From: Echinicola sp. 20G
GTDB lineage: Bacteria > Bacteroidota > Bacteroidia > Cytophagales > Cyclobacteriaceae
Direction: 5' to 3'
Length of the DNA: 64,000 nt
Assembly: GCF_015533855.1 (NCBI RefSeq)
Contig: NZ_AP024154.1
Coordinates: forward strand, 5,353,501-5,417,500
Under the pieces are notes generated by a model. That model saw only the letters and a list, made by a program, of their open reading frames with translations. It searched no databases and was not told the origin of the DNA. Shown piece by piece: positions 1-64,000 of this stretch; within the stretch, counting starts at the first letter, position 1, and each line of letters begins with the position of its first letter. The position numbers and the translations under genes are program-made.

Positions 1-253
1 CATCCGATATTAGAAAGTCTGATAGCTGAAAAGTTGGTTTTGAAATATCCTGAACGGTTTCAGAAACCTCAAAATTCTGGCAATCTGATTGGGAAATTGT
101 AGATTGACTCTTGTTTAGAACTTTTGTTTGGGGAATCCCTAATTCGGCCTGAATAATATTCCGAACCTTACAAGGTGAAAGTAAAAGCAAACATGCCAAT
201 CCAAATACGGACAGAATTGAAATGATTTTTTTTATTTCCAGGCTTTCTTTCAC
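1..253 (-). CDS. Conserved hypothetical protein, cut by the left edge
   Basis: An open frame of about 84 codons runs off the left end with no stop. The first possible start is GTG at 253; no in-frame ATG lies upstream before a stop. After a charged N-terminus there is one hydrophobic segment (about residues 9-27) ending in SPCKVR, and downstream I read QAELGIPQTKVLNKSQ and SDCQNFEVSE. From memory, small Bacteroidota proteins with a PCKVRN...ELG.PQT pattern occur near heavy-metal efflux (CusA/CzcA-type) genes; that link is recall, not shown here. The gene is not in a tight operon with anything to its right. The existence of the gene is fairly sure, the exact start and function are not. Confidence 0.6.
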   Translation of the reverse strand, partial: MKESLEIKKIISILSVFGLACLLLLSPCKVRNIIQAELGIPQTKVLNKSQSTISQSDCQNFEVSETVQDISKPTFQLSDFLISD

Positions 254-294
254 TTTTGCAAAGTTAATAATAAATGGCTTTGAAGCTGAATTAT

Positions 295-690
295 GGTATT
301 TATAATATAACGAGCACATAAACGCATTGTGCATACATCCACTATATATTATTTTTGAATACAGGCCATTCCAGTTAATAGAAGCTTATTTACCTAAATT
401 CAAACACTTCTAAACATTTACGATTGGATATTTACATTAAAACTAAGAAATAGGTGAAACAAATAAAGCAATTCCCACTAAAGCATCTCCCCAACCCAGG
501 GCTCCTTCTGTTCGCTGTTACGGTACTACTAAAGCTGGAAGCCGATGCAAAAGAATGACCAAAAGTGCTAATGGTAAATGCTTTCAGCATGGAGGTTAGC
601 GAATAGGTAATACCATGGCCTAATCCTTTATTAAAACAATCAGGAAACGGGAATTACAAATTCCTAGGATATATGGGAGAAGAAACATTC
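295..690 (+). repeat. Degenerate duplicate of the 2272-3040 segment
   Basis: This stretch matches 2272-3040 in three blocks: the upstream block (about 299-460 against 2272-2458, sharing ACGAGCA.ATAAACG.ATTG and CTAAGAAATAGG), the 3' coding end (about 500-600 against 2847-2947) and the downstream block (about 600-670 against 2947-3030, sharing AATTACAAATTC.TAGGATA). The middle, which in the other copy encodes roughly the first 90 residues of the secreted protein, is missing here. It is a diverged duplication with an internal deletion. Confidence 0.75.
447..599 (+). pseudogene. 3' remnant of a Cys-motif secreted protein gene
   Basis: The frame is open from after a TAA at 444 to TAG at 597-599 and has no usable start. 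The last 27 codons encode almost the same peptide as the end of the intact gene at 2539-2946, including the pattern RCxGTTKAGSRCKR and GKCFQHGG. The single clear difference in that motif is Tyr for Ser after the first Cys. The signal peptide and the first Cys domain are absent, so this is a fragment. No promoter or ribosome binding site in front of it was recognised. Confidence 0.75.
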
Positions 691-712
691 TTCTCCCAGT
701 TGGCGGGCCAAC
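675..712. terminator. Two adjacent hairpins
   Basis: A perfect 10-bp inverted repeat (675-684 with 688-697, loop of 3) is followed directly by a 5-bp stem (699-703 with 708-712). There is no clear T-run, so it may be a structured spacer rather than an intrinsic terminator. No gene reads into it except the decayed fragment ending at 599. Confidence 0.3.
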
Positions 713-889
713 AGTATTTTGGGTGAAACAACCGTCGGTACACCAAACGGTGTAAGGGAAAGCCTATGCCCAAAAAACAGCCCATAAGTTGTCCCAAAGC
801 CCACAAAATGGGCAAAGAAAAACCTAAATACCACCAAACAGCAGGCAAAATACAGCTCAGGTACCGGATTTTTAAGTTCAAACCTCCAA

Positions 890-1015
890 AGATACAAAAG
901 GGGAAAAAGCTTTCCCCATAATTACCCCTTTCCCTGCACCACTCGTTCAATACTGCACTCATGCCTGCCCGCCATTGGAGGGGTCGGCCGTTCCGGCCAC
1001 ACGAATGCTTAGTTA
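890..1015 (-). repeat. attC-like element A at the 3' end of the first Cys-rich peptide gene
   Basis: Read on the minus strand this starts TAACTAAGCATTC, 22 nt after the stop of the gene at 1037-1273. It is similar over about 100 nt to element B at 12930-13025 (shared TGTGGCCGGAA or GGTGGCCGGAA, TTGAACGAGTGG, TAATTATGGGGAA). The similarity ends at GCTTTT. The two minus-strand open frames over 654-962 are by-products of this repeat. Size and position fit an integron attC-type site, but this is inference; the site could also be another dispersed repeat. Confidence 0.5.
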
Positions 1016-1036
1016 TTGGCGGTAGTTAGTATTTTT

Positions 1037-1273
1037 TCAACCTTCGTTGCACATCACTCTCGTTCTATACCAATAGCAAGGATTACCCCAACGGCAAACC
1101 CAAACATAGTTGTTGTGGCATACTTGAATTCCACAATTACAAGCGCGGCTTATTCCCGCTGCTTCTAATTCCTGAAGTTCTTCTTCAGTCGCACGAATTG
1201 CTTCGACTTCTTCTCCGTCAATTTTCAAGATGATTTTTACATCTTCAATAACCATTTCACTTAACTTTTTCAT
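1037..1273 (-). CDS. Six-cysteine small peptide (paralogue 1), possible RiPP precursor
   Basis: A 78-residue product with an acidic, helical-looking N-terminal half (residues 1-44, rich in E, no signal peptide) and a Cys- and aromatic-rich C-terminal half with cysteines at 45, 47, 52, 60, 66 and 75. It shares length, a CxC at the start of the tail and six Cys with the neighbour at 1340-1576. Both genes are preceded by the same flank, AGCCGAAAAC then AGAGTA then GCAATA, before the ATG, so they arose by duplication including the leader region. The leader/core layout suits a peptide modified after translation (for example on Cys) or a disulfide-rich secreted peptide. No modifying enzyme or transporter is visible nearby; the ATP-grasp gene at 10.5 kb is not next to it. 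Function unknown. Confidence 0.65.
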   Translation of the reverse strand: MKKLSEMVIEDVKIILKIDGEEVEAIRATEEELQELEAAGISRACNCGIQVCHNNYVWVCRWGNPCYWYRTRVMCNEG

Positions 1274-1339
1274 TTTTAGAAATTTAATATATATTGCCTA
1301 CTCTGTCTGGTTTTCGGCTTCCCCGTTTTAAAGTTTTTT

Positions 1340-1576
1340 CTAAGTACATACTACTCTTGGTGAACTGCCTGTGCAGTCGCAATACCCATCTCTTGAGCAG
1401 GTTCTAGTGACAGACTGTCCATTACACGTGCAAGTTATCCTGACACTATCGACTTCAACTTCACCTAATTTATCAATAATGAAAGTCTTGACTGTTTCAG
1501 TACCATTTCTTAAGTCTTCATCAATTTCTATGATGAGCTTTCGGTTGTTGATTAATTCTTGTTCAGATTTTTTCAT
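1340..1576 (-). CDS. Six-cysteine small peptide (paralogue 2), possible RiPP precursor
   Basis: A 78-residue product. Residues 1-48 are charged and leader-like without a signal peptide; the tail has cysteines at 49, 51, 60, 66, 68 and 77 and is rich in Thr, Ser and Gly, including the pattern CTCNG and YCDCTGSS. Compared with paralogue 1, the first CxC and the last Cys line up but the inner spacing differs and the aromatic residues are replaced by Ser/Thr. The conserved flank AGCCGAAAAC...AGAGTA...GCAATA lies 11-46 nt before the start. It sits 46 nt after the secreted protein gene at 1623-2012 and 66 nt before paralogue 1, so the three could share a transcript. An open frame on the plus strand over the same bases is a shadow. 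Confidence 0.65.
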   Translation of the reverse strand: MKKSEQELINNRKLIIEIDEDLRNGTETVKTFIIDKLGEVEVDSVRITCTCNGQSVTRTCSRDGYCDCTGSSPRVVCT

Positions 1577-1622
1577 TTGTTTTTATTTTATTATTGCTTA
1601 CTCTTAATAGTTTTCGGCTAAC

Positions 1623-2012
1623 TCATTTTTCACTTAGTATTATTTTGAAAAAGTACTTTGTGCCCTTTCCTTGAGCATTCGTGAAATAATATGACCCTTG
1701 TGTTTGACCAGGGTATAAGTAATTTTGATTATACTCTATTTCAAATAGCTCCCAACCTAATTCTCCTAATTCATTAAATAATCTATTTTCTGTTCCATTC
1801 AGTATTTTTCTAGGAATTACTGCTTTCAGATCATCTTGTAAGACTTTAGCCATTCCAAGTGTGTCCACTGCAATTGATGTACTGTCGCCATAATTAACTC
1901 CAAATCTCACCGTCAAATACTGATATTTATCTTGTCCATATGATGTAGTTGCCAATGCCATACAAGAAGCAAAGGCTACAACAATCGATATTATTTTGTT
2001 TTTTCTGGTCAT
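1623..2012 (-). CDS. Secreted hypothetical protein
   Basis: I choose the ATG at 2012 rather than the upstream one at 2066, because from there the product starts with a basic stretch MTRKNK, a hydrophobic segment and a likely signal peptidase site at SYGQ. The mature part is about 100 residues with alternating polar and aromatic residues (LGELGWELFEIE, GSYYFTNAQGKGTKYFFK) and no motif I can assign. The LGxxGWELxxIE stretch recalls small DUF-type domains of Bacteroidota, but this is not firm. Same strand and close to the two Cys-rich peptides downstream. Confidence 0.6.
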   Translation of the reverse strand: MTRKNKIISIVVAFASCMALATTSYGQDKYQYLTVRFGVNYGDSTSIAVDTLGMAKVLQDDLKAVIPRKILNGTENRLFNELGELGWELFEIEYNQNYLYPGQTQGSYYFTNAQGKGTKYFFKIILSEK

Positions 2013-2217
2013 TTGGTTTGTTTTAATTACCGCAAACGTCTGTATATACGCCAATGGTCTATACACAATATTATTTTAACATTTTATTAAGTAGTTGACA
2101 ATCAGGTTTTTATATACTTATAGATAACCGATTGACGAGGTAATCTTTTGCAAGAATTTAGTAAGTGCTTCCCTTTGGGACTTGGGCGAAGCGACATACT
2201 TCCCCTAGTTGGGGCAA

Positions 2218-2242
2218 GGAGAATCCTTTTTGCAGATTCTCC
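2218..2242 (+). other. Short hairpin in the 2013-2538 intergenic region
   Basis: An 8-bp inverted repeat, GGAGAATC with GATTCTCC, separated by 9 nt and followed by AAAAA. The 526-bp gap between the divergent genes at 2012 and 2539 otherwise holds the duplicated block from 2272 and the palindrome at 2457-2480. A 76-codon open frame here (2148-2378, plus) has no coding character. Confidence 0.3.
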
Positions 2243-2456
2243 AAAAACGACATGTATTCTCTCTGATGCCATGATTCTTATTTACGTGCTATACGAGCAT
2301 ATAAACGTATTGCAAATACACCCTCTATATCCTTTTTCCATAAAGCCCCTTAAAGTTACAAGAAGGCCATTTATATGATTTCAAACGCTTATCAAACACT
2401 TGTAAACATTTACAAGTGAACATTTCCATTAAATCTAAGAAATAGGCAAATCAAAT

Positions 2457-2480
2457 AAAATACCATTTTTACGGTATTTT
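2457..2480. promoter_or_regulatory. Palindrome AAAATACC/GGTATTTT upstream of a start
   Basis: Perfect 8-bp arms (2457-2464 and 2473-2480) with an 8-nt loop, 58 nt before the start at 2539. The same ATACC...GGTAT core recurs at 15305-15328 and 35078-35095, also within 140 nt of gene starts. This suggests a binding site or regulatory hairpin rather than a terminator. Confidence 0.4.
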
Positions 2481-2538
2481 TTACCTGCTTCAAAATAGCT
2501 ACCTTAATAAGTTTAATATTCCTCGACACCTCCTATAA

Positions 2539-2946
2539 ATGAAAAAACACCTACTCCTACTCTACCTTACTTTATTTTTTGCATTTGCCCAGGCATATGG
2601 GCAGACGGTTTATGTAACCAAGACAGGTTCCAAATACCACAAATCCTCCTGCAAATATTTAAAATATAGCTCAATAAGCCTCCAACTAACAGAGGCCAAA
2701 AAGAAAGATTATACCGCTTGCAGCGTGTGCAAACCTAGCTCGGTAGTGACGAGTAATAAGGCTGGCATCCCTCCTATGACCGCAAGTGAAACAAATATTA
2801 TGACCCCAGCAAAAGCCAGTACAACAAAATCTTATCTACAATCCGGGGCTACTTCTGTTCGATGTTCCGGTACCACCAAAGCAGGAAGCCGATGCAAAAG
2901 AATGACCAAAAGTGCCAATGGAAAGTGTTTTCAGCATGGAGGTTAG
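2539..2946 (+). CDS. Secreted protein with two small Cys motifs
   Basis: A 135-residue protein with a clear signal peptide (hydrophobic residues 4-19, cleavage after AYGQ at about 22). Residues 23-66 hold a pattern seen at the ends of secreted nucleases and in short Bacteroidota proteins: VTKTGSKYH, then C-x5-L, then ACSVCKP. The C-terminal 29 residues hold RCSGTTKAGSRCKR followed by GKCFQHGG, a Cys3-His type short motif that recalls DUF5763. Both motifs could bind a metal such as zinc. The middle (about 67-105) is a Ser/Thr-rich linker. A broken second copy of the 3' end lies at 447-599. The exact role is unknown. Confidence 0.75.
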   Translation: MKKHLLLLYLTLFFAFAQAYGQTVYVTKTGSKYHKSSCKYLKYSSISLQLTEAKKKDYTACSVCKPSSVVTSNKAGIPPMTASETNIMTPAKASTTKSYLQSGATSVRCSGTTKAGSRCKRMTKSANGKCFQHGG

Positions 2947-3040
2947 CAAATAGGTAGTCAAATGACCTTTTTATCTATTTGTCATATCTTCAAAACAATC
3001 AAGAAATGAGAATTACAAATTCATAGGATAGAAGAGTGGA

Positions 3041-3064
3041 GTGGCATACTCCAGCCAGTCTGTG
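3041..3064 (-). repeat. Short repeat GGAGTATGCCACT near a gene end
   Basis: On the minus strand ACTGGCTGGAGTATGCCACT lies about 40 nt past the stop of the 579-aa gene at 3101. A close match, ACTGGGCGAGTATGCCACT, lies inside element C (11862-11944) behind the DUF2971 gene. Two related fragments at the 3' ends of unrelated genes suggest a dispersed 3'-end element. Confidence 0.35.
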
Positions 3065-3100
3065 GTATAGAGTAATGAAGAATTGTCTTTTACACTCTAA

Positions 3101-4840
3101 TCATAGTAAAAGGTTTAAGTCTTTTATCAGGTTTTTAAATTCTAGTTCAGTTCTATCATATATTTTCTCGCATGCATCTAAAAAGTTATCACCAATTTCA
3201 TTCTTTTCGATGCCAAATGTTTTTAATGCACTATCCATTTTATCCCCGAGTTTTCTTCCTGTTTGATGTGAATCCAACTGCCTAAGAGTATTGATGGCAC
3301 TTAATATCTTGATCAACTCGATTTCCGCAAGACCATTTTCTAGTCTTATGTTGATCTCTTTTGAATCACTTTTAGAATTTAAACCTGTTTCTTTGGCGAT
3401 CTTTAGGTAGTTTAATATGAGGTTTAAAAGTTTTATGCTTCGAAATACTTCACCTTCACTTTGTTTGAAACTGTTTAGATCAATCCCTAAAACCTGTGTT
3501 GCAGCCTTCCTTAAATTCTTTTCTACTAAATTTTCAATTAGAAAATGGTGAAGTTTTTTTATACGGTTTAGAAAACTCTCTCTTAAAAGCTTGTGGGCAA
3601 GATGATTTGATATAGGCTTAATACTATCATGATTTGACCAACCATAATAATTTAATTGTTCTCGATCTAGTTTTATTAGCTCTTCCGTTGAAATGGTCTG
3701 GTCTCCACAGTAGGAAATAATATTTGATAACCATTCCCCAAAATGAAAGTAGCTATAAACCAGCTTTTTTGCTTTTATGGCAATATGCTCAGCATCAAGA
3801 TCAATACAAGATATGTCTACCGAAAATTTATTCCAATAAGATATTACCTTAAAAGGAGTACCTTCATAAAGTTTAAAAAGCTCCAGTTTTATATGATTTC
3901 TACCAATTCTTGAAGTACGAGAAACAGACCATTGGTTTTTATAGCTAACACTTCCTGATTCAGGGCATACCGTATAATTATCATCTTGCTCATAAACATC
4001 TAACACCTCATCAGAGACGTATACATACTCCCAGTGTTTCGCATTACTTCGGGTTATCGGTTCCTTAAAGCCCGGCCATATAAGATCCTTCTTGTTGTCC
4101 CATTTACTAAAAGGAATTTCATCTCCCAACTTGATTTCCCTGAATCCGGTTACTTCTGCAAAGTACTTATCATCTAAAGTCTTGAGTATTCTAAAGTGAT
4201 TATACTTTGTTGTTTTTTCAAAATGTTTGTTTTCACCTAGTAGTTCTTGAATTTCAGGATCACCTTCTAATATCCTTGTTTCACAATAAACCTGAATCAA
4301 GACCTTTTTCTTTAGCATTAGATAATCCTGCAAATACTCCTTTCTAATTTGAACAAAGCTTTTAGAGTATTCGGGAAAATCGTAAACAGACTTTGGAATA
4401 GATACTACAACATCCATCATGGGCTTACTCAAGTCATCCCAATAAATAATTTCCTCCGTTAGCCTAGGAGTAAGACCATACGTTAATAGGAACATAGGGT
4501 CTGGCTGGAAAGTAATATTATTTGCAGATTCCCATGATAATATTAATGGATGCACTTTTTCTAACCCTGCATGATTTGAGACGAATACAGAGGAAGAACC
4601 ATTATATTCATAGGCTTCATCATAGAAGGGGCGTACAGAGCTATTAGTTGTTGGGTTGATCTCCTCCGGGTTAATAAACTGGATGAGCTCCGAATCAATT
4701 AGTAAACTTTGATAATCCCTTGAGGATTGTGTACCATCCTTTAATTTATGTGTTATAAGTTCACTTACATATAAGTAATTACCTTTTAGAGGATTGAACT
4801 TTTCAACATCGGCAAAGATTTTAGGGTACCAGTTTTCCAT
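3101..4840 (-). CDS. Unknown 579-aa protein, last gene of the restriction-linked operon
   Basis: I do not recognise the family. The 579-residue product has no signal peptide or membrane segment. The first 300 residues are mixed alpha/beta with many aromatic residues; the last 200 look all-helical (for example residues 400-579, rich in Leu, Lys and Glu). No Walker, HNH, PD-(D/E)xK or methyltransferase motif was found by eye. It lies 77 nt behind the RelA/SpoT-fold gene, on the same strand, as the fifth gene of the run that starts with the methyltransferase at 9509. That position suggests a partner, sensor or effector in a defence unit. The start at 4840 is the only good ATG at the head of the frame. 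Confidence 0.7.
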   Translation of the reverse strand: MENWYPKIFADVEKFNPLKGNYLYVSELITHKLKDGTQSSRDYQSLLIDSELIQFINPEEINPTTNSSVRPFYDEAYEYNGSSSVFVSNHAGLEKVHPLILSWESANNITFQPDPMFLLTYGLTPRLTEEIIYWDDLSKPMMDVVVSIPKSVYDFPEYSKSFVQIRKEYLQDYLMLKKKVLIQVYCETRILEGDPEIQELLGENKHFEKTTKYNHFRILKTLDDKYFAEVTGFREIKLGDEIPFSKWDNKKDLIWPGFKEPITRSNAKHWEYVYVSDEVLDVYEQDDNYTVCPESGSVSYKNQWSVSRTSRIGRNHIKLELFKLYEGTPFKVISYWNKFSVDISCIDLDAEHIAIKAKKLVYSYFHFGEWLSNIISYCGDQTISTEELIKLDREQLNYYGWSNHDSIKPISNHLAHKLLRESFLNRIKKLHHFLIENLVEKNLRKAATQVLGIDLNSFKQSEGEVFRSIKLLNLILNYLKIAKETGLNSKSDSKEINIRLENGLAEIELIKILSAINTLRQLDSHQTGRKLGDKMDSALKTFGIEKNEIGDNFLDACEKIYDRTELEFKNLIKDLNLLL

Positions 4841-4917
4841 TTTATTCTTGATGACCTGAAGCTTTTAGATTGTATGATGTATCCTTAGGCCCATATGTTC
4901 TGTATAAACCTTTTCTT

Positions 4918-5895
4918 TTAGATTTCAAGACTAATTTTATTTGCTTTGACAACGTTTCGTAATTCATTTATTCCCATTTCAGGGGATATAAGTAATTTAT
5001 ATCCTCTGGTCTTTCTTTTCCTAAGGTATGAAGTGACTTTACTCTGCTCCTGCATGTATATGGATTTTATTATTACCTGAAACGGGGAAAGGTTTTTAGT
5101 TAATGTTCCTCTTCCGGATGCTGTCTCCTTTTTTAGGATACCTTCAAGGTCTTTTGGTGAAATGTCTAGTGTTTCAATCAGCGAAATTACGTTCTGAGCT
5201 AACCTTCTTTTGTCGTTTGGAAGATCATCTTTTTGAAATAATTGAGACAGTAAAATAATGACCCTATTTGTCTTTTTAACAATTTTATTCTCTTTTGCAA
5301 GTTCATTAACTTTACTGAGATTGTTGGCTCCACTAATGGCAACCTCAGCTTGTTCCAACGCCGCTTTTACTTGAAAGGCGACTCTTTCCTTACCCCAAGC
5401 TATACGGTCAGTTTTGTAGATTATATCATGGGTTGCGATAGACCACGCATGTTGTAAAAATGTCTTGATCTGGACTTCAAAAATAAACGTCTTTATATCT
5501 GGGTTGATCGATCCGATGTATTTGTCTCCAAGTCTACAATAAAGTCTTAAATCATCAAATGGAAAACTATCTGTACTTTTAAAGGTATAACTTTTGCTAT
5601 TAGGTTTTTTTTCAACTATTTCAAATAATCCCTCTATCAGTTTTTCGGAATTATCGATCTCATCCAAATTTTCAACTACCAAAGTACAAGCATAGAAATC
5701 ATGAAATATACTGTATTTATCGAACCTTCCTGTTTCCAACTTTAAAGCAAAGCTTTCAATTGTTTTAAGTCGGTCAACAAAGTGCCAAGTTTTCTTTTTT
5801 CGTAAAACCAAGGTTTCTGAAACTCGTTTTTGAAGAATCCCATAGAATTCCTTTTTCGAGTTAAATAAACTTTGTACTGATTGAACGATCTTCAT
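4918..5895 (-). CDS. RelA/SpoT-fold nucleotide pyrophosphokinase-like protein
   Basis: 325 residues. The RelA/SpoT synthetase signature is clear: a DRLKTIESFALK segment (R42, K44, S48, K52), an HDFYAC strand with Asp 66 where the metal-binding Asp is expected, and EVQIKT at 140-145 followed by HAW and THD (149-157). The usual substrate-stacking loop is altered (KYIGSI rather than YxSxH), so the acceptor base or activity may differ from (p)ppGpp synthesis. The C-terminal 150 residues are a helical extension of unknown role; no HD hydrolase, TGS or ACT domain is present, so it is a small stand-alone synthetase. Its ATG overlaps the stop of the DUF262 gene as TAATG, a sign of translational coupling. 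Toxic small alarmone synthetases (toxSAS, CapRel type) are known in phage defence; a similar role here is inference. Confidence 0.75.
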   Translation of the reverse strand: MKIVQSVQSLFNSKKEFYGILQKRVSETLVLRKKKTWHFVDRLKTIESFALKLETGRFDKYSIFHDFYACTLVVENLDEIDNSEKLIEGLFEIVEKKPNSKSYTFKSTDSFPFDDLRLYCRLGDKYIGSINPDIKTFIFEVQIKTFLQHAWSIATHDIIYKTDRIAWGKERVAFQVKAALEQAEVAISGANNLSKVNELAKENKIVKKTNRVIILLSQLFQKDDLPNDKRRLAQNVISLIETLDISPKDLEGILKKETASGRGTLTKNLSPFQVIIKSIYMQEQSKVTSYLRKRKTRGYKLLISPEMGINELRNVVKANKISLEI

Positions 5896-6935
5896 TAGGT
5901 AAGCACATTCGTTAATGCAGTTAAGCGATTATTTCTTTGGGTAAAGTCTGTACTAGCTCCTCTGGAGTTCTCATAATAAAGGATATGATTCTCGTTAAAG
6001 CGATCCTCTTCTTGGTTTTCCTCGCTAATGTTTGAAACGGTCTCCATAAATCTTCTATAATTAGTAGCTAATTGATTGACATCTGGTGATTCAGCTGTGG
6101 CTAAAGCTGCCCATAGTGTATAAAAGTTATTGTTCGATCCTCCGGCAAACTCACTGATACAGCCATTGATTTGTTCCATCTGTTCAATAATGTCTTTTAA
6201 CATTCTGACCCGGTCAAGTACTGCTTCGGGCTCAAATCCATTATTCTCAATAAGCTCATCTATATCATCATAAGTTGCATATGTTTCATCGATATTAGAT
6301 TGGTCAAAACCAGATATTTTACCTTCGATCATGATCATGAACAGTTCTGAAATAAATTGAACATTCCTCATTCTCTTATCTCTACCTCGTGTACTGATCT
6401 TAAATCTCCACCAAAAATCGTTTTGGGCTTCGTTTTCGACCTCATTGACAAACCATCCATTATATCTGGCATGTCGTAGTTCTTGAGGTTGTAAATTTCT
6501 AGCATTCCTGTTAACCCTATCAAATACCTCTTCAATATTATTTCCTTCGATGCTGTCAATAAAGTCTACAACCAAAGTATAATCCCAAAATCTACGTTTA
6601 TATTCTACAGAAAGGTCTTTAAATTTCTTACCATTTAAGTTAACATCCCCATAGTCAGTTCCAATTGCTATTTTGCTATTAGCAAATGCAATTATGGTTT
6701 CAAGCCGCTGTTTACCGTCCACAACATGATATTCTGTAAACCCATTGTCATCTATAGTCCTGTGAATAAAAACTGGAGGTGCTGGGTAATTTCTAAAAAT
6801 CGTATCCAAAAAGAAGCGTTTGTCTTTAGCACTCCAAACGCTTTTTCTTTGGTAAGGAGGTGATAGGTCAAGTTGTCCGTTTCTGTCCAGGTCCAGAAAC
6901 CAAGTGATTTGCTGAGTTGTTGGCTGTCTTGTCAT
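5895..6935 (-). CDS. DUF262 (ParB/GmrSD-N-like) protein
   Basis: 346 residues. The N-terminal DUF262 domain is plain: PPYQRKSVWS at 26-35 and VVDGKQRLETIIAF at 71-84, the latter the usual DGxQRxxTI nucleotide-binding/hydrolysis motif of the ParB/Srx-like fold. The C-terminal half is helical and lacks the DUF1524 HNH nuclease that completes GmrSD type IV restriction proteins, so nuclease activity must come from elsewhere or be absent. It starts 5 nt behind the endonuclease gene and overlaps the RelA/SpoT-fold gene by one base. DUF262 proteins often act with restriction systems as NTP-dependent sensors; here it sits between the restriction pair and the alarmone-synthetase-like protein. Confidence 0.8.
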   Translation of the reverse strand: MTRQPTTQQITWFLDLDRNGQLDLSPPYQRKSVWSAKDKRFFLDTIFRNYPAPPVFIHRTIDDNGFTEYHVVDGKQRLETIIAFANSKIAIGTDYGDVNLNGKKFKDLSVEYKRRFWDYTLVVDFIDSIEGNNIEEVFDRVNRNARNLQPQELRHARYNGWFVNEVENEAQNDFWWRFKISTRGRDKRMRNVQFISELFMIMIEGKISGFDQSNIDETYATYDDIDELIENNGFEPEAVLDRVRMLKDIIEQMEQINGCISEFAGGSNNNFYTLWAALATAESPDVNQLATNYRRFMETVSNISEENQEEDRFNENHILYYENSRGASTDFTQRNNRLTALTNVLT

Positions 6936-6940
6936 AATAT

Positions 6941-7912
6941 TTATCTAGGCCCCATAAATCTGTCACCATTGAAATGGATCATATGATCGGGTATATCCAT
7001 GATCCAGACTTCGGTTTCCCAGGCGATTTCTTTAGAGTGTTTCTTAAATTCGGCAAAATCAGGAAAGGCGGTAACATAAACCTTTCCTACTTTACATTGT
7101 GATAAAAGTGCTTCCAATTCTACAACACGTTTTGGAGATACCGGACCATGGGAAGTTACTGCTTCGATCAGATAAAGCCATTGTTTACCCTCATCGTATA
7201 TAACAACATCCGGTAATTTACTATGTTGGTCTATTGGTATTCCTAACGCACCTAAAGATTCAGTATCGATGTAAAGATCCTTTTTGGCGGTATCTCCTAT
7301 GTATAAAACTTTTGATTCTTTGGCAAATCTAGGCGCAAAATCTTCTACGATGGCTTTTTGTACCTCGTTGTGCCTGCCCGGACTTAGTTTTAATTCAGTG
7401 CCATCGCTCAAAGTAACTGGTATAAGATCTCCGGCGCGCTCTTTCGCATATCGGGCTTTTAAAGATCCGACACTATTGACAAAAGCTTTGGATGCACTTG
7501 CCCATGCATCTGTCCCATATGTCTTAATGGCCTCTAATGCTTCATCAGTGATGGCATAATGAGTTCTGGGACTGTTGACAGGAAGGTCAGGAATGTCCGG
7601 GTTGAGATCTACTAACCTTGCTTGTACAAATTGATGTAAGACTTGACGCCTGACGGTCTCCCTGGTGTTAGGGGCATATTCTTTTTGGTAGGTATCAGAG
7701 ATAAATTGCATGATGCCTTTGGTTACTCTTTTGCTATTCTTGGTAGCATCTTCCCATAAAGTGTCTTCGGCAATCCCTGCCATCGCCAATAAGGTATATG
7801 CAGAAATCTCATTCTGCTGAGCAGGAGGTAAACCTAATGTCTTTAATATCTCTTGTGCTTCTTCTAGTTTGCCCATATTTTGAGGAAATAGTTTCAAGCT
7901 GGAATCGCTCAT
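6941..7912 (-). CDS. BsuBI/PstI-type restriction endonuclease
   Basis: 323 residues, the usual length for the family. The N-terminal 150 residues are helical. The C-terminal catalytic region carries GDTAKKDLYID (206-216), LPDVVIYD (233-240) and LIEAVTSHGPVSPKR (248-262), which is the typical BsuBI/PstI signature, with Asp 235 and Glu 250 as likely metal ligands. Members cleave CTGCA^G as type IIP enzymes; that specificity is family knowledge and unproven here. The reading frame overlaps the methyltransferase gene by 104 nt from the ATG at 7912 (or 68 nt from the internal ATG at 7876). The hexamer CTGCAG occurs several times in this window, including inside the methyltransferase gene, so the host DNA would need methylation. 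Confidence 0.88.
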   Translation of the reverse strand: MSDSSLKLFPQNMGKLEEAQEILKTLGLPPAQQNEISAYTLLAMAGIAEDTLWEDATKNSKRVTKGIMQFISDTYQKEYAPNTRETVRRQVLHQFVQARLVDLNPDIPDLPVNSPRTHYAITDEALEAIKTYGTDAWASASKAFVNSVGSLKARYAKERAGDLIPVTLSDGTELKLSPGRHNEVQKAIVEDFAPRFAKESKVLYIGDTAKKDLYIDTESLGALGIPIDQHSKLPDVVIYDEGKQWLYLIEAVTSHGPVSPKRVVELEALLSQCKVGKVYVTAFPDFAEFKKHSKEIAWETEVWIMDIPDHMIHFNGDRFMGPR

Positions 7913-9509
7913 TTACAACTTGGTTTATAATTTCTACACTAAAAATTTCTATTTGCATTAATTGTCTTCCGATCTCTTTAATGGTCTCATGAGGTGGTAA
8001 TGGCATTAATCTCAATTCAGTTGCACTTACATTAACATTACCATTGAGTATCCTGAAAAACTGATCGAATATCGTACTGTTTAGCAACCCGGCAAGACCA
8101 AAGATCTCACATTCTTCTAACTCTCCGTTCGGACGATATATATAATTCAGTTTATTCTCAACTCCAATATGCGTTGCATTGCTCGATCTTGAAAAGTATG
8201 GGGTTGCGATCAATCTGCTTTTATCATCTTTGCTACTGAATCTCCGTAAAAGAAGATAGTTCTTGTTGGGGATCAATATAGGTAATGACCTTTCTTGTAT
8301 AAGGATATATTGTCCTTTGTTGGGTCTGGTCAAAGGCCAGGTAAGCTTCATTTTGGATACATTATGTAGCCAAAATAATGGTGCTGGATCAAATGCCTCT
8401 TCGGAGGGCTCTACTTCTTTAATATGATCCCACGCTCTATGAGCCACTACCGGTCCTGTAGATATCTGGATATTATAGGTGTTCAATGTCCCCTTCCATG
8501 ATCGGAATAGTTCAACTATTGCTTTTTCTTTTTCACTGATAGGGAGATAAACCATTTTGTCCAAAGAGTCATACTTGATCACCAGATCTGCAGGTAAAGT
8601 GATCGTTTCAGGTGCTTCCAAGTCTTTTATCCCATTTGAAGAGGTAACTGTTATTTCATCATTATGCGCATTGTTCTCCTTTGGAAAACATTTGAGGATC
8701 ATTGTTTCTTGTAAAACCTTATCCTTACTGAACGTATCTTTTCTTGAGTGGAACAAATGGGCTTGTTCAATATTAACTTTATTGAAAAAGTTGGTCCTGA
8801 ATGCTTGGAAATAGCTCCCGGAGCTGAAACTTCTAGGTGTAATAAAGATCAATTCTCCACCCTGGTTTAAAAGTTGCGCAGATACAGCCATGAAAATAGC
8901 ATAAATATTTGCATGTCCATTGACCACTGATTTAGCAGCCAGAGTACGTTCGTCGTTTTTTGCAAGCTTGAAATAGGGAGGGTTCGATATTATAATGTCA
9001 AACGTTGCTTCATTTTCATCATTAAACAAGCTTGTATAAGTAGCTAGGGCAACTTTGTTTGCGATGACAAAATCGTCTTTATGGATGGAGTACTCAAAGT
9101 TAACGTCTTTACCGAAGCACCACTGCTTCAAATTTTGAAGAACACTTTCCGCATAGGGGATAATACTTGCATCTGTTTCATAACAAACAAGTATTACTCT
9201 TTCTATCCCGGGACCCTTGTTTATCAATTCTTCAATTAAACAACTGGATAATATGCAGGTACCACAACCTGGATCAAGAATGGATATCACGCCTGTCCTT
9301 TCTCTCGCCATGGAGGCCATAAAACGGGCAATGGATAATGGCGTAAAGAATTGCCCTTTTCTCTTCTTCTCTTCCGAAAGGGATAGCTCGGCATATAAAG
9401 CACCGGCTTTATCGGCATACGTACTTGGGCGATCTTCTTTAATACAGTTTGAAATATCCACTTTTTCTATGCTTTCACCTGTCATATCATTATTATAAAA
9501 CTTTATCAA
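7809..9509 (-). CDS. Adenine-specific DNA methyltransferase of the PstI/BsuBI type
   Basis: 566 residues. It has QFFTP at 53-57, motif I DPGCGTC at 79-85, an acidic YETD at 110-113 and catalytic motif IV NPPYFK at 176-181, the gamma-class N6-adenine order. The region after 350 is the target-recognition part and includes typical late motifs such as LLNSTIFDQFFR. It would protect the site cut by the endonuclease encoded directly downstream. It is the first gene of a five-gene minus-strand run ending at 3101. An 89-nt nested inverted repeat lies directly before its start, which may control expression. Confidence 0.9.
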   Translation of the reverse strand: MIKFYNNDMTGESIEKVDISNCIKEDRPSTYADKAGALYAELSLSEEKKRKGQFFTPLSIARFMASMARERTGVISILDPGCGTCILSSCLIEELINKGPGIERVILVCYETDASIIPYAESVLQNLKQWCFGKDVNFEYSIHKDDFVIANKVALATYTSLFNDENEATFDIIISNPPYFKLAKNDERTLAAKSVVNGHANIYAIFMAVSAQLLNQGGELIFITPRSFSSGSYFQAFRTNFFNKVNIEQAHLFHSRKDTFSKDKVLQETMILKCFPKENNAHNDEITVTSSNGIKDLEAPETITLPADLVIKYDSLDKMVYLPISEKEKAIVELFRSWKGTLNTYNIQISTGPVVAHRAWDHIKEVEPSEEAFDPAPLFWLHNVSKMKLTWPLTRPNKGQYILIQERSLPILIPNKNYLLLRRFSSKDDKSRLIATPYFSRSSNATHIGVENKLNYIYRPNGELEECEIFGLAGLLNSTIFDQFFRILNGNVNVSATELRLMPLPPHETIKEIGRQLMQIEIFSVEIINQVVNERFQLETISSKYGQTRRSTRDIKDIRFTSCSAE

Positions 9510-9511
9510 CT

Positions 9512-9600
9512 GCCGAAGATTAAGTATTCAATAACATCAACCTCTAATTAACAAAGGGTGATACTTAACCATTACTGTATGTCAATAATGATCCTTCGGC
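9512..9600. promoter_or_regulatory. Nested inverted repeat before the methyltransferase gene
   Basis: GCCGAAGAT then TAAGTAT (9512-9527) pair with ATACTTA (9561-9567) and ATCCTTCGGC (9591-9600); the outer arm has one bulged base. It ends 2 nt before the start at 9509, so it would lie in the promoter or the 5' leader of the restriction-modification operon. It could be an operator or a translation-controlling hairpin. No C-protein gene is next to it. The rest of the gap to 9761 shows nothing clear. Confidence 0.4.
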
Positions 9601-9760
9601 AAATATAAACATTTTCGCCCTCTATCAGGGGAGCTTCAACTTCAAAAATAGAAGGAACTGACGATATCATGCCAGAGTATTAGAGATTTATTCCTCAATT
9701 TTTTGTGATAATGGTAAGTCAATGAAGATCATTGGGTGTAATTTTAAAGTGAAGTAAGTT

Positions 9761-10504
9761 CTATTCCGATATGGAGTCTCTTTTTTCCTGACCGTTCACT
9801 AATAAGCTATCCTCAAATTCTTTGATGACGTTCTCTTGTTGATCATTAAAAAGCTGGCCTTCTTGAATACCATGGCAATAACCATCATTATCACTTTGGG
9901 ATTCTTTACTAAACAATATGGCACTGCATATTGTGATCACTAGAACGCCTGTAAATATATTGGCCAATTTAAAAGAATGGTAAGATTGGATCAGGTGGGT
10001 TGCTTTGATATTGTTAAGTCTGGTATTTACTGTTAAACTGCTTAACAGGTCCTGAACGATCTCATGATGAAATTTTTCAATGCTGTTATGTTGATGCTTG
10101 ATCACATTATTTCCGGAAGGACTTTGGTATTGGTAGTTCTTAAGTTTATAATTCTTCAAGGCATTCTTTAATGTCAGCATGTACAATAAAAATGCAACGA
10201 CCAACAAAAACAGACAAATACATTTCAGCGCAAAAGGGATACCGACTGTTTTATCGATCAACAGCGGAACAAATAAGCTGAGCAGAGAGAATACCAAACC
10301 TGTTTGGGCGATCATTTGGGATGTTTTCGCTTCAAAAGAAGCCAATCGCTTGTCCTCATCATCCAATAATTTTTCCAGAAAAGCTCTATGGGCCTCCGAA
10401 TATTCTGAGGCTTTCTTGTATTCATCCTTATTATAGTCAGGGGAAGGACCCTGAGAAACTAACAGGAGCCCGATGGATCTTAATAATTGCTTTATCATAA
10501 TCAT
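9761..10504 (-). CDS. Membrane protein in the graspetide-like operon
   Basis: 247 residues. A charged N-terminal helix (about 25-62, ending ASFEAKTSQ) leads into three predicted membrane segments at about 66-84, 92-112 and 180-198; the tail is acidic and likely cytosolic. There is no ABC, peptidase or acetyltransferase motif, so it is not a standard RiPP exporter. The layout of a cytosolic coiled helix followed by a helical hairpin in the membrane recalls SLATT-type or Pycsar-TM-type effector proteins of conflict systems; this is a resemblance by eye only. It starts 4 nt after the ATP-grasp gene, so it is very likely translated from the same message. Possible roles are exporter, immunity factor or membrane-acting effector. 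Confidence 0.65.
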   Translation of the reverse strand: MIMIKQLLRSIGLLLVSQGPSPDYNKDEYKKASEYSEAHRAFLEKLLDDEDKRLASFEAKTSQMIAQTGLVFSLLSLFVPLLIDKTVGIPFALKCICLFLLVVAFLLYMLTLKNALKNYKLKNYQYQSPSGNNVIKHQHNSIEKFHHEIVQDLLSSLTVNTRLNNIKATHLIQSYHSFKLANIFTGVLVITICSAILFSKESQSDNDGYCHGIQEGQLFNDQQENVIKEFEDSLLVNGQEKRDSISE

Positions 10505-10508
10505 ATTT

Positions 10509-11423
10509 TTAGGCTAACTCTTTGATCAAGGATTTTGTCAAGGGAAGTCCGGTCTGTTGTTCGATCCATACCCATTGCCCATTTGGGTTGATCTCTAAAA
10601 AAACATAAGCTCCATCTTTTTTTCTGATCAGATCAATCGCTCCGAACCTTAACCCGAGGGTATCCACCAATTTAATGCATAGGTCGGAGATAGCTTGTGG
10701 CAATGAAAAGACCTGGAATGGTAACCGTTCTCTACGCCAATCCACTTTGGTTTCTTCATGTGCTTGGGAGTCCACTTTAGCGGCAAATACTTGTTTCCCA
10801 ATTACAGTAGCCCTTATTTCTATGTCTTTATCGATATACTCCTGAAAGATACAGGGAGTAAGGTCATACTCTTTTATATTAGAGATCATCTCTTCAGGCA
10901 CCATATTGGTAAAAAGCAAAAAACTGTTATTCCCATTTTGACTTCTTGTAACCCCCAATGGCTTGACGATAATATTCCCTTGATGCTTTTTATAGAAGCT
11001 GGTTAACTCGTTTTTTTGGTTGGTTACAAGAGTGTCTGGAAGCAGGAAGCCTAAAGCAGCCGCCGTCTTTAATTGTAATAGTTTGTTTTCAGCATGATAA
11101 ACTTTATAGGGAATGCTGACCCATTTTACATCAAGGATAGAAAACAGATTGTCCAAAAAATATTCAGTTTCCTTTAATACATAATTTCGGTCTTCCAATG
11201 GTAAGTGGTTCAGGTCAGGCAACATCGTTCGCCTGAACCAGACTGACCTAAAACTTTTCTCACCCAACATGGATGTATTGAATGTATCTTTGATACTAAT
11301 ACTCCAGGGATACTCAAGTATATCCTCGCAATTCAATCGTTTATAGGGAATACCTTCTTTATTTAGGTTATTGATTACAAAATCAACAGTAAAGTCCCTT
11401 TTATGGGTTATGATCAGGATCAT
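10509..11423 (-). CDS. MvdD-like ATP-grasp peptide ligase (graspetide macrocyclase family)
   Basis: 304 residues, normal for the family. The N-terminal pre-ATP-grasp region has the VWFRRT strand (61-66) typical of MvdC/MvdD-type enzymes. The ATP-grasp core shows ENKLLQLKTAA (112-122), VKPLG (153-157), FQEYIDKDIEIRATVIG (193-209), FGAIDL (260-265) and EINPNGQWVWIEQQTGLPL (277-295), where the Glu/Asn pair binds metal-ATP. Enzymes with this signature join acidic side chains of a precursor to Thr/Ser (ester) or Lys (amide) side chains. It starts 9 nt after the repeat-bearing precursor gene, which fits such a pathway exactly. Only one ligase is present, so only one bond type (ester, from the Thr-rich core) is expected. 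RimK-like Glu ligases lack the WIEQQTGLP end, so I consider this assignment strong. Confidence 0.88.
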   Translation of the reverse strand: MILIITHKRDFTVDFVINNLNKEGIPYKRLNCEDILEYPWSISIKDTFNTSMLGEKSFRSVWFRRTMLPDLNHLPLEDRNYVLKETEYFLDNLFSILDVKWVSIPYKVYHAENKLLQLKTAAALGFLLPDTLVTNQKNELTSFYKKHQGNIIVKPLGVTRSQNGNNSFLLFTNMVPEEMISNIKEYDLTPCIFQEYIDKDIEIRATVIGKQVFAAKVDSQAHEETKVDWRRERLPFQVFSLPQAISDLCIKLVDTLGLRFGAIDLIRKKDGAYVFLEINPNGQWVWIEQQTGLPLTKSLIKELA

Positions 11424-11432
11424 ATGCTATGT

Positions 11433-11771
11433 TTAGTCCCTATCTGTTGATTCCAGTTCTGTTCTTGTAAAGGTGGAGGTTTCCATTAGTCTTTGCATGC
11501 TGAAACGATCACGGTCACTGTCCGTACCTTCGTTATAATCCAATGTATTGGTTATAGTTTCCATTCGAATACTCATCATATTCTTATCTGAATCGGAGGC
11601 CTCTCCAAAATATTTAGTACCTGTAACTGTCTCCATTCTATAACTATCAATAGCGGGCAATCCTGTCATGCTATCTATAGTAAGATTCTGGCTTTCGTCA
11701 TAAACCAAATAGTCACATGGATCGCATTCTTCCAAAGGCTCTTCTTTAAATGCTAATACAAAAGGCTTCAT
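11433..11771 (-). CDS. Graspetide-like precursor with three core repeats
   Basis: 112 residues. The leader begins MKPFVLAFKEEPLEE, close to the PFFARFL-type recognition helix of microviridin precursors. Then come three copies of one motif in exact register at 46-62, 70-86 and 96-112: M-E-T-x-T-x-T-x4-E-x-[S/T]-D-x-D. Each repeat offers three Thr (+2, +4, +6) and three acids (+11, +14, +16), so each could form three side-chain esters. The last repeat ends at the last residue. Spacers (63-69 and 87-95) differ in length. Two Cys (16, 19) and several Asp lie in the leader. The gene is followed by the ATP-grasp ligase after 9 nt. A cryptic non-RiPP acidic protein is possible but unlikely given this register and the neighbour. 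Confidence 0.82.
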   Translation of the reverse strand: MKPFVLAFKEEPLEECDPCDYLVYDESQNLTIDSMTGLPAIDSYRMETVTGTKYFGEASDSDKNMMSIRMETITNTLDYNEGTDSDRDRFSMQRLMETSTFTRTELESTDRD

Positions 11772-11861
11772 AGTATTGGATATAACTTCATAAAAAACAA
11801 TATAACTAATTTTTTCTTTATGTAAAACGTCTGCTAGGATACTAAGTTAAATAGTGGTTTG

Positions 11862-11944
11862 ACTAACTGCTTTATTTTCCAAGTAGACTCGAAGTGGCAT
11901 ACTCGCCCAGTCGGAGGCTTTCCGGCCACATGAATGCTGATTAA
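11862..11944 (-). repeat. attC-like element C behind the DUF2971 gene
   Basis: On the minus strand it starts TTAATCAGCATTC, overlapping the TAA stop of the DUF2971 gene, continues ATGTGGCCGGAA like elements A and B, contains the GAGTATGCCACT repeat also seen at 3041-3064, and ends near GCAGTTAGTC. Only the first 25 nt are clearly shared with A and B. The stretch 11772-11861 between here and the precursor gene probably holds the promoter of the graspetide-like operon, but no box was certain. Confidence 0.45.
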
Positions 11945-12768
11945 TTATTAGTCAAAGATTTTATTTCTAATTGGCCATTGGTCATTGAACAAATTTTGAA
12001 TTCCACCTGCAAATTTTGGTTTTCACAAACTCCCATGATTTGTCCTTTTGTTTCTTCGTCAGTGTTCCACCCAAAAATAACCTCTTTGTAAGCTTCAGTT
12101 GGAATTTCTATTTGTCTATCATCGATAGTAGCAGGGGCTGGATAGAATTTATGAGTTCTGTATTCTTGCTCAAACTCCCATTTTCTTTCTTTAGAAAACA
12201 CCTGTTTAAATCGTTCTACTTCGAATTTATCGTTATGCAATATGTCTGGCAATTTATCATAATACTGTACTGGACCACCTCCTCCTAAATGATTAAACAG
12301 TATTTTAGGGTCAAATCCAGCACAAAATCCACTGCCGTTGCCACTGTATTTATTCCACATATCCAGATTGGCGAAGTTTGCTGTAAGACTTAAAACCCCA
12401 AAACGTTTATCGTATTCCAAGAAGTCCTCTTCTTGCTGCTTTTTTACAAAATCATGGTTTTTTAGAGGGCTATTCTTTGTCCAGTCTCTTGCAAATTTTC
12501 TGTGTTGCTGTCTAGTCCAATTCGGATGCTCCTTTTTTGATACCATAAAATATTTTTCATAAATATCTTTTTCAGTCATTAAGTCATAACGTTTAAGCAG
12601 TTTACAGTCTCTTTTGTCTTCAAAACTAGTTGGAGGTGCCATGAAAACAATTCGTTCTGTTAAAATGGTCTTCTGATATTTATCGTTCCATATACGATAT
12701 TTATAGATAGTATCTGGAATATCTGGCCATTCATCAAAAGATAGCTCTCTTACTTCTCCTAGTTCCAT
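11941..12768 (-). CDS. DUF2971 family protein
   Basis: 275 residues. Typical DUF2971 features are the early IYKYRIW (21-27), the ERIVFMAPPTSFEDKRD stretch (38-54) that recalls the usual xLxxSxPxxFNDPFD, then VLSLTANFANLDMWNKYSGNGSG in two parts followed by FCAGFD, matching the common CFS......MW..YA....G.CIGF pattern. The biochemical function is not known; members are common in accessory DNA and next to defence genes. It stands alone between two attC-like elements, as a single-gene unit, with about 160 nt of non-coding leader before the ATG at 12768. Confidence 0.75.
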   Translation of the reverse strand: MELGEVRELSFDEWPDIPDTIYKYRIWNDKYQKTILTERIVFMAPPTSFEDKRDCKLLKRYDLMTEKDIYEKYFMVSKKEHPNWTRQQHRKFARDWTKNSPLKNHDFVKKQQEEDFLEYDKRFGVLSLTANFANLDMWNKYSGNGSGFCAGFDPKILFNHLGGGGPVQYYDKLPDILHNDKFEVERFKQVFSKERKWEFEQEYRTHKFYPAPATIDDRQIEIPTEAYKEVIFGWNTDEETKGQIMGVCENQNLQVEFKICSMTNGQLEIKSLTNN

Positions 12769-12929
12769 ACTTATAACTTACTTATTTACATTTATGATTT
12801 CCCTGACATACCCATCCAAAAAAGTGGTATAAGTCTCGATTTATTCGTTTCTATCTCAGCAACTATTAAACTTAACCAGCTCTCCATTTAAATCCACTAG
12901 ATGCTAATTGCTTAACTAACTAATGGCAT

Positions 12930-13025
12930 TAACAAAAGCATTCCCCATAATTATCCCATTTCCAGCTCCACTCGTTCAACACTGCATTCAGGTTTTGCCA
13001 TTCCGGCCACCCGAATGCTTAGTTA
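12930..13025 (-). repeat. attC-like element B behind the trypsin-like gene
   Basis: On the minus strand this 96-nt element begins TAACTAAGCATTC, 24 nt after the stop at 13050, and ends GAATGCTTTTGTTA. The two ends are imperfect inverted repeats (TAAC..GCATTC with GAATGC..GTTA), the layout expected of the R and L boxes of an integron attC site. The body is shared with element A at 890-1015. One frame through it reads NEWSWKWDNYGECFC, which I recall as a spurious translated fragment in other Bacteroidota genomes, so the repeat is probably widespread. Confidence 0.55.
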
Positions 13026-13049
13026 TATTGTGCTGCTTTATTTAAAGGT

Positions 13050-13790
13050 CTAACTTTTACAATATTCTAAAGCGATATCACCTCGAATTGCCCACGTTTG
13101 ATTTGAGAATGGTTCATTGCCAAAATTTACGCCAATAAAATTATATTCTTTTTCACCTTGATCGTTTTCAAATTCTCCAATTATCGGTGCTCCTGAATAT
13201 CCACCCAAAATCATCTTGTCAACAAAAAAGTAAAATCTACTAAGCGCATACATTTTATCTCTTTCATTAAATAATGGCATTTTAAGCATTGTTCCCTGAT
13301 AAAATCTATCAAAACCATCTGGATTCAACTGGGATTCAAATTTTGACAATTTTGACCAAAAGAAGTCTTGATTTCCTTCAGGATTTGGATAGCCATAAAT
13401 CAAAACCTTATTAGGAATTTTATTAAATACATCAGGATTAATAATTTCATTTATGTAATTAAAATTCAAGTCTTGGGCGTTGACTTGAATTTTAAATAAA
13501 TCGATACGATCGGACATGTAAAAAATCTCCGTTTCTCCTATAATTTCTTCTCGAATGTCAAACTTTATTAATTGGAAATTATTCGTACTGGGAATTTCCA
13601 ATTTTAAATACAGTTCATTTGCTTTCCAGTTTTGTCGATTATGCATAGGACTCATTCCTTTAATAGCATGATAGTTACTAACGAGATATGTTATCTCGTT
13701 TTCAATGAAAAAAAATCCCGTAGCTGAATGTTGAACATTCTCCGAAATTGTAAATATCGGATAACTATATTTTGATAAAATTCCATCCAT
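13050..13790 (-). CDS. Trypsin-like serine protease domain protein
   Basis: 246 residues, almost only the protease domain. The catalytic triad is readable: GFFFIENEITYLVSNYHAI gives His 38, RIDLFKI gives Asp 96 and GGYSGAPIIG gives Ser 198. There is no signal peptide, so the enzyme should be cytosolic, unlike HtrA-type proteases; no PDZ domain follows. Cytosolic trypsin-like domains are frequent parts of bacterial conflict systems, often fused to or next to a sensor; here the gene stands alone between attC-like elements. Its own substrate is unknown. Confidence 0.75.
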   Translation of the reverse strand: MDGILSKYSYPIFTISENVQHSATGFFFIENEITYLVSNYHAIKGMSPMHNRQNWKANELYLKLEIPSTNNFQLIKFDIREEIIGETEIFYMSDRIDLFKIQVNAQDLNFNYINEIINPDVFNKIPNKVLIYGYPNPEGNQDFFWSKLSKFESQLNPDGFDRFYQGTMLKMPLFNERDKMYALSRFYFFVDKMILGGYSGAPIIGEFENDQGEKEYNFIGVNFGNEPFSNQTWAIRGDIALEYCKS

Positions 13791-13900
13791 ATTTTTTGTG
13801 TCAGATTTCGTGGTAATTTCCTGTCAAATCGCTACACATTTTGAACGGTCTACAAACCTTGATATTCGCTACTTTCCCTGCCATTACTAAAACAAAATAT

Positions 13901-13912
13901 TGGGCTTAGTTG
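13901..13912 (-). repeat. 3' box AACTAAGC at the Shedu-like gene (element D)
   Basis: The stop codon of the gene at 13906-15165 is part of AACAACTAAGCCC, which matches the first bases of elements A and B. I could not find a matching second end in the 115 nt down to the next gene start at 13790, so only the box is supported. Confidence 0.35.
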
Positions 13913-15165
13913 TTATTCAATTCTATTACCTGGTCGTAATATTTATTCTTTTGATTCTCCAACCCCTCTAATAATTCATCATATAAAATTATGTCTATGT
14001 TTTTTAGCGACTGCCTCAATACTTTAAAATCATCTCTTTTTTCCTCTGTGTCAAGTTGCTCTGAATGACCAGTTATTAAAATTGCTCTTGGCTTAACTAC
14101 TTTCACATTGATTTTTTCTTCTCTTCTTATATCATCTGCCAAAATCGAAGCTTTTCTCTCGGCATTAAACAAATATTTCTCAGCTTGGACAATAGCTTTA
14201 ACAGTTGTTGTGTGCCAATAAAAGTTACCTCTGTCTGTATCATTTGAAAGTAGAGGGGTTTCAGGCTTTTTAATTTCAAAAATGTCAAGATAACCTTTAG
14301 TATCAATCATGCCGAAATCTACATTTCTGGACCCTCTGAGTATTACATTTAACTCAGGTAATATTTTAACATATTTACTATCTAAAAGGAAAAGATTCTT
14401 TTTAAGGTATTTCCCCCAAAGATTTTCACTTATACTATTTTTAACGTTTTGTTTAAATTCATCTAAAATCCTATCTATTGCTATCGTGTCAACTCTAATC
14501 TTAGTTCTGGCTAATTGTAAAAACTTATGTGAATTACTCTGATATCTTTTATCTAATAACTCTGTAATAAAGCCCTCAAATTTTATTAAATCATCAGGTG
14601 TAAGATGTTCAATAATATCGGTATTAAGATTCTTTATTACATTTCGATATTGTTGTTGTGCCGTACTTGTATTTTCTTCAAATTTATCTGGGAATAGATT
14701 ATAGAAAAAACCATCCAATATATCGTTTTTGCTCCGAGTTGATTGATTATTTACAACAATGAATTTTTCTCTTAATGTTTTGAAATCATCATATTTAAGC
14801 GTGAGGCGGTAACTATCCTCATTACGAACTTTTCGAATTGCACTATCAGAGTCTTTTGATATAGTTAAACTAACAATTGATTTATTCTCTAATTTCTTGT
14901 TAAGATAATACTGAACACCTTGCTTAATATAACCATTGTCTGAAAAATCATCAGGTATTCTATCAAACCCCTCAATTAGGATTTTATTTAGAAAAAAATC
15001 ATCTTCTCGCGGAAAAAATTGAATGGTGTGATTTTGTTTATCAACCCTAAATGCTAATCTTTTAGTTTCAGGATTTTCATCCTCAATCACCCAGTATTCG
15101 GTAATGGTTGGATTTATAATCTCTAATTCTGATTCGTATTTCGGCATAGTAATGCGATTTTTCAA
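13906..15165 (-). CDS. Shedu-like nuclease (SduA, DUF4263 type)
   Basis: 419 residues. The C-terminal 180 residues match the Shedu nuclease domain: ENLWGKYLKKNLFLL (about 246-260), DFGMIDTKGYLDIFEIKKP (about 285-303) with the Asp...Glu-x-Lys active site of the PD-(D/E)xK fold, a helix with Q in KAIVQAEKYL, and a late AILITGH strand. The N-terminal 200 residues are variable, as in other Shedu proteins, and would form the sensing part. Shedu is a single-gene antiphage system that cuts DNA. It ends inside an AACTAAGC box like the neighbouring single-gene units. A perfect palindrome lies about 140 nt before its start. Confidence 0.8.
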   Translation of the reverse strand: MKNRITMPKYESELEIINPTITEYWVIEDENPETKRLAFRVDKQNHTIQFFPREDDFFLNKILIEGFDRIPDDFSDNGYIKQGVQYYLNKKLENKSIVSLTISKDSDSAIRKVRNEDSYRLTLKYDDFKTLREKFIVVNNQSTRSKNDILDGFFYNLFPDKFEENTSTAQQQYRNVIKNLNTDIIEHLTPDDLIKFEGFITELLDKRYQSNSHKFLQLARTKIRVDTIAIDRILDEFKQNVKNSISENLWGKYLKKNLFLLDSKYVKILPELNVILRGSRNVDFGMIDTKGYLDIFEIKKPETPLLSNDTDRGNFYWHTTTVKAIVQAEKYLFNAERKASILADDIRREEKINVKVVKPRAILITGHSEQLDTEEKRDDFKVLRQSLKNIDIILYDELLEGLENQKNKYYDQVIELNNN

Positions 15166-15304
15166 TTAAGCCAAACTTGTATATTTATAAACCAAAGGTT
15201 TAAAAAGCCACCGTCATTGGTTGGCTTTGCACACCATTGGTGAGTTTTATTTTAAAATATCCGTTGGACTTATTCTCCAAAACTAAAAAGTCCATTTCAT
15301 TAAT

Positions 15305-15328
15305 AAAATACCCTACTTAGGGTATTTT
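15305..15328. promoter_or_regulatory. Perfect palindrome AAAATACCCT/AGGGTATTTT
   Basis: 10-bp arms (15305-15314, 15319-15328) with a 4-nt loop, about 140 nt before the Shedu-like start. It is the best of three related palindromes in the window (others at 2457-2480 and 35078-35095). A regulator site or the transcription start region of the Shedu-like gene is possible. Confidence 0.45.
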
Positions 15329-15343
15329 TCACTAAAACTATAC

Positions 15344-15367
15344 AAAAAACTCTCCTGCAAGGAGAGT
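15344..15367 (-). terminator. Intrinsic terminator of the XRE-like pair
   Basis: An 8-bp stem, ACTCTCCT (15349-15356) with AGGAGAGT (15360-15367), followed on the minus strand by TTTTT. It lies about 100 nt past the stop of the gene at 15471 and would end transcription of the two regulators. Confidence 0.65.
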
Positions 15368-15470
15368 CTATATACTAATATGGTTTAAAACAACTTTTAT
15401 AGGTTACTGATACAATTAGCTTACCTTTCAAAAATAACCTTATCCTAATATAACCAATTCCGTGTTTATT

Positions 15471-16139
15471 TCACAGGCCATCACCACTATCCTTCCTATA
15501 AAGCGTTCTGTAAAAGCCTTTCGATTTTTCATTTGAAGAAAGTCTTGGATAGGATCGCTTACTGGTGTTTTTTTTCACAGCGTCTTTCAGGTATTTTACC
15601 TTGACTGGAAAACCGAACCCTTCCACTGCCATTTCATATATTTCCCAAGCTGTATGGGGCTCATCAAAATAAGTGGAGTTAAATAGCTGATCTACCCAAT
15701 CCTGCACTTCTTTTGCTGATGCTTTACTTTCTACTGGAAAATCAGGATCTTTTGATTCAGGAATGATCTCATATAATTTTTCCTCTCCGTCATTTTCAGG
15801 CAGGCAAACCTCATAGGCCTCTCCAAATTTGGAATCGTAAACCTTAATGTTCAATGACAATTCAATCGGTGAGGAGTCTACCCCTTGGTAAATCTCACTT
15901 GGTGAAAGCTGAAGGACATGACATAACAAAGTTGTGTCATCTATATTATATTTTAAGGTTGTAAAGGGGTTTTCTACATCCCTCACATAGGTGTTTGCCT
16001 TGCCAAGAAGAAAGGATAAATCTCGGGCTGATATCCCTAAGGAAATCCTTCGGTCCAAAACGTTTTTAACCTTAAAAATATGTACTGCTGCTATGTTAAG
16101 TTTAACCGTCTTTGTTGGCATCTCCTTTTCCATCATCAA
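15471..16139 (-). CDS. XRE-like regulator (second of an overlapping pair)
   Basis: 222 residues. A helix-turn-helix region is likely at about 15-85 (KNVLDRRISLGISARDLSF...ANTYVRDVENP), similar to the XRE layout but degenerate in the recognition helix. The C-terminal half shares phrases with the partner gene (a KEVQDWVDQLFN segment against KEITTFANEHFD), so the two are paralogues. Its frame overlaps the end of the upstream partner by 38 nt; several ATGs at 16139, 16136, 16133 and 16121 make the start uncertain. Its targets are unknown; the pair is the first unit upstream of the Shedu-like gene on the same strand. Confidence 0.6.
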   Translation of the reverse strand: MMMEKEMPTKTVKLNIAAVHIFKVKNVLDRRISLGISARDLSFLLGKANTYVRDVENPFTTLKYNIDDTTLLCHVLQLSPSEIYQGVDSSPIELSLNIKVYDSKFGEAYEVCLPENDGEEKLYEIIPESKDPDFPVESKASAKEVQDWVDQLFNSTYFDEPHTAWEIYEMAVEGFGFPVKVKYLKDAVKKNTSKRSYPRLSSNEKSKGFYRTLYRKDSGDGL

Positions 16140-16671
16140 AATAGGCGATATCTATATACCATACCCGCTCCCCATCATCGATTCTTTTTAATTTATTGTT
16201 TTCTTGCTGGGACATCCTGAAGGCAGTTGAAGTAAAATGGCCCTCATTCCATTCTCCATCAAAATGCTCATTGGCAAATGTAGTAATTTCCTTAGTGCTT
16301 CGAGGCTTTTGCAAAAAGTCCGTATTGTTCAAAATTTCATTTAGAATATATTTAGGGCCTTCAGGAGCCGGAATCTCTATAATATCTTTTGGAATAAGTT
16401 CTTCTTTAAAAGTCTCATTTGGATAAAAGTCAGCTGGCGTATATACTTCACCTGAAATCTTGGAAAAAAACTTGGCAATACAATTTAAGGTTTCATCTGT
16501 ATAAGAATTGGTTGTTGTACCACTTTCAATTTTCGTAAACTTATTTGTATCAGATCCTTCTGAACAGTGTTTGGCTAACTGTTCTGTGGAAATACCAAGG
16601 CTGATTCTTAATCTTCTAACCTCATTTATTATATGAAGTTTGGTTTTTGAAATTAAAATAGGTTCAGTCAT
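16102..16671 (-). CDS. XRE-like regulator (first of an overlapping pair)
   Basis: 189 residues. An N-terminal helix-turn-helix fits residues 12-75 (INEVRRLRISLGISTEQLAKH...NKFTKIESGTTTN), close to the usual XRE form with xISQExLA replaced by GISTEQLA. The rest is a small domain shared with the downstream paralogue. No S24 peptidase or toxin domain is present. The two genes overlap by 38 nt, so they are co-translated and may form a heterodimer. They stand at the upstream end of the defence island. Confidence 0.65.
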   Translation of the reverse strand: MTEPILISKTKLHIINEVRRLRISLGISTEQLAKHCSEGSDTNKFTKIESGTTTNSYTDETLNCIAKFFSKISGEVYTPADFYPNETFKEELIPKDIIEIPAPEGPKYILNEILNNTDFLQKPRSTKEITTFANEHFDGEWNEGHFTSTAFRMSQQENNKLKRIDDGERVWYIDIAYFDDGKGDANKDG

Positions 16672-16810
16672 TCTTAAAATAATAACTGAACTGTTTATAT
16701 ACTTTTATTCCAAAATATTTTGTTTTATAATCAACTAGTTTTAAATTAGACACATATTAAATATTGGACTAAAATCCAGGCATTTGGATGATGGACCTTG
16801 TTCTGAGAAT

Positions 16811-16965
16811 CTAGGAAACTTTCAGTAAACACAAGGTGCAGGTTTAAGTGCCCCTCACTATCTTTGTGGTAGTGGTGGGCCTCCTGTATGTGTTTACGAC
16901 CCTTTCCTAGAGGTTTCAGAGCATACAGTGTAGGCTCACTGCTGCTTTTCAGCCCGCCACCACTA
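16811..16965. other. Nested inverted repeats of unknown role
   Basis: CTAGGAAA and GTAAACACA (16811-16833) pair in order with TGTGTTTAC and TTTCCTAG (16889-16910), and within and after this GTGGTAGTGGTGGGC and GCCCGCCACCACTAG form a second interleaved pair; GAGCATACAGTGTAGGCTC (16919-16937) is itself near-palindromic. No open frame covers it. It could be a structured RNA, a remnant of a small mobile element or a recombination site at the island edge. Confidence 0.35.
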
Positions 16966-17295
16966 GTTCATATCCAAAGCAGACCCTAATAAATTTTGGA
17001 TAATGAATACAAACCCAAACTTCATTTACGAAAAGATCATTAGAAATCCAGAGTGATTTCCAGAGAGTAAAACTTTTATCGCAATTCGTTGGCTGCATTC
17101 GTCAAGTGATCCTCCGGAAGATCATTGGCGTCTGGTAGGGCAGCCTGGCCTTGAGCTTAATAAGCAATGGGATTTAATCAATTTCTTATAAATGTAGAAA
17201 GAAAGAAGCTAAAGGTCGAAAGACAAAAGCCGAAAGGAGAACGTATTGGACGGGGAGATTTATATACTCTAAGACAGTAATTTGCCCCCACCTGA

Positions 17296-17408
17296 CCTCC
17301 CCCTGAAAGGGGAGGAACCGATCTCCTTACCGAGATCGAAAAGTCTCCCTCAAGGGGGATTTAGGAGATAAATAGGAGATTGCTTCTTCCCTCCGGTCAT
17401 CGCAATGA
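17296..17408. repeat. Intergenic hairpins and half of a dispersed repeat
   Basis: Hairpins CCTCCCC/GGGGAGG (17296-17302 with 17309-17315) and GATCTC/GAGATC (17320-17337) are followed by GAGATTGCTTC...TCGCAATG (17376-17408), a reverse half-copy of the palindromic repeat at 19144-19247. The whole gap 16672-17525 has no gene; apart from these repeats and the nested inverted repeats at 16811 nothing was recognised. Confidence 0.5.
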
Positions 17409-17525
17409 AGAGTTTGAGGACGTTCTCGGCTCCGAAAACGAATCTTTAATCTTGGCTCCTGCTACTAGCATCTGACAAGACTCAGCGTCTTGTCCCAACA
17501 CTTTCTACACAACCGCATTTTAAGC

Positions 17526-19115
17526 ATGAAAAAAATAACGATCACGTGCTACCTGGCATTGCTATGCCTTTTTGGAAGTGAGACATATGCCCAAGTTGCT
17601 TTACCTCACACTGCCTCTGGAGGCTCGGAGGGTGCTCCGGCGGTGGTGTATGGGGAGATCAAAGGGACTCAGCCTATTGATAGTTTAAGGATTATCGTAT
17701 GGGAGGAGTACTTTAATTCCCGTATCCATATCCCTGAGGAGAAAAGGTATATGGTGGCCACGGAAGTTGGAAACTTTGTGGAAGGTAGCCATGGCTCGCA
17801 GACCTTTGAATTCGGGATAGAGAACCCAAAGGACTATCAGTGGATATCCATCAGGAATAAGGCCATTAAGTTGATAGATCGCTTTTTGGTCAGAGCTGGA
17901 GATCGGGTGCGGATTCGCTTTGATCTCCTTACCGGACAGACCTTTTTTGGAGGCCCCGATGCTCCTTATTATGAAGTACAGCAGCTGGTGCGGAATAGCC
18001 TGGAACAATCGGCCTTTAACCAAGCCCCTATCATGGTCACGGGCAATAAGGAAAGGACACTTTCAGGTTCTCCCATTGATTCCTTATATGCTGTAGCCCA
18101 AGCCAAGCAATCGGATATCCATTTGTTGATGGACTTTATTGAGCCCGGAGAAGGTATGTTGAAATATGTCAATCACTTGCTGAAAAGCCCGTTTAATGAC
18201 CACCCAGCTTTTGAGATCATTGACCTATTTGAGGGAAAGGTAGACAAGGCCTTTCTGGATATCCTTCGTGGGGAGGTTATCGGCAAGTTGATGGAAAGGC
18301 CGATCAGTTTTCTAATTGATTCATATGGGGAAAATGACTTAAGCAGGGACTTGTTGGAAAAGGTTTCCACTATCATGGAAGGAATAACCTTATCTGCTGA
18401 AGTCCAATCCCAAGCCCCCAAGCTGGTAGAAACCCAAATGGAATTTGCCAAGCTCAGGGCCAAAGCAGAAGGCACTGGTCTACTGGCTCAACTCGACCAA
18501 GCTAAGGCTCCTTTGCGTGACCGAATGTATGCCTATTATGTCTTTGGGTATATCAAACGAATGGAAAAGCCTGGGCCGGTATTACAAAGAGGGCTAAAGG
18601 TAATCGAAACCCCATGGATCAGGGAGAAATTTCAGGAACTGTTGACCCTACATAGCCAGGGTGCTCCACTCCTGCCCATCACGGTACTGGACAAGGAAGG
18701 CAATACGGTAAAGCTGGAAAGGTATAAAGGCAAAACCGTCTTTCTCTACTTCTGGCTGGACGGCTGTAAATTCTGTAAGGATTTTTACCAGCACAGCTTA
18801 AAGGAGGTCATGACCCATTATGAGGGCAATGAAGATGTGGTTTTCCTCACCATCAATGGGGATCGCAAAATGGACAAATGGCTGGGGTCGGTGGAATCGG
18901 GAATCTTCTGTGATCCACAAGGAAACAACTTCTATGCGGAGCGCCCTTCTCCTATTTTCGATGACTATAAAATCACCAGCTTCCCCTATAAAATGATCCT
19001 CAGTCCCGGCTACCGAATTTTCAGACAGGCCCTGTCCGGTAATGATCCTGAAAAGATCATTGAGGCGATTGACGAAGCCATGGAAAATGGTAGACAAAAA
19101 GCCTTTTCAGAATAA
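17526..19115 (+). CDS. TlpA-like thioredoxin-domain protein
   Basis: I start it at 17526, where MKKITITCYLALLCLF begins a normal signal peptide ending at TYAQ; the ATG at 17490 would put extra residues before it. The product has 529 residues: a long N-terminal region (about 25-380) as in the thiol:disulfide interchange proteins that accompany Bacteroidota SusC/SusD pairs, then a thioredoxin fold with GCKFCKDFY, a CxxC redox site near residue 413. It should act in the periplasm. SusC and SusD follow on the same strand after a repeat-bearing gap of 177 nt, so this is probably one locus. Confidence 0.8.
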   Translation: MKKITITCYLALLCLFGSETYAQVALPHTASGGSEGAPAVVYGEIKGTQPIDSLRIIVWEEYFNSRIHIPEEKRYMVATEVGNFVEGSHGSQTFEFGIENPKDYQWISIRNKAIKLIDRFLVRAGDRVRIRFDLLTGQTFFGGPDAPYYEVQQLVRNSLEQSAFNQAPIMVTGNKERTLSGSPIDSLYAVAQAKQSDIHLLMDFIEPGEGMLKYVNHLLKSPFNDHPAFEIIDLFEGKVDKAFLDILRGEVIGKLMERPISFLIDSYGENDLSRDLLEKVSTIMEGITLSAEVQSQAPKLVETQMEFAKLRAKAEGTGLLAQLDQAKAPLRDRMYAYYVFGYIKRMEKPGPVLQRGLKVIETPWIREKFQELLTLHSQGAPLLPITVLDKEGNTVKLERYKGKTVFLYFWLDGCKFCKDFYQHSLKEVMTHYEGNEDVVFLTINGDRKMDKWLGSVESGIFCDPQGNNFYAERPSPIFDDYKITSFPYKMILSPGYRIFRQALSGNDPEKIIEAIDEAMENGRQKAFSE

Positions 19116-19143
19116 CCCAATATATAACGATGATCAAAAACAA

Positions 19144-19247
19144 CGTCATTGCGACGACCAAAGGGAGGAAGCAATCTCATTTCTGGAATTTGAGATTGCT
19201 TCTCTACGGCCCTTCGACAAGCTCAGGGGCCTTCAATCGCAATGACG
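19144..19247. repeat. Palindromic intergenic repeat (REP/MITE-like)
   Basis: Outer arms CGTCATTGCGA (19144-19154) and TCGCAATGACG (19237-19247), inner arms GAAGCAATCTCA (19168-19179) and TGAGATTGCTTC (19191-19202), both perfect, plus an internal CTTCGACAAGCTCAGG. Half-copies lie at 17376-17408 and 23001-23020. This is a dispersed, non-coding palindrome set between the TlpA-like and susC genes. Confidence 0.7.
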
Positions 19248-19292
19248 TAACTGAGGGAATCCTCATCATTTTTAACCAAAACCAAAACAATC

Positions 19293-22200
19293 ATGAGAAA
19301 CTATTTACTATTGACTGTACTCTTCCTTCTATGGCATATGGCCTTGGGACAGGAGGCAGCATTTGAAGTCAGGGGAACCGTTTATTCCCAAGCAGACGGA
19401 AAGCCTATCCCCGGAGCGGTGGTCAGCACCGCAGATGGCAAGAAGCGTACGGTGAGTGATGAAGATGGCCTCTTCAAGCTTATGCTGAGTAAAGGAAAAA
19501 TAACTTTGGAAGTTAACTATCTGGGAATGGCCACTTTTTCGGAAAGTATTGATGTTCCGCTTTCAGATCCCCTTGAAATCAGGTTGAGCAGTGAAGGCAT
19601 TAACCTGGAAGGTGTGGAAGTGGTATCCACAGGATATCAGGAAATCCCCAAGGAAAGGGCCACGGGTTCCTTTGTCCTGGTAGACAATGAACTGATTAAC
19701 CGCCGTGTCAGCACCAACCTGATCGACCGTCTGGAGGATGTAACGCCCGGATTGATCTTTAACCGAGGGGCCAATGCAGCTTCCGACCCCATCAACATAC
19801 GAGGCAGAAGTACCCTTTTTGCGAATACGGCTCCCTTGATCATCGTGGACGGCTTTCCCTATGATGGCCCTTTGGAGAGCATCAATCCCAATGATGTGGA
19901 AAATATTTCCGTGCTCAAGGATGCTGCTGCGGCTTCCATCTGGGGAGCACGTGCAGGCAATGGGGTGATCGTGGTCACCACCAAAAGCGGCAAACAGGGC
20001 ACTGGTCCACAGGTCAGCCTGAACAGCAATGTGACCATCTCAGAAGCGCCTGACCCTTTTTATGAGCCCCAGATGAACATTCCTGATTTTCTGGACATCG
20101 AAAAACAATTGTTTGAGGAGGGTTTTTACCGCAGCCGTGAAAACAGCTCCAACCGTACCCAACTCCCTCCAATGGTAGAGACCCTGATCGCACTCCGTGA
20201 TGGACAGATAAGCCAAGCGGAGGCCGATGCAAGGATAGAGCAATTTGCCAATACCGATGCCCGTGAGGAACTGGAAAGATTCTATTATATCCCTGCCATT
20301 AGCCAGCAGTATAGCTTGGGTATCCGTGGTGGTGGTCAGCAAAACACCTACGCAGTTTCCATAGGCTATGATCGCAACAATGCCTCTGTGGATCCCAGTT
20401 ACAGTGAACGCTGGACCTTGAGCGGTAAACAAAACTGGAAACTGTTGAATGATCGCCTGAACGCTTCAGCAGGTATATACCTGAGCAAATCATCCAGTTT
20501 CAATGGTACCAAATTGCCACAGGCCTATGCCTATGAATCCCTGACGGATAAAAACGGGAACCCTGTTGCCATCACCGGTAATTTGAGTACAAGGTATATT
20601 GCCTCCGTTGCTGATGAAGGCTTGTTGGACTGGAACTTTGTACCACTGGAAGAAATTGGACTTCGGGATTACCGAGGCAATAGCCTGGACTGGCGTGCCA
20701 ACTTGGGATTGGAATATCAACTGGGCAATGGATTCTCTGCCAAGGCCAGCTACCAATATTGGAACAATAGTGGGCTGAGCAGGAATATCGATCCATTGGA
20801 ATCCTTCTATACCCGGGATCTGATCAACAGGTATACCCAAAGAGATGAAAACGGAGTGCTTTCCTATCCCCTTCCCATTGGGGACATCCTCTATGAAAGC
20901 AGGCAAAACAGCTTTTCCCATACCCTCAGGGGACAATTGGGCTATGAGAAAAGCTGGACAGGCAAGCATTTCCTGAATGGCATTGCGGGCCTTGAAGTCA
21001 AGTCCCTCGAAGGCCTTGGTTCCGGTAATTATTTCTATGGCTATGATGATGAACTGGGCACTGGGCAACCCGTTGACCATATGACCTCCTGGCCTTTCTA
21101 TTACAATTCCGGAAGAAGGGGGGCAATAGACGCAGGAATTGACCACAGTGGGACGATTGATCGCTTTGTATCCTATTATGCCAATATCGGTTACCACTTT
21201 GACTATCGCTACCACTTGACCTTAAGCGCCAGAAAAGACCAGTCCAATATCTTTGGAGTGGACGCCAACCAGAAAGGGGTGCCCCTATGGTCAGTGGGTA
21301 CTGCCTGGACGATCAGTGAGGAGAACTTTGCCCAATCCTGGAACATCCCTTACCTTAAACTGAGGGCCACCTATGGATATAATGGCAATGTGGACAAAAG
21401 TCTCTCCTCCATGGTAACTGCCCAATACTACAACTTTGCTTCCTATTATGAAGTACCCGGGGCAAGGGCTGCCACCATCATTAATCCTCCCAATCCCAAC
21501 TTAAGGTGGGAAAAGATCGGTATGGCCAATTTGGCGTTGGACATGGAAACCAAGAATGGAAGGTTTGCAGGAACCGTGGAATATTACCGAAAGAAGGGAT
21601 CAGACCTATTGGGTGAGGCCACCATCGCCTCCTCACATGGGATGGACGAATACAAGGGGAACTTTTCCGAAACACTTACCAAGGGAGTGGATGTAGAACT
21701 TAGAGCCAAAATAATCAACAGGGCCTTTCAGTGGCGCACCAGCTGGATGCACAGTTGGGTAAATGAAAAGGTTGTGAACTATGAAAACACGCCTACGGTA
21801 AACAACCTCTTGGGCAGTGCACTGGGAGGCGGAGCCTATCCCATGAGCGGCCGTCCACTGTTTGGGATTTACACCTACCACTGGGCAGGCTTGGATCCTG
21901 ACACAGGTGATCCCTTGGGGTACCTCGATGGGGAGCCCAGCACCGAATACCGTGATATCCAGCGGGCAGCGACCATTGACAACCTACAATATCATGGTCC
22001 TTCCAGACCTACCCAGTTTGGAGCATTGCGGAACGATTTCAGTTGGAAGAACTTCCAGCTGTCCGTCAACATTTCTTACAGGCTTGGTTACTATTACATG
22101 CGAAGGAGCATTGATTACTTCAACCTGCTCAGAGGCTCCATTGGGCATGGAGATTTTGACAGGCGTTGGCAGCAGCCTGGCGATGAGTACCTTACCCAAA

Positions 22201-22484
22201 TTCCTTCCCTACCCGAATCGGCCGACTTTTACCGTCATGACTTCTATATGAATTCGGGTGTACTGGTAGAAAAGGGAGACCATATTAGGCTGCAGGACAT
22301 CCGCCTGAGCTATTCACTGAATAAGGATCATTTTCCTATCCTGCCATTCCAAAGGGCGGAAGTTTATACCTATCTCAACAATGTAGGCATGATCTGGAAA
22401 GTCAGTGATGATCCTTTGGATCCTGACTATAGGAGCAGTAAACCATTAAGAAGCTTTTCCATAGGGCTAAAAGTGGATTTCTAA
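19293..22484 (+). CDS. SusC/RagA-type TonB-dependent outer membrane transporter
   Basis: 1063 residues. Signal peptide at 1-19 (cleavage after ALGQ), then a carboxypeptidase-like beta domain (about 25-105, VRGTVYSQADGKPIPGAVV), the TonB-box/plug region (about 110-230, GYQEIPKERATGSF, then IRGRSTLFANTAPLIIVDG and NDVENISVLKDAAAASIWGARAGNGV in two parts) and a long beta barrel ending in aromatic VDF. The plug carries the typical SusC signature. It would import a ligand with the SusD encoded downstream. The neighbours (TlpA-like, DUF6520, MauE) point away from a carbohydrate locus and toward a peptide or redox/metal-related substrate, which is inference. Confidence 0.9.
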   Translation: MRNYLLLTVLFLLWHMALGQEAAFEVRGTVYSQADGKPIPGAVVSTADGKKRTVSDEDGLFKLMLSKGKITLEVNYLGMATFSESIDVPLSDPLEIRLSSEGINLEGVEVVSTGYQEIPKERATGSFVLVDNELINRRVSTNLIDRLEDVTPGLIFNRGANAASDPINIRGRSTLFANTAPLIIVDGFPYDGPLESINPNDVENISVLKDAAAASIWGARAGNGVIVVTTKSGKQGTGPQVSLNSNVTISEAPDPFYEPQMNIPDFLDIEKQLFEEGFYRSRENSSNRTQLPPMVETLIALRDGQISQAEADARIEQFANTDAREELERFYYIPAISQQYSLGIRGGGQQNTYAVSIGYDRNNASVDPSYSERWTLSGKQNWKLLNDRLNASAGIYLSKSSSFNGTKLPQAYAYESLTDKNGNPVAITGNLSTRYIASVADEGLLDWNFVPLEEIGLRDYRGNSLDWRANLGLEYQLGNGFSAKASYQYWNNSGLSRNIDPLESFYTRDLINRYTQRDENGVLSYPLPIGDILYESRQNSFSHTLRGQLGYEKSWTGKHFLNGIAGLEVKSLEGLGSGNYFYGYDDELGTGQPVDHMTSWPFYYNSGRRGAIDAGIDHSGTIDRFVSYYANIGYHFDYRYHLTLSARKDQSNIFGVDANQKGVPLWSVGTAWTISEENFAQSWNIPYLKLRATYGYNGNVDKSLSSMVTAQYYNFASYYEVPGARAATIINPPNPNLRWEKIGMANLALDMETKNGRFAGTVEYYRKKGSDLLGEATIASSHGMDEYKGNFSETLTKGVDVELRAKIINRAFQWRTSWMHSWVNEKVVNYENTPTVNNLLGSALGGGAYPMSGRPLFGIYTYHWAGLDPDTGDPLGYLDGEPSTEYRDIQRAATIDNLQYHGPSRPTQFGALRNDFSWKNFQLSVNISYRLGYYYMRRSIDYFNLLRGSIGHGDFDRRWQQPGDEYLTQIPSLPESADFYRHDFYMNSGVLVEKGDHIRLQDIRLSYSLNKDHFPILPFQRAEVYTYLNNVGMIWKVSDDPLDPDYRSSKPLRSFSIGLKVDF

Positions 22485-22560
22485 AGTATTCAAGAGAAGT
22501 GCTTCGCCTGCCCATTCAATTAATATTTAGTTTAAAACAGATTTAAAAAAGGGTAATTCT

Positions 22561-22589
22561 AAAAAGGCGGGTGGGCGGAGCCTTTTTTT
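22561..22589 (+). terminator. Intrinsic terminator after susC
   Basis: AAAAAGGC (22561-22568) pairs with GCCTTTTT (22580-22587) and runs into seven T. It lies about 77 nt after the susC stop, so the susD gene may need its own promoter or only receive read-through. Confidence 0.6.
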
Positions 22590-22639
22590 AACAGCAATTA
22601 TAATAGAGATAAGGTTAATGAGGAATGAGAAAAGTCAAC

Positions 22640-23100
22640 GACACTTCACTGCCTACCTGACAACAAAGGCATGCAATGAGGGAGGACCAACAAACTCACT
22701 ACCATAGTCCAGTCTTTATCAAGTGCCTGCCCCGATCGATATTGGGGCCTAAAATCTAAATAGAGTCCCTTACCGCATACTTTCTTCATATGATAAATCA
22801 CAACATCATCAGCGGGAAATGTTTCCAGACGGGAAACCGGGACTCTTAATTTAGAAGAAAGAGAAAAGGTTAATACGTCACTACGAAACCTTGACCATTG
22901 AACCTGCCGAAATGAAAGAGATTGAAGCAGTCTTGCTTTAAAAATATGGGATTGCCTCATTTCGGTCATATGATATTTCGACAGGCTCTGCAACTAAATA
23001 GGCCTTCATTCGCAATGACGCATTTCAGGACAATCTCACTACCGTAAACCAATCTATTGTCTAATGTCCTGTCTGATGCCAGGCAGGCCCAAATCTTAAT
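22640..23100. other. Long susC-susD intergenic stretch with repeat pieces
   Basis: The 626-nt gap between susC and susD is unusual for a pair that is normally adjacent. It holds a CCCCGATCGATATTGGGG hairpin (about 22731-22748) and GGCCTTCATTCGCAATGACG (23001-23020), a half-copy of the palindromic repeat at 19144-19247. No protein-coding frame is convincing. Confidence 0.5.
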
Positions 23101-23110
23101 CTAACCAAAA

Positions 23111-24463
23111 ATGAAAAACAAACTCAAATATATACCCATCATCATGATCATCAGTATCGTGCATTTGTTAAGCTCTTGTCAGGAGTTCCTGGATGACAAG
23201 CCCAATAAGGATATTGTGGTGCCCAAGACTGCCCAGGATATTGAGGCCTTGCTGACCAATTATTCGCGTTTCAATATCAACCCATTGATTACTTTTGTCT
23301 TGGGGCCAGACTATGAAACTACCACGGATCAATGGAACGGACTGGACCCTTGGCAACAGAACGCCTACTTGTGGGAAGAAAGTATTTTCGCACCACTTGA
23401 GGGGTCAACCGATTATAAAGGGATCTATAGGCAGATATTTTATGCCAATATCAGTCTTGACTTAATAGAGGAAGGAATCTCAGGGCCTCCGGAAAAAATA
23501 AGTGAGCTGAGGGGAATGGCCTATTTCCTTAGGGCTTATGCCTACTCCAATATTGCGATGCTATACCTTCCCATTCCCAATTCGTCTTTGGATAATGGTA
23601 ATTATAAAATGCCCTTGAAATTGGTCTCCGACATCAACCAAAGAGCAACGTGGGTTGGAGTCGACGAAGTCTATGACCAAATCATCAAAGATCTGGAAAT
23701 TGCTATTCAGCTTTTGCCAACACAAATTCCTAACCCCATTTATGCCAATAAAACTGCTGCCCAAGCCTTACTTGCCCAGGTTTATATGGTAGCTGGGGAA
23801 TTTGAACAATCGGCAGAAATGGCTGAGGAAGTAATTGATAATGGTCCTGAACTTTTGGATTTCAATGACCTAGACAGTAACCTAGAGTATCCGTTTGAAC
23901 TGTTCAACCAGGAAACCCTTTATTACGCCAAGACGGACGGAAAAATATCGATCACCGCTTCTTCAAGTACCTATATCCCAGAGGAACTTTATGCCTCCTA
24001 TTCCAATGATGATTTACGTAAAGACTTGTTCTTTCAAACTAATGAAGATGGAAGACAGCTGTTTTATGGTTCCTACACTGGGGGATATAACCTGTTTACA
24101 GGAATCTCCCTATCTGAAGCCTACCTGATTGGGGCAGAATCATTGTTCCGGATAGGAGAACTGGAAAAGGGTCTGGAATTACTCAACAGTTTACTGGAAA
24201 AACGGACCAAGGTTGGTGAATTTGTTCCATTGGAAACAAATAACCAAGAAGAAGCCCTTCAATGGATCTGGCAAGAAAGAAAAAAGGAACTCGTCTTCCG
24301 GGGGAGAAGTTGGGAGGACTTTAAAAGAATGGGCAGGGATGGACAAGGACAGACCCAGGCCAGCAGAACTATCAACGGTCAGGAATATACCATTAGTCCC
24401 AATGACCCAAGAACCATCATCAGGATTCCGGATAAGGAACTGGAGCTGGAAGGACAGCTTTAA
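23111..24463 (+). CDS. SusD/RagB-type outer membrane lipoprotein
   Basis: 450 residues. A lipoprotein signal peptide ends at LLSSC (Cys about 23), and EFLDDKPNKDIVVPKT follows in the usual SusD fashion. TPR-like helices carry the RAYAYSNIAMLY and TAAQALLAQVYM segments, and the C-terminal part has AYLIGAESLFRIGELEKGLELLN and IWQERKKELVFRGRSW, the standard SusD end. It is somewhat short for SusD (usually near 500). It would cap the SusC encoded upstream. Plus-strand frames within it are shadows. Confidence 0.88.
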   Translation: MKNKLKYIPIIMIISIVHLLSSCQEFLDDKPNKDIVVPKTAQDIEALLTNYSRFNINPLITFVLGPDYETTTDQWNGLDPWQQNAYLWEESIFAPLEGSTDYKGIYRQIFYANISLDLIEEGISGPPEKISELRGMAYFLRAYAYSNIAMLYLPIPNSSLDNGNYKMPLKLVSDINQRATWVGVDEVYDQIIKDLEIAIQLLPTQIPNPIYANKTAAQALLAQVYMVAGEFEQSAEMAEEVIDNGPELLDFNDLDSNLEYPFELFNQETLYYAKTDGKISITASSSTYIPEELYASYSNDDLRKDLFFQTNEDGRQLFYGSYTGGYNLFTGISLSEAYLIGAESLFRIGELEKGLELLNSLLEKRTKVGEFVPLETNNQEEALQWIWQERKKELVFRGRSWEDFKRMGRDGQGQTQASRTINGQEYTISPNDPRTIIRIPDKELELEGQL

Positions 24464-24464
24464 A

Positions 24465-24501
24465 CAAAAAAATGGGCCGGGAAATCAAAACCCGGCCCAT
24501 T
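24465..24501 (-). terminator. Terminator between convergent genes
   Basis: An 11-bp stem, AATGGGCCGGG (24471-24481) with CCCGGCCCATT (24491-24501). On the minus strand it is followed by TTTTTT, so it mainly ends the DUF6520 gene transcript; susD stops directly before it at 24463. Confidence 0.75.
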
Positions 24502-24525
24502 ACCCTTTAGCGCCTTACCCATAGC

Positions 24526-24810
24526 CTATTCAGCTTCTGGTAATTCACCATGTTTGACAAACTCCCTATCCTCATCTGGACTGATGGGATTGGCACCTGG
24601 ATTGGGCGCATCAAAAAGACATTCGGCATCTTCCTGTTCGTCACAGGTATAGGTACTTTGACTTGGATTGATCCCTGTCACATCATACCAAACGCCACTT
24701 TCCTCGCCATACTGGTTTGTTATGGATTCTGGTGTTGTAAAAGCGAATGCTGCCACCATTGCGGCAGCGAAAACACCTCCTCGTAGGAGGTTCTTTGCGA
24801 AATAATTCAT
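24526..24810 (-). CDS. DUF6520 family small exported protein
   Basis: 94 residues. N-terminal basic/hydrophobic segment (about 8-25, GGVFAAAMVAAFAF), then an acidic mature part with WYDVTG and the pair TCDEQEDAECLF (two Cys), which is the usual DUF6520 layout (W.D.T....YTCD...C). Such peptides are confined to Bacteroidota and are usually encoded next to MauE-like proteins and TlpA/SusC/SusD genes, as here. The function is unknown; a small redox or exported peptide role is possible. The gene ends just before a strong terminator. Confidence 0.8.
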   Translation of the reverse strand: MNYFAKNLLRGGVFAAAMVAAFAFTTPESITNQYGEESGVWYDVTGINPSQSTYTCDEQEDAECLFDAPNPGANPISPDEDREFVKHGELPEAE

Positions 24811-24988
24811 AGTATTGTGTATCTATAAAACAACTAATTCCGGACGCTTTGATCTTATCTGACATTGTAATCTTTCGAGAGGAGCGTTCGGTTTTATCCC
24901 CTACTGTTTGCAGCTAAGTACCTGGTACTCTCACTGCTTTTTATTAGTTAAGTCATCTTAGAATATATTTTGTTGAAAATTGATTTGA

Positions 24989-25432
24989 TTAAGGAATGGA
25001 ACTTATATTCTGTTCTTTATTTTGCTTCCCCTTGAATATGGCCCATATATTGGCAGCCAATAAAAAGAAGTTAAATACTAAATGCTCATTCCACCCTAAT
25101 GCGCTGATCACCCCACCACAGCTGCATGGTACCCGCTGAAATACACCAAGCATGATCATGCCGATATAGGCTGTAAAGATGGACAAGAGAAAAAGACTTA
25201 TCCAAAGGGCCAGAAGCCTTGTCCTCCCATTCAGTAACAGTAAAGCCAATACCAGTTCTATGGCGGGAAGGGTATAAAGAACAATGACGCTTGACCATTC
25301 AGGAAATACCTGGTTGTATATTGACCATTTGGTAGCTTCCCAATCATACCATTTACTGATAGCTGTATAGGTATACACAAAAGCCAAGATATAGGTCAAT
25401 ACTTCTGTCCACCTACTTTTCTGATGGTTCAT
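24989..25432 (-). CDS. MauE/DoxX-like membrane protein
   Basis: 147 residues with four predicted membrane segments (about 8-22, 47-65, 70-92, 115-135). The loop RVPCSCGG (about 103-110) carries the paired Cys typical of MauE/methylamine-utilisation-type proteins, which are linked to disulfide or electron transfer. TLPAIELVLALLLL matches the conserved second segment. It lies upstream of the DUF6520 gene on the same strand with a 178-nt gap. The rest of the gap and the 250 nt upstream show no further gene. Confidence 0.8.
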   Translation of the reverse strand: MNHQKSRWTEVLTYILAFVYTYTAISKWYDWEATKWSIYNQVFPEWSSVIVLYTLPAIELVLALLLLNGRTRLLALWISLFLLSIFTAYIGMIMLGVFQRVPCSCGGVISALGWNEHLVFNFFLLAANIWAIFKGKQNKEQNISSIP

Positions 25433-25684
25433 CTCTTTGTCATTTTCCCTTACTACATTGCTAACGCTACATTTAATCTATTCAAGAAAAATAACCGTTT
25501 AAAACAATTCCAATAATATTTTGCACTAATTAACAAATAGCATTCATATGCTGTAAGACTGTTACAACTCCCTTCTATGCCCTGAAAAAATTGTGATATT
25601 TATCTGATTTACTTATGTTTACCAGCTCAATTGTGTGATTTATTTTTAAATCCCCTCACCGGGGACATATGAAGAAGCTGTACG

Positions 25685-26284
25685 ATGAATAAATTTTTGA
25701 CACCTAAGGAGCTCAAAAATGAATTTGACCCTTACTATAAATTGGATATTTCCGTGTATGAAAAATTAACCCATTATCTCCCTAAAAGGATTTACCGAAG
25801 AAGCGTGATCTTGAAAAATTCCGGTGAAGTAGAAAAATGCGCGAGGTATGTTTACAAAGGTACCCTTGCCATGTTATATCCTTCAGAAAGTGGCAGGGAC
25901 TATAGGGTAAAAATCTTTAAGGCTGGAAGAGTAGCGGTTGACTTACAAAGCTATATGAAGCAAAATCCTTCACCATACATCATCAAAACCCTTGATTATT
26001 CCACTATCCTGGAATTACAACCTGATGGAGAATCGGATCTCTTGGATAAATTGCCAGAAGTAAACAACCTTTCAACTGTCATCAACCAGGCCATTGCCCA
26101 CCACTCAGAAGAATGGGCCCAGATATTTACCTTGCCACTTAAGGAAGGCCTCAAGCTATTGTCTTCCGAACAATTTAAAGTGGAGAGTTCCTATTTAAGC
26201 ATCAAGGACAAGAGCTATCTCTTTAAGTGCTCTGTTTCGAAAATAACCAGGACCATGAAAGAACTCGGGTTGTTAAAAGAGTAA
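25685..26284 (+). CDS. Crp/Fnr-like regulator
   Basis: 199 residues. The N-terminal 110 residues fit a cyclic-nucleotide-binding beta barrel (LPKRIYRRSVILKNSGEV, then YVYKGTLAMLY), and the rest has a long helix and a small helical end (KCSVSKITRTMKELGLLKE) that looks like a helix-turn-helix. The ligand residues of true Crp are not evident, so the inducer is unknown. The gene is alone, 252 nt downstream of the divergently placed MauE-like gene and 177 nt before the terpene synthase gene, which it could regulate. Confidence 0.65.
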   Translation: MNKFLTPKELKNEFDPYYKLDISVYEKLTHYLPKRIYRRSVILKNSGEVEKCARYVYKGTLAMLYPSESGRDYRVKIFKAGRVAVDLQSYMKQNPSPYIIKTLDYSTILELQPDGESDLLDKLPEVNNLSTVINQAIAHHSEEWAQIFTLPLKEGLKLLSSEQFKVESSYLSIKDKSYLFKCSVSKITRTMKELGLLKE

Positions 26285-26461
26285 AAAAGGTATTGTTTAA
26301 CAAATATCTATCATATGACCTCAATTTGTTAAACACCTTATAATCAACACCCTTAAATTTGTTATTCAATTCATCTGCCATTTAGTTTAGGCTACTGTTC
26401 AAGCACTTTTCAAGTCCCTGCCAATTTATATGGCACTGCACTTTGTAATCTAAACAAGCCA

Positions 26462-27403
26462 ATGATGAACCAAGTTTTAAACTCATACACCAAAGGAAAA
26501 GTATTATTGAATCCAAATTTCGGGAGGGTCAATGACCTAGTTCAAACCTGGGCCGAGAAAGGGAATCTATATTATAACAGAGAAGAAAAAAGGAAATGTG
26601 ATCACCAGCAACTCAACAAATTTGCTGCTAGATTATTCCCCTTGGCCAATGAAGAAGAATTACTAAATATCACCAAGCTGTTTTTGGTGCTTTTTTGTTT
26701 GGATGACCGGGCTGATAAATTAAAAGGACAAGTGCGCGTAAACTTTTGGAAAGAACAACTGGACCTATTTTCCTACCATCAAAAAAAAGCTGGTTTGGGA
26801 GCCTGTTGTATAGATGAAGTATACTATGAACTTCATTGGGGCTGGTTCCGCAGACGCACGACTGAAAACAGATTGGGACTGCACCTCATCAAACATATCA
26901 GGAAATTTCTCAAGGCGGGTATGTGGGAGGCAAAGAATCTCGCACGAAGTAAGCCGCCCACAATCATCAAATACATCTATCAGCTTAAGCATTGTTCTGG
27001 TGCTGGCATTGCGTTGGAACTACTTGCCTATCTCGAAAAATCCAATTTACCCCCAGAACTATTCCATCATAAGGAATTAGCACCATTATTCCAGACCATT
27101 ATTGAACTGATCTGTCTTTCCAATGACCTGACGTCTTATGAAAAAGAAGATAAAGTGGGAGATTTTCACAATCTGGTCATTTTACAAGAAATGCAGTACC
27201 ACATAGCCCGTCCGATAGCATTGGATCGAATCAATAAAAGGGTTCAATTCCTAAAAGAAGTTTATTCCAATCAAACCCAAAATATTCTACAAATAGATAT
27301 AGGTCATTACTATCAAAAATCAAAGCTAATTACAGGCATCAATAGCCTTTTAAATGGGATGGAAAAGTGGGTTAAGGATGATACAGGCAGGTATAACCTA
27401 TAA
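26462..27403 (+). CDS. Class I terpene synthase family protein
   Basis: 313 residues, the usual size of bacterial class I terpene cyclases. The aspartate-rich motif reads LDDRAD (Asp 81, Asp 82, Asp 85) and the second metal motif reads NDLTSYEKE at 221-229 (Asn, Ser, Glu), both correctly spaced about 140 residues apart. A final RY pair lies at the C-terminus. The enzyme would ionise a prenyl diphosphate with three Mg2+ and cyclise it, in the cytosol. No prenyltransferase, P450 or other tailoring gene is near, so the product cannot be predicted. The next gene (WG-repeat) follows after 38 nt and might be co-transcribed by chance. Confidence 0.85.
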   Translation: MMNQVLNSYTKGKVLLNPNFGRVNDLVQTWAEKGNLYYNREEKRKCDHQQLNKFAARLFPLANEEELLNITKLFLVLFCLDDRADKLKGQVRVNFWKEQLDLFSYHQKKAGLGACCIDEVYYELHWGWFRRRTTENRLGLHLIKHIRKFLKAGMWEAKNLARSKPPTIIKYIYQLKHCSGAGIALELLAYLEKSNLPPELFHHKELAPLFQTIIELICLSNDLTSYEKEDKVGDFHNLVILQEMQYHIARPIALDRINKRVQFLKEVYSNQTQNILQIDIGHYYQKSKLITGINSLLNGMEKWVKDDTGRYNL

Positions 27404-27441
27404 AATCGATAATCTCTTAAGAAAACGTAACCAACACAGAC

Positions 27442-28683
27442 ATGAAAATAATATCGACACTGATTTTAATTCTGGGTCCCTTCTTAATTCAGGCCCAGCC
27501 AACATTGAAAGGAAGTATGGAAAGTTCATTTAAGGAATACATGCCTTTTGATGGTTCCTACATTCCACTCAAAAACAACAGTTCCATCATGTTGTATGAT
27601 ATGGAAAATCCTTCCCATCCCATTGAGATAAATTGGGAAACAAAATTGTTCAACACGATTCCCTTTCAGATTCAAAACGGACGTTATCTAGAAACCTCAG
27701 GAGATAATTATTTGATCAAGGATATCGAAACCCATAATACCATACTGAAAGTAAGAAAATTATGGGAGTGGAGTGCAAAGGGAGGAATTGGCCAATTGGA
27801 TAAGGAAGGTGAAAAAAGCTTTTCTTACCTATATTTTGACTTTTCTGGGGAACCGATCGACACCTTAACCGAAACAGAATATTTCAGATTATTCCCCACT
27901 GCAGACGAGGGCTTCTTTAGATGGTTCAGTATACTTGGAAGGAATTCTGGAATGCTTCCTTTTTCAGAGGGGCTAACTACCATCAAAAGTCCAGAAAGTT
28001 TATTTGGTTATATGAACAAATCCATGAGGATAATTATAACGCCACAATTCTTGATTTCAGGGAGTTTTTATGAAGGCCTTGCCTCCGTTCAAAACAAGGA
28101 TCATCAATGGGGTTTTATTGATAAAGAAGGTAAAACAGTCATACCATTTAACTACCATGCCCAACCCACACGCTTTTCATGCGGCATGGCCCAGGTTACG
28201 AACAATAAAGGTAAAAAGGGCTATATCAACCCATCAAATGAACTGGTTATCCCAGCGATATATACCTATGCCACCCCATTTTACAAAGGGCATGCACTGG
28301 TGAGAAAAGAGATCAATAGTCCCATCCTCTTGATCAATAAAGAGGGTAAGGTTGTGGAAAGGTATGATTCCAAGTATTATTATTTGGAAGATTTTAACAT
28401 TAAGATCCCCCTTCACTATGAAACCGAAAAGTTTTCTCCAACGCTCAGGCAATTGATGGATACCGGTAAGGCCATTTTCAAAAAAGAAGGACGTTATGGC
28501 CTGATAGATATTCATGGGGACATTATTCTTGATTTCAATTACAAGGTATTGAAAGGTTATAAAAATGGATTAATGCTGGCCAGAACAAGTACTTATGAAA
28601 AGGGAAAAACAGTGGTCAGAAACGGGATAATTGATGAAAGTGGAGAGTTTCTGTTTTTGTTTCAGGAGGGAGATGGGTTTTAA
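27442..28683 (+). CDS. Secreted WG-repeat protein
   Basis: 413 residues with a signal peptide (MKIISTLILILGPFLIQAQ). WG-type beta repeats are clear: QWGFIDKEGKTVIPFNY, KGYINPSNELVIPAIY and RYGLIDIHGDIILDFNY are three well-formed units at about 221-238, 257-273 and 350-367, with a degenerate unit before them. Such proteins bind partners or the cell surface; no enzyme domain is present. It follows the terpene synthase gene by 38 nt and faces the dnaE2 gene, whose stop is 5 nt away. Confidence 0.8.
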   Translation: MKIISTLILILGPFLIQAQPTLKGSMESSFKEYMPFDGSYIPLKNNSSIMLYDMENPSHPIEINWETKLFNTIPFQIQNGRYLETSGDNYLIKDIETHNTILKVRKLWEWSAKGGIGQLDKEGEKSFSYLYFDFSGEPIDTLTETEYFRLFPTADEGFFRWFSILGRNSGMLPFSEGLTTIKSPESLFGYMNKSMRIIITPQFLISGSFYEGLASVQNKDHQWGFIDKEGKTVIPFNYHAQPTRFSCGMAQVTNNKGKKGYINPSNELVIPAIYTYATPFYKGHALVRKEINSPILLINKEGKVVERYDSKYYYLEDFNIKIPLHYETEKFSPTLRQLMDTGKAIFKKEGRYGLIDIHGDIILDFNYKVLKGYKNGLMLARTSTYEKGKTVVRNGIIDESGEFLFLFQEGDGF

Positions 28684-28688
28684 AAACA

Positions 28689-31619
28689 TCACCTCCTCAC
28701 TCCCACTTTGCCCAACTCTTTTACTTCCACTGCATACACCCCAAACTCTTCCACTACTTTGCCAAATATCCTGTAGAACCCTCCTGAGTGGATGGGGTAC
28801 TGTTTGAGTACCGGTGGGAAATGCACTGTATCCAGCCAATCCCCTTTCTCGTCCAGAAAGGTACCGAATGCCATATAGTCGCCCCGCACCGTCCTTACCG
28901 GTTTGGTGGTCACCAAATGTCCCATCAGGCATACCTGCCTGCCTACCAGCTTGGGGAGTTCCCGCACATAGGTCAAGCCATTTCTATCATCATCGGCCAA
29001 TTCAAACGGATCTCCCAAGGTAAAGCCGATCAGTTCTATTTCATCATAGGCATCTTCGAGGGGCTTTCTGGGAAATTTCGGCAATATAAAATCCAGTGGT
29101 TCTTCCGCAAAGATGGCAGCACTGGCAGGCACCTTTTCCATGCGCTTGCCCCTGAAGTTGGCGTGCCACAGCAGTTCTTTTTTTTCCAGCCCCGTAAACC
29201 GGAGTGCCCCTACCCTGATCAGGATATTGAGCTGTTCGGCATCCACCTGGGTACGCTCCATCAGGTCCTCCAAGCTGAGGTAAGCACCATGCCTTTCCCT
29301 TTCTGCCAGAAACCTATCAATGGTCTTCCGCTCCAGGTTCTGCACATGCACAAATCCCACGGTCACCCTGTCCCCGTGGAGAGAAGTAAGGTATGCTCCC
29401 GTATTGACACAGGGGGGAACCACCTTTCCCCCTGCCTTTTTAAGTTCCTGGAAATAAAACTGCGTACCATAGAATCCCCCGAAGTTGTTGATCACCGCCA
29501 CCATAAACTCAATGGGATAGTAGGTCTTTAAAAAAAGGCTCTGGTAGCTTTCCACGGCAAAGGAGGCCGAGTGGGCCTTGGAAAAGGAATAGCCCCCGAA
29601 GGACTCCATCTGACGCCAAACCTCCTTACTGATCTCATCGGGATAGCCCTTTTCCTTACAATTGGCAAAGAATTTCTCCTCGATCAGTTTGAACCGGTTA
29701 TGCGAACGGTACTTGCCCGACATGGCCCTGCGCAGGATATCGGCCTCTCCCATATCCAGTCCTGCAAAGTGGTGGGCCACCTTGATCACATCCTCCTGGT
29801 AGACCATCACCCCATAGGTTTCTTCCAACAGTTCCTTCATCTTGGGATGCAGGTATGGGATATGGTGGGGGTTGTGGAAGCGTTCGATGTACTGCTTCAT
29901 CATGCCCGACTGGGATACTCCGGGGCGGATAATGGAGCTTGCCGCTACCAGGGTCAGGTAATCGTCACATCGAAGCTTTGTCAGCAGCTGCCTCATTGCG
30001 GGGCTCTCGATGTAAAAGCAGCCTATGGTATCCGCCCTTCTGATCTGGTCGGCCACCTTGGGGTCATTGAAAAAGCGTTCCACTTGCCGGATGTCCACTT
30101 CCACCCCGCGGTTGGCCTTGATCAGCCCGATGGCTTCCTTGATGTGCGCCAGTCCCCTTTGGCTCAGGATATCCAGTTTGAAAAGCCCGATCTTCTCTGC
30201 AAGGAACATGTCCACCTGTGCAGTATTGAACCCCTTGGGTGGCCTCTCCATGGCCGTGTATTGAAATATAGGATCCTCACTGATCAGCATGCCCCCCGGG
30301 TGGATGCTCTGGTAGTTGGGGAAGTCCTGCATCAATGCCCCGTATTTGAGGATGGCCCTTTGGATCTTATCCTCAGGTGGACATGCATCCTTCCTTCTGC
30401 GTACCAGTTGGTCGATCTCCGGCTTGGGCAGGCCGAACACCTTCCCCAGTTCCCGGATGATGGCCCTGCCCTGGAAAGTGGAGAACATGCCCAACAGCGC
30501 CACATGGTTCCTGCCATAGCGCTTGAAGATATAATCGATCACCTCGTCCCTGTCCTTCCAGCTGAAGTCCATGTCAAAGTCCGGTGGTGAGGTACGGTGG
30601 GGGTTCAGGAAACGCTCAAAATACAGATCCAGCTTGATGGGGTCCACATCGGTGATCTTCAGGCAATAGGCCACGATAGAGTTGGCCCCCGATCCCCTTC
30701 CCACGTAAAAGAAGCCCCTTTGCTGGGCGTACCTTACCACGTCCAGGACGATCAGGAAATAGGCATTGAAGTTCAGCTCATTGATAATGCGCAGCTCCTT
30801 TTTCACCCTTTCCAATGCCACTGTATTTCCCCTGCCATAGCGGACGGCCAACCCTTCCAGAGCCAGTTTCTCCAAAAGGATCCTGTCATCCTCCTTCGAG
30901 GAGGTAAAATGCTTCTTGTTCTTGTCGGAATGCAGCTCCATGCCGACCCCACAGCTGTCCATTACCTTCAGGGTCTGCTTGAGGATATAGGGGTGTTCGG
31001 CAAAACGGTTCCAGATCTCCAGCTTGTCCCGGAAGTATTCGGTATCCGATGCCATGTCCCCAGCTCCCAGTTTGGAAAGCAAGGTGTTTCCGTCTATGGC
31101 CCGCAAAATCCTGTGCAGGTTGTAGCGGGTCTTGTCCTGATAGGTCACCGGTTGCCAGACCACCCATTTGTCGGGATGTTTTTCCGACTGCCCATTGTAG
31201 AGTTTGATAAGCTGTTCCTGTTTGATACCGATCAGCTCATCGGCTCCCAAGCTTTCCGGCTTCCGGCTGCCAAAAGGGTAGATTGCCCAAACCTCGCTGA
31301 GGGATGGGGTTTCCGGAAAGTCCGACTTCTCCATCAAGTGATGTGAGATAAAGGTATTGATCTCCATCAGGCCCCTGTCATTTTTTGCCAGCAGGATATA
31401 CAGGAGCTGTTGCCCATTGCGTATCTCGGCCCCCAGGATGGGCTTGATCCCCGCATTCCTGCAGAAGTCCACAAAGTCCCAGGCATCTGCAGTGCTGTTG
31501 ATATTGGTCAAGGCCAATGCCTTTACCTTTTTGGCCTTTGCCATGTCCACCAGTTCCTGGGTGCCGATGGTCCCATAGCGGTAGCTGAAATAGGTCTTGC
31601 AGTTCAGGTACATGCTCAC
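28689..31619 (-). CDS. dnaE2: Error-prone DNA polymerase DnaE2 (C-family, SOS mutagenesis)
   Basis: 976 residues. An N-terminal PHP domain (about 1-230), the C-family palm with RGSGANSIVAYCL and PDFDMDFSWKDRDEVI catalytic aspartates (about 315-365), a fingers region, a helix-hairpin-helix and a C-terminal OB domain (LVGRQVCLMGHLVTTKP) are all present. It lacks the beta-binding and tau regions of replicative DnaE, and its length fits the DnaE2/ImuC group. The start overlaps the polymerase gene upstream as GTGA: GTG at 31619, with an alternative ATG at 31613. It would perform translesion synthesis with the Y-family partner under repressor control. Confidence 0.9.
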   Translation of the reverse strand: MSMYLNCKTYFSYRYGTIGTQELVDMAKAKKVKALALTNINSTADAWDFVDFCRNAGIKPILGAEIRNGQQLLYILLAKNDRGLMEINTFISHHLMEKSDFPETPSLSEVWAIYPFGSRKPESLGADELIGIKQEQLIKLYNGQSEKHPDKWVVWQPVTYQDKTRYNLHRILRAIDGNTLLSKLGAGDMASDTEYFRDKLEIWNRFAEHPYILKQTLKVMDSCGVGMELHSDKNKKHFTSSKEDDRILLEKLALEGLAVRYGRGNTVALERVKKELRIINELNFNAYFLIVLDVVRYAQQRGFFYVGRGSGANSIVAYCLKITDVDPIKLDLYFERFLNPHRTSPPDFDMDFSWKDRDEVIDYIFKRYGRNHVALLGMFSTFQGRAIIRELGKVFGLPKPEIDQLVRRRKDACPPEDKIQRAILKYGALMQDFPNYQSIHPGGMLISEDPIFQYTAMERPPKGFNTAQVDMFLAEKIGLFKLDILSQRGLAHIKEAIGLIKANRGVEVDIRQVERFFNDPKVADQIRRADTIGCFYIESPAMRQLLTKLRCDDYLTLVAASSIIRPGVSQSGMMKQYIERFHNPHHIPYLHPKMKELLEETYGVMVYQEDVIKVAHHFAGLDMGEADILRRAMSGKYRSHNRFKLIEEKFFANCKEKGYPDEISKEVWRQMESFGGYSFSKAHSASFAVESYQSLFLKTYYPIEFMVAVINNFGGFYGTQFYFQELKKAGGKVVPPCVNTGAYLTSLHGDRVTVGFVHVQNLERKTIDRFLAERERHGAYLSLEDLMERTQVDAEQLNILIRVGALRFTGLEKKELLWHANFRGKRMEKVPASAAIFAEEPLDFILPKFPRKPLEDAYDEIELIGFTLGDPFELADDDRNGLTYVRELPKLVGRQVCLMGHLVTTKPVRTVRGDYMAFGTFLDEKGDWLDTVHFPPVLKQYPIHSGGFYRIFGKVVEEFGVYAVEVKELGKVGVRR

Positions 31620-32767
31620 CTCCTGTTTTGGATGCCCACGGCACGGTGTACCGCATGGGAACCATACTTTCCCCTGATCCTGTCCATGGCCTGGTACAGC
31701 CTGACGTTTTCCTCGGTATCCTCAAAGAGGTTGATCTGCTGGAAACCACCCACCAGGTGGCTGACCTTGACCCCGATCAGGCGCACGAGCATCCTTCTGT
31801 CATAGAGCTTGGCAAAGAGCTCCTTGGCCTTGGAGAGCAGCACATCATCATTGGCCGTGTAAGGAAGCATGGCCTGCTTGCTGACCGTATCAAAGTTGGC
31901 GTAGCGCAGCTTTACGGTAATACAGCCACAGAGCCTTCTCTGCTTTCTCAACAGGAATGCCACCCTTTCGGTAAGCCGGACCAGTTCACCGTTAAGAAAC
32001 CCCATGTTGATGGTGTCACTGTCAAAGGTTTCCTCCTTTCCGATACTCTTCTGTTCGGTATAGGGGATGACCGGGGAATCGTCCTTTCCGTTGGCCTTTC
32101 GGGAAAGGGTGATCCCACTTTTCCCCAAGAGGTTCTGCATCATGGGCTCGGGGATTTCGGAAAGCAGTTTGATGGTCTCCACCCCCATCCTTCTTAAAAG
32201 TGAAGAGGTCTTTAAGCCTATGCCCGGCATCCTTTCAATGGCCAGTGGGGCTAGGTATCCCTTTTCATGTCCAAAGGGGATTTCCATCTGTCCATTGGGC
32301 TTGGCATCTTCAGTGGCCACCTTGCTGACCAGTTTGTTGGAGGCCAGGGCATAACTGATGGGCAGGCCGGATTCACGGAGTATCCTGGACTTGAGTTCAG
32401 CGGTGAACTGGCTACATCCAAAAAACCGGTCCATTCCTGTCAGGTCGAGGTAAAACTCATCGATGGATGCCTTTTCCACCACCGGCACCTGGTCGCGGAT
32501 GATGTCGGTCACCACCCGGCTATGGTAACTGTAACTGTCCATGTCACCCTGCAGGTATACCGCAGATGGGCAGAGCCTGCGGGCGAGCTTCATGGGCATG
32601 GCGCTGTGGACCCCGAACTTCCGGGCCTCATAGCTACAGGAAGCCACCACTCCACGGTCGGAGTTGCCGCCAATGATCACTGGCTTGTTGTTGAGGGCAC
32701 TGTTTGTCAGCCGGGCGACACTGACAAAGAAGGTGTCCAGATCAAAATGCACCACATTCCTTTTCAT
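31616..32767 (-). CDS. dinB: Y-family DNA polymerase (Pol IV type)
   Basis: 383 residues. The palm is intact: VHFDLDTFFVSVARL near the N-terminus and KASIDEFYLDLTG with the catalytic Asp-Glu pair (about 98-110), so unlike many ImuB proteins it should polymerise. Helix-hairpin-helix IERMPGIGLKTSSLLRRMG at about 190-208 and a little-finger domain follow. It is the promoter-proximal gene of the dnaE2 operon and stands back to back with the LexA-like repressor gene; a TTGGTA repeat region lies between them. In contrast to the ImuA-ImuB-DnaE2 cassette, no ImuA gene is present here. Confidence 0.9.
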   Translation of the reverse strand: MKRNVVHFDLDTFFVSVARLTNSALNNKPVIIGGNSDRGVVASCSYEARKFGVHSAMPMKLARRLCPSAVYLQGDMDSYSYHSRVVTDIIRDQVPVVEKASIDEFYLDLTGMDRFFGCSQFTAELKSRILRESGLPISYALASNKLVSKVATEDAKPNGQMEIPFGHEKGYLAPLAIERMPGIGLKTSSLLRRMGVETIKLLSEIPEPMMQNLLGKSGITLSRKANGKDDSPVIPYTEQKSIGKEETFDSDTINMGFLNGELVRLTERVAFLLRKQRRLCGCITVKLRYANFDTVSKQAMLPYTANDDVLLSKAKELFAKLYDRRMLVRLIGVKVSHLVGGFQQINLFEDTEENVRLYQAMDRIRGKYGSHAVHRAVGIQNRR

Positions 32768-32780
32768 TTGTCCGAACGAT

Positions 32781-32831
32781 TTGGTATAATTGGTAATAAT
32801 TACGACATTATTGTGTTTAAAATATTACCAA
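32781..32831. promoter_or_regulatory. Candidate operator between dinB and the S24 repressor gene
   Basis: TTGGTA occurs at 32781-32786 and 32790-32795 as direct repeats, and TTGGTAAT (32790-32797) is matched by ATTACCAA at 32824-32831 in inverted orientation. The sites fill the 70-nt divergent intergenic region, close to both starts, as expected for a self-regulating LexA/CI-type repressor that also controls the polymerase operon. Confidence 0.6.
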
Positions 32832-32837
32832 AATATC

Positions 32838-33653
32838 ATGAGCAATCCAAGCTTTTTTTGGTCTTCCAATATAAAATTCCTGCGTAAGCGCAAGAAAATG
32901 AGCCAGATGGAGCTGGCAGAAAAGTTGGACATTTCCCGTTCCAAAGTAAACACCCATGAAAATGGCCATGTCAAGAACCCTCCCATGGCCGACATGGTCC
33001 TGTTCGCGGACTTCTTTAGGATGAGCATTGACAGCTTGGTCAAGGTGGACCTCTCCAAGCTTTCCGAACTAAAAATAAGGGACCTGGAGGCGGGCAATGA
33101 TGTGTACCTTAAAGGGGGCAGTATCCGTATCCTTGCCACCACGGTGGATTCCGATAACAGGGAGAATGTGGAACTGGTGCCCATAAAGGCCAAGGCAGGA
33201 TATTTGGCCGGGTACAGTGATCCGGGCTTTATCAGCAGGCTGCCCGTGTTCCACCTACCCCAGCTGGACCCCAACCGAAAATACAGGATGTTTCCCACCG
33301 AGGGCGATTCCATGTTGCCTGTACCGGAAGGGGCACTGGTGATCGGGGAGTTTTTACAGGACTGGACCCATATCAAGGAAAGGACACCCTGCATTGTGGT
33401 GACCAAGGAGGAAGGCATCAGCTTCAAGCTGGCCAGCAACAGGATCAAGGAAAGCAAAAGCCTGTTGTTGGAATCGCTCAACACCCTATATGAACCCTAT
33501 GAAGTGGATGTGATGGAAGTGCTGGAGGTATGGAAATTCCACAGCTATTTTACAGAGGACATCCCCGACCCAATGAGTTCTTTGGAACAGGTGGGCAGGG
33601 ATGTCAGGGAGATCAAAGCAACGCTCCATGCGTTGACCAACGTCAAAAATTGA
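32838..33653 (+). CDS. LexA/CI-like repressor with XRE and S24 peptidase domains
   Basis: 271 residues from the ATG at 32838 (the longer frame from 32790 would run through the operator and is rejected). HTH at about 10-65 (FLRKRKKMSQMELAEKLDISRSKV in two parts). The S24 domain follows: an Ala-Gly cleavage site in KAKAGYLAGY, Ser in EGDSMLP and Lys in ISFKLASN as the catalytic dyad. It should repress the divergent polymerase operon and self-cleave on DNA damage. The C-terminus (about 240-271) is an extra helix. Confidence 0.85.
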   Translation: MSNPSFFWSSNIKFLRKRKKMSQMELAEKLDISRSKVNTHENGHVKNPPMADMVLFADFFRMSIDSLVKVDLSKLSELKIRDLEAGNDVYLKGGSIRILATTVDSDNRENVELVPIKAKAGYLAGYSDPGFISRLPVFHLPQLDPNRKYRMFPTEGDSMLPVPEGALVIGEFLQDWTHIKERTPCIVVTKEEGISFKLASNRIKESKSLLLESLNTLYEPYEVDVMEVLEVWKFHSYFTEDIPDPMSSLEQVGRDVREIKATLHALTNVKN

Positions 33654-33749
33654 TGGGCATCGCTTAAGTTCCTTAAATAATTGGCTTCAAAGACTTTAAG
33701 TGATGACTTAATTTATTAAATTAAATAGGTCAAAACAAATGTTCTTGCC

Positions 33750-34502
33750 ATGTGTTACAATGTCAACCAGGAATTCAGTGAGGAAGAGGCCAAAGCTCTG
33801 GAAGAGGAATATGGAGTGGATGCCAAATACCTCAGTAGGGGAAGTTCCCCGCATATCCATCGGTACCTGCTCAAAGGCTTTGCCCACCCCAAGCTCATTG
33901 TGCTGGCAGATAACGAGCCATCAAAGTTGCAGGAATTCAACTGGGGGTTGATCCCTTTTTGGACCAAAACCTCCGAACAGGCCGATGACATCGCCAAGAA
34001 AACCCTCAATGCCAAATCCGAAACCATCTTCAAGCTGCCCTCTTTCAGGAGCCCGATCAAGAAAAAACGTTGCCTGATCCCTGTTGCCGGTTTTTATGAA
34101 TGGATGGACCATAAGGGCAAGAAATACCCCCATTATATTTATCCAAAGGTCAGGCCTTTCTTTACGCTGGGAGGCATTTGGGAAGAATGGACGGACAAGG
34201 AGACCGGAGAGATCAGGAAGACTGCTTCGATCATTACCACTGCGGCCAATCCCATCATGGCCAAGATCCACAACAGCAAGAAGCGCATGCCCCTGATCCT
34301 TCAGGATGACATTGCGCTGGACTGGATTTCCCCAGAACTCAAGGAAGAGGATATCGCCTCATTGATGAATCCCTACGACCAAAAAAAAATGGCCTTTCAT
34401 ACCATCAGTAAGCTGATCACTTCCAGAAATGAAAATCCCAATGTAGAAGAGGTGATGGAACCTGTGGAATACCCTGAACTAAGTGAAGAGCTATATGTGT
34501 AA
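33750..34502 (+). CDS. SRAP family protein (SOS response-associated peptidase, YedK/HMCES type)
   Basis: 250 residues. The conserved residues are all there: Met1-Cys2 (the Cys links to abasic sites), NAKSE (Asn), GFYEW (Glu in the active site) and HNSKKRMP (His). Such proteins protect abasic sites in single-stranded DNA by covalent bonding, and are often in SOS loci. It lies 96 nt behind the repressor gene, with the stop overlapping the next small gene. I prefer the ATG at 33750 because Cys2 must follow the initiator Met. Confidence 0.88.
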   Translation: MCYNVNQEFSEEEAKALEEEYGVDAKYLSRGSSPHIHRYLLKGFAHPKLIVLADNEPSKLQEFNWGLIPFWTKTSEQADDIAKKTLNAKSETIFKLPSFRSPIKKKRCLIPVAGFYEWMDHKGKKYPHYIYPKVRPFFTLGGIWEEWTDKETGEIRKTASIITTAANPIMAKIHNSKKRMPLILQDDIALDWISPELKEEDIASLMNPYDQKKMAFHTISKLITSRNENPNVEEVMEPVEYPELSEELYV

Positions 34503-34944
34503 AGGATTTTTTTCCATTGATTTTGACCATGCCCATTTTATCAACCTTTGCCATAACTTCAGGACTTTTGCACAGCGTGAGCCCACTTATGCAGAAGCGG
34601 AAGAAATTTACAGGTTGGCCTTGTTCCTGGAGCGGCCTGACCAAAAGGACAATTGCCCACCTCTTCATGACTTTCATGTGATCAGCAAGTGCTTGATCGG
34701 TACGGATGTGGAACTGGCATGGACTGACATCAGGTCAAAAACAAGCTATTATGCAGGAATGTATGAATGGGAAGAATGTACCTTTTTGTTCTACCTTGTT
34801 CATGCATCAGGTAAAACCGAAATAGAGATAAATACTTTGGGAATGTTTCTTTATTCCTTTCCCCTATTTTTATATAACAAGGAGAATAAACCTTTTGTGG
34901 TTGCCTTGGAAAAAATATTTAACAAGGTTTACTACTCCTCCTAG
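34495..34944 (+). CDS. Hypothetical 149-aa protein coupled to SRAP
   Basis: I take the ATG at 34495, which overlaps the SRAP stop by 8 nt (ATGTGTAA) and gives 149 residues starting MCKGFF; the ATG at 34483 lies inside the SRAP gene. No motif is recognised. The product looks cytosolic, with alternating aromatic residues and an acidic end. Overlap suggests translational coupling and a DNA-damage role, which is inference. Downstream 34945-35077 has no gene. Confidence 0.5.
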   Translation: MCKGFFSIDFDHAHFINLCHNFRTFAQREPTYAEAEEIYRLALFLERPDQKDNCPPLHDFHVISKCLIGTDVELAWTDIRSKTSYYAGMYEWEECTFLFYLVHASGKTEIEINTLGMFLYSFPLFLYNKENKPFVVALEKIFNKVYYSS

Positions 34945-35077
34945 TACTGCAATTTGTAATGAATGTTCATCTAGATTTAGCCTTCTAAAGAAAGAGCCTG
35001 TTCAATACTTTCTATTTTTCCAAAATTCCTTCATCCCTAAGATATTATTGCTTAGAAACACACAAAACACATTAAAT

Positions 35078-35100
35078 ATACCCCTTTCGGGGTATTTTAT
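35078..35100. promoter_or_regulatory. Palindrome ATACCCC/GGGGTAT
   Basis: Perfect 7-bp arms (35078-35084, 35089-35095) with a TTTC loop, then TTTAT. It is 134 nt past the preceding stop and 47 nt before the next start; its core matches the palindromes at 2457 and 15305. It could be a terminator, but the shared position before gene starts favours a regulatory site. Confidence 0.4.
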
Positions 35101-35146
35101 AATTCCATCTCTGTACATAATTTATGTGCATCATATACCACACAGT

Positions 35147-35509
35147 ATGATCAAAGATTTGTTCCACTTTTCAAAGGGTGCCAGTCCAACGGATATATCG
35201 GCTTCCATTAAATTCTGCACTCTGGGAGTTACAGTTTTATCCTTTATGCTAACAGGTTACCAATTGGACACCAGGTATTTGCTGGGAGCAGCTTTCTTGT
35301 GCCTTTTGGCCTGGGTTTTGGAAATTTATCTGGTTGAAAAATCAAAAAGATTCCACCATTATAAAAATGGTCAAAAAAGGAAAAAAGAATCCAATCCATC
35401 TATTAATGAACCCTCCAGAAGCATTTTAAGAAGACATGTCCTTTCATTTACGGGATATTTTTATACCTCCATATGCCTCATTTTGATTATAGTCGGTACT
35501 ATTTCTTAA
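35147..35509 (+). CDS. Small hypothetical membrane protein
   Basis: 120 residues from the ATG at 35147; the longer frame from 34895 overlaps the previous gene and a palindrome and is not coding there. Three predicted membrane segments (about 24-40, 46-62, 100-119) surround a basic stretch (KSKRFHHYKNGQKRKK). No family recognised. It may belong to the mobile region with the following genes. Confidence 0.5.
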   Translation: MIKDLFHFSKGASPTDISASIKFCTLGVTVLSFMLTGYQLDTRYLLGAAFLCLLAWVLEIYLVEKSKRFHHYKNGQKRKKESNPSINEPSRSILRRHVLSFTGYFYTSICLILIIVGTIS

Positions 35510-35633
35510 AGCAATTTGAATTTCGGCAAAAAAAATAGGACAAGCCATATATAACCAGCTCTACCTTAAATAATTGATCTATTAAACTGTTAATAGATGG
35601 TGTTTTGGTCAATCTTTGTCATCAGCTCATTTG

Positions 35634-35900
35634 ATGAAAATATCACCTTTTTTTCATAGGTTTGAACCATACGATAACAATATGACCCACGTTGGAATAA
35701 TCATTCAAGACCATTATTGCAATGGATTTGGCAACACCAAAGAGGATCTTTCAGGAAGTATTATTGAGGCTGAGGGAAGTGATTGGATTGTACTGAGAAC
35801 ATCTAAAGACAATCCAATATTCATTGATTTTTCAAAGCACCTCAATAAAAAGGCTTCTCTTATTGCCTCATGGAGCATGGCCAAGCAAAAAACAGCCTAG
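35634..35900 (+). CDS. Small hypothetical protein
   Basis: 88 residues from ATG 35634 (72 from ATG 35682). The sequence looks like a small beta-rich soluble protein (MTHVGIIIQDHYCNGFG, then GSDWIVLRTSKDNPIFI) with no known motif. It is 84 nt before the histone-like gene on the same strand. Gene status is only moderately sure. Confidence 0.4.
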   Translation: MKISPFFHRFEPYDNNMTHVGIIIQDHYCNGFGNTKEDLSGSIIEAEGSDWIVLRTSKDNPIFIDFSKHLNKKASLIASWSMAKQKTA

Positions 35901-35984
35901 AAACTTAAGCTATTGAAGTAATTTGGCATTCCCTTTGGGTACTTTTGGAACCATCAACTTATTTATACTACAAACACTTTAAAG

Positions 35985-36164
35985 ATGAGTAAATTTTCAG
36001 AATTAAAAGCACTCGTGGATTCTTTGGAGTCCGATTTCACCAAGTTTTATGATCAGGGCAACAAGGCTGCCGGAACAAGGGTCAGAAATGGCATGCAGTC
36101 CTTAAAGACCATGGCCCAGGAAATCCGTACAGAAGTGCAGGAAATCAAGAACAAAGAGAAATAG
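35985..36164 (+). CDS. Histone H1-like (Hc1 family) DNA-binding protein
   Basis: A 59-residue frame: MSKFSELKALVDSLESDF, then TKFYDQGNKAAGTRVRNGMQ and a charged helix ending EIKNKEK. The pattern KxLVxxLExDxxKFYxxGNKAAGTRxRxxxQxLK is the Bacteroidota Hc1/histone H1-like family. It would bind DNA and may influence nucleoid structure or transfer. A strong terminator follows 6 nt after the stop. It stands beside the mobilisation genes, which lie on the other strand. Confidence 0.85.
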   Translation: MSKFSELKALVDSLESDFTKFYDQGNKAAGTRVRNGMQSLKTMAQEIRTEVQEIKNKEK

Positions 36165-36170
36165 TCTCTT

Positions 36171-36204
36171 GACCAGGAAAGTGAATTTACTTTCCTGGTC
36201 TGAC
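36171..36204 (+). terminator. Terminator of the histone-like gene
   Basis: A perfect 12-bp stem, GACCAGGAAAGT (36171-36182) with ACTTTCCTGGTC (36189-36200), followed by TGACTTTT. It separates the histone-like gene from the convergent coupling-protein gene ending at 36255. Confidence 0.75.
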
Positions 36205-36254
36205 TTTTACCCTCTGTTATTATTTTATTCCAATTATTTTTTCAGTGCCCCTAT

Positions 36255-38237
36255 CTATCGCTTTCCGACCAGCAAATGTTTTAAACTTGGGGTATCATAA
36301 ATCCTGTTCATTTCAACCTTAATTATTTCCTGAACCTCCTTTTTAACTTGTCGATAGTTTTCCTCCACTTCTGAGGTGGCCAAGTCCCTAACTTTGGGTA
36401 TTGGCTTAAATCCTTTAGCCTCTTCGGTCAAGGTTTTATGATCATTGATGATTTCGGCATGGAACATTTTATGATGGATTCTTTGATCGGGGTTGTCGGC
36501 AACCATTCCCACAAACTCCCCTGATGAGAGGGAAGAAATGGTTGAAGCCGGAACGGCCATATCCAGCTGTCTTGATTTGCTGATAGAAGTATCGTTGCTG
36601 TTGATGGAAATACTTGACCTTTCCTGCATTATTTTACCGAACCTTTCGGAAAGCTGCTTGGCCGTATCCCCGAGTACCTGACCAGAAATAAAATTACCCA
36701 CCGTGTTCATGATCACTTCCGCCTGTTCACGGCCATAATCCTTTTTCAGCTGGCTATAGTCCTGTATTCCCAAGCATGTGGCCACTTTGTTACTTCGCGC
36801 GGTAGCAATCAGGTTATCCATACCATTAAAATAGATCGTCGGATATTCATCAAAAATAAGACTGGATTTAAGTTTTCCTTTTTGGTTGACCAGTTTGGTA
36901 ATCCTGGAAATATATAGGGAAAGCACCGCGCCGTAGACCTGTTGCTTTTGGGGATTGTTGCCTACGCAAAGTATTTTGGGCTGTTTGGGGTTGTTGATGT
37001 CCAAGGTAAATTCACTTTTTGATAGCACATAATACAGTTGGGGAGAAGAAAGCCTCGCCATGGTGATTTTGGCACTGGCTATTTGTCCTTCCAGCTGGTC
37101 CTTGGCTCCTTTTTCAAATGCCGAAACAAAGGGATTGATCAGGGCTTCGATCTCAGGCTCCGTTCTCATCACGGTAAACAGCTTCTCATAATCCACCTGC
37201 ATCAATTCAATGACATGTGGCAAGGAGCAAAATTTACCCCGCTGGTGTTTTTTGAGGAACCAGATTACAGCTGTTAAAAAATTAATCGGCGATTCCACAA
37301 AAAAATCCCCTTGCTTTTTGATCCATTCCCGGTTTAGGCCCATCATTATTGTTCTTGCAGCTTCACTGGCATCGGTAATGTCCACCATGGTTTCCGGTTC
37401 CAGCGGATTACACCGATGGGAGTGGCTGAGTCTGTCAAAATTGATGGTATAGAATTTTGGAGCGACTTTATAGGCACCCAAGTTTTTCAGCAAGTGATTG
37501 TAGGCAATGATGGATAAGTCATCATACTTGTAATCATAGATAAACATGCTAAATCCCTTTTGTAAATGTTGGGAAATAACATGCCTGATAACAAAATAAC
37601 TTTTCCCCGATCCCGGTGTACCTGCCACCAATAATGCCCTGAATGGGTTGATTATATTGATCCAAGAATTTCGGACTTTGTTCTTAAGTCGGTAGCGAGC
37701 AGGTAGGTTAATAGAATATTCATTGAGCAACTTTCTTTCCTCCTGGGGAAACGTTTCATTCAGGTGGTTGAAAACATCTTTACGGTCCTTTACCAACAAG
37801 ACCCTGCTTATGCGTGTCCCAAATGCCAAAGCGGCCAAATAAGCAATACCGGTAAAAACAACATATATCAAAAATGGTGTTGGAAGCTGGATTCCATCAA
37901 CAAATCCAAGATGGCTGAAAAGGCATGCAGATAAACATAAAACAAAGCCCGACAGCAGGTATTTAAGGTTACTGTTTTCTTTCTTTTTCCCTTTTGCACC
38001 CAAAAGCGATATAAGCAAGCACCCCAAAGCGATTGCCTTGGTAAAAAAAAGTGACCCAAAGAGTCCGGTCTCTTCCAGACTTGATAAAAGCCTATCGCCG
38101 ATATCATGATAAATCCCCCATTTTTTAAAGAAAGGGTAGCCACTATGATAAAAATGAAGGGATAGCACCACTACACTTCCCATTCGTGTAAGGTCGATTA
38201 TTTTTCTCAATCCTTCGGTATTTTCCCCAGTAGCCAT
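36255..38237 (-). CDS. TraG/VirD4-type coupling protein (mobilisation)
   Basis: 660 residues. Four N-terminal membrane segments (about 18-32, 62-80, 92-108, 122-142) anchor it in the inner membrane. Walker A is GTPGSGKS at 206-213 and Walker B is IFDEYP at 461-466; the TraM-recognition/AAD-like region lies between. A relaxase gene starts immediately upstream (1-nt gap), which fits the Bacteroidota mobilisation order. It would couple the relaxosome to a type IV secretion channel; no channel genes are in the window, so the element is mobilisable or incomplete. Confidence 0.85.
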   Translation of the reverse strand: MATGENTEGLRKIIDLTRMGSVVVLSLHFYHSGYPFFKKWGIYHDIGDRLLSSLEETGLFGSLFFTKAIALGCLLISLLGAKGKKKENSNLKYLLSGFVLCLSACLFSHLGFVDGIQLPTPFLIYVVFTGIAYLAALAFGTRISRVLLVKDRKDVFNHLNETFPQEERKLLNEYSINLPARYRLKNKVRNSWINIINPFRALLVAGTPGSGKSYFVIRHVISQHLQKGFSMFIYDYKYDDLSIIAYNHLLKNLGAYKVAPKFYTINFDRLSHSHRCNPLEPETMVDITDASEAARTIMMGLNREWIKKQGDFFVESPINFLTAVIWFLKKHQRGKFCSLPHVIELMQVDYEKLFTVMRTEPEIEALINPFVSAFEKGAKDQLEGQIASAKITMARLSSPQLYYVLSKSEFTLDINNPKQPKILCVGNNPQKQQVYGAVLSLYISRITKLVNQKGKLKSSLIFDEYPTIYFNGMDNLIATARSNKVATCLGIQDYSQLKKDYGREQAEVIMNTVGNFISGQVLGDTAKQLSERFGKIMQERSSISINSNDTSISKSRQLDMAVPASTISSLSSGEFVGMVADNPDQRIHHKMFHAEIINDHKTLTEEAKGFKPIPKVRDLATSEVEENYRQVKKEVQEIIKVEMNRIYDTPSLKHLLVGKR

Positions 38238-38238
38238 T

Positions 38239-39462
38239 TTATCGCATCTTCTGTTTGAGTTTCCTTCTTTTCTTTTTCTGTCTCAAGGCAAATGGTATTG
38301 GATCATTGGTGTTTTCGGCAAACAATAATTCCAATAAATCCCCTATTTCCTGGTCTTGGTGTTTTGCCACTCCATTTACAGCAAGGGGAACTTCCATTTT
38401 TTCAAGCCGGGAAATTCTATTGCTCTTTGTTTTCAAATATTCCTGGACTGCATTGGCGGAAAATGTTTTTCCCAATTGGCTTCCATTGAAAACACATCGG
38501 TTGATCATATCGATATAGGTCAAGCCGTAAACCACTCCCTGTTCGTTTTCCCGGATGACAAGTTCCACTCCTTCCGTTCCCAAACAATTCTTGAATTCCT
38601 TCAATGATCCTGACTTATCCAAGGTCCTTGATACCAAGTCTTTCATCGGGTCTTTAAAGGATTTGATTTTCTCCCTGTTTCTCGCAAATATCTTTTCCAG
38701 ATGGGGCAAAGTAGGCTTTCCATAGAGCGAACTTGACTTTATGGGCACTCCCAGCCGTTTGCCATTGGCATCGGAAACAAAGAATACCAATCCTTTTTTT
38801 TCATACATCCTACTTTCCGGCTCTCCCCTGTAGGCAGTAACATGAAAAAGTCTCAGCACTGCATTCATTTGGGCCAAGGAAATAAACAAGAAGTTGGAGG
38901 TTACCTCATCGACCACTTTGTTGACCGAAGCCTTGGTTTCCTTGTCACCATAATCAATTTTTTCCAGCGGCTGCAGGAGGAACCTTTTTCTTTGCTTTTG
39001 TTCTTCGGCCACTACCAGCCCATATTCTTTTTCGATGGCCTTTCTTGCAGTCTCGGAAAGCGTCCTTCCAATGTTATGCGTTTCTATCCGCTTCCCTTTG
39101 TGGTCGATGTTGCCGGTCACCACATGGAGGTGTGGATGTCCTGCATCGAAATGTTGGTAGACGAGAAATGGCTGGTTCCCAAACCCTATCCGTTCCATAT
39201 ACTCATTCGCTATCTGTTCCATCATATCCCTATCCAATTGATCATCCGGGGAGAAATTCAATGAGATGTGGACTGCGTTGGTCTTGGTCCTTCTATTGAG
39301 TTGGGAAAGCTCATGGAACCTGTTGATCTTGAATTGAAAACTAGGATTGTTTTCCAAAAAACCACTGGCAAACAATAGCTTTGCCTGCCCTTGCCCTACC
39401 TTGTTTTCATTGTAATGGAGTACGCCCTTGATGGACTTTCCTGTGGTAATTCTTACTACCAT
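38239..39462 (-). CDS. MobA-type relaxase
   Basis: 407 residues. The N-terminal HUH nickase motif reads HFDAGHPHLH, with His 104, His 109 and His 111/113 as metal ligands, and Tyr 17 (GVLHYNENKV) fits the catalytic tyrosine of this family. Region NAVHISLNF (63-71) is the conserved motif II strand. It nicks oriT and carries the strand into the recipient. Start overlaps the end of the upstream accessory gene by 7 nt. The C-terminal 200 residues are family-variable. Confidence 0.85.
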   Translation of the reverse strand: MVVRITTGKSIKGVLHYNENKVGQGQAKLLFASGFLENNPSFQFKINRFHELSQLNRRTKTNAVHISLNFSPDDQLDRDMMEQIANEYMERIGFGNQPFLVYQHFDAGHPHLHVVTGNIDHKGKRIETHNIGRTLSETARKAIEKEYGLVVAEEQKQRKRFLLQPLEKIDYGDKETKASVNKVVDEVTSNFLFISLAQMNAVLRLFHVTAYRGEPESRMYEKKGLVFFVSDANGKRLGVPIKSSSLYGKPTLPHLEKIFARNREKIKSFKDPMKDLVSRTLDKSGSLKEFKNCLGTEGVELVIRENEQGVVYGLTYIDMINRCVFNGSQLGKTFSANAVQEYLKTKSNRISRLEKMEVPLAVNGVAKHQDQEIGDLLELLFAENTNDPIPFALRQKKKRRKLKQKMR

Positions 39463-39851
39463 TTACTTCTGGCCAACTGAGCCATGATGGTAAACAGTTG
39501 CTCCAATTTACCTCCAACCTTTTGGTACAACGGAAGGATTTTTAGGGCCAGGGTTCTTTTACTTTTGGGGTCATCCATTGTATGGAATGCCCGTACCCAT
39601 TGGTTGATGTTTATCCCGATTTTATGGAGTTCCTTTTTTATCAGGGCAAGCTCCATTTTCACTTCTTCCTGGGACGCATTTTTGGTTTTTATGGTGATAT
39701 GATGCTTGAACAACATGTCCCTCACCAGCTCGCTAAGGTTCCTGCACTCGGAGGATTTCTCCAGTAAACTGTTGAGTTTCATGATTTCCTTTTGGGTTAG
39801 CCTTACGGTCAACCAATACGGTTTGGTATTAAAACATTTTCTTTCCTCCAT
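39456..39851 (-). CDS. MobC-like relaxosome accessory protein
   Basis: 131 residues. N-terminal ribbon-helix-helix (WLTVRLTQKEIMKLNSLL...NLSELVRDMLF) followed by IKKELHKIGININQWVRAF, a signature of MobC-type mobilisation proteins (KxLxxIGxNINQ). It would help open the DNA at oriT. It is the first gene of the three-gene mob operon and directly downstream of the hairpins at 39887-39947, which look like oriT. Confidence 0.85.
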   Translation of the reverse strand: MEERKCFNTKPYWLTVRLTQKEIMKLNSLLEKSSECRNLSELVRDMLFKHHITIKTKNASQEEVKMELALIKKELHKIGININQWVRAFHTMDDPKSKRTLALKILPLYQKVGGKLEQLFTIMAQLARSKW

Positions 39852-39886
39852 GCTCCATGCTTAAAATTCGACTTCGGAGAATTTTA

Positions 39887-39947
39887 CCTTTCGCAAACTC
39901 CGGCAGCGAAAGGCAAGATGGGATTGTGGCACAATCCTACATCTTGC
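39887..39947. other. Candidate oriT (two inverted repeats)
   Basis: CCTTTCGC (39887-39894) pairs with GCGAAAGG (39906-39913), and GCAAGATG-GGATTGT (39913-39927) pairs with ACAATCC and CATCTTGC (39931-39947) with one 2-nt bulge and a 3-nt loop. Both lie 36-96 nt before the accessory gene start at 39851. The nick site cannot be named from the sequence alone. Confidence 0.55.
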
Positions 39948-40029
39948 TCATCGCCGGAACGCGATGCACGATTGTACCAAAGCAATAAGCCCGATTAATA
40001 TTAAAACGCTAAGCCTAAAATGGCATCCC

Positions 40030-40245
40030 TTAATTTTCCAGGTTCCACACCCATTGGTCTGCGGCCATCACCCAATCCCTTAAAGGGGTTCCAGATTCAT
40101 TTCTCCAGTCCAGTCCCTGATAATAAAAAAAGAACACTTCCGCTTCCGAGTCAGGAACGTTCATATATCGAAAGTAGGATTTCACCTCGTTGATATGCGG
40201 AGGAATTCCATTTGCCAAGCCAGTTGTCTGTGTCGTTATGCCCAT
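40030..40245 (-). CDS. Small hypothetical protein of mobile elements
   Basis: 71 residues. The run VKSYFRYMNVPDSEAEVFFFYYQ followed by a GxxxxDWxxAADQWVWN ending resembles the short C-terminal helical domain of Bacteroidota replication or phage-type proteins (EAxxFxxYY..xWxxxxGxxxxDWxxAxxxWxxN). Here it stands alone. Position between mob genes and radC suits an element-borne small gene. Function unknown. Confidence 0.6.
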   Translation of the reverse strand: MGITTQTTGLANGIPPHINEVKSYFRYMNVPDSEAEVFFFYYQGLDWRNESGTPLRDWVMAADQWVWNLEN

Positions 40246-40390
40246 TATGATATTTGATTTAGTGAATACCCAAAGGTTAAAAAGGCCTCCAGCAATTGTT
40301 CACACCCAAATCCGAAGGGGGGCACAAGGAACATCTGTTTAAAAGGGATTTAAAAAACATGCATTTTCCCATATTGATAAAAAAAGGGCT

Positions 40391-40861
40391 TTACAGCCCT
40401 CCTTCATCCGCAAAGGAATAATACCCTTCTCTGGTAATAATCACATGATCCAATATGGGCAATTCAAGAAGCTTGCCGGCCTTGACCATTTTCTCCGTTA
40501 ACCGGCAATCCTGCTGACTAGGCTTCAAATTTCCAGAGGGATGGTTGTGACTTAATATTATCCCAGAAGCAGACGCTTTCATAGCTGCTGCAAAGATGAT
40601 CTTCAGGTCTACCACAGTGCCGGATATACCACCTGATGATGCCGTTACTATACCTAGAACCCGGTTTGCCCTATTGAGCAGGATTACCTTAAACTCCTCG
40701 ATAAATTCCAGTTTTGACTCATCCCAGTTGGCCCTTAAAATTTTGCTGGCTGTGAGGGAAGATGTGATCTGTGGCTTTTCGGTAATCGGGGAGTCATGCT
40801 TGTAGCTAAGGGTTATTTCAGCAACTGCATTGGAAACAAAGTTTGATTTTTGGGAATCCAT
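40391..40861 (-). CDS. radC: RadC-like JAB domain protein
   Basis: 156 residues. The metal-binding JAB motif is plain: SHNHPSGNLKPSQQD (about 98-112, His-x-His...Asp) and DHVIITREGYYSFADEG ends the domain. The helix-hairpin-helix N-terminus of chromosomal RadC is missing, so this is the short form common on plasmids and conjugative elements. Despite the name, a DNA repair role is not shown for the family. It is the last recognisable gene of the mobile module on the right. Confidence 0.85.
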   Translation of the reverse strand: MDSQKSNFVSNAVAEITLSYKHDSPITEKPQITSSLTASKILRANWDESKLEFIEEFKVILLNRANRVLGIVTASSGGISGTVVDLKIIFAAAMKASASGIILSHNHPSGNLKPSQQDCRLTEKMVKAGKLLELPILDHVIITREGYYSFADEGGL

Positions 40862-41331
40862 AACATTTCGTTTTTAATGGTTAGAAATTAATTATGGACG
40901 CCATACCGCTTGCGGGCAACCAAGGCCAAGTGGCAACGGAATAAATGAGGGGCATGCGGGAAGGAAAGTGTTTATGCCGGACACTCTTGGCCGCTCCAGC
41001 AGCCCGAAAAGCGAACTTTGCAAAATGATTAATGTAGGATATTGAAGATATAAAATGAATAAAGTTCATTTCATTAGACATAAAAATATAATTTAAAAGT
41101 GTCCAGTAAATATCTATTTTTATTGACAGGTTTTATTAATAGGGATTGTATAAAGGGCTCTTTTATAATCTCAAGTACAAGAATTTATTATCAAAGTAAA
41201 CTAAATAAAACAACACGGCAGGACAATTCTACAAGTCTCAAATTTAGAGACTATACAAAACAGGATACTTTTTGCAATTCCATCCAGTAGATTAGAAAAA
41301 TTAACATTTTCCCTTAAAATACCTGGAATAA
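40862..41331. other. Intergenic stretch without a gene
   Basis: 470 nt between the mobile module and the polysaccharide locus. I see no recognisable gene, repeat or attachment site; two short open frames (40881-41081 minus, 41099-41290 plus) lack coding character. The first 160 nt are relatively G+C-rich, the rest AT-rich, so the right edge of the mobile module may lie near 41,000. Confidence 0.45.
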
Positions 41332-43500
41332 ATGCACACTTATGTTTCCCTGATTGGGCTCATTCTTACTTTTCTCTTCCAGGGTGAACTTGACTTATTT
41401 CACCTTGATCTAAAAAAAACAAATGATTTAGTGGTCTCAGAGATTGATCAAAATACTTATGACATTGAAACCACCGGAAGTGATCCTTATATTTTCTCCC
41501 ACCCATTGCCCAAAGACTTGGGCAAGGGCCATAACATGGTATCTTTTGAATATTTTTGTCCTTCGGGAATGGATTTCTTTGAGTTATATTTTTATCCGCT
41601 TACTGAAAAACGAAGTCCTGTAATGGTCAGAGACATAGGATCCTCCGAGGGTTGGGTGGAATTTACTATTGACATCACAGAGGCCAGAAAATCTTGGGGT
41701 AAATCAGGGGATATTCTTAGGATTGACTTCGGAGGTTCTCCGGGGCTCAATATCCAGATCAGATCATTAAAAGTAAGGACACAAACCCGAAGAGAAAAAG
41801 AGCTTCATGCTCGAAAAGAGACTGTAAAAAAACAAGAACTTCAATACGAAAAGAGATTACAATCCTACCTTTCAAATGATTTTGCTTCTAAAATCAGTAG
41901 CGTTAGCATTGAAAAAAACACGGTCAACATTAAAGGTGTATTAGATAAATCCGGTATAGAATATGTACTCGCAGAAGTCCCGGTATATTCCGATGCTACA
42001 CAAACAAATGAATTGGAAGTCATCCAGGAGCTTAACTTGGACAATGAAGGAATATTTAATATTTCCATGGATCGATTTATCGAACGCAACGGTTTTACTT
42101 ATGACCGCTTACTTTCAAAATGGATCATCCTCAAAAAAATCGAAAATTGTTACGTAACAGCTTCTCATGCAAGGCATCCGGATTCCATATCATCACAATA
42201 CAATTATGAATTCGAACCTCCAAGGACCATTAAGGGAATAGGTGGATATAGTGCTGACAGGGCGGCCCCTACCACAGATTTGGACGATTTGGATATTTCC
42301 AGTGCCACCATCAATATCTGGGTGAATAAATTCTATAAATCCAGCCCCGCCCCACATCATATTGAACACAATTATTTAGGGAAAACTTATTATTTTGATA
42401 AAAACATTCTAGCAGGATATGACCGATCCTTTCTGGAAGCGGCAAAGCGAAACATTGAGGTATCTGCCATCATATTAGTGGATAAAGCCTCTGATTCTCC
42501 TGACAAAAGAATAGGCAACATCTTACAACATCCAGACTGCGATCCATCCGGTATATATAGCATGCCCAACGTGACCTCCCCAGAAGGAGTGCAGTTTTAT
42601 GCAGCGGTCATAGATTTTTTGGCAGACCGGTACATGAGACCTGACAAAAAATATGGCCGGATCCACCATTGGATTGTCCACAATGAAGTAGATGCGGGCT
42701 GGGTTTGGACCAATGCAGGAGATAAATCTTCCTTAGTATTTCTGGACCTTTATCATAAGTCCATGCGGATCATTAACAATATTGCAAAAAGTTATATCCC
42801 CCACTCAAAGGTATTCATTAGCCTTACTCATTACTGGAACTGGACTTCCAACCCCCACTTTTATCTGTCCAAAGAATTGTTGGAGCATTTACTTAGGTTC
42901 TCAAAAAGGGAAGGAGATTTTGATTGGGGCATTGCCCAGCACCCTTATCCCGAATCTTTGCGTGAACCCAAAACTTGGTTGGATAAAAAGGTAAGTTTTA
43001 ATTTTGATACCCCACTAATTACATTTAAAAACATAGAAGTGTTAAACGCCTGGGTTCAACTCCCAGAGGCACTTTATCAAGGTAAAGTAAAAAGGCTGTT
43101 GTACTTATCTGAGAACGGTACTAATTCCCCTAGTTATAGTCAGAAAGACCTCCACGAACAAGCCGCGGGCCTGGCCTATGCCATGAAAAAAATCAAATAC
43201 CTCAAAGGTATAGATGGCTTTCAATATCATAATTGGCAAGACCATCGTAAAGAGGGAGGACTACGAATCGGTTTGAGGAAGTTTCCTGATGATGAAGATG
43301 ATCCTTCAGGAATAAAGCCCGTCTGGCACGTATACCGTGCTTTTGGACAATCCGATGAAGATGAAATCTATGCTCCCTATCTAAAAACAATAGGAATAAA
43401 TTCCTGGGACGAAGTTCGCTATAAAGAAGCTATTTACGAAAAGAAAATTGATCCAAAAACATCCGGCATCCTCATCAAAACCGCACCCCCCCTCAATTAG
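41332..43500 (+). CDS. DUF5722-type glycoside hydrolase
   Basis: 722 residues with a signal peptide (about 1-17, LIGLILTFLFQ). The N-terminal 260 residues contain a beta-sandwich and a linker; the rest is a TIM-barrel-like domain of the DUF5722 type. The likely acid/base is Glu 452 in HNEVDAGWVW and the likely nucleophile is Glu 594 in LSENG, the spacing expected of clan A hydrolases. The substrate is unknown; as first gene of the sulfatase/rhamnosidase run it probably acts on a backbone or side chain of the same glycan. No promoter motif was certain. Confidence 0.75.
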   Translation: MHTYVSLIGLILTFLFQGELDLFHLDLKKTNDLVVSEIDQNTYDIETTGSDPYIFSHPLPKDLGKGHNMVSFEYFCPSGMDFFELYFYPLTEKRSPVMVRDIGSSEGWVEFTIDITEARKSWGKSGDILRIDFGGSPGLNIQIRSLKVRTQTRREKELHARKETVKKQELQYEKRLQSYLSNDFASKISSVSIEKNTVNIKGVLDKSGIEYVLAEVPVYSDATQTNELEVIQELNLDNEGIFNISMDRFIERNGFTYDRLLSKWIILKKIENCYVTASHARHPDSISSQYNYEFEPPRTIKGIGGYSADRAAPTTDLDDLDISSATINIWVNKFYKSSPAPHHIEHNYLGKTYYFDKNILAGYDRSFLEAAKRNIEVSAIILVDKASDSPDKRIGNILQHPDCDPSGIYSMPNVTSPEGVQFYAAVIDFLADRYMRPDKKYGRIHHWIVHNEVDAGWVWTNAGDKSSLVFLDLYHKSMRIINNIAKSYIPHSKVFISLTHYWNWTSNPHFYLSKELLEHLLRFSKREGDFDWGIAQHPYPESLREPKTWLDKKVSFNFDTPLITFKNIEVLNAWVQLPEALYQGKVKRLLYLSENGTNSPSYSQKDLHEQAAGLAYAMKKIKYLKGIDGFQYHNWQDHRKEGGLRIGLRKFPDDEDDPSGIKPVWHVYRAFGQSDEDEIYAPYLKTIGINSWDEVRYKEAIYEKKIDPKTSGILIKTAPPLN

Positions 43501-43558
43501 AGAAAGAAAGCATTTTACTCCGCAATGAAGGCTTTAGACAAATTAATCATCTACCCAC

Positions 43559-45073
43559 ATGTTTTACTTCAAAATTCTCAGCACATTAATAATTTTAACG
43601 CTTACCAGCTTCTGCTGTAAAGCATATATTACCGACCAACCACCCAATATTGTATTTATTTTAGCCGATGATCTTGGCTGGGCGGACCTTCCCATTTACG
43701 GAAACCAATTTAATGAAGCACCCAACCTTAATAAACTAGCGGATCAGGGAATGCTTTTCACCAATGCGTATGCAGCCAATCCAGTGTGTTCTCCAACGCG
43801 TGCCAGTATCCAAACGGGCCAATATCCTGCGCGAATTGGGATTAACGACTTTCTTCCCGGTCATTGGCGGCCCTATGAAAAATTAAAGGTACCTGCCAAC
43901 AAAACCCAGTACCTGCCCCTAAGCTATACTACTATTGGGGAAGGGCTTCAGCAGGCAGGATATCGTACAGGTTACTTTGGTAAATGGCATTTGGGTTTAC
44001 AAGAAAAGCACTTTCCCAAAAATCAAGGATATGATGAAAGTGTAGTTTACCGAGGTGGTGGATTTTCCAGTTTTGGAGAAAAGATGTATCCTGCACAGGA
44101 ATTTCCCAAAGGGACAGTCCTTTCGGAAGCCCTAACTGAACTGAGCATAAACTTTATCGAAAAAAATAAGGAGCGTCCTTTTTTCCTCTTTTTGGCGCAT
44201 TATGATGTACATGTGCAGTTGGATGCGGACTCCACCTTGATCCATAAATACCTCAAAAAACCCAAAGCCAAGAACTATCCTTCCAATGCCATTTATGCTG
44301 CCATGATTGAGCACCTTGATCGTAGTGTGGGAAGCATCATGGATAAACTTGACAAGGAAGGACTTACTGAAAACACCATTATTGTCTTCTTCTCTGATAA
44401 TGGAGGATTGATCAAACGCTTTGATGAAATCCCTTTGATCGATAAAAGAAGCCTTCATTATTATGAAAAAGACACGCTTAAGTACATTGCCAGTTCAAAT
44501 GCACCGTTAAGGGCGGAGAAAGGGACACTATTCGAGGGAGGTATCCGCGAACCTATGATCGTCAGGTGGCCAGGAAAGATCATGGCTAAGGCCAAGTCAG
44601 ATGTCCTTGTCAGCAGCATTGACTTTTTCCCAACTTTCCTAACTATGGCAGGAGCTCCTTTACCTAAGGAACAAATGGTAGATGGAATTGATCTTACAAG
44701 CATTTTTCATGGCAATGAGCCGAAGGAGCAAAGAACCTTATTCTGGCACTATCCAGTATATCACCATGCTAGTCCTGCCAGTGCGATCCGTATGGGTGAT
44801 TGGAAGCTTATCCATTTTATGGAGGGAGATCAAGTCAAGCTCTTTAACCTAAAAGAAGACATTGGGGAAACTACTGACCTTTCAATTGAAAAGCAGGGCA
44901 TTAGAGATAAACTATTTAGTTTCCTTCAAGAATGGAGAAAGGATGTCCAAGCGGCCATGCCTATTCTCAACCCTGATTATGACCTGGGGAAAAAACATCT
45001 TTGGGAGCCCCATCCCCATACTGAAGACATGCTCAAAGGAACAGATTATTTTAAAGAAATCATCCCCCAATAA
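43559..45073 (+). CDS. Sulfatase (family S1), first of three in tandem
   Basis: 504 residues with a signal peptide at 1-20. FILADDLGW (34-42) gives the metal-binding aspartates and CSPTRAS at 77-83 carries the Cys that becomes formylglycine. A late SDNGG (about 280-284) and GGIREPMIVRWPGK follow in the usual S1 order. It removes sulfate esters from a carbohydrate in the periplasm. The subfamily cannot be set by eye. It lies 58 nt behind the DUF5722 gene and 3 nt before the next sulfatase. Confidence 0.88.
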   Translation: MFYFKILSTLIILTLTSFCCKAYITDQPPNIVFILADDLGWADLPIYGNQFNEAPNLNKLADQGMLFTNAYAANPVCSPTRASIQTGQYPARIGINDFLPGHWRPYEKLKVPANKTQYLPLSYTTIGEGLQQAGYRTGYFGKWHLGLQEKHFPKNQGYDESVVYRGGGFSSFGEKMYPAQEFPKGTVLSEALTELSINFIEKNKERPFFLFLAHYDVHVQLDADSTLIHKYLKKPKAKNYPSNAIYAAMIEHLDRSVGSIMDKLDKEGLTENTIIVFFSDNGGLIKRFDEIPLIDKRSLHYYEKDTLKYIASSNAPLRAEKGTLFEGGIREPMIVRWPGKIMAKAKSDVLVSSIDFFPTFLTMAGAPLPKEQMVDGIDLTSIFHGNEPKEQRTLFWHYPVYHHASPASAIRMGDWKLIHFMEGDQVKLFNLKEDIGETTDLSIEKQGIRDKLFSFLQEWRKDVQAAMPILNPDYDLGKKHLWEPHPHTEDMLKGTDYFKEIIPQ

Positions 45074-45076
45074 TTT

Positions 45077-46789
45077 ATGAAAGTAATAAAAACACTAAGC
45101 ATTCTGTTGTTGTTACCATATCTCTTTGGCTGCAACAATTCCCAAGCCGGTCTAACAAGCGAAAAGGCCAAAAGACCTAACATCATTTTTATTTTGGCGG
45201 ATGATTTTGGGATAATGGACACCCAAGGTTATGCCCATAAAATATTGGGCACTGACACCGCAGAGATGTTCTATGAAACGCCGAATTTGGATCGTATGAT
45301 GCAGGAAGGAGTTTCTTTTTTGCAGGCCTATGCCAACCAACTTTGCTCCCCTACCCGTGCCAGTTTACTGACGGGTAAATATGCTGGAAGAATGGGATTT
45401 ACAACGGCTATGCCGCCAAGGGAAACCTACTACAATCAGGACATGAAAGCACCAAATGGGTACTATTCCCATGACGTTTTAAGTCATTCCGATAATATTA
45501 ATATAGAACAAGCGGTTCTTAATGGAACATCCAATTCCGCAGTGCCATCAGGCACAGAATATGACAATGGTCAAGATGAATTATCCATTGCTGAAGCCCT
45601 AAAGGATTATCATTCTGCTTTTATTGGGAAATGGCACGTTGGAGGTTTCGGCGCCGAGGGATACCAACCGGCCGACCAGGGCTTTGAACCTCTTGCCTGG
45701 TATGATGCAGGAGGATCAGCTTATTACAACTGGAAAAAGGCGTGGAATATAACTACCAAAGGTCCCTTTACTGCAATTCCTCAAAATCAACTGGAAATAG
45801 GCAATTCAGGGATGGAAACTGGAGAAGAATACCTAACGAATGATTTGACAAAGCAAGCATTAAGCTTTATTGAAAGAGAAGCAAATAAAAAAGATAAACC
45901 ATTTTTTCTTTACTTTTCTCATTTTGCCGTTCACAGCCCCTACCAAGGTCCTCAAGATATCATTAACCATTTTGATCAAAAAGATACCAGAGGCTGGAAT
46001 GGCCACCACAATCCAATTTATGCCAGTATGATCAAAAGCTTGGACGAATCCGTTGGTGCCATCTTGAATAAGTTGGATGAACTGAACATAGACGATAATA
46101 CCTTGGTGGTTTTCATGTCCGACAATGGCGGTATCGACTCCAAAGTCACCCCAAGAGGTGACGGTACAGACAACAGCCCTTTCTTGGGAGGAAAAGCATG
46201 TCTCACAGAGGGCGGGATTAGGGTGCCGTTGATTTTTAGGTGGAAAGGGAATATTCCTGAAAAAAAATGGGTAAACATCCCCGTAGATTGTACAGATATC
46301 TTTCCTACTTTATTGGACGCTGCAGGATACCCTTCACAGAAAATTGTCACAGAAAGAACATTGGACGGCGAAAGTTTATTTACTCTCCTGAGTGATCATA
46401 ATAACGAGCAGAAAACCTATACCAAAACTACGCACTATTGGCATTACCCTTTCAATGTGATCTATAATAATCCCAAAGATGGTTTTCCCTTAACCCCTCA
46501 TTCTGCGATTAGAAAAGGAGATTATAAGTTGATTTATGATTGGCACGGCAGGATTTCACTCTATAATATCGAGCAGGACCCTTTTGAAAAACAAAATTTG
46601 TCCGAAAAGAAGACCGAGCTTACCAACCTCCTTTTTGCACAACTAATTGGTTGGTTGGATAACAATGTAGCTCCTCGGTATTGGCCGAGCCCCAACCCAT
46701 CTTATAATCCCAAAAATGAGGTGAGAGAAGAAAAATATGTGGATTTGCTTAGCCACTACCGAACTACAGGAACAGTCATTAACAAATAA
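45077..46789 (+). CDS. Sulfatase (family S1), lipoprotein, second in tandem
   Basis: 570 residues. The signal peptide ends at LFGC (Cys 19), so it is a lipoprotein. FILADDFGI (38-46), CSPTRAS (90-96) with the formylglycine Cys 90, MSDNGG and GGIRVPLIFRW are conserved. It has an insertion after the active site (about 120-180) compared with its neighbours, suggesting a different sulfate position. Starts 3 nt after the previous stop. Confidence 0.88.
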   Translation: MKVIKTLSILLLLPYLFGCNNSQAGLTSEKAKRPNIIFILADDFGIMDTQGYAHKILGTDTAEMFYETPNLDRMMQEGVSFLQAYANQLCSPTRASLLTGKYAGRMGFTTAMPPRETYYNQDMKAPNGYYSHDVLSHSDNINIEQAVLNGTSNSAVPSGTEYDNGQDELSIAEALKDYHSAFIGKWHVGGFGAEGYQPADQGFEPLAWYDAGGSAYYNWKKAWNITTKGPFTAIPQNQLEIGNSGMETGEEYLTNDLTKQALSFIEREANKKDKPFFLYFSHFAVHSPYQGPQDIINHFDQKDTRGWNGHHNPIYASMIKSLDESVGAILNKLDELNIDDNTLVVFMSDNGGIDSKVTPRGDGTDNSPFLGGKACLTEGGIRVPLIFRWKGNIPEKKWVNIPVDCTDIFPTLLDAAGYPSQKIVTERTLDGESLFTLLSDHNNEQKTYTKTTHYWHYPFNVIYNNPKDGFPLTPHSAIRKGDYKLIYDWHGRISLYNIEQDPFEKQNLSEKKTELTNLLFAQLIGWLDNNVAPRYWPSPNPSYNPKNEVREEKYVDLLSHYRTTGTVINK

Positions 46790-46801
46790 CCAAAAATAAA
46801 A

Positions 46802-48370
46802 ATGAACTTACGAAGTAAAATAAGGCACATTGCTTTAGCTGCTAGTTGTTTTTTTACATTCTTTAGCGTTAGTGCTCAAGGAAATAAGCAACCTAAAAAT
46901 ATTATATTTATTCTTGCTGATGATCTGGGATGGAGTGATGTCACCTTGTACGGGAAAACGGATTTTTATGAAACTCCAAATCTGGAGAGACTGGCCGCAA
47001 AAGGCCTGACATTTACCCGGGCATATGCCGCAAGTCCATTATGTTCTCCCACCAGGGCGAGTATCCTTACCGGTCAAACACCTGCGCGAACCGGAATTAC
47101 GGCACCTGTTGCACATACTAATAAGGTTTTGCTAAAAGCCCAGTTGGCCAACAATGCGGCTCCAGGAAGCAAGGCGATCATTACAGAATCGGTATCAAGG
47201 TTAGATAACGAGCTTCCCACCTTGGGCAAGCTTATAAAATCAGTTGGATATTCCACCGCTCACTTCGGAAAGTGGCACCTTGGCTTGGAGCCTTACTCTC
47301 CCTTGGAGCATGGTTTTGATAAAGATATTCCACATTGGCATGGCCCAGGGCCAGCAGGAAGCTTTGTGGCCCCGTGGAAGTTTCCAGGTTTCAAAGAAAA
47401 CTATCCTGGTGAGCACATTGAGGACCGTATGACAGATGAAGCGATTGATTGGATGAGACAACAGGAGAAAGGAAAACCATTTTTTTTGAACTATTGGCAA
47501 TTCTCTGTCCATGCTCCTTTTGATGCTAAAGAGGGACTTATTAGATATTATCAGACCAAAATGGACCTTAGCGATCCCCAGCACTCTCCCACTTATGCGG
47601 CTATGGTGCACTCTTTGGATCAGTCTGTGGGCAGGTTGCTGGATGAAGTGGAGCGGTTGGGCATTGCAGACGAAACGGCCATAATATTTTTCAGTGATAA
47701 TGGCGGTAATATGTATAATGGAATCGTCGATGAACTTCCTTCAGGTGAGAAGGTGCTAAATGCCCCGACCAGCAACAGGCCATTAAGGGGGGGTAAGGCC
47801 AGCATGTATGAAGGTGGTATCAGGGTTCCCTGCATTATAGTATGGCCGGGACTTACAGAACCAGGCACCCTTACAGATGCCCTTATCCAATCTACCGATT
47901 TCTATCCCACTATTTTGAATCAGTTGGGGATCCAACAGCCCAAAAATTATTCTATTGATGGAAATGACATAACACCAATATTGAAAGGAGAAAAAACAGA
48001 GAGTAAACCAATTTTTACATATTTCCCTCATACGCCAAAAGTTCCGGATTGGCTTCCGCCTTCAGTGGCTGTTCATGATGGCGACTGGAAACTGATCCGC
48101 CTATTCTTTGAAGGTGAAAATGGCCAGCATGATTACCTACTTTATAACCTTAGATGGGATATCAGTGAAACGATCAACCTGGCAGGCTTATACCCTGAAA
48201 AAGTAAAGAAGTTAGACCAGATGATAGAAAATCATTTGCGAGATGCTGAGGCCATCACTCCTGCACCCAATCCAGATTTTGATCCTTTAAAATACCGTCC
48301 TCAGGATATCGGTATACCTCCCAAAGGCTTACATAATTCTGAAGCCATCAAAAATCAAGAGAGCAGATAA
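46802..48370 (+). CDS. Sulfatase (family S1), third in tandem
   Basis: 522 residues with a signal peptide ending at [13 protein letters not shown] (37-45), CSPTRAS (81-87) with Cys 81 as formylglycine, FSDNGG and [13 protein letters not shown] are present. Closest by eye to the first of the three. A hairpin with T-run at 48391 follows, so the sulfatase run may end transcription here. Confidence 0.88.
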
Positions 48371-48390
48371 TACTGAACATTATAAATTGA

Positions 48391-48434
48391 AACCGAAACT
48401 CTCCTATGCTTTATTGGACAGTTTCGGTTTTTTC
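48391..48434 (+). terminator. Intrinsic terminator after the sulfatase run
   Basis: AACCGAAACT (48391-48400) pairs with AGTTTCGGTT (48420-48429) and is followed by five T. It splits the polysaccharide locus into two transcription units, and the 210 nt before the GH106 gene likely hold a promoter. Confidence 0.75.
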
Positions 48435-48643
48435 TATGCTTCGTATAACATCAAATACATTAAAGCCTAATTATTCCCCTTTCAAACCACCACTTATCAT
48501 TTTAAAATGCCGTGCGTAATTTGAGGCGGTACAAGACAGGATAATTTAAAGAAATCAAACCTGTTAATTTAGTACTAATACATTTACAGTTTTAATACCC
48601 AAAAACACCAATTTATCAATAGGCCCATTAAAAAAATTCGTTT

Positions 48644-51600
48644 ATGAAACTGGATATTTTATCTAGAAAATACTTCCAATACTTTTTATCCTTTGGTTTG
48701 CTTTTGTGGCTGAACCTAGCCTGTCAGACCATTTCTAAGAAACTGAAGACAGAAGAAATCGATTATAACAGTCTAGCTGAAGGTTTCCTTACTCCCCCCG
48801 ATAGCGTTAAACCTTGGTGCTACTGGTATTGGATCAATGATGACATTTCAAAAGAAGGGGTAACCAAGGATTTGGAAGCCATGAAAAAAGTGGGTATTGG
48901 TGCTGCGCTCATCGGGAACATCAACCCTAATGGCGTAGATGGTCCTGTTCCACTTTTCAGTGAAGAATGGTGGGACATTTTGGTACATACCGTAAAGGAA
49001 GGCAAAAGACTGGGTGTGGACATCGGTTTATTCAATTGCCCGGGATGGAGCCAGTCAGGGGGGCCATGGGTCCGACCTGAGATGGCCATGAGGTATACAG
49101 TTTACTCACAAACGCCCATAGCCGGAGGAAAGAACATTGTTGTTTCCCTTCCCCAACCTACGGAGGAATTTCAGGATACTTATGTTCTTGCCGTTAAAGA
49201 AAATGGGGAGCTTTTTACTGCTTCTGCAAATAACACCCAATTTACAGCTTCTCCTGCTGTCAATAACACGCACTTTTGGTCAGACGGAAAGCTTTCGACA
49301 ACACCTTCATTTGAGCTTTCCCCAAATAGCAGCTACCAAATAAGGGTCAAGACCGCTCGACCCATACAGGCAAAAAGCCTATCCCTTACTCCTGGGGATA
49401 AACCCATAAAATGTGACTGCCAATTGGAAGGGAAAGTTGACAATGAATACCGGTTAATCCGCCGGTTCACTTTTGATCGCAGTAATATGAACATCAATGT
49501 AGGAGCGGCAAACCAAGGGCAGGTTGCTCTATCCATCAACGGGCCGGTGACCGATGAATTTCTTCTTACCTGCACCAATTTTAAAGGAGCTAAAGAGGCG
49601 GGGTTTTCAGAAATTGTTATATCTGAGGAAGCTACTCTGGACCACTATGTGGAAAAACAAATGGCAAAAATGCACCCTACTCCCACCCCTGACTGGTCAA
49701 GCTACCAATGGGTATCGAACCAAGGTGAAGTGGCTCAAAATTCCTTAATACAAGCCGATGAAGTTCTCAACCTAAGCAGTAAAATGAATGGCAACGGAAC
49801 ATTGAATTGGGATGCCCCTGAAGGAGAATGGACGGTATATCGTTTTGGGATGGCTCCCACAGGCACCAAAAATGCACCATCCGCACCACAAGGAAGGGGT
49901 TATGAAATCGATAAAATGAGTGAGGAACTCATCCGCTTTCATTTCGAACAATTTGTAGGGGAATTGCTTGAAAGATTGCCCGAAGACAGTAAATCTGCCT
50001 TTAAATACGTGATTGCCGATAGCTATGAAATGGGCTCACAAAACTGGACTGATGATTTTGCGCGTGAGTTCCAAGAAAAGTATGGTTATGACCCGGTTCC
50101 TTTTCTTCCAGTTTATTCTGGTAAAATAATCAATAGTGTCCAGCATTCTGAGAGATTTCTATGGGATATGAGAAGGCTTGTAGCGGATCAGGTGGCCTAT
50201 GAATATGTAGGTGGATTGAGAAAAATCAGCAATGAAAATGGCCTGAAGTTATGGTTGGAAAATTATGGACATTGGGGTTTTCCCTCCGAATTCCTGATGT
50301 ATGGAGGACAGTCCAATTTAGTCAGCGGTGAATTTTGGAACGAAGGGGCTTTGGGAAATATTGAATGCAAGGCATCTTCTTCCGCTGCCCATATCTATGG
50401 AAAACCAGTTACCTCAGCCGAGGCATTTACCGCGGCCCACAGCTCTTATTTGAGACATCCCGCATTACTTAAAAAACGAGGTGATTGGAGTTTTACCGAA
50501 GGCATCAATCATTTTGTGCTGCATCTCTACATACAACAACCTGATGATAACAGAAAACCGGGGGTAAACGCTTGGTTCAGTACCGAATTTAATCGGCATA
50601 ATACCTGGTTTGAGCAATCAAAATCCTGGATGGATTACATCAGAAGGAGTCAACATATGCTTACCAAAGGTAAGTATGCGGCTGATGTGGCCTATTTCAT
50701 AGGGGAAGACGCTCCTGTGATGACCGGCATTAGGCAACCGGAATTACCAAAGGGATATTCTTATGACTATATCAATGCTGAAGTACTCTTGGAAAGAGCA
50801 CAAGTCGTGGACGGTACGTTAACTTTACCTGATGGCATGAGTTATGGTCTGCTGGTGCTTCCACCAATCCAAACCATGACACCGGAATTGATTACTAAAT
50901 TAGAACAGATGGTCCACGATGGCCTTGCCATTTATGGCCCCAAACCAATCCAATCTCCCAGTCTTCAAAATTATCCCGAATCAGACAATGCGGTCAAAAG
51001 TTCTGCTGACAAATTATGGGGTAGTGAAGGTTATTATGACCAAGAGTTGATAAGATCAGTGGGACAGGGTTTTGTGATGGATAATATTTCTTTACTAAAG
51101 GCCTTAGATCACTTGGACATACACAAAGATGTCATTTTGCCAGAGGATGCCCCTGTGCTTTGGACACACAGACAAGCCCCTAATTTGGACATCTATTTCC
51201 TTACCAACCAAAGTGAGGACAAAGTTGCAACCAAGGTGACATTCGAGGTGAAAAACAAGCTTCCGGAACTATGGAATGCGGTGACCGGCGAGATCAGAAA
51301 ATTACCCGAGTTTAAAGAAACCGAAGAGGGAACAGAAGTTCCTCTGCAGTTTGAAGCTTTAGAAAGCTGGTTTGTTGTATTCACTGAGGAAGAGCAAAAT
51401 TCCTCCTACAACTATAAAGAGAATTTTCCAAAAAGCCAGGTGGTAAAGACCATTGATTCCGAATGGACCTTAGCATTTAACAACAAGGACATCGGTCTCC
51501 AAAAACCTGTAAAGGTTGAACAATTGATGGATTGGACTGCTTTTGAAAATGATTCGGTCAAATATTATTCAGGTACGGCAGATTATAAAACCACATTTAC

Positions 51601-51922
51601 TCTATCCGAGCTTAAAAACGACATCCATTATCAAATCGATCTTGGCAAGGTCAGTGTCATGGCCACGGTAAGCCTCAATGGCCAGGAAGTGGGCACAACC
51701 TGGATAAAGCCTCATGTTTTGGACATTACGGATGCACTGAAAAAGGGAGAAAATATTCTCGAAATAAAGGTCGCCAATCTGTGGAGAAACCGAATTATCC
51801 GAGATCTCCAATTGCCAGACAGCCAACGCTACACGTGGACTTCCGTAAATGACGCCAAAGCAAATGAAAATCCTCATTCCTCTGGTTTGTTGGGCCCCGT
51901 GACAATTAACGAAATTGATTAA
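48644..51922 (+). CDS. GH106-type alpha-L-rhamnosidase
   Basis: 1092 residues, a normal length for GH106. A lipoprotein signal ends at NLAC (Cys about 27). PDSVKPWCYWYWINDDISKEG (in two parts, about 49-70) and AMKKVGIGAALIGNI are the typical opening of the family, with a distorted TIM barrel in the first 600 residues and beta-sandwich domains behind. GH106 enzymes remove terminal alpha-L-rhamnose in an inverting, calcium-dependent way. The GH78 gene follows after 18 nt. Together with the sulfatases it suggests a sulfated rhamnose-rich glycan. Confidence 0.87.
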   Translation: MKLDILSRKYFQYFLSFGLLLWLNLACQTISKKLKTEEIDYNSLAEGFLTPPDSVKPWCYWYWINDDISKEGVTKDLEAMKKVGIGAALIGNINPNGVDGPVPLFSEEWWDILVHTVKEGKRLGVDIGLFNCPGWSQSGGPWVRPEMAMRYTVYSQTPIAGGKNIVVSLPQPTEEFQDTYVLAVKENGELFTASANNTQFTASPAVNNTHFWSDGKLSTTPSFELSPNSSYQIRVKTARPIQAKSLSLTPGDKPIKCDCQLEGKVDNEYRLIRRFTFDRSNMNINVGAANQGQVALSINGPVTDEFLLTCTNFKGAKEAGFSEIVISEEATLDHYVEKQMAKMHPTPTPDWSSYQWVSNQGEVAQNSLIQADEVLNLSSKMNGNGTLNWDAPEGEWTVYRFGMAPTGTKNAPSAPQGRGYEIDKMSEELIRFHFEQFVGELLERLPEDSKSAFKYVIADSYEMGSQNWTDDFAREFQEKYGYDPVPFLPVYSGKIINSVQHSERFLWDMRRLVADQVAYEYVGGLRKISNENGLKLWLENYGHWGFPSEFLMYGGQSNLVSGEFWNEGALGNIECKASSSAAHIYGKPVTSAEAFTAAHSSYLRHPALLKKRGDWSFTEGINHFVLHLYIQQPDDNRKPGVNAWFSTEFNRHNTWFEQSKSWMDYIRRSQHMLTKGKYAADVAYFIGEDAPVMTGIRQPELPKGYSYDYINAEVLLERAQVVDGTLTLPDGMSYGLLVLPPIQTMTPELITKLEQMVHDGLAIYGPKPIQSPSLQNYPESDNAVKSSADKLWGSEGYYDQELIRSVGQGFVMDNISLLKALDHLDIHKDVILPEDAPVLWTHRQAPNLDIYFLTNQSEDKVATKVTFEVKNKLPELWNAVTGEIRKLPEFKETEEGTEVPLQFEALESWFVVFTEEEQNSSYNYKENFPKSQVVKTIDSEWTLAFNNKDIGLQKPVKVEQLMDWTAFENDSVKYYSGTADYKTTFTLSELKNDIHYQIDLGKVSVMATVSLNGQEVGTTWIKPHVLDITDALKKGENILEIKVANLWRNRIIRDLQLPDSQRYTWTSVNDAKANENPHSSGLLGPVTINEID

Positions 51923-51940
51923 CCCTAAAGGCCAATTAAA

Positions 51941-54646
51941 TTGAAAGTATTCATCCAAATATTGGGGATTTTAGTCCTGCTGGGGAGTGGTATTGCATGC
52001 AAAGGTACCAGCTCATCGGTGGAGGAAGATAAATCTGTTCAAGTTGATTTCATTTCCAATATAGATCAGCTCCCAAGATTCAGCTGGCCTGGATCCAACC
52101 AAGCTTATTTTCAAATCCTTATCCAAAAAGAAGGAAAAATAATTTGGAAAGGTAAAAAAGAAAAATCTACCGACCATACGGATATCATGTATGCAGGCCC
52201 AGACTTATCTTCAGGAGAACAATACACCGTAAAAGTAAGTACTTGGGATGAAAAAGAAATCATACTGGATACCTATGCTAATTCCTTTTATGCTCCATTG
52301 GACTATCCAGAAGATTGGAATGGGACTTGGATAAGTTATGACTATCACCCAGATTCTGCTTTGCCTGTATTTCAAAAAACATTTAAACAAGATAGATCAA
52401 GAACCTTGGCAAATGCCAGGCTGTACATTGCTGCTCCAGGTTTTTACGAAGCCTCTATCAATGGGCAAAAAATCGGAAAGCATGTTTTGGATCCTGCCCA
52501 AACGAATTACGAAGATTATACTTTCTATACGGCTTTTGATCTGGACCCGATGCAGCTGAAGGATCAAAACATCCTGCAAATCATGCTCGGTAACGGCTGG
52601 TATAACCAAAATGTCGTTTGGGGAAAATCCATGATATATGGCCATCCCGTGTTCATAGCCCAACTAGTTTTACAGTATACAGACGGATCCAGGGAAGTGA
52701 TAGAGACGGATACCTCCTGGAAATGGAAATTTGGTCCTATAACGTTTTCCAATATCTATGCAGGAGAACACTATGATGCCCGAAAGGAAGTAGGAGAAAC
52801 CACTGAAATACAATGGAGAAACGCCCTATTGGCCCATAAACATCCATCCAATTTATTACAACAATACCTTCCCGCCATTCAGGAAATGGAGGTAGTAAAT
52901 CCAATAAATATAACAGAGCCGCAGCAGGGTGTCTACGTATTAGATATGGGACAAAACATCACAGGCTGGACTTCATTAAAGCTAAAGGGAAGCCCAGGCC
53001 AGGAAATCACCCTACGTTTTGCTGAAGAAATCGACAGTGCAGGCAATATAGACCCCACATCTACCGGAGTCAAAGCGACAAAACATGTGCAAACCTGTAA
53101 ATACATTTTCAAAAGTTCAGGCACCGAATATTGGCAGCCCAGGTTCACTTACCATGGCTTCAGGTATGTGGAGATCAGCGGGCTAAAGGAAAAGCCGGGC
53201 CTAGATATCCTAAAAGGAAAAGTGCTCTATTCTAAAATGGACCTGACAGGTCATTTTACTTCTTCAGAGCCTAATCTTAATAAGCTTCATGAACTGGCAC
53301 TTTGGACCATCAAAGGAAACATGCAGGGAATACCGACAGATTGTCCGCATCGCGAAAAGTGCGGATGGACAGGAGATGCCCACGCTGTTATCCATGCTTT
53401 GACCTATAATATGGATGCCAGACTCTTCCTTACCAAATACATGTTCGATATGCGTTCCTCGGGAAGGAATGTTCAAAGAGAACTTTACTTTGGAGAAAGT
53501 TTTCATGACCGAAGTATCATCATGAAACCAGCTGGTATTCCTACGATGATCGTACCCGGAAGAAGAACCAGCGGGACCGCTTCACCAGATTGGGGAACGG
53601 CCCAGGTACAAATCCCGTGGTATCTCTATTTGTATTACGGACAAAAAGAAATTTTGGAGACTTTTTATCCAGACATGAAAAACTGGACCGATTATGTCCA
53701 TGAGAAAAATGTAAATGGTATAATCACGCATGGTTTGGGTGATTGGTGCCCTCCTTCTGGGAACGGAGGAATTGAATGCCCCGTTCCGATCAGTTCCAGT
53801 GCTTTTCATATATTGGATGTCAAACTAATGATAGAGGCAGCCAATGTGCTGGGGAAAAAACAAGATGTGTTTAAATACAGAAAACAGTTAGAAGAATTAA
53901 TTATTCGGTTTAATGAAGCGTTTCTTGATTTGGATCAAAGCACTTATGGAAGCCAAACTGCCAATGCCCTTGCCCTGGATATTGGTATTGTCCCTGAGCA
54001 TTTGAAAAAATCAGTAGCGGCATCTATCGTAAAAGATATCCATGGAAACGGTGACGGATTTTTGACCACAGGCATATTTGGTTTGAGTCGTCTTTTTAAA
54101 GTATTGAGTGAAAATGGTCAAGAAAAAGAAGTATATCGCCTTCTTACCAAAAAGGGATACGGGAGTTTTGCCTATATGTGGGATAAATATGATGCTACTA
54201 CCCTTTGGGAGGTTTTACCTGTTCTTGATTCAACAGCACTTTATAACGGCCGTTCCCACAGTCACCCTATGCAAGGGGGCTATGATGCTTGGTTTTATTC
54301 CGGATTGGGAGGAATTAACCCAAGTCCAGACGCTCCTGGCTTTGAAAAAATCATTTTCAAACCCTACCTGACCCAATTTATAAAACAAGTTGAAACAGGC
54401 CATGTCTCTCGACATGGAGAAGTAAAAAGTAGCTGGACCAATGAAAATGGAGTATTCACATGGGAAATAACGATACCCCAAAATTGCACCGGAGCCGTGT
54501 ATGTTCCTGTTCATTCGAGTGAGCAACACATCACCCTCAATGGCAATCAGGTAGGTTCATTTAAAAATACTAAGGATAACTTTGTCTTTATCGGTAATTA
54601 TGAAGCCGGCACTTATCAAATTATCGCATCAAGCACTACAAATTAG
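51941..54646 (+). CDS. GH78-type alpha-L-rhamnosidase, lipoprotein
   Basis: 901 residues. The start codon is TTG at 51941; the lipobox GIAC follows at Cys about 21, which supports this start. The order is an N-terminal beta-sandwich region, a domain at about 130-420 (ARLYIAAPGFYEASINGQKIG), then the (alpha/alpha)6 barrel with TDCPHREKCGWTGDAHAVIH, in which the Glu and Asp match the GH78 catalytic region, and a C-terminal beta domain. It would release rhamnose from oligosaccharides. Ten nt separate it from the next gene. Confidence 0.87.
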   Translation: MKVFIQILGILVLLGSGIACKGTSSSVEEDKSVQVDFISNIDQLPRFSWPGSNQAYFQILIQKEGKIIWKGKKEKSTDHTDIMYAGPDLSSGEQYTVKVSTWDEKEIILDTYANSFYAPLDYPEDWNGTWISYDYHPDSALPVFQKTFKQDRSRTLANARLYIAAPGFYEASINGQKIGKHVLDPAQTNYEDYTFYTAFDLDPMQLKDQNILQIMLGNGWYNQNVVWGKSMIYGHPVFIAQLVLQYTDGSREVIETDTSWKWKFGPITFSNIYAGEHYDARKEVGETTEIQWRNALLAHKHPSNLLQQYLPAIQEMEVVNPINITEPQQGVYVLDMGQNITGWTSLKLKGSPGQEITLRFAEEIDSAGNIDPTSTGVKATKHVQTCKYIFKSSGTEYWQPRFTYHGFRYVEISGLKEKPGLDILKGKVLYSKMDLTGHFTSSEPNLNKLHELALWTIKGNMQGIPTDCPHREKCGWTGDAHAVIHALTYNMDARLFLTKYMFDMRSSGRNVQRELYFGESFHDRSIIMKPAGIPTMIVPGRRTSGTASPDWGTAQVQIPWYLYLYYGQKEILETFYPDMKNWTDYVHEKNVNGIITHGLGDWCPPSGNGGIECPVPISSSAFHILDVKLMIEAANVLGKKQDVFKYRKQLEELIIRFNEAFLDLDQSTYGSQTANALALDIGIVPEHLKKSVAASIVKDIHGNGDGFLTTGIFGLSRLFKVLSENGQEKEVYRLLTKKGYGSFAYMWDKYDATTLWEVLPVLDSTALYNGRSHSHPMQGGYDAWFYSGLGGINPSPDAPGFEKIIFKPYLTQFIKQVETGHVSRHGEVKSSWTNENGVFTWEITIPQNCTGAVYVPVHSSEQHITLNGNQVGSFKNTKDNFVFIGNYEAGTYQIIASSTTN

Positions 54647-54656
54647 CATAAAACTC

Positions 54657-56390
54657 ATGTCTATTTTAAAATACATTGTATCCTTTTTATTGATTTTATT
54701 GGGTAGTCAGGTCATGGGACAAGATACTCAGGCTTCCCATAGCTTTAAAGATAACCGTGTGCGTGAATATGTTACACCACAAAAAATCTTATGGGTATCC
54801 AGTGAAAGTACAATACACAATATTGAAGGCCTTCTTCAGCCGGGGAATGGTCAGGCTGATTTAGTAGGCAAAAACACCTGTACCCTACAAGGAAATCAAG
54901 ACCTCAATCCCGCCTTCCTGCTTGACTTTGGAAAAGAATTACATGGTGGACTTCAAATTGTCACCGGTATGTTTGAGGGCAAAACCCCTATTACACTAAA
55001 AATCACCTTGGGGGAATCAGTTTCTGAAGCCATGTCTGATGTAGTGGGATCCTCTGCTACCAATGAACACGCCATCCGTCAAACAACCGTTCAGGTTCCT
55101 TGGTTGGGCAAAACAGAAATCGGCAACAGCGGCTTTAGGTTTGCCAGGATTGAATTATTGGACAAGGACAGGACTCTCCAACTTAAAGAGGTAAATGCCA
55201 TTTCCATCTATCGGGACATTCCCTACCTTGGAAGCTTTAAATCTAATGATGACCGCCTGAACAAAATTTGGGAAACCGGTGCCTACACTGTTCACCTGAA
55301 TATGCAGGATTATTTATGGGATGGCATTAAAAGAGACCGCTTGGTCTGGGTAGGTGATATGCATCCGGAAGTAATGACCATTAAGGCTGTTTTTGGTGCC
55401 AATGAAGTGGTACCAAAAAGCCTCGATCTGATCCAGGGCATCACTGATTTACCTTCTTGGATGAACGGAATCAGCTCCTACTCCATTTGGTGGATATTGA
55501 TACAACATGAATGGTACAAAGCCTACGGAGAGCTGACTTATTTGAAAAAGCATGAAAACTACATCTTCGAGTTGCTGGAATTATTGGAACAAAACATTGA
55601 TGAAAATGGAATGGAAACATTGGAGGGGCGTTTCTTAGATTGGCCAACCAGTCCCAACAAAGAAGCGGTACATGCAGGGCTCCAAAGTCTAATGGTCATG
55701 GTTTTCAGAACCGGAATAGATCTGGCCAATCTCCTTGGACAACCTGAACATATTAAAGGTTATAAAAAAACAATTGAAAAACTGAAAAAGCATGTCCCTG
55801 ATCCGAATGGAAATAAATCTGCGGCAGCATTATTGGCCATATCCGGTTTAATGGATGCCGAAAAAGTAAACAATAAGTGGTTATCCAAGGATCCCAATTC
55901 AGGGGTTTCCACCTTTTATGGTTATTACGTTCTACAGGCAAGGGCTATGGCCGGTGACTATACGGGGGCGATGGATGTGATCCGAGATTATTGGGGAGGA
56001 ATGTTGGACCTAGGGGCCACCACCTTCTGGGAAGATTTTAACCTGGAATGGGCCAAAAATGCAGGAAGAATAGATGAGCTGCCTAAAGCTGGAAAAGTGG
56101 ATGTTCACGGAACATACGGCGATTACTGTTATGTTGGTTACAGGCATTCCCTCTGCCATGGCTGGGCTTCAGGCCCCACGGCATGGCTTTCAGAACACGT
56201 ATTAGGTATTACCATAACGGATTCAGGGAATACGGTTACGATCTCCCCCCACCTTGGAGACCTTGAATGGGTGGAAGGCAGTTATCCGACCAAATTTGGG
56301 GTGCTATTTGTAAAACACACCAAAAACAGTGACGGTAGCATCTCATCACAGATCCAAGCCCCAGAAGGGTTGACCATTATCAATAATTAA
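54657..56390 (+). CDS. GH78-like (six-hairpin) rhamnosidase
   Basis: 577 residues from ATG 54657, where a signal peptide begins (MSILKYIVSFLLILLGSQV); the ATG at 54582 lies in the previous gene. The (alpha/alpha)6 barrel carries DGIKRDRLVWVGDMHPE (about 221-237), the GH78-like acid region, but the protein is much shorter than its neighbour and lacks the N-terminal accessory domains. It may be specific for a different rhamnose linkage. Other six-hairpin activities are possible. Confidence 0.75.
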   Translation: MSILKYIVSFLLILLGSQVMGQDTQASHSFKDNRVREYVTPQKILWVSSESTIHNIEGLLQPGNGQADLVGKNTCTLQGNQDLNPAFLLDFGKELHGGLQIVTGMFEGKTPITLKITLGESVSEAMSDVVGSSATNEHAIRQTTVQVPWLGKTEIGNSGFRFARIELLDKDRTLQLKEVNAISIYRDIPYLGSFKSNDDRLNKIWETGAYTVHLNMQDYLWDGIKRDRLVWVGDMHPEVMTIKAVFGANEVVPKSLDLIQGITDLPSWMNGISSYSIWWILIQHEWYKAYGELTYLKKHENYIFELLELLEQNIDENGMETLEGRFLDWPTSPNKEAVHAGLQSLMVMVFRTGIDLANLLGQPEHIKGYKKTIEKLKKHVPDPNGNKSAAALLAISGLMDAEKVNNKWLSKDPNSGVSTFYGYYVLQARAMAGDYTGAMDVIRDYWGGMLDLGATTFWEDFNLEWAKNAGRIDELPKAGKVDVHGTYGDYCYVGYRHSLCHGWASGPTAWLSEHVLGITITDSGNTVTISPHLGDLEWVEGSYPTKFGVLFVKHTKNSDGSISSQIQAPEGLTIINN

Positions 56391-56444
56391 AAGCATAAGG
56401 CAAGAGGTTGCTTTAAATCCATCCACTTGCCAATTTAGCCTAAC

Positions 56445-57917
56445 ATGAAAAACTTACTTTTATCAATTATTTTCCCTCTATTTATTCTCCTAACTCCCCA
56501 TTCCAACGGTCAGCCAAGTCAATCGGCTAAATCACCCAATATTATTTTTATTTTGACCGATGATCAAGGGGCTCATCTTTCAGCATTAGGCACCAAAGGC
56601 ATTCATACGCCCAATCTGGACCGACTGGCCCGGGAAGGCGTACTTTTCACCAATTCCTTTGCCACTGTGGCTTCTTGTTCACCTAGTAGAAGCTCCATTA
56701 TGACCGGAATGTATCCCCATGCTAACGGCCATTGGAGAAATACCATCACTCCCAAATTATCAGATCCCGATACGGAATTTGGCCGGCAATCATCCACAGT
56801 AGATAAGGTGGGGGTACACGAATATATCAAGACCCTCCCTGAGGTTTTAAAAGCCCATAATTACTATACGGCCATCACCCAGAAATTTCATATGAGTCCG
56901 CCTTGGAAATTCCCTTACAGTAGCAGAAACCCTGTCCATCATGATCCAGAAAAGTATAAAAAAGTAATTACCCAATTCATTGAAGAATCTGGCAGCCAAC
57001 CATTTTTCATTCAGGCCAATATTAGTCCCCCACACAGGAACTTTGACCACCATATGAAAAAGTTCCCCCAATACTTGACCAAGCCGGATGAAATTGCAGT
57101 TCCCGATTACCTGCCAGACACTCCACTCATACGAGAAGATCTTAGCAAATATTTTGGGTGCATTCAGTTGGCTGATGCATGTGTGGGTGCTATCATGGAG
57201 GTATTGAAGCAAAAAGGCATCTATGAGAATACCATAATCATTTATACCAGCGATCAGGGGGAGCCCTATCACCGAGCGAAAGCCTCCCCCTACTATGCCG
57301 GAATGCACGTACCATTTATAGGGAAAGGTCCCAACATCCAGAAGAACATCATTTCAGATGCCCTTATTTCTCATGTGGACATCATGCCCACAATCCTTGA
57401 TTTCGCAGGACTGCCTATCCCCTCCACCGTACAAGGAAAATCACTAAAAGACCTACTAATTGGCAATAAAAAGCAGGTACCCAATAGAAAATATATCTTT
57501 GCCGAGCACAATTCCCATGGCCCCCCAAGGGCAGAGCACTATCCCAGCAGGGCCGTCTTCGATGGCCAATACTATTATATTCTTAACCTTATGCCAGATA
57601 AAGCCTATCTGGCTCCCGCTGACCTGAGAGAAGAAAAACCTTGGGGAAACAAGAGTTATGTTGCTACATTAAAAGCGAAGGAGTTTTTTCCCAGCCAATA
57701 TAATGCCCTCCTGATGTTGGAATCATGCCGTCCAGCTGAGGAGTTATATGATATGGCAACCGATTCCGGCCAATTGAATAATTTGGCCAATGATAAAACC
57801 TATCAGGTTAAAATCGAAAAATTAAGAAAAGTGCTGTATCATTGGCGCAAAAGAACGGGGGATGATTATAATGACCCAAATGATATCCCTACTAGACTTT
57901 CTTCTAAAACCCGATGA
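56445..57917 (+). CDS. Sulfatase (family S1), heparan N-sulfatase-like group
   Basis: 490 residues with a signal peptide at about 1-22. FILTDDQGA (36-44) gives the metal site and SCSPSRSS (77-84, Cys 78) the formylglycine motif in the CxPSR form. YTSDQGEPYHRAKAS and GPPRAEHYPSRAVFDG are typical of the arylsulfatase/heparan N-sulfatase-like subgroup. It is the last plus-strand gene of the locus and ends before a bidirectional terminator. Confidence 0.85.
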   Translation: MKNLLLSIIFPLFILLTPHSNGQPSQSAKSPNIIFILTDDQGAHLSALGTKGIHTPNLDRLAREGVLFTNSFATVASCSPSRSSIMTGMYPHANGHWRNTITPKLSDPDTEFGRQSSTVDKVGVHEYIKTLPEVLKAHNYYTAITQKFHMSPPWKFPYSSRNPVHHDPEKYKKVITQFIEESGSQPFFIQANISPPHRNFDHHMKKFPQYLTKPDEIAVPDYLPDTPLIREDLSKYFGCIQLADACVGAIMEVLKQKGIYENTIIIYTSDQGEPYHRAKASPYYAGMHVPFIGKGPNIQKNIISDALISHVDIMPTILDFAGLPIPSTVQGKSLKDLLIGNKKQVPNRKYIFAEHNSHGPPRAEHYPSRAVFDGQYYYILNLMPDKAYLAPADLREEKPWGNKSYVATLKAKEFFPSQYNALLMLESCRPAEELYDMATDSGQLNNLANDKTYQVKIEKLRKVLYHWRKRTGDDYNDPNDIPTRLSSKTR

Positions 57918-58000
57918 TAAGTATGATAGCCTATGGGACTATTGGTTTAAAATTCACTCATCATTTCAATCATTTGGGATAGGTTGGTACAAAAAACCAA

Positions 58001-58034
58001 AAAATCCCCAATCATATGCGGTTGGGGATTTTTT
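58001..58034. terminator. Bidirectional terminator between convergent genes
   Basis: AAAATCCCCAA (58001-58011) pairs with TTGGGGATTTT (58022-58032) and has T on its right and A on its left, so it can stop transcription from the sulfatase gene and from the minus-strand hydrolase ending at 58093. Confidence 0.75.
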
Positions 58035-58092
58035 TCGGTTCAAGCATTAATTCTTCCCATTCATGAATGAATGGAAGTATTATATTCCGCTA

Positions 58093-59862
58093 TCAATCAG
58101 GGGGAGAATATGAATAATTAAATCTCCTGTCCGGTGCAGCGTCTCCATCCAAAAAGAAAGCCGTCATATCATTTAAGTGTTGGGGATTATCCAACCAATG
58201 AAAATGAAAGGCAAGTTTCTTTCCACTAATACCCAAGGCCTTTCTGGACACTGCTAACTCCAAACGGTTTGAATTAGTGCCAATAGGTAGGTGCTCCATG
58301 AATTCCCAAGTATTTCCGTTCCATTTTTTTAAGGTGCTATGGGTCCCCTCCACCTTTCCGTGATTGATTAGAAAATCATATCCTTCCCATCCTGTGGATT
58401 TATCCTGGTCCACATCAATAAATAAAAGCATCCAATTTTCATCAGAGGGTCTACTCAAAGAATTTGCTGTCTTTACAAAAAAGTAGACTGTTTCCTTATC
58501 ATCACTCACTTTGGATTCAATGATATCATTTCTTCCAGAATAATTGGTGTATTTCATTGTTGGATCATAACCTGAAAAATCACGATGAACAACATCTCCT
58601 TCTGGATCATAAAATACAGGAAAAACCTCCTCCCAATCATCAAAATGACCATCTACTTTCACTTTTCCTGCATTATAAGGCTGAGGCTTTTCCATGCCTT
58701 TAAATTTTCTAATGTTAGCCACTAATTGATAATAGTAGTTATCTGAATACCCACCTTTCATTGGAGCTATATCGCGATTAAACTCCTTGGTAAAAGCATC
58801 TACAAACCAGCTATCGCCAATTTGAATAGGACGACCGGCATACATCCCTTGGTAACTTTTATCCATTTTTTCATCCCATACAAACCGTTGTGCCACCCAT
58901 TCGTTCCATTGGGTTACCATTACGACTTGGGGATTTACTGAATGGGCCCGATTCCATTGTTCCGCAAACTGTCTGCCCTCATTTGTGTATTCTGTAACAT
59001 AATGTTCATTCACCTTTGGCTGCTCTCCATTCTGGTAGCTTTTACCGATATTGGGGTGGGGGTGTGAAGCAGTGGACACGGTAATCTGCTCTGCAATCTT
59101 CCGAGTATCACTCCAGCCGTAAGCTTGAGGATATTTATCCAACCATTGCCAATGATTGGGTTCATCTTTGGAATTGGTCCATGCCCAACTTTTCTTAATA
59201 GTAAAGAAATTCTTTACCTCAGGACGCAGAACGGGATCATCCTGTTTTCCCATTATCAAAGGTTTTCCATCCCAATAAAACCATAATTCTTGAAATTCAT
59301 TCTTACCATATAACTCATCATAAAGCTCATTCATCACCCTTCCACTTTTAGAATTGGAAAGAAAGCAAATTTCTGGTGTGGGAATCCCCTGCCTTCTCAT
59401 TTCTAACGAAACTTCGCACAATTTTTTTACGGTGTTTAGGTAAGTAAAACCATTGGTTACATCAAAAAAAATGAAATCCACTTTGGCATTGCTGAGCATC
59501 TGTAGGTCCTGGCGTATTACCCAGGGATCTTCTGAACGGTAATATCCATATTCTGGCTCTGACCAAAAGTGAAAAGCTCCTTCAGGTCCCCATGCATAAT
59601 CATCGGATTTATCGGCCAAAATTTTAGTGATATCGAAGACCTTATCATTGTGTGCCCCATGCCAGATATAATAAAATACCCCTATGAATTTGTCTTTTCG
59701 GAGCCCGCCCACTTCTTTATAAGTTGGGAGTTTTCTACCTAATGCATCTGTGGCTACCCAATCGTCCGAAATAAACCTATCTTGGCCTCTGCTCACAAGG
59801 CTTTGAAAAAAAGTGGTAAAAAACAGAAAAGCAGCTATTTGTTTTAGGTTATTAATCCTCAT
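58093..59862 (-). CDS. GH71/GH99-like hydrolase with CBM9-like domain
   Basis: 589 residues from ATG 59862, which begins a signal peptide (MRINNLKQIAAFLFFTTFF); the frame reaches 59907 but that part is not signal-like. The barrel has FIGVFYYIWHG near residue 55, VDFIFFDVTNGFTYL and VVMVTQWNEWVAQR, similar to the endo-acting GH71/GH99-like group. The C-terminal region (about 425-589, KVKVDGHFDDWEEVFPVFYD and WMLLFIDVDQDKSTGWEGYD) is a CBM9-like binding domain. It is on the minus strand with the SusD/SusC pair, 77 nt behind susD. Substrate unknown. Confidence 0.7.
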   Translation of the reverse strand: MRINNLKQIAAFLFFTTFFQSLVSRGQDRFISDDWVATDALGRKLPTYKEVGGLRKDKFIGVFYYIWHGAHNDKVFDITKILADKSDDYAWGPEGAFHFWSEPEYGYYRSEDPWVIRQDLQMLSNAKVDFIFFDVTNGFTYLNTVKKLCEVSLEMRRQGIPTPEICFLSNSKSGRVMNELYDELYGKNEFQELWFYWDGKPLIMGKQDDPVLRPEVKNFFTIKKSWAWTNSKDEPNHWQWLDKYPQAYGWSDTRKIAEQITVSTASHPHPNIGKSYQNGEQPKVNEHYVTEYTNEGRQFAEQWNRAHSVNPQVVMVTQWNEWVAQRFVWDEKMDKSYQGMYAGRPIQIGDSWFVDAFTKEFNRDIAPMKGGYSDNYYYQLVANIRKFKGMEKPQPYNAGKVKVDGHFDDWEEVFPVFYDPEGDVVHRDFSGYDPTMKYTNYSGRNDIIESKVSDDKETVYFFVKTANSLSRPSDENWMLLFIDVDQDKSTGWEGYDFLINHGKVEGTHSTLKKWNGNTWEFMEHLPIGTNSNRLELAVSRKALGISGKKLAFHFHWLDNPQHLNDMTAFFLDGDAAPDRRFNYSYSPPD

Positions 59863-59939
59863 AATTGATTTCTTTATCAATAATAAAGGAAGGAAATATA
59901 CTTGCATATATTTCCGTCCAGTATTCTATTTAATAAGGT

Positions 59940-61730
59940 TTAATCCCATGTTGAAGGCTGGCCAATTCCCGGCAACCTTCTTACCTCCTCGGTCGATAAT
60001 GGTAATATCAAATACTTATCTGATGTAGCATTTCTAGGTACGTCTATGGCTACTCTTTCATAAGAAAAAACACCATTTTTGGTACCATCGGAGCTTGTAA
60101 TTCGCATTCCGGTAACTACACCATTGGTACCTAAGATATTCCACCTTCGCTGATCATAAAAACGATGGTCTTCAAAACAAAACTCCACCCTCCTTTCGTT
60201 TCGGATTCTTTTCATTAACCAATCCTGATCGTTGACAAAACCGGGAACAGCTTGGATTTGAGGCTGACCTGCTCTTTGCCTTATTGTATTTAGGGCATCT
60301 GCTGCATCAGCTAAATTGCCTAAAGCACATTCCGCCTCCGCTAAATTAAGATAGAGTTCCGCAAGGCGGAAAAACACTTTATTGGCGTTTACTCCTCCTG
60401 TGGTAGATCCCCAATAGCTTGCACTTCTGAATTTCTTTCCATAATAACCGGTGGTACTTCTTCTCTTATCTACTTCTGTGTCAGAGGTAGGGGTACCATT
60501 AAAACCTGTCCCCGGAAATCCCTCAAAAGTATATATTTTAATATCTGGCTCACTGGCAGCCATACCTTTATAACGTCCATAATTAACCCCATTAAAAACA
60601 ATGGCATGGGAAAGTCGAGCATCTCTATTCTCATAAGGGTTGTCTCCTGGGTTTTCGCTATATCCTGATGCAAAACTTACATCAGTATGGCTATTGTTAT
60701 TGTACGCCGTTACTGGTAGGCTACCATCTAATAACTCAAAACTGTCCACTAGTTCCTGACTAGGAACAACTCCAGCATTCGCACTTTGTGTAGGAGAACC
60801 ATAGGCCGACAAATCCACCCCATTTTGGGCGTTCATTTCAGCAGCTCCATTAGTGGAAGCCCTAAGAATAACCTCTGCATTCATCACATTAACGTCCTCA
60901 CTGAACATTGTACTATAATCAATCATCGGAAGCAAACTATATTGACCACTAACGGCTTCTATAGCTTTTCTAGCTGCATCTGCCGCTAATAACCATTTTT
61001 GGGAATCGCCGGTTGGATTGTTTAATGGACTAGCATTGAACAAAAGAACTCTCGATTTCAAAGCATAAGCTAGAGCCATATTCACTTTATCAAATTCACT
61101 ATTAGCAGGTTGTCTATAAGGCAGGATATTAGATTGGATTACCTCATCAATTTCTACCACGATCCTGTCTGATATTTCCTGGTAAGTAGGTCTATCCAAT
61201 TCTTCCCAGCCCACGAAATCTGGGTCAAAGGCTTCATCAGTAAAGGGAATGGGGCCGAAATTTTTAATCAACATAAAGTGATACCATGCTCTTAACAACT
61301 TGGCTTCGTCTATCCATCTTTCAATATCATCATCGGAAACCTGGTCTCCAGGCACCTGTGATTGGGGCAGGTAATCCATTGCTAGGTTACATTTTCGAAT
61401 ACCCTCCCAATATGAATTCCAAAGTGTGCTGGAAAACATATTTCTATCAGGGGACAATAAACCACTGTTCCAATCAAAGGCTATACCAGTACCGGCCCTA
61501 AACCCATCATCTGTATAGGCATCCAATAGCTCCCCACTGTGATAGGCATGAAAACTACTGTTCAGTTTATCGTAACAGCGTTCTCTAAAGTTACCGACAT
61601 TGATCTTATTTAATAACCGATCTACTGTCAACTTATCAGCCGGTTCTTCATTCATTTCGTTTAGACAGCTACTCATTCCCAACATGGAAATTAAAAGTAG
61701 TGTTTTTGTATATTTATTAAATATTTTCAT
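59940..61730 (-). CDS. SusD/RagB-type outer membrane lipoprotein of the polysaccharide locus
   Basis: 596 residues. Lipobox SSCLNEMNEEPADKLT (Cys about 22), TPR helices with AKLLRAWYHFMLIKNFGPIPF and ALAYALKSRVLLF, and a C-terminal part with RLAELYLNLAEAECALG and RIRNERRVEFCFEDHRFYD, all standard for SusD. It would bind glycan fragments on the cell surface and cap the SusC pore encoded directly upstream (29-nt gap). Confidence 0.9.
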   Translation of the reverse strand: MKIFNKYTKTLLLISMLGMSSCLNEMNEEPADKLTVDRLLNKINVGNFRERCYDKLNSSFHAYHSGELLDAYTDDGFRAGTGIAFDWNSGLLSPDRNMFSSTLWNSYWEGIRKCNLAMDYLPQSQVPGDQVSDDDIERWIDEAKLLRAWYHFMLIKNFGPIPFTDEAFDPDFVGWEELDRPTYQEISDRIVVEIDEVIQSNILPYRQPANSEFDKVNMALAYALKSRVLLFNASPLNNPTGDSQKWLLAADAARKAIEAVSGQYSLLPMIDYSTMFSEDVNVMNAEVILRASTNGAAEMNAQNGVDLSAYGSPTQSANAGVVPSQELVDSFELLDGSLPVTAYNNNSHTDVSFASGYSENPGDNPYENRDARLSHAIVFNGVNYGRYKGMAASEPDIKIYTFEGFPGTGFNGTPTSDTEVDKRRSTTGYYGKKFRSASYWGSTTGGVNANKVFFRLAELYLNLAEAECALGNLADAADALNTIRQRAGQPQIQAVPGFVNDQDWLMKRIRNERRVEFCFEDHRFYDQRRWNILGTNGVVTGMRITSSDGTKNGVFSYERVAIDVPRNATSDKYLILPLSTEEVRRLPGIGQPSTWD

Positions 61731-61759
61731 TTTTCAATTCTGTTTAAGTCCTAACGGGA

Positions 61760-64000
61760 TTAAAATTTCACACTAATCCCTGCAGTATAAGATTTGATCA
61801 AGGGATAATTAATATTGCTACCCGATGAAGTTTCAGGATCAAAATCATCATTTGGTAGATTATCAAACGTAAACAGGTTGAGGCCATTTATGTAAAACCT
61901 TATAGACTGGGCGTTTAACCGATTAGATATGATTTCTGGTAAGGTAAATCCCAATTCAATATTTTTTATTCGTAAGAAGGAACCATCTTCTATCCAGTAA
62001 TTAGTGTTACGATAATTTGCCGTATTATTTCCTAACCTTGGATAAACTACATTTTCTCCGCTTGCTGCTTTTTCTGGTGTCCAGGCATTTTTCATATATT
62101 CTGTAAAATTATCCCTATTAGACCATCTTCCGAAACCAGACAGCAACACATTTCTACCAGTTGCTCCGTTTAGAAAAACACTCAGATCAAATAATTTATA
62201 GGAACTTTGAAGGTTAAGACCAAAGAATGTTCGCGGTATACTTCCATTCGCCAATGGTGCTACATCCTTCTGATCTACCACATTATCTCCGTTAAGGTCT
62301 ACAAATTTGATATCGCCTGGAATGGGGACCCCTCCCAATGATGACTGGTCTGCCCAAGTATCAATTTCATCTTGTGAATTGAACAACCCTGCTGATCTAT
62401 ATCCCCAATATTGGCTAATAGGGTATCCTTGACTTCTGTAGGGATAAGCAAATGTATCGTCGTAAGGCACTTCAGCAAGGTCTTTGATTTCGTTTTTGGA
62501 ATAGCTCATGTTTCCATTTATGCCTATAAACCAGTCCTTAGAAAGGTTTTTACTATAGCCAGCGGCCACTTCAAACCCTTTGTTGACAGATGCCCCAATA
62601 TTAGCCGGAGGAAGAGATGCTCCCCCTAGTCCCATCATCCCGTTTGGAATGATATCAATATTATTGACTACTAAATTAGAATTGTCATTATAGAAAAAAT
62701 CAGTACTTAATTGGACGGAGTTCCACAGAGTGGTCTCCACACCCAAATTGTACATTGAAAATTTCTCCCATTGAAAATTTTCATTTCCCAACTGGTCTTC
62801 TGAAGCATCTCCATTCCAACTAGTGATATATAAAAATTGATTATTCTCACTATATCCAAATGCATTATTCCCTACTGAACCTGCAGAGCCTTTTAGTTTT
62901 AAATAATTTACAACGGTGGAGTTCTTCAAAAACCCTTCATTGGAAATAACCCAACCTAAACTGAAAGAAGGGAAGAGGCCATATCGATGATCTTTGTGAA
63001 ATTGTTCTGACCCTTGGTATGCAAAATTAGCTTCAGCAATATACTTTTTTTCATATGCATACAAGAATCTTCCCGAAATCCCTAAAAAATTATTGGGTAG
63101 TAAGATCTGTTGTTGAGCACGATTTTGTTCACCTAAAATGGTAGCTGCCACCTCATGTTTATTGTCGAATACACGATGATAATCCGCTCTGACTCTGAAA
63201 TTATACATGTAATAGAAATACTTACCCTGACCATCTGAAAGAGTAGTATTTGATGTTCCCGGTACCAATGAATATCCCAATGAATCAGCACCGTTCGTGT
63301 CCATAAAAGTAGCTACTTCATAAGCTTCATAATCCCTTCTGCGTATTTGCGAGCTCCTTGAAAGCACATCAAAAGACACCTGGCCTGACAATGTTAGGCC
63401 TTTCATTGCACCTATTTGTTGGCGAATCCCAAAGGTATTCCCTAAGCGTGTTACTGTTTCTGCCTGTGAACCAGTTCGGTTTAAGTATCCGTAAACCGAT
63501 TCATTTGTTCTAAAATTAAGTCTATCCCGTTTAACTAACACTTCACCACTGGGTGTTAGGTCATTATGTGCATTATTGGGAGTCTCATAAAGCTTGGCCA
63601 AAACAAAATCCCAACCTTGTCCTGATCCAATATAAGGGGCATTATTTTTTTCTAAGTAGCCTCCCACATTTACGTACACTTCAGTAGAGGGAGATAGTGA
63701 TATATCAAGGTTGGTCCTAAAGTTAAATCTGTTAGATTTGGAATTCGCATCGTAGCTGTATTTTTCAAAAGGCTCATTTTTAAAAAGCCCACTTTGATTC
63801 AGGTAACTTACAGAGGTAAAAAACCTCATGGCATCATTTCCTCCTCTAAAATTGACATTTAGTCTACTCATCATAGAATAATTCTTCATGAAATCATCCA
63901 CCATATTCCGAACTGGAAAAAACTCTGTAGAATCAGCAAGACGATACCTTTCCATCTCGTAGGGGCTATAAAACTGAGTCCCTCTATGGTCAATTCCATT
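61760..64000 (-). CDS. SusC-type TonB-dependent transporter, N-terminus beyond the right edge
   Basis: The frame is open to the last base with no start needed: codons before the ATG at 63955 continue (ending SPYE), so the apparent 731-residue protein is a fragment of a SusC of about 1000 residues. The visible part is the beta barrel (GGYLEKNNAPYIGSG, FPSFSLGWVISNEGFL) and the end AQSIRFYINGLNLFTF...SYTAGISVKF, typical for SusC. It imports oligosaccharides with the SusD downstream. The plug and carboxypeptidase-like domains are outside the window. Confidence 0.9.
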   Translation of the reverse strand, partial: NGIDHRGTQFYSPYEMERYRLADSTEFFPVRNMVDDFMKNYSMMSRLNVNFRGGNDAMRFFTSVSYLNQSGLFKNEPFEKYSYDANSKSNRFNFRTNLDISLSPSTEVYVNVGGYLEKNNAPYIGSGQGWDFVLAKLYETPNNAHNDLTPSGEVLVKRDRLNFRTNESVYGYLNRTGSQAETVTRLGNTFGIRQQIGAMKGLTLSGQVSFDVLSRSSQIRRRDYEAYEVATFMDTNGADSLGYSLVPGTSNTTLSDGQGKYFYYMYNFRVRADYHRVFDNKHEVAATILGEQNRAQQQILLPNNFLGISGRFLYAYEKKYIAEANFAYQGSEQFHKDHRYGLFPSFSLGWVISNEGFLKNSTVVNYLKLKGSAGSVGNNAFGYSENNQFLYITSWNGDASEDQLGNENFQWEKFSMYNLGVETTLWNSVQLSTDFFYNDNSNLVVNNIDIIPNGMMGLGGASLPPANIGASVNKGFEVAAGYSKNLSKDWFIGINGNMSYSKNEIKDLAEVPYDDTFAYPYRSQGYPISQYWGYRSAGLFNSQDEIDTWADQSSLGGVPIPGDIKFVDLNGDNVVDQKDVAPLANGSIPRTFFGLNLQSSYKLFDLSVFLNGATGRNVLLSGFGRWSNRDNFTEYMKNAWTPEKAASGENVVYPRLGNNTANYRNTNYWIEDGSFLRIKNIELGFTLPEIISNRLNAQSIRFYINGLNLFTFDNLPNDDFDPETSSGSNINYPLIKSYTAGISVKF

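Follow-up and report, generated by a model that had tools for sequence, protein, structure and literature searches.

Five open reading frames (ORFs) in the window, the whole 64,000-nucleotide stretch of Echinicola sp. 20G DNA that was analysed, place a restriction-modification (R-M) pair next to a DUF262 protein, a RelA/SpoT-fold (RSH) enzyme and a 579-aa protein (Table 1). The locus raises the question of which of these genes belong together and what they do jointly. The initial annotation read all five as one unit, in which a nucleotide toxin backs up classical restriction when restriction fails. The layout is as it described: the ORFs share one direction, with spacings of -104, +5, -1 and +77 nt in the order methylase, endonuclease, DUF262, RSH and 579-aa ORF. 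The conserved unit, however, is a two-gene cassette of DUF262 and RSH, not a five-gene system.

Table 1. Genes of the window locus in reading order.
Product	Position	Strand	Length (aa)	Remarks
DNA methyltransferase, adenine-N6, PstI/BsuBI (Eco57I-like) type	7809..9509	-	566	TTG start; variable partner of cassette
Type II restriction endonuclease, PstI/BsuBI-type	6941..7912	-	323	Variable partner of cassette
DUF262/GmrS-like (ParB-fold) NTPase	5895..6935	-	346	Core gene 1, proposed sensor
RSH (RelA/SpoT-fold, small-alarmone-synthetase fold) enzyme	4918..5895	-	325	Core gene 2, proposed effector
579-aa protein	3101..4840	-	579	C-terminal R520-x4-H525, HEPN-like; adjacent, judged outside cassette

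The first two genes, whose reading frames share 104 nt, constitute a type II R-M system of the PstI/BsuBI type with near-complete domains. The methylase matches Eco57I (1.9e-18) and N6_Mtase (5.9e-11) in Pfam and MTase_II (4.2e-106) in PADLOC, and carries an NPPY motif (IIISNPPYFKLA). The endonuclease combines HTH and nuclease domains, each near full length (Pfam BsuBI_PstI_RE, 2.6e-63, and BsuBI_PstI_RE_N, 4.4e-46; PADLOC REase_II, 2.1e-112). Pfam further assigns the DUF262 protein to GmrSD_N (DUF262; 1.9e-19) and the RSH protein to RelA_SpoT (7.4e-9). The order of the first four genes is repeated at other loci, among them L022 and L053 and, with a shortened RSH, L041, indicating that the window arrangement is not due to chance.

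The 579-aa gene does not share in this recurrence. Its homologue occurs at 0 of 51 related loci (about a dozen contigs stop less than 2 kb downstream of RSH, making absence less certain there), and on this count the five-gene unit was rejected. A single layered defence operon of all five genes would fit the common strand, the 77-nt gap and the terminator-like sites, of which none is listed on this strand within the gap and one lies just past the 579-aa gene (3053-3037), sites of this kind being no more numerous hereabouts than in shuffles. Such an operon is nonetheless very improbable: besides the missing homologues, neither DUF262 nor RSH was found in the fetched stretch near five located, distant relatives of the 579-aa protein, a comparison that covers these five and not the surroundings of the 60-71% relatives.

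HEPN motifs are defined as R-x4-6-H in an all-helical domain. Within the 579-aa family, the Arg and His of the C-terminal motif are present in 29/29 rows, and the model of the window protein is helical in its C-terminal part from residue 353. The invariant R-x4-H suggests that the gene encodes a separate HEPN-like protein. Pfam gives no HEPN or ApeA match in any of the 29 members, no family for the window protein and sporadic matches only across the members; two relatives are labelled 'ApeA N-terminal domain-containing' at source. Among whole-model fold searches only an N-terminal Avs3-like match stands out, with none in Foldseek at E 0.001; a PDB sequence search with the family gave nothing better than E 0.2, and no family member was found in viral contigs.

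The coupling of DUF262 and RSH extends far beyond the window. The DUF262 gene lies upstream of RSH on the same strand at 49 of 52 non-identical RSH loci, a set that excludes the window itself and L042 (RSH sequence same as that of L041). The two genes abut at 47 of the 52, across 13 labelled phyla with archaea among them. Gaps of -4, +2 or -1 nt are the commonest; ORF starts were assigned mechanically, and gaps of -158 to -71 probably represent over-long ORFs. In PstI-type loci, RSH and DUF262 distances correlate (Spearman 0.79, n=21). One damaged locus (L057) has a broken DUF262 gene with a still full-length RSH ORF behind it, which is a poor fit to a simple toxin-antitoxin pair, and no separate antitoxin-like gene for RSH was identified. 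Searches of phage records returned no result. As the initial annotation had supposed, no description of this gene set was found in the open-licence literature, among the matches listed.

The cassette changes partners, which can be of the PstI/BsuBI type, of the Eco57I/IIG type or a lone N6-methylase of ~440 aa (MT_440). A DNA methyltransferase lies within 6 kb at 42 of 52 loci by HMM, and Pfam adds a C5-methylase at L055. When only the 29 loci whose pair is intact and flanked by >3.5 kb to either side are considered, HMMs detect a methylase at 27, L055 supplies another, and the last is L057, which holds a piece of a PstI-type endonuclease. Five of the ten loci without an HMM-detected methylase have a flank of <1.4 kb; the other five are L055 with its C5-methylase, L017 and L057 with R-M-derived genes, the remnant L052 and the distant L056. 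These calls derive from cluster HMMs, the one for PstI-type methylases leaving out proteins >640 aa, with cluster representatives rather than every protein checked by Pfam or PADLOC. The NPPY/F motif is present in 22/22 PstI-type, 11/11 MT_440 and 7/8 Eco57I-type cluster members, L010 being cut by the contig start. At 14 of the 29 well-flanked loci a methylase is present with no recognised restriction endonuclease (REase), and Pfam found no REase family in the one or two flanking genes at each of nine lone-methylase loci, save an Eco57I-like gene at L051. What the cassette loci have in common is a DNA methylase, not a restriction enzyme. The tie of RSH and DUF262 to R-M genes holds well beyond chance. 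A back-up for failed restriction becomes one of several readings, as so many loci lack a recognised REase. Independence of the last three genes from the restriction pair, which the initial annotation considered damaging to its proposal, is found for the 579-aa gene only, since, at loci with complete flanks, DUF262 with RSH seldom lacks a methylase.

A methylase neighbour is not special to RSH. Methylase motifs were counted at 40 of 52 test loci versus 7 of 20 loci with other DUF262 genes (Fisher p 0.0018) and 3 of 17 with distant RSH genes (p 2e-5 versus test loci); Pfam classes L125, one of the last three, as an RlmL-like rRNA methylase, and L130 shares the same motif. The test-cluster HMMs gave a methylase at 1 of the 20 other-DUF262 loci, having been built from test loci and missing other methylase types. 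Pfam confirmed a DNA methylase directly upstream of DUF262 at 7 of 18 control loci with a DUF262 match and a HEPN gene directly downstream at 7 of 18, with both present at three, whereas none of the 20 control DUF262 loci has an RSH match. The methylase link is therefore general to this DUF262 branch and the RSH link specific. That the pair is merely frequent near any PstI-type R-M system was dismissed: 13 other PstI-type REases, drawn from 198 genomes in the phylum to which the window belongs, show no DUF262 or RSH match in the fetched stretch, in a sample where contig ends cut L167, L170 (right beyond the REase) and L173, and L171-L173 are distant (36-37% identical).

The predicted RSH model has the small-alarmone-synthetase/toxSAS fold, in agreement with the likeness first noted, and adds a helical C-terminal domain; whole-model fold matches span residues 1-195, and none is listed for the C-terminal domain. 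CapRel is reached by profile (E 0.0064). Retention of the metal and EVQIKT residues beside a changed substrate loop, seen at the outset in the window protein, holds over 94 aligned relatives of about 24-68% identity to it. Phosphate and metal residues R42, K44, K52, D66, E140, Q142 and K144 are present in 94/94, and S48 in 92/94. The position of the acceptor-loop (G-loop) Tyr (CapRel Y155, FaRel2 Y128), assigned by residue count and a HMMER alignment that is weak (domain E 0.011), is Phe in 93/94 (Phe113), the G-loop His position is Arg in 93/94 (Arg117), and Thr stands opposite CapRel Arg116 in 86/94. Judged from these alignments, both the donor-base and the acceptor sites are altered, and, with the acceptor-loop Tyr replaced, the acceptor is probably unusual. 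In the toxSAS FaRel2, a Tyr-to-Phe change at the same loop position is described as 'catalytically impaired' (PMC11782079); by analogy, RSH may have little or no pyrophosphokinase activity. These replacements and the FaRel2 precedent would suit a non-toxic RSH that tunes R-M or DUF262 activity, whether as a subunit with an inactive or regulatory role or as a mild alarmone synthetase. This role is distinctly unlikely, because an inactive protein would hardly keep all seven phosphate and metal residues at such divergence.

The DUF262 protein is likewise conserved at its motifs: YQR, DGKQR, QE.R and two C-terminal Arg are invariant in 42/42 relatives, DGKQR being a version of the YQR/DGQQR-like motif of the GmrSD type. 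The EHxxP motif of the DUF1524 HNH nuclease occurs in 0/42, and the window protein has no Pfam DUF1524 match. An ordinary GmrSD was ruled out on this basis. The nearest named PADLOC models are NsnA (1.3e-32) and PD-T4-2_A (6.8e-18); a literature search on NsnA yielded no informative match, and a PDB sequence search with DUF262 nothing better than E 0.2.

The preferred reading, given a probability of about 0.48 or just under even, is that the methylase marks self, DUF262 senses and RSH arrests growth. The functional unit would be the translationally coupled DUF262-RSH pair working with a neighbouring DNA methylase. As sensor and switch, DUF262, a ParB-fold NTPase without the usual HNH nuclease, would be held off in the uninfected cell either by chromosomal methylation or by an intact methylase/R-M system. 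Accumulation of unmarked DNA, or defeat of the R-M system, would lead DUF262 to free RSH, the putative growth-arrest effector, which would then transfer pyrophosphate or a related group onto an essential acceptor and halt growth ahead of phage production. At loci with a restriction enzyme, such as the one in the window, the cassette would form a second line; at methylase-only loci it would stand in for DNA cleavage altogether. A stronger form of this proposal is tentative and somewhat doubtful: methylase, DUF262 and RSH without an REase would constitute stand-alone immunity, a 'restriction without cutting', in which the methyl mark serves as the cell's licence. Unmarked DNA, once sensed, would engage an RSH-fold enzyme, remodelled at its donor-base and acceptor site, that modifies a new acceptor, one that under the usual geometry is neither GTP/ATP nor tRNA-CCA. 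The cassette would also ride on complete R-M systems.

How DUF262 might sense is addressed by co-variation. If DUF262 read the methylase's motif, the two should co-evolve, and the PstI-type loci count against this, with rho 0.08 for DUF262 versus methylase and 0.14, no correlation, for RSH versus methylase (n=21 each); DUF262 and PstI-type REase distances correlate weakly (rho 0.40, n=12, p about 0.05). Missing motif-specific co-variation is accounted for by a type-IV-like sensor, in which DUF262 recognises phage DNA that is protected from R-M by its modifications and fires RSH rather than a nuclease. The DUF262 proteins GmrSD, BrxU and SspE are described as acting on modified DNA or sensing it, and BrxU as complementing BREX (PMC10952713); the invariant YQR and DGKQR motifs are also consistent with such a role. 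This sensor is unlikely, as it leaves the frequent methylase neighbour unexplained, above all at loci without a recognised REase.

A guard resembling PrrC is comparably improbable. Here DUF262-RSH would read no DNA but be silenced by contact with the methylase or R-M proteins and freed once a phage disables these with an anti-restriction protein, as in PrrC/EcoprrI, whose tRNA-attacking toxin is silenced by the linked R-M system and freed by T4 Stp (PMC12707154, PMC3710099). All three proteins, methylase, DUF262 and RSH, co-vary in MT_440 loci (rho 0.87, 0.65 and 0.72, n=11), as contacting proteins would, whereas in PstI-type loci the pair and the methylase do not. On the RSH tree (built without L042, L054 and L056) the window protein groups with seven relatives that have Eco57I-type partners (SH-aLRT 100), and a contact-dependent guard should not swap partners readily. 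Partner type is nonetheless inherited in part along the tree, where it changes fewer times than in any of 200 shuffles.

Known systems share parts of the preferred arrangement, in which methylation controls a DUF262-RSH switch. PrrC/EcoprrI, a tRNA-Lys anticodon nuclease guarded by a type I R-M system, resembles the cassette, with its putative growth-arrest enzyme, in the genetic link to R-M, but its effector is an ABC-ATPase-HEPN protein rather than RSH, and here a two-gene cassette changes partners among type II R-M systems or lone methylases. The toxSAS enzymes CapRel, FaRel2 and Tas1 have the same synthetase fold as RSH and differ from it at the G-loop Tyr and His and CapRel Arg116 positions; RSH, moreover, is paired with DUF262 rather than an identified antitoxin gene, and its C-terminal part lies outside the fold matches. 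GmrSD, BrxU and SspE (DUF262+DUF1524) share the DUF262 NTPase motif, with a separate RSH gene here in place of the nuclease. The closest described architecture is methylase–ParB/DUF262–HEPN RNase, with RSH here standing at the HEPN position: a 2013 survey places the MAE_28990 HEPN in an operon with ParB nuclease and DNA methylase genes, likewise as a computational prediction (Anantharaman et al., PMC3710099). Both have a methylase, then DUF262, then a small effector gene directly downstream; they differ in the effector (RelA_SpoT versus HEPN_MAE_28990) and in that methylases here are mostly N6-adenine enzymes, often with a full R-M system.

If the preferred reading is correct, an alarmone-synthetase-fold effector would be coupled to methylation-based self/non-self recognition, as predicted for HEPN RNases in the sister architecture, and type II R-M systems would gain a second line of general scope, akin to PrrC. 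A toxin could then be licensed by methylation with no nuclease involved, and the RSH enzyme would have an acceptor site departing from those of the alarmone and toxSAS enzymes compared here.

The control loci illustrate the range of DUF262 neighbours. Methylase–DUF262–HEPN operons, which repeat the layout of the cassette loci with a different effector and so favour the preferred reading, were met at L143, L148 and L154. An AAA-ATPase-like gene stands beside DUF262 at three of 18 (L149-L151), including L150, whose DUF262 scores 8.7e-129 against NsnA and which, like the other control loci, differs from the window in having no RSH match. One plasmid relative adjoins a SIR2-like gene.

The cassette that DUF262 (a GmrSD_N-type protein, the proposed sensor) forms with the RelA/SpoT-fold protein (RSH, the proposed effector), together with its linkage to DNA methylases, is strongly supported. 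The five minus-strand ORFs that the initial annotation described at 3101-9509 appear in the ORF listing of the window with the spacings it gave, and family assignments are collected in the table. An RSH search returned 892 relatives at E 0.001, and an alignment of 30 of them (A1) led to at least 48 genome loci and at least three viral-contig loci, through scans that depend on conserved peptide patterns. Two Rhizobium plasmid loci, out of five records found, were added; with one duplicate (L042) dropped and the window left out, the set comprised 52 loci.

Coordinates of the features discussed, with family matches
Feature	Coordinates	Strand	Match
PstI/BsuBI methylase	7809-9509	-	Pfam PstI/BsuBI-type; PADLOC MTase_II
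Endonuclease	6941-7912	-	Pfam PstI/BsuBI-type; PADLOC REase_II
DUF262 protein	5895-6935	-	Pfam GmrSD_N (DUF262); nearest PADLOC models NsnA (1.3e-32), PD-T4-2_A (6.8e-18)
RSH	4918-5895	-	Pfam RelA_SpoT; PADLOC PDC-S33, weak and partial (5.7e-7)
579-aa protein	3101-4840	-	No family by Pfam
Membrane-protein-like ORF, 247 aa	9761-10504	-	PADLOC PycTM (Pycsar effector), weak (E 0.004)
ATP-grasp protein	10509-11771	-	RimK-like, MvdD pre-ATP-grasp
DUF2971-like protein	11941-12768	-	PDC-S31 (PADLOC candidate defence family), 6.6e-102
Shedu (SduA) defence protein	13906-15165	-	Pfam 1.8e-27; PADLOC 5.6e-33
Second, distant RelA/SpoT-fold gene, own genome; open frame 337 aa	G000:C1:4120840-4121175		PDC-S33, 1.2e-12
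PstI/BsuBI HTH domain with AAA_21 ATPase replacing the nuclease, L015	4646-6922
The same, L017	1-2116
DUF262 relative adjoining SIR2-like gene, Sulfurovum mangrovi plasmid (L182)	6962-9026		E 3e-71 to family profile

DUF262 precedes RSH, in the same orientation, in 49 of the 52 loci and abuts it in 47, most commonly with junctions of -4 (10 loci), +2 (8) and -1 (5). The five exceptions comprise an N-terminally shortened RSH lacking DUF262 (L052), a contig edge (L054), a distant 889-aa protein (L056), a broken DUF262 (L059) and a transposase gene between the two (L077, a Rhizobium plasmid). At L077, the transposase gene in the RSH region is of the IS5 family, and DUF262 is annotated whole; on a viral contig (L057), intervening ORFs split DUF262, and the RSH ORF is full-length. 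Across 42 DUF262 sequences, YQR, DGKQR, QE.R and the C-terminal R334/R337 are invariant (42/42), and EHxxP was not found. Hosts span 13 phylum labels and a Sericytochromatia bin, although many labels come from metagenome bins and single ones may be wrong: Bacteroidota, Pseudomonadota, Actinomycetota, Acidobacteriota, Planctomycetota, Myxococcota, Gemmatimonadota, Nitrospirota, Chloroflexota, Bdellovibrionota, Cloacimonadota and two archaeal phyla. Judging by its ribosomal-protein-like and RNA-polymerase-subunit-like ORFs, the Nitrosopumilus contig (L027) appears to be archaeal.

The HMMs place a methylase no more than 6 kb away in 42/52 loci. Five of the other ten have a flank below 1.4 kb (L027, L034, L037, L038, L054); the rest hold a C5-cytosine methylase by Pfam (L055), R-M-derived genes (L017, L057), a remnant (L052) or the distant protein (L056). 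Among 29 well-flanked loci (pair intact, each flank above 3.5 kb), a methylase was detected by HMM in 27 and by Pfam in L055, and L057 has an endonuclease piece only; 14 of the 29 have a methylase without a recognised endonuclease, recognition being limited to the families modelled here. Partners include PstI/BsuBI methylases with or without endonuclease, fused in some loci (L028, L033, L046); a 995-aa type IIG Eco57I-like enzyme with an M.Eco57I-type methylase (L009, L011-L014, L059); and, at 11 loci, an N6-methylase of about 440 aa with an NPPF/Y motif (MT_440). A short PstI-RE-like ORF lies near MT_440 in L021 and L048, and L051 also carries Eco57I-like and T5orf172/HARE-HTH genes; by Pfam, ten genes taken from the flanks of nine MT_440 loci are housekeeping-type or unfamiliar, bar one at L051. 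At L015 and L017, an AAA ATPase is joined to a PstI HTH domain and followed by a 218-231-aa protein, with PDC-M31 and AriA-like matches at L015; the fusion is apparently a restriction enzyme remade as a PARIS-like ATPase.

In a 51-row RSH tree, built by a quick method that leaves 23 of the 48 inner branches open, there are at least nine changes of partner type with rows lacking a recognised partner uncounted. With 'none' as a state there are at least 15 changes, against a mean of 24.6 in 200 shuffles; none was as low, and partner types are therefore partly inherited. The window RSH, whose own R-M is PstI-type, clusters with seven rows having Eco57I-type partners (SH-aLRT 100). RSH and DUF262 distances correlate (rho 0.79, n=21 PstI-type; 0.87, n=11 MT_440; 0.60, 47 loci), whereas RSH and methylase distances are uncorrelated in PstI-type loci (rho 0.14), so the pair is one evolving unit riding on PstI-type systems; with PstI-type endonucleases, rho reaches 0.40 (n=12, p about 0.05). 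With MT_440, where RSH-methylase rho is 0.65, it possibly forms an integrated three-gene system.

In control loci (8-kb flanks where contigs allow), no DUF262 match was found near 17 distant RSH genes, no RSH match near 20 other DUF262 loci, and neither near 13 other PstI-type endonucleases. Eighteen other DUF262 genes gave an HMM match: a DNA methylase immediately precedes seven of them, EcoRI-type (L144, L146, L152, L159) or C5-type (L143, L148, L154), and a HEPN gene immediately follows at least seven (L141, L142, L143, L147, L148, L154, L158); three have both. Those three (L143, L148, L154) carry C5-methylase, DUF262 and HEPN_MAE_28990 genes in tandem, a sister architecture with another effector. 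An AAA-ATPase-like gene follows DUF262 in three controls (L149-L151). The SIR2-like gene at L182 (Pfam 9e-5, just under cut-off) is possibly yet another effector. This DUF262 branch thus looks like a sensor linked to methylases, with RSH as one of its exchangeable effectors. Analogy and conserved residues support RSH as the effector; its trigger, toxicity and acceptor are putative. Among the open-licence full-text matches listed, no paper was found to describe DUF262 together with an RSH gene and R-M; the nearest precedents are PrrC/EcoprrI and methylase-ParB-HEPN operons. Relative to this literature the RSH-fold effector is new, and methylase-DUF262-effector is a known kind.

Close RSH sequence was confined to its own genome, both among 59 genomes (own plus 58 relatives, ten same-genus; other matches E 1.7e-8 or weaker) and among 395 phylum genomes, own included (7.6e-16 or weaker), which suggests horizontal acquisition. 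G+C is 0.31-0.40 from 1 to about 17 kb of the window versus 0.46-0.49 at 17-23 kb (2-kb windows), and Shedu, PDC-S31 and the genes at 3-10 kb make a low-G+C defence island. Beside the ATP-grasp gene, a 112-aa ORF has three repeats around 'METxT' and acidic stretches; the two look like a graspetide (microviridin-like) peptide cluster. Besides the second RelA/SpoT-fold gene of the host, a distant match occurs in four of the ten same-genus genomes.
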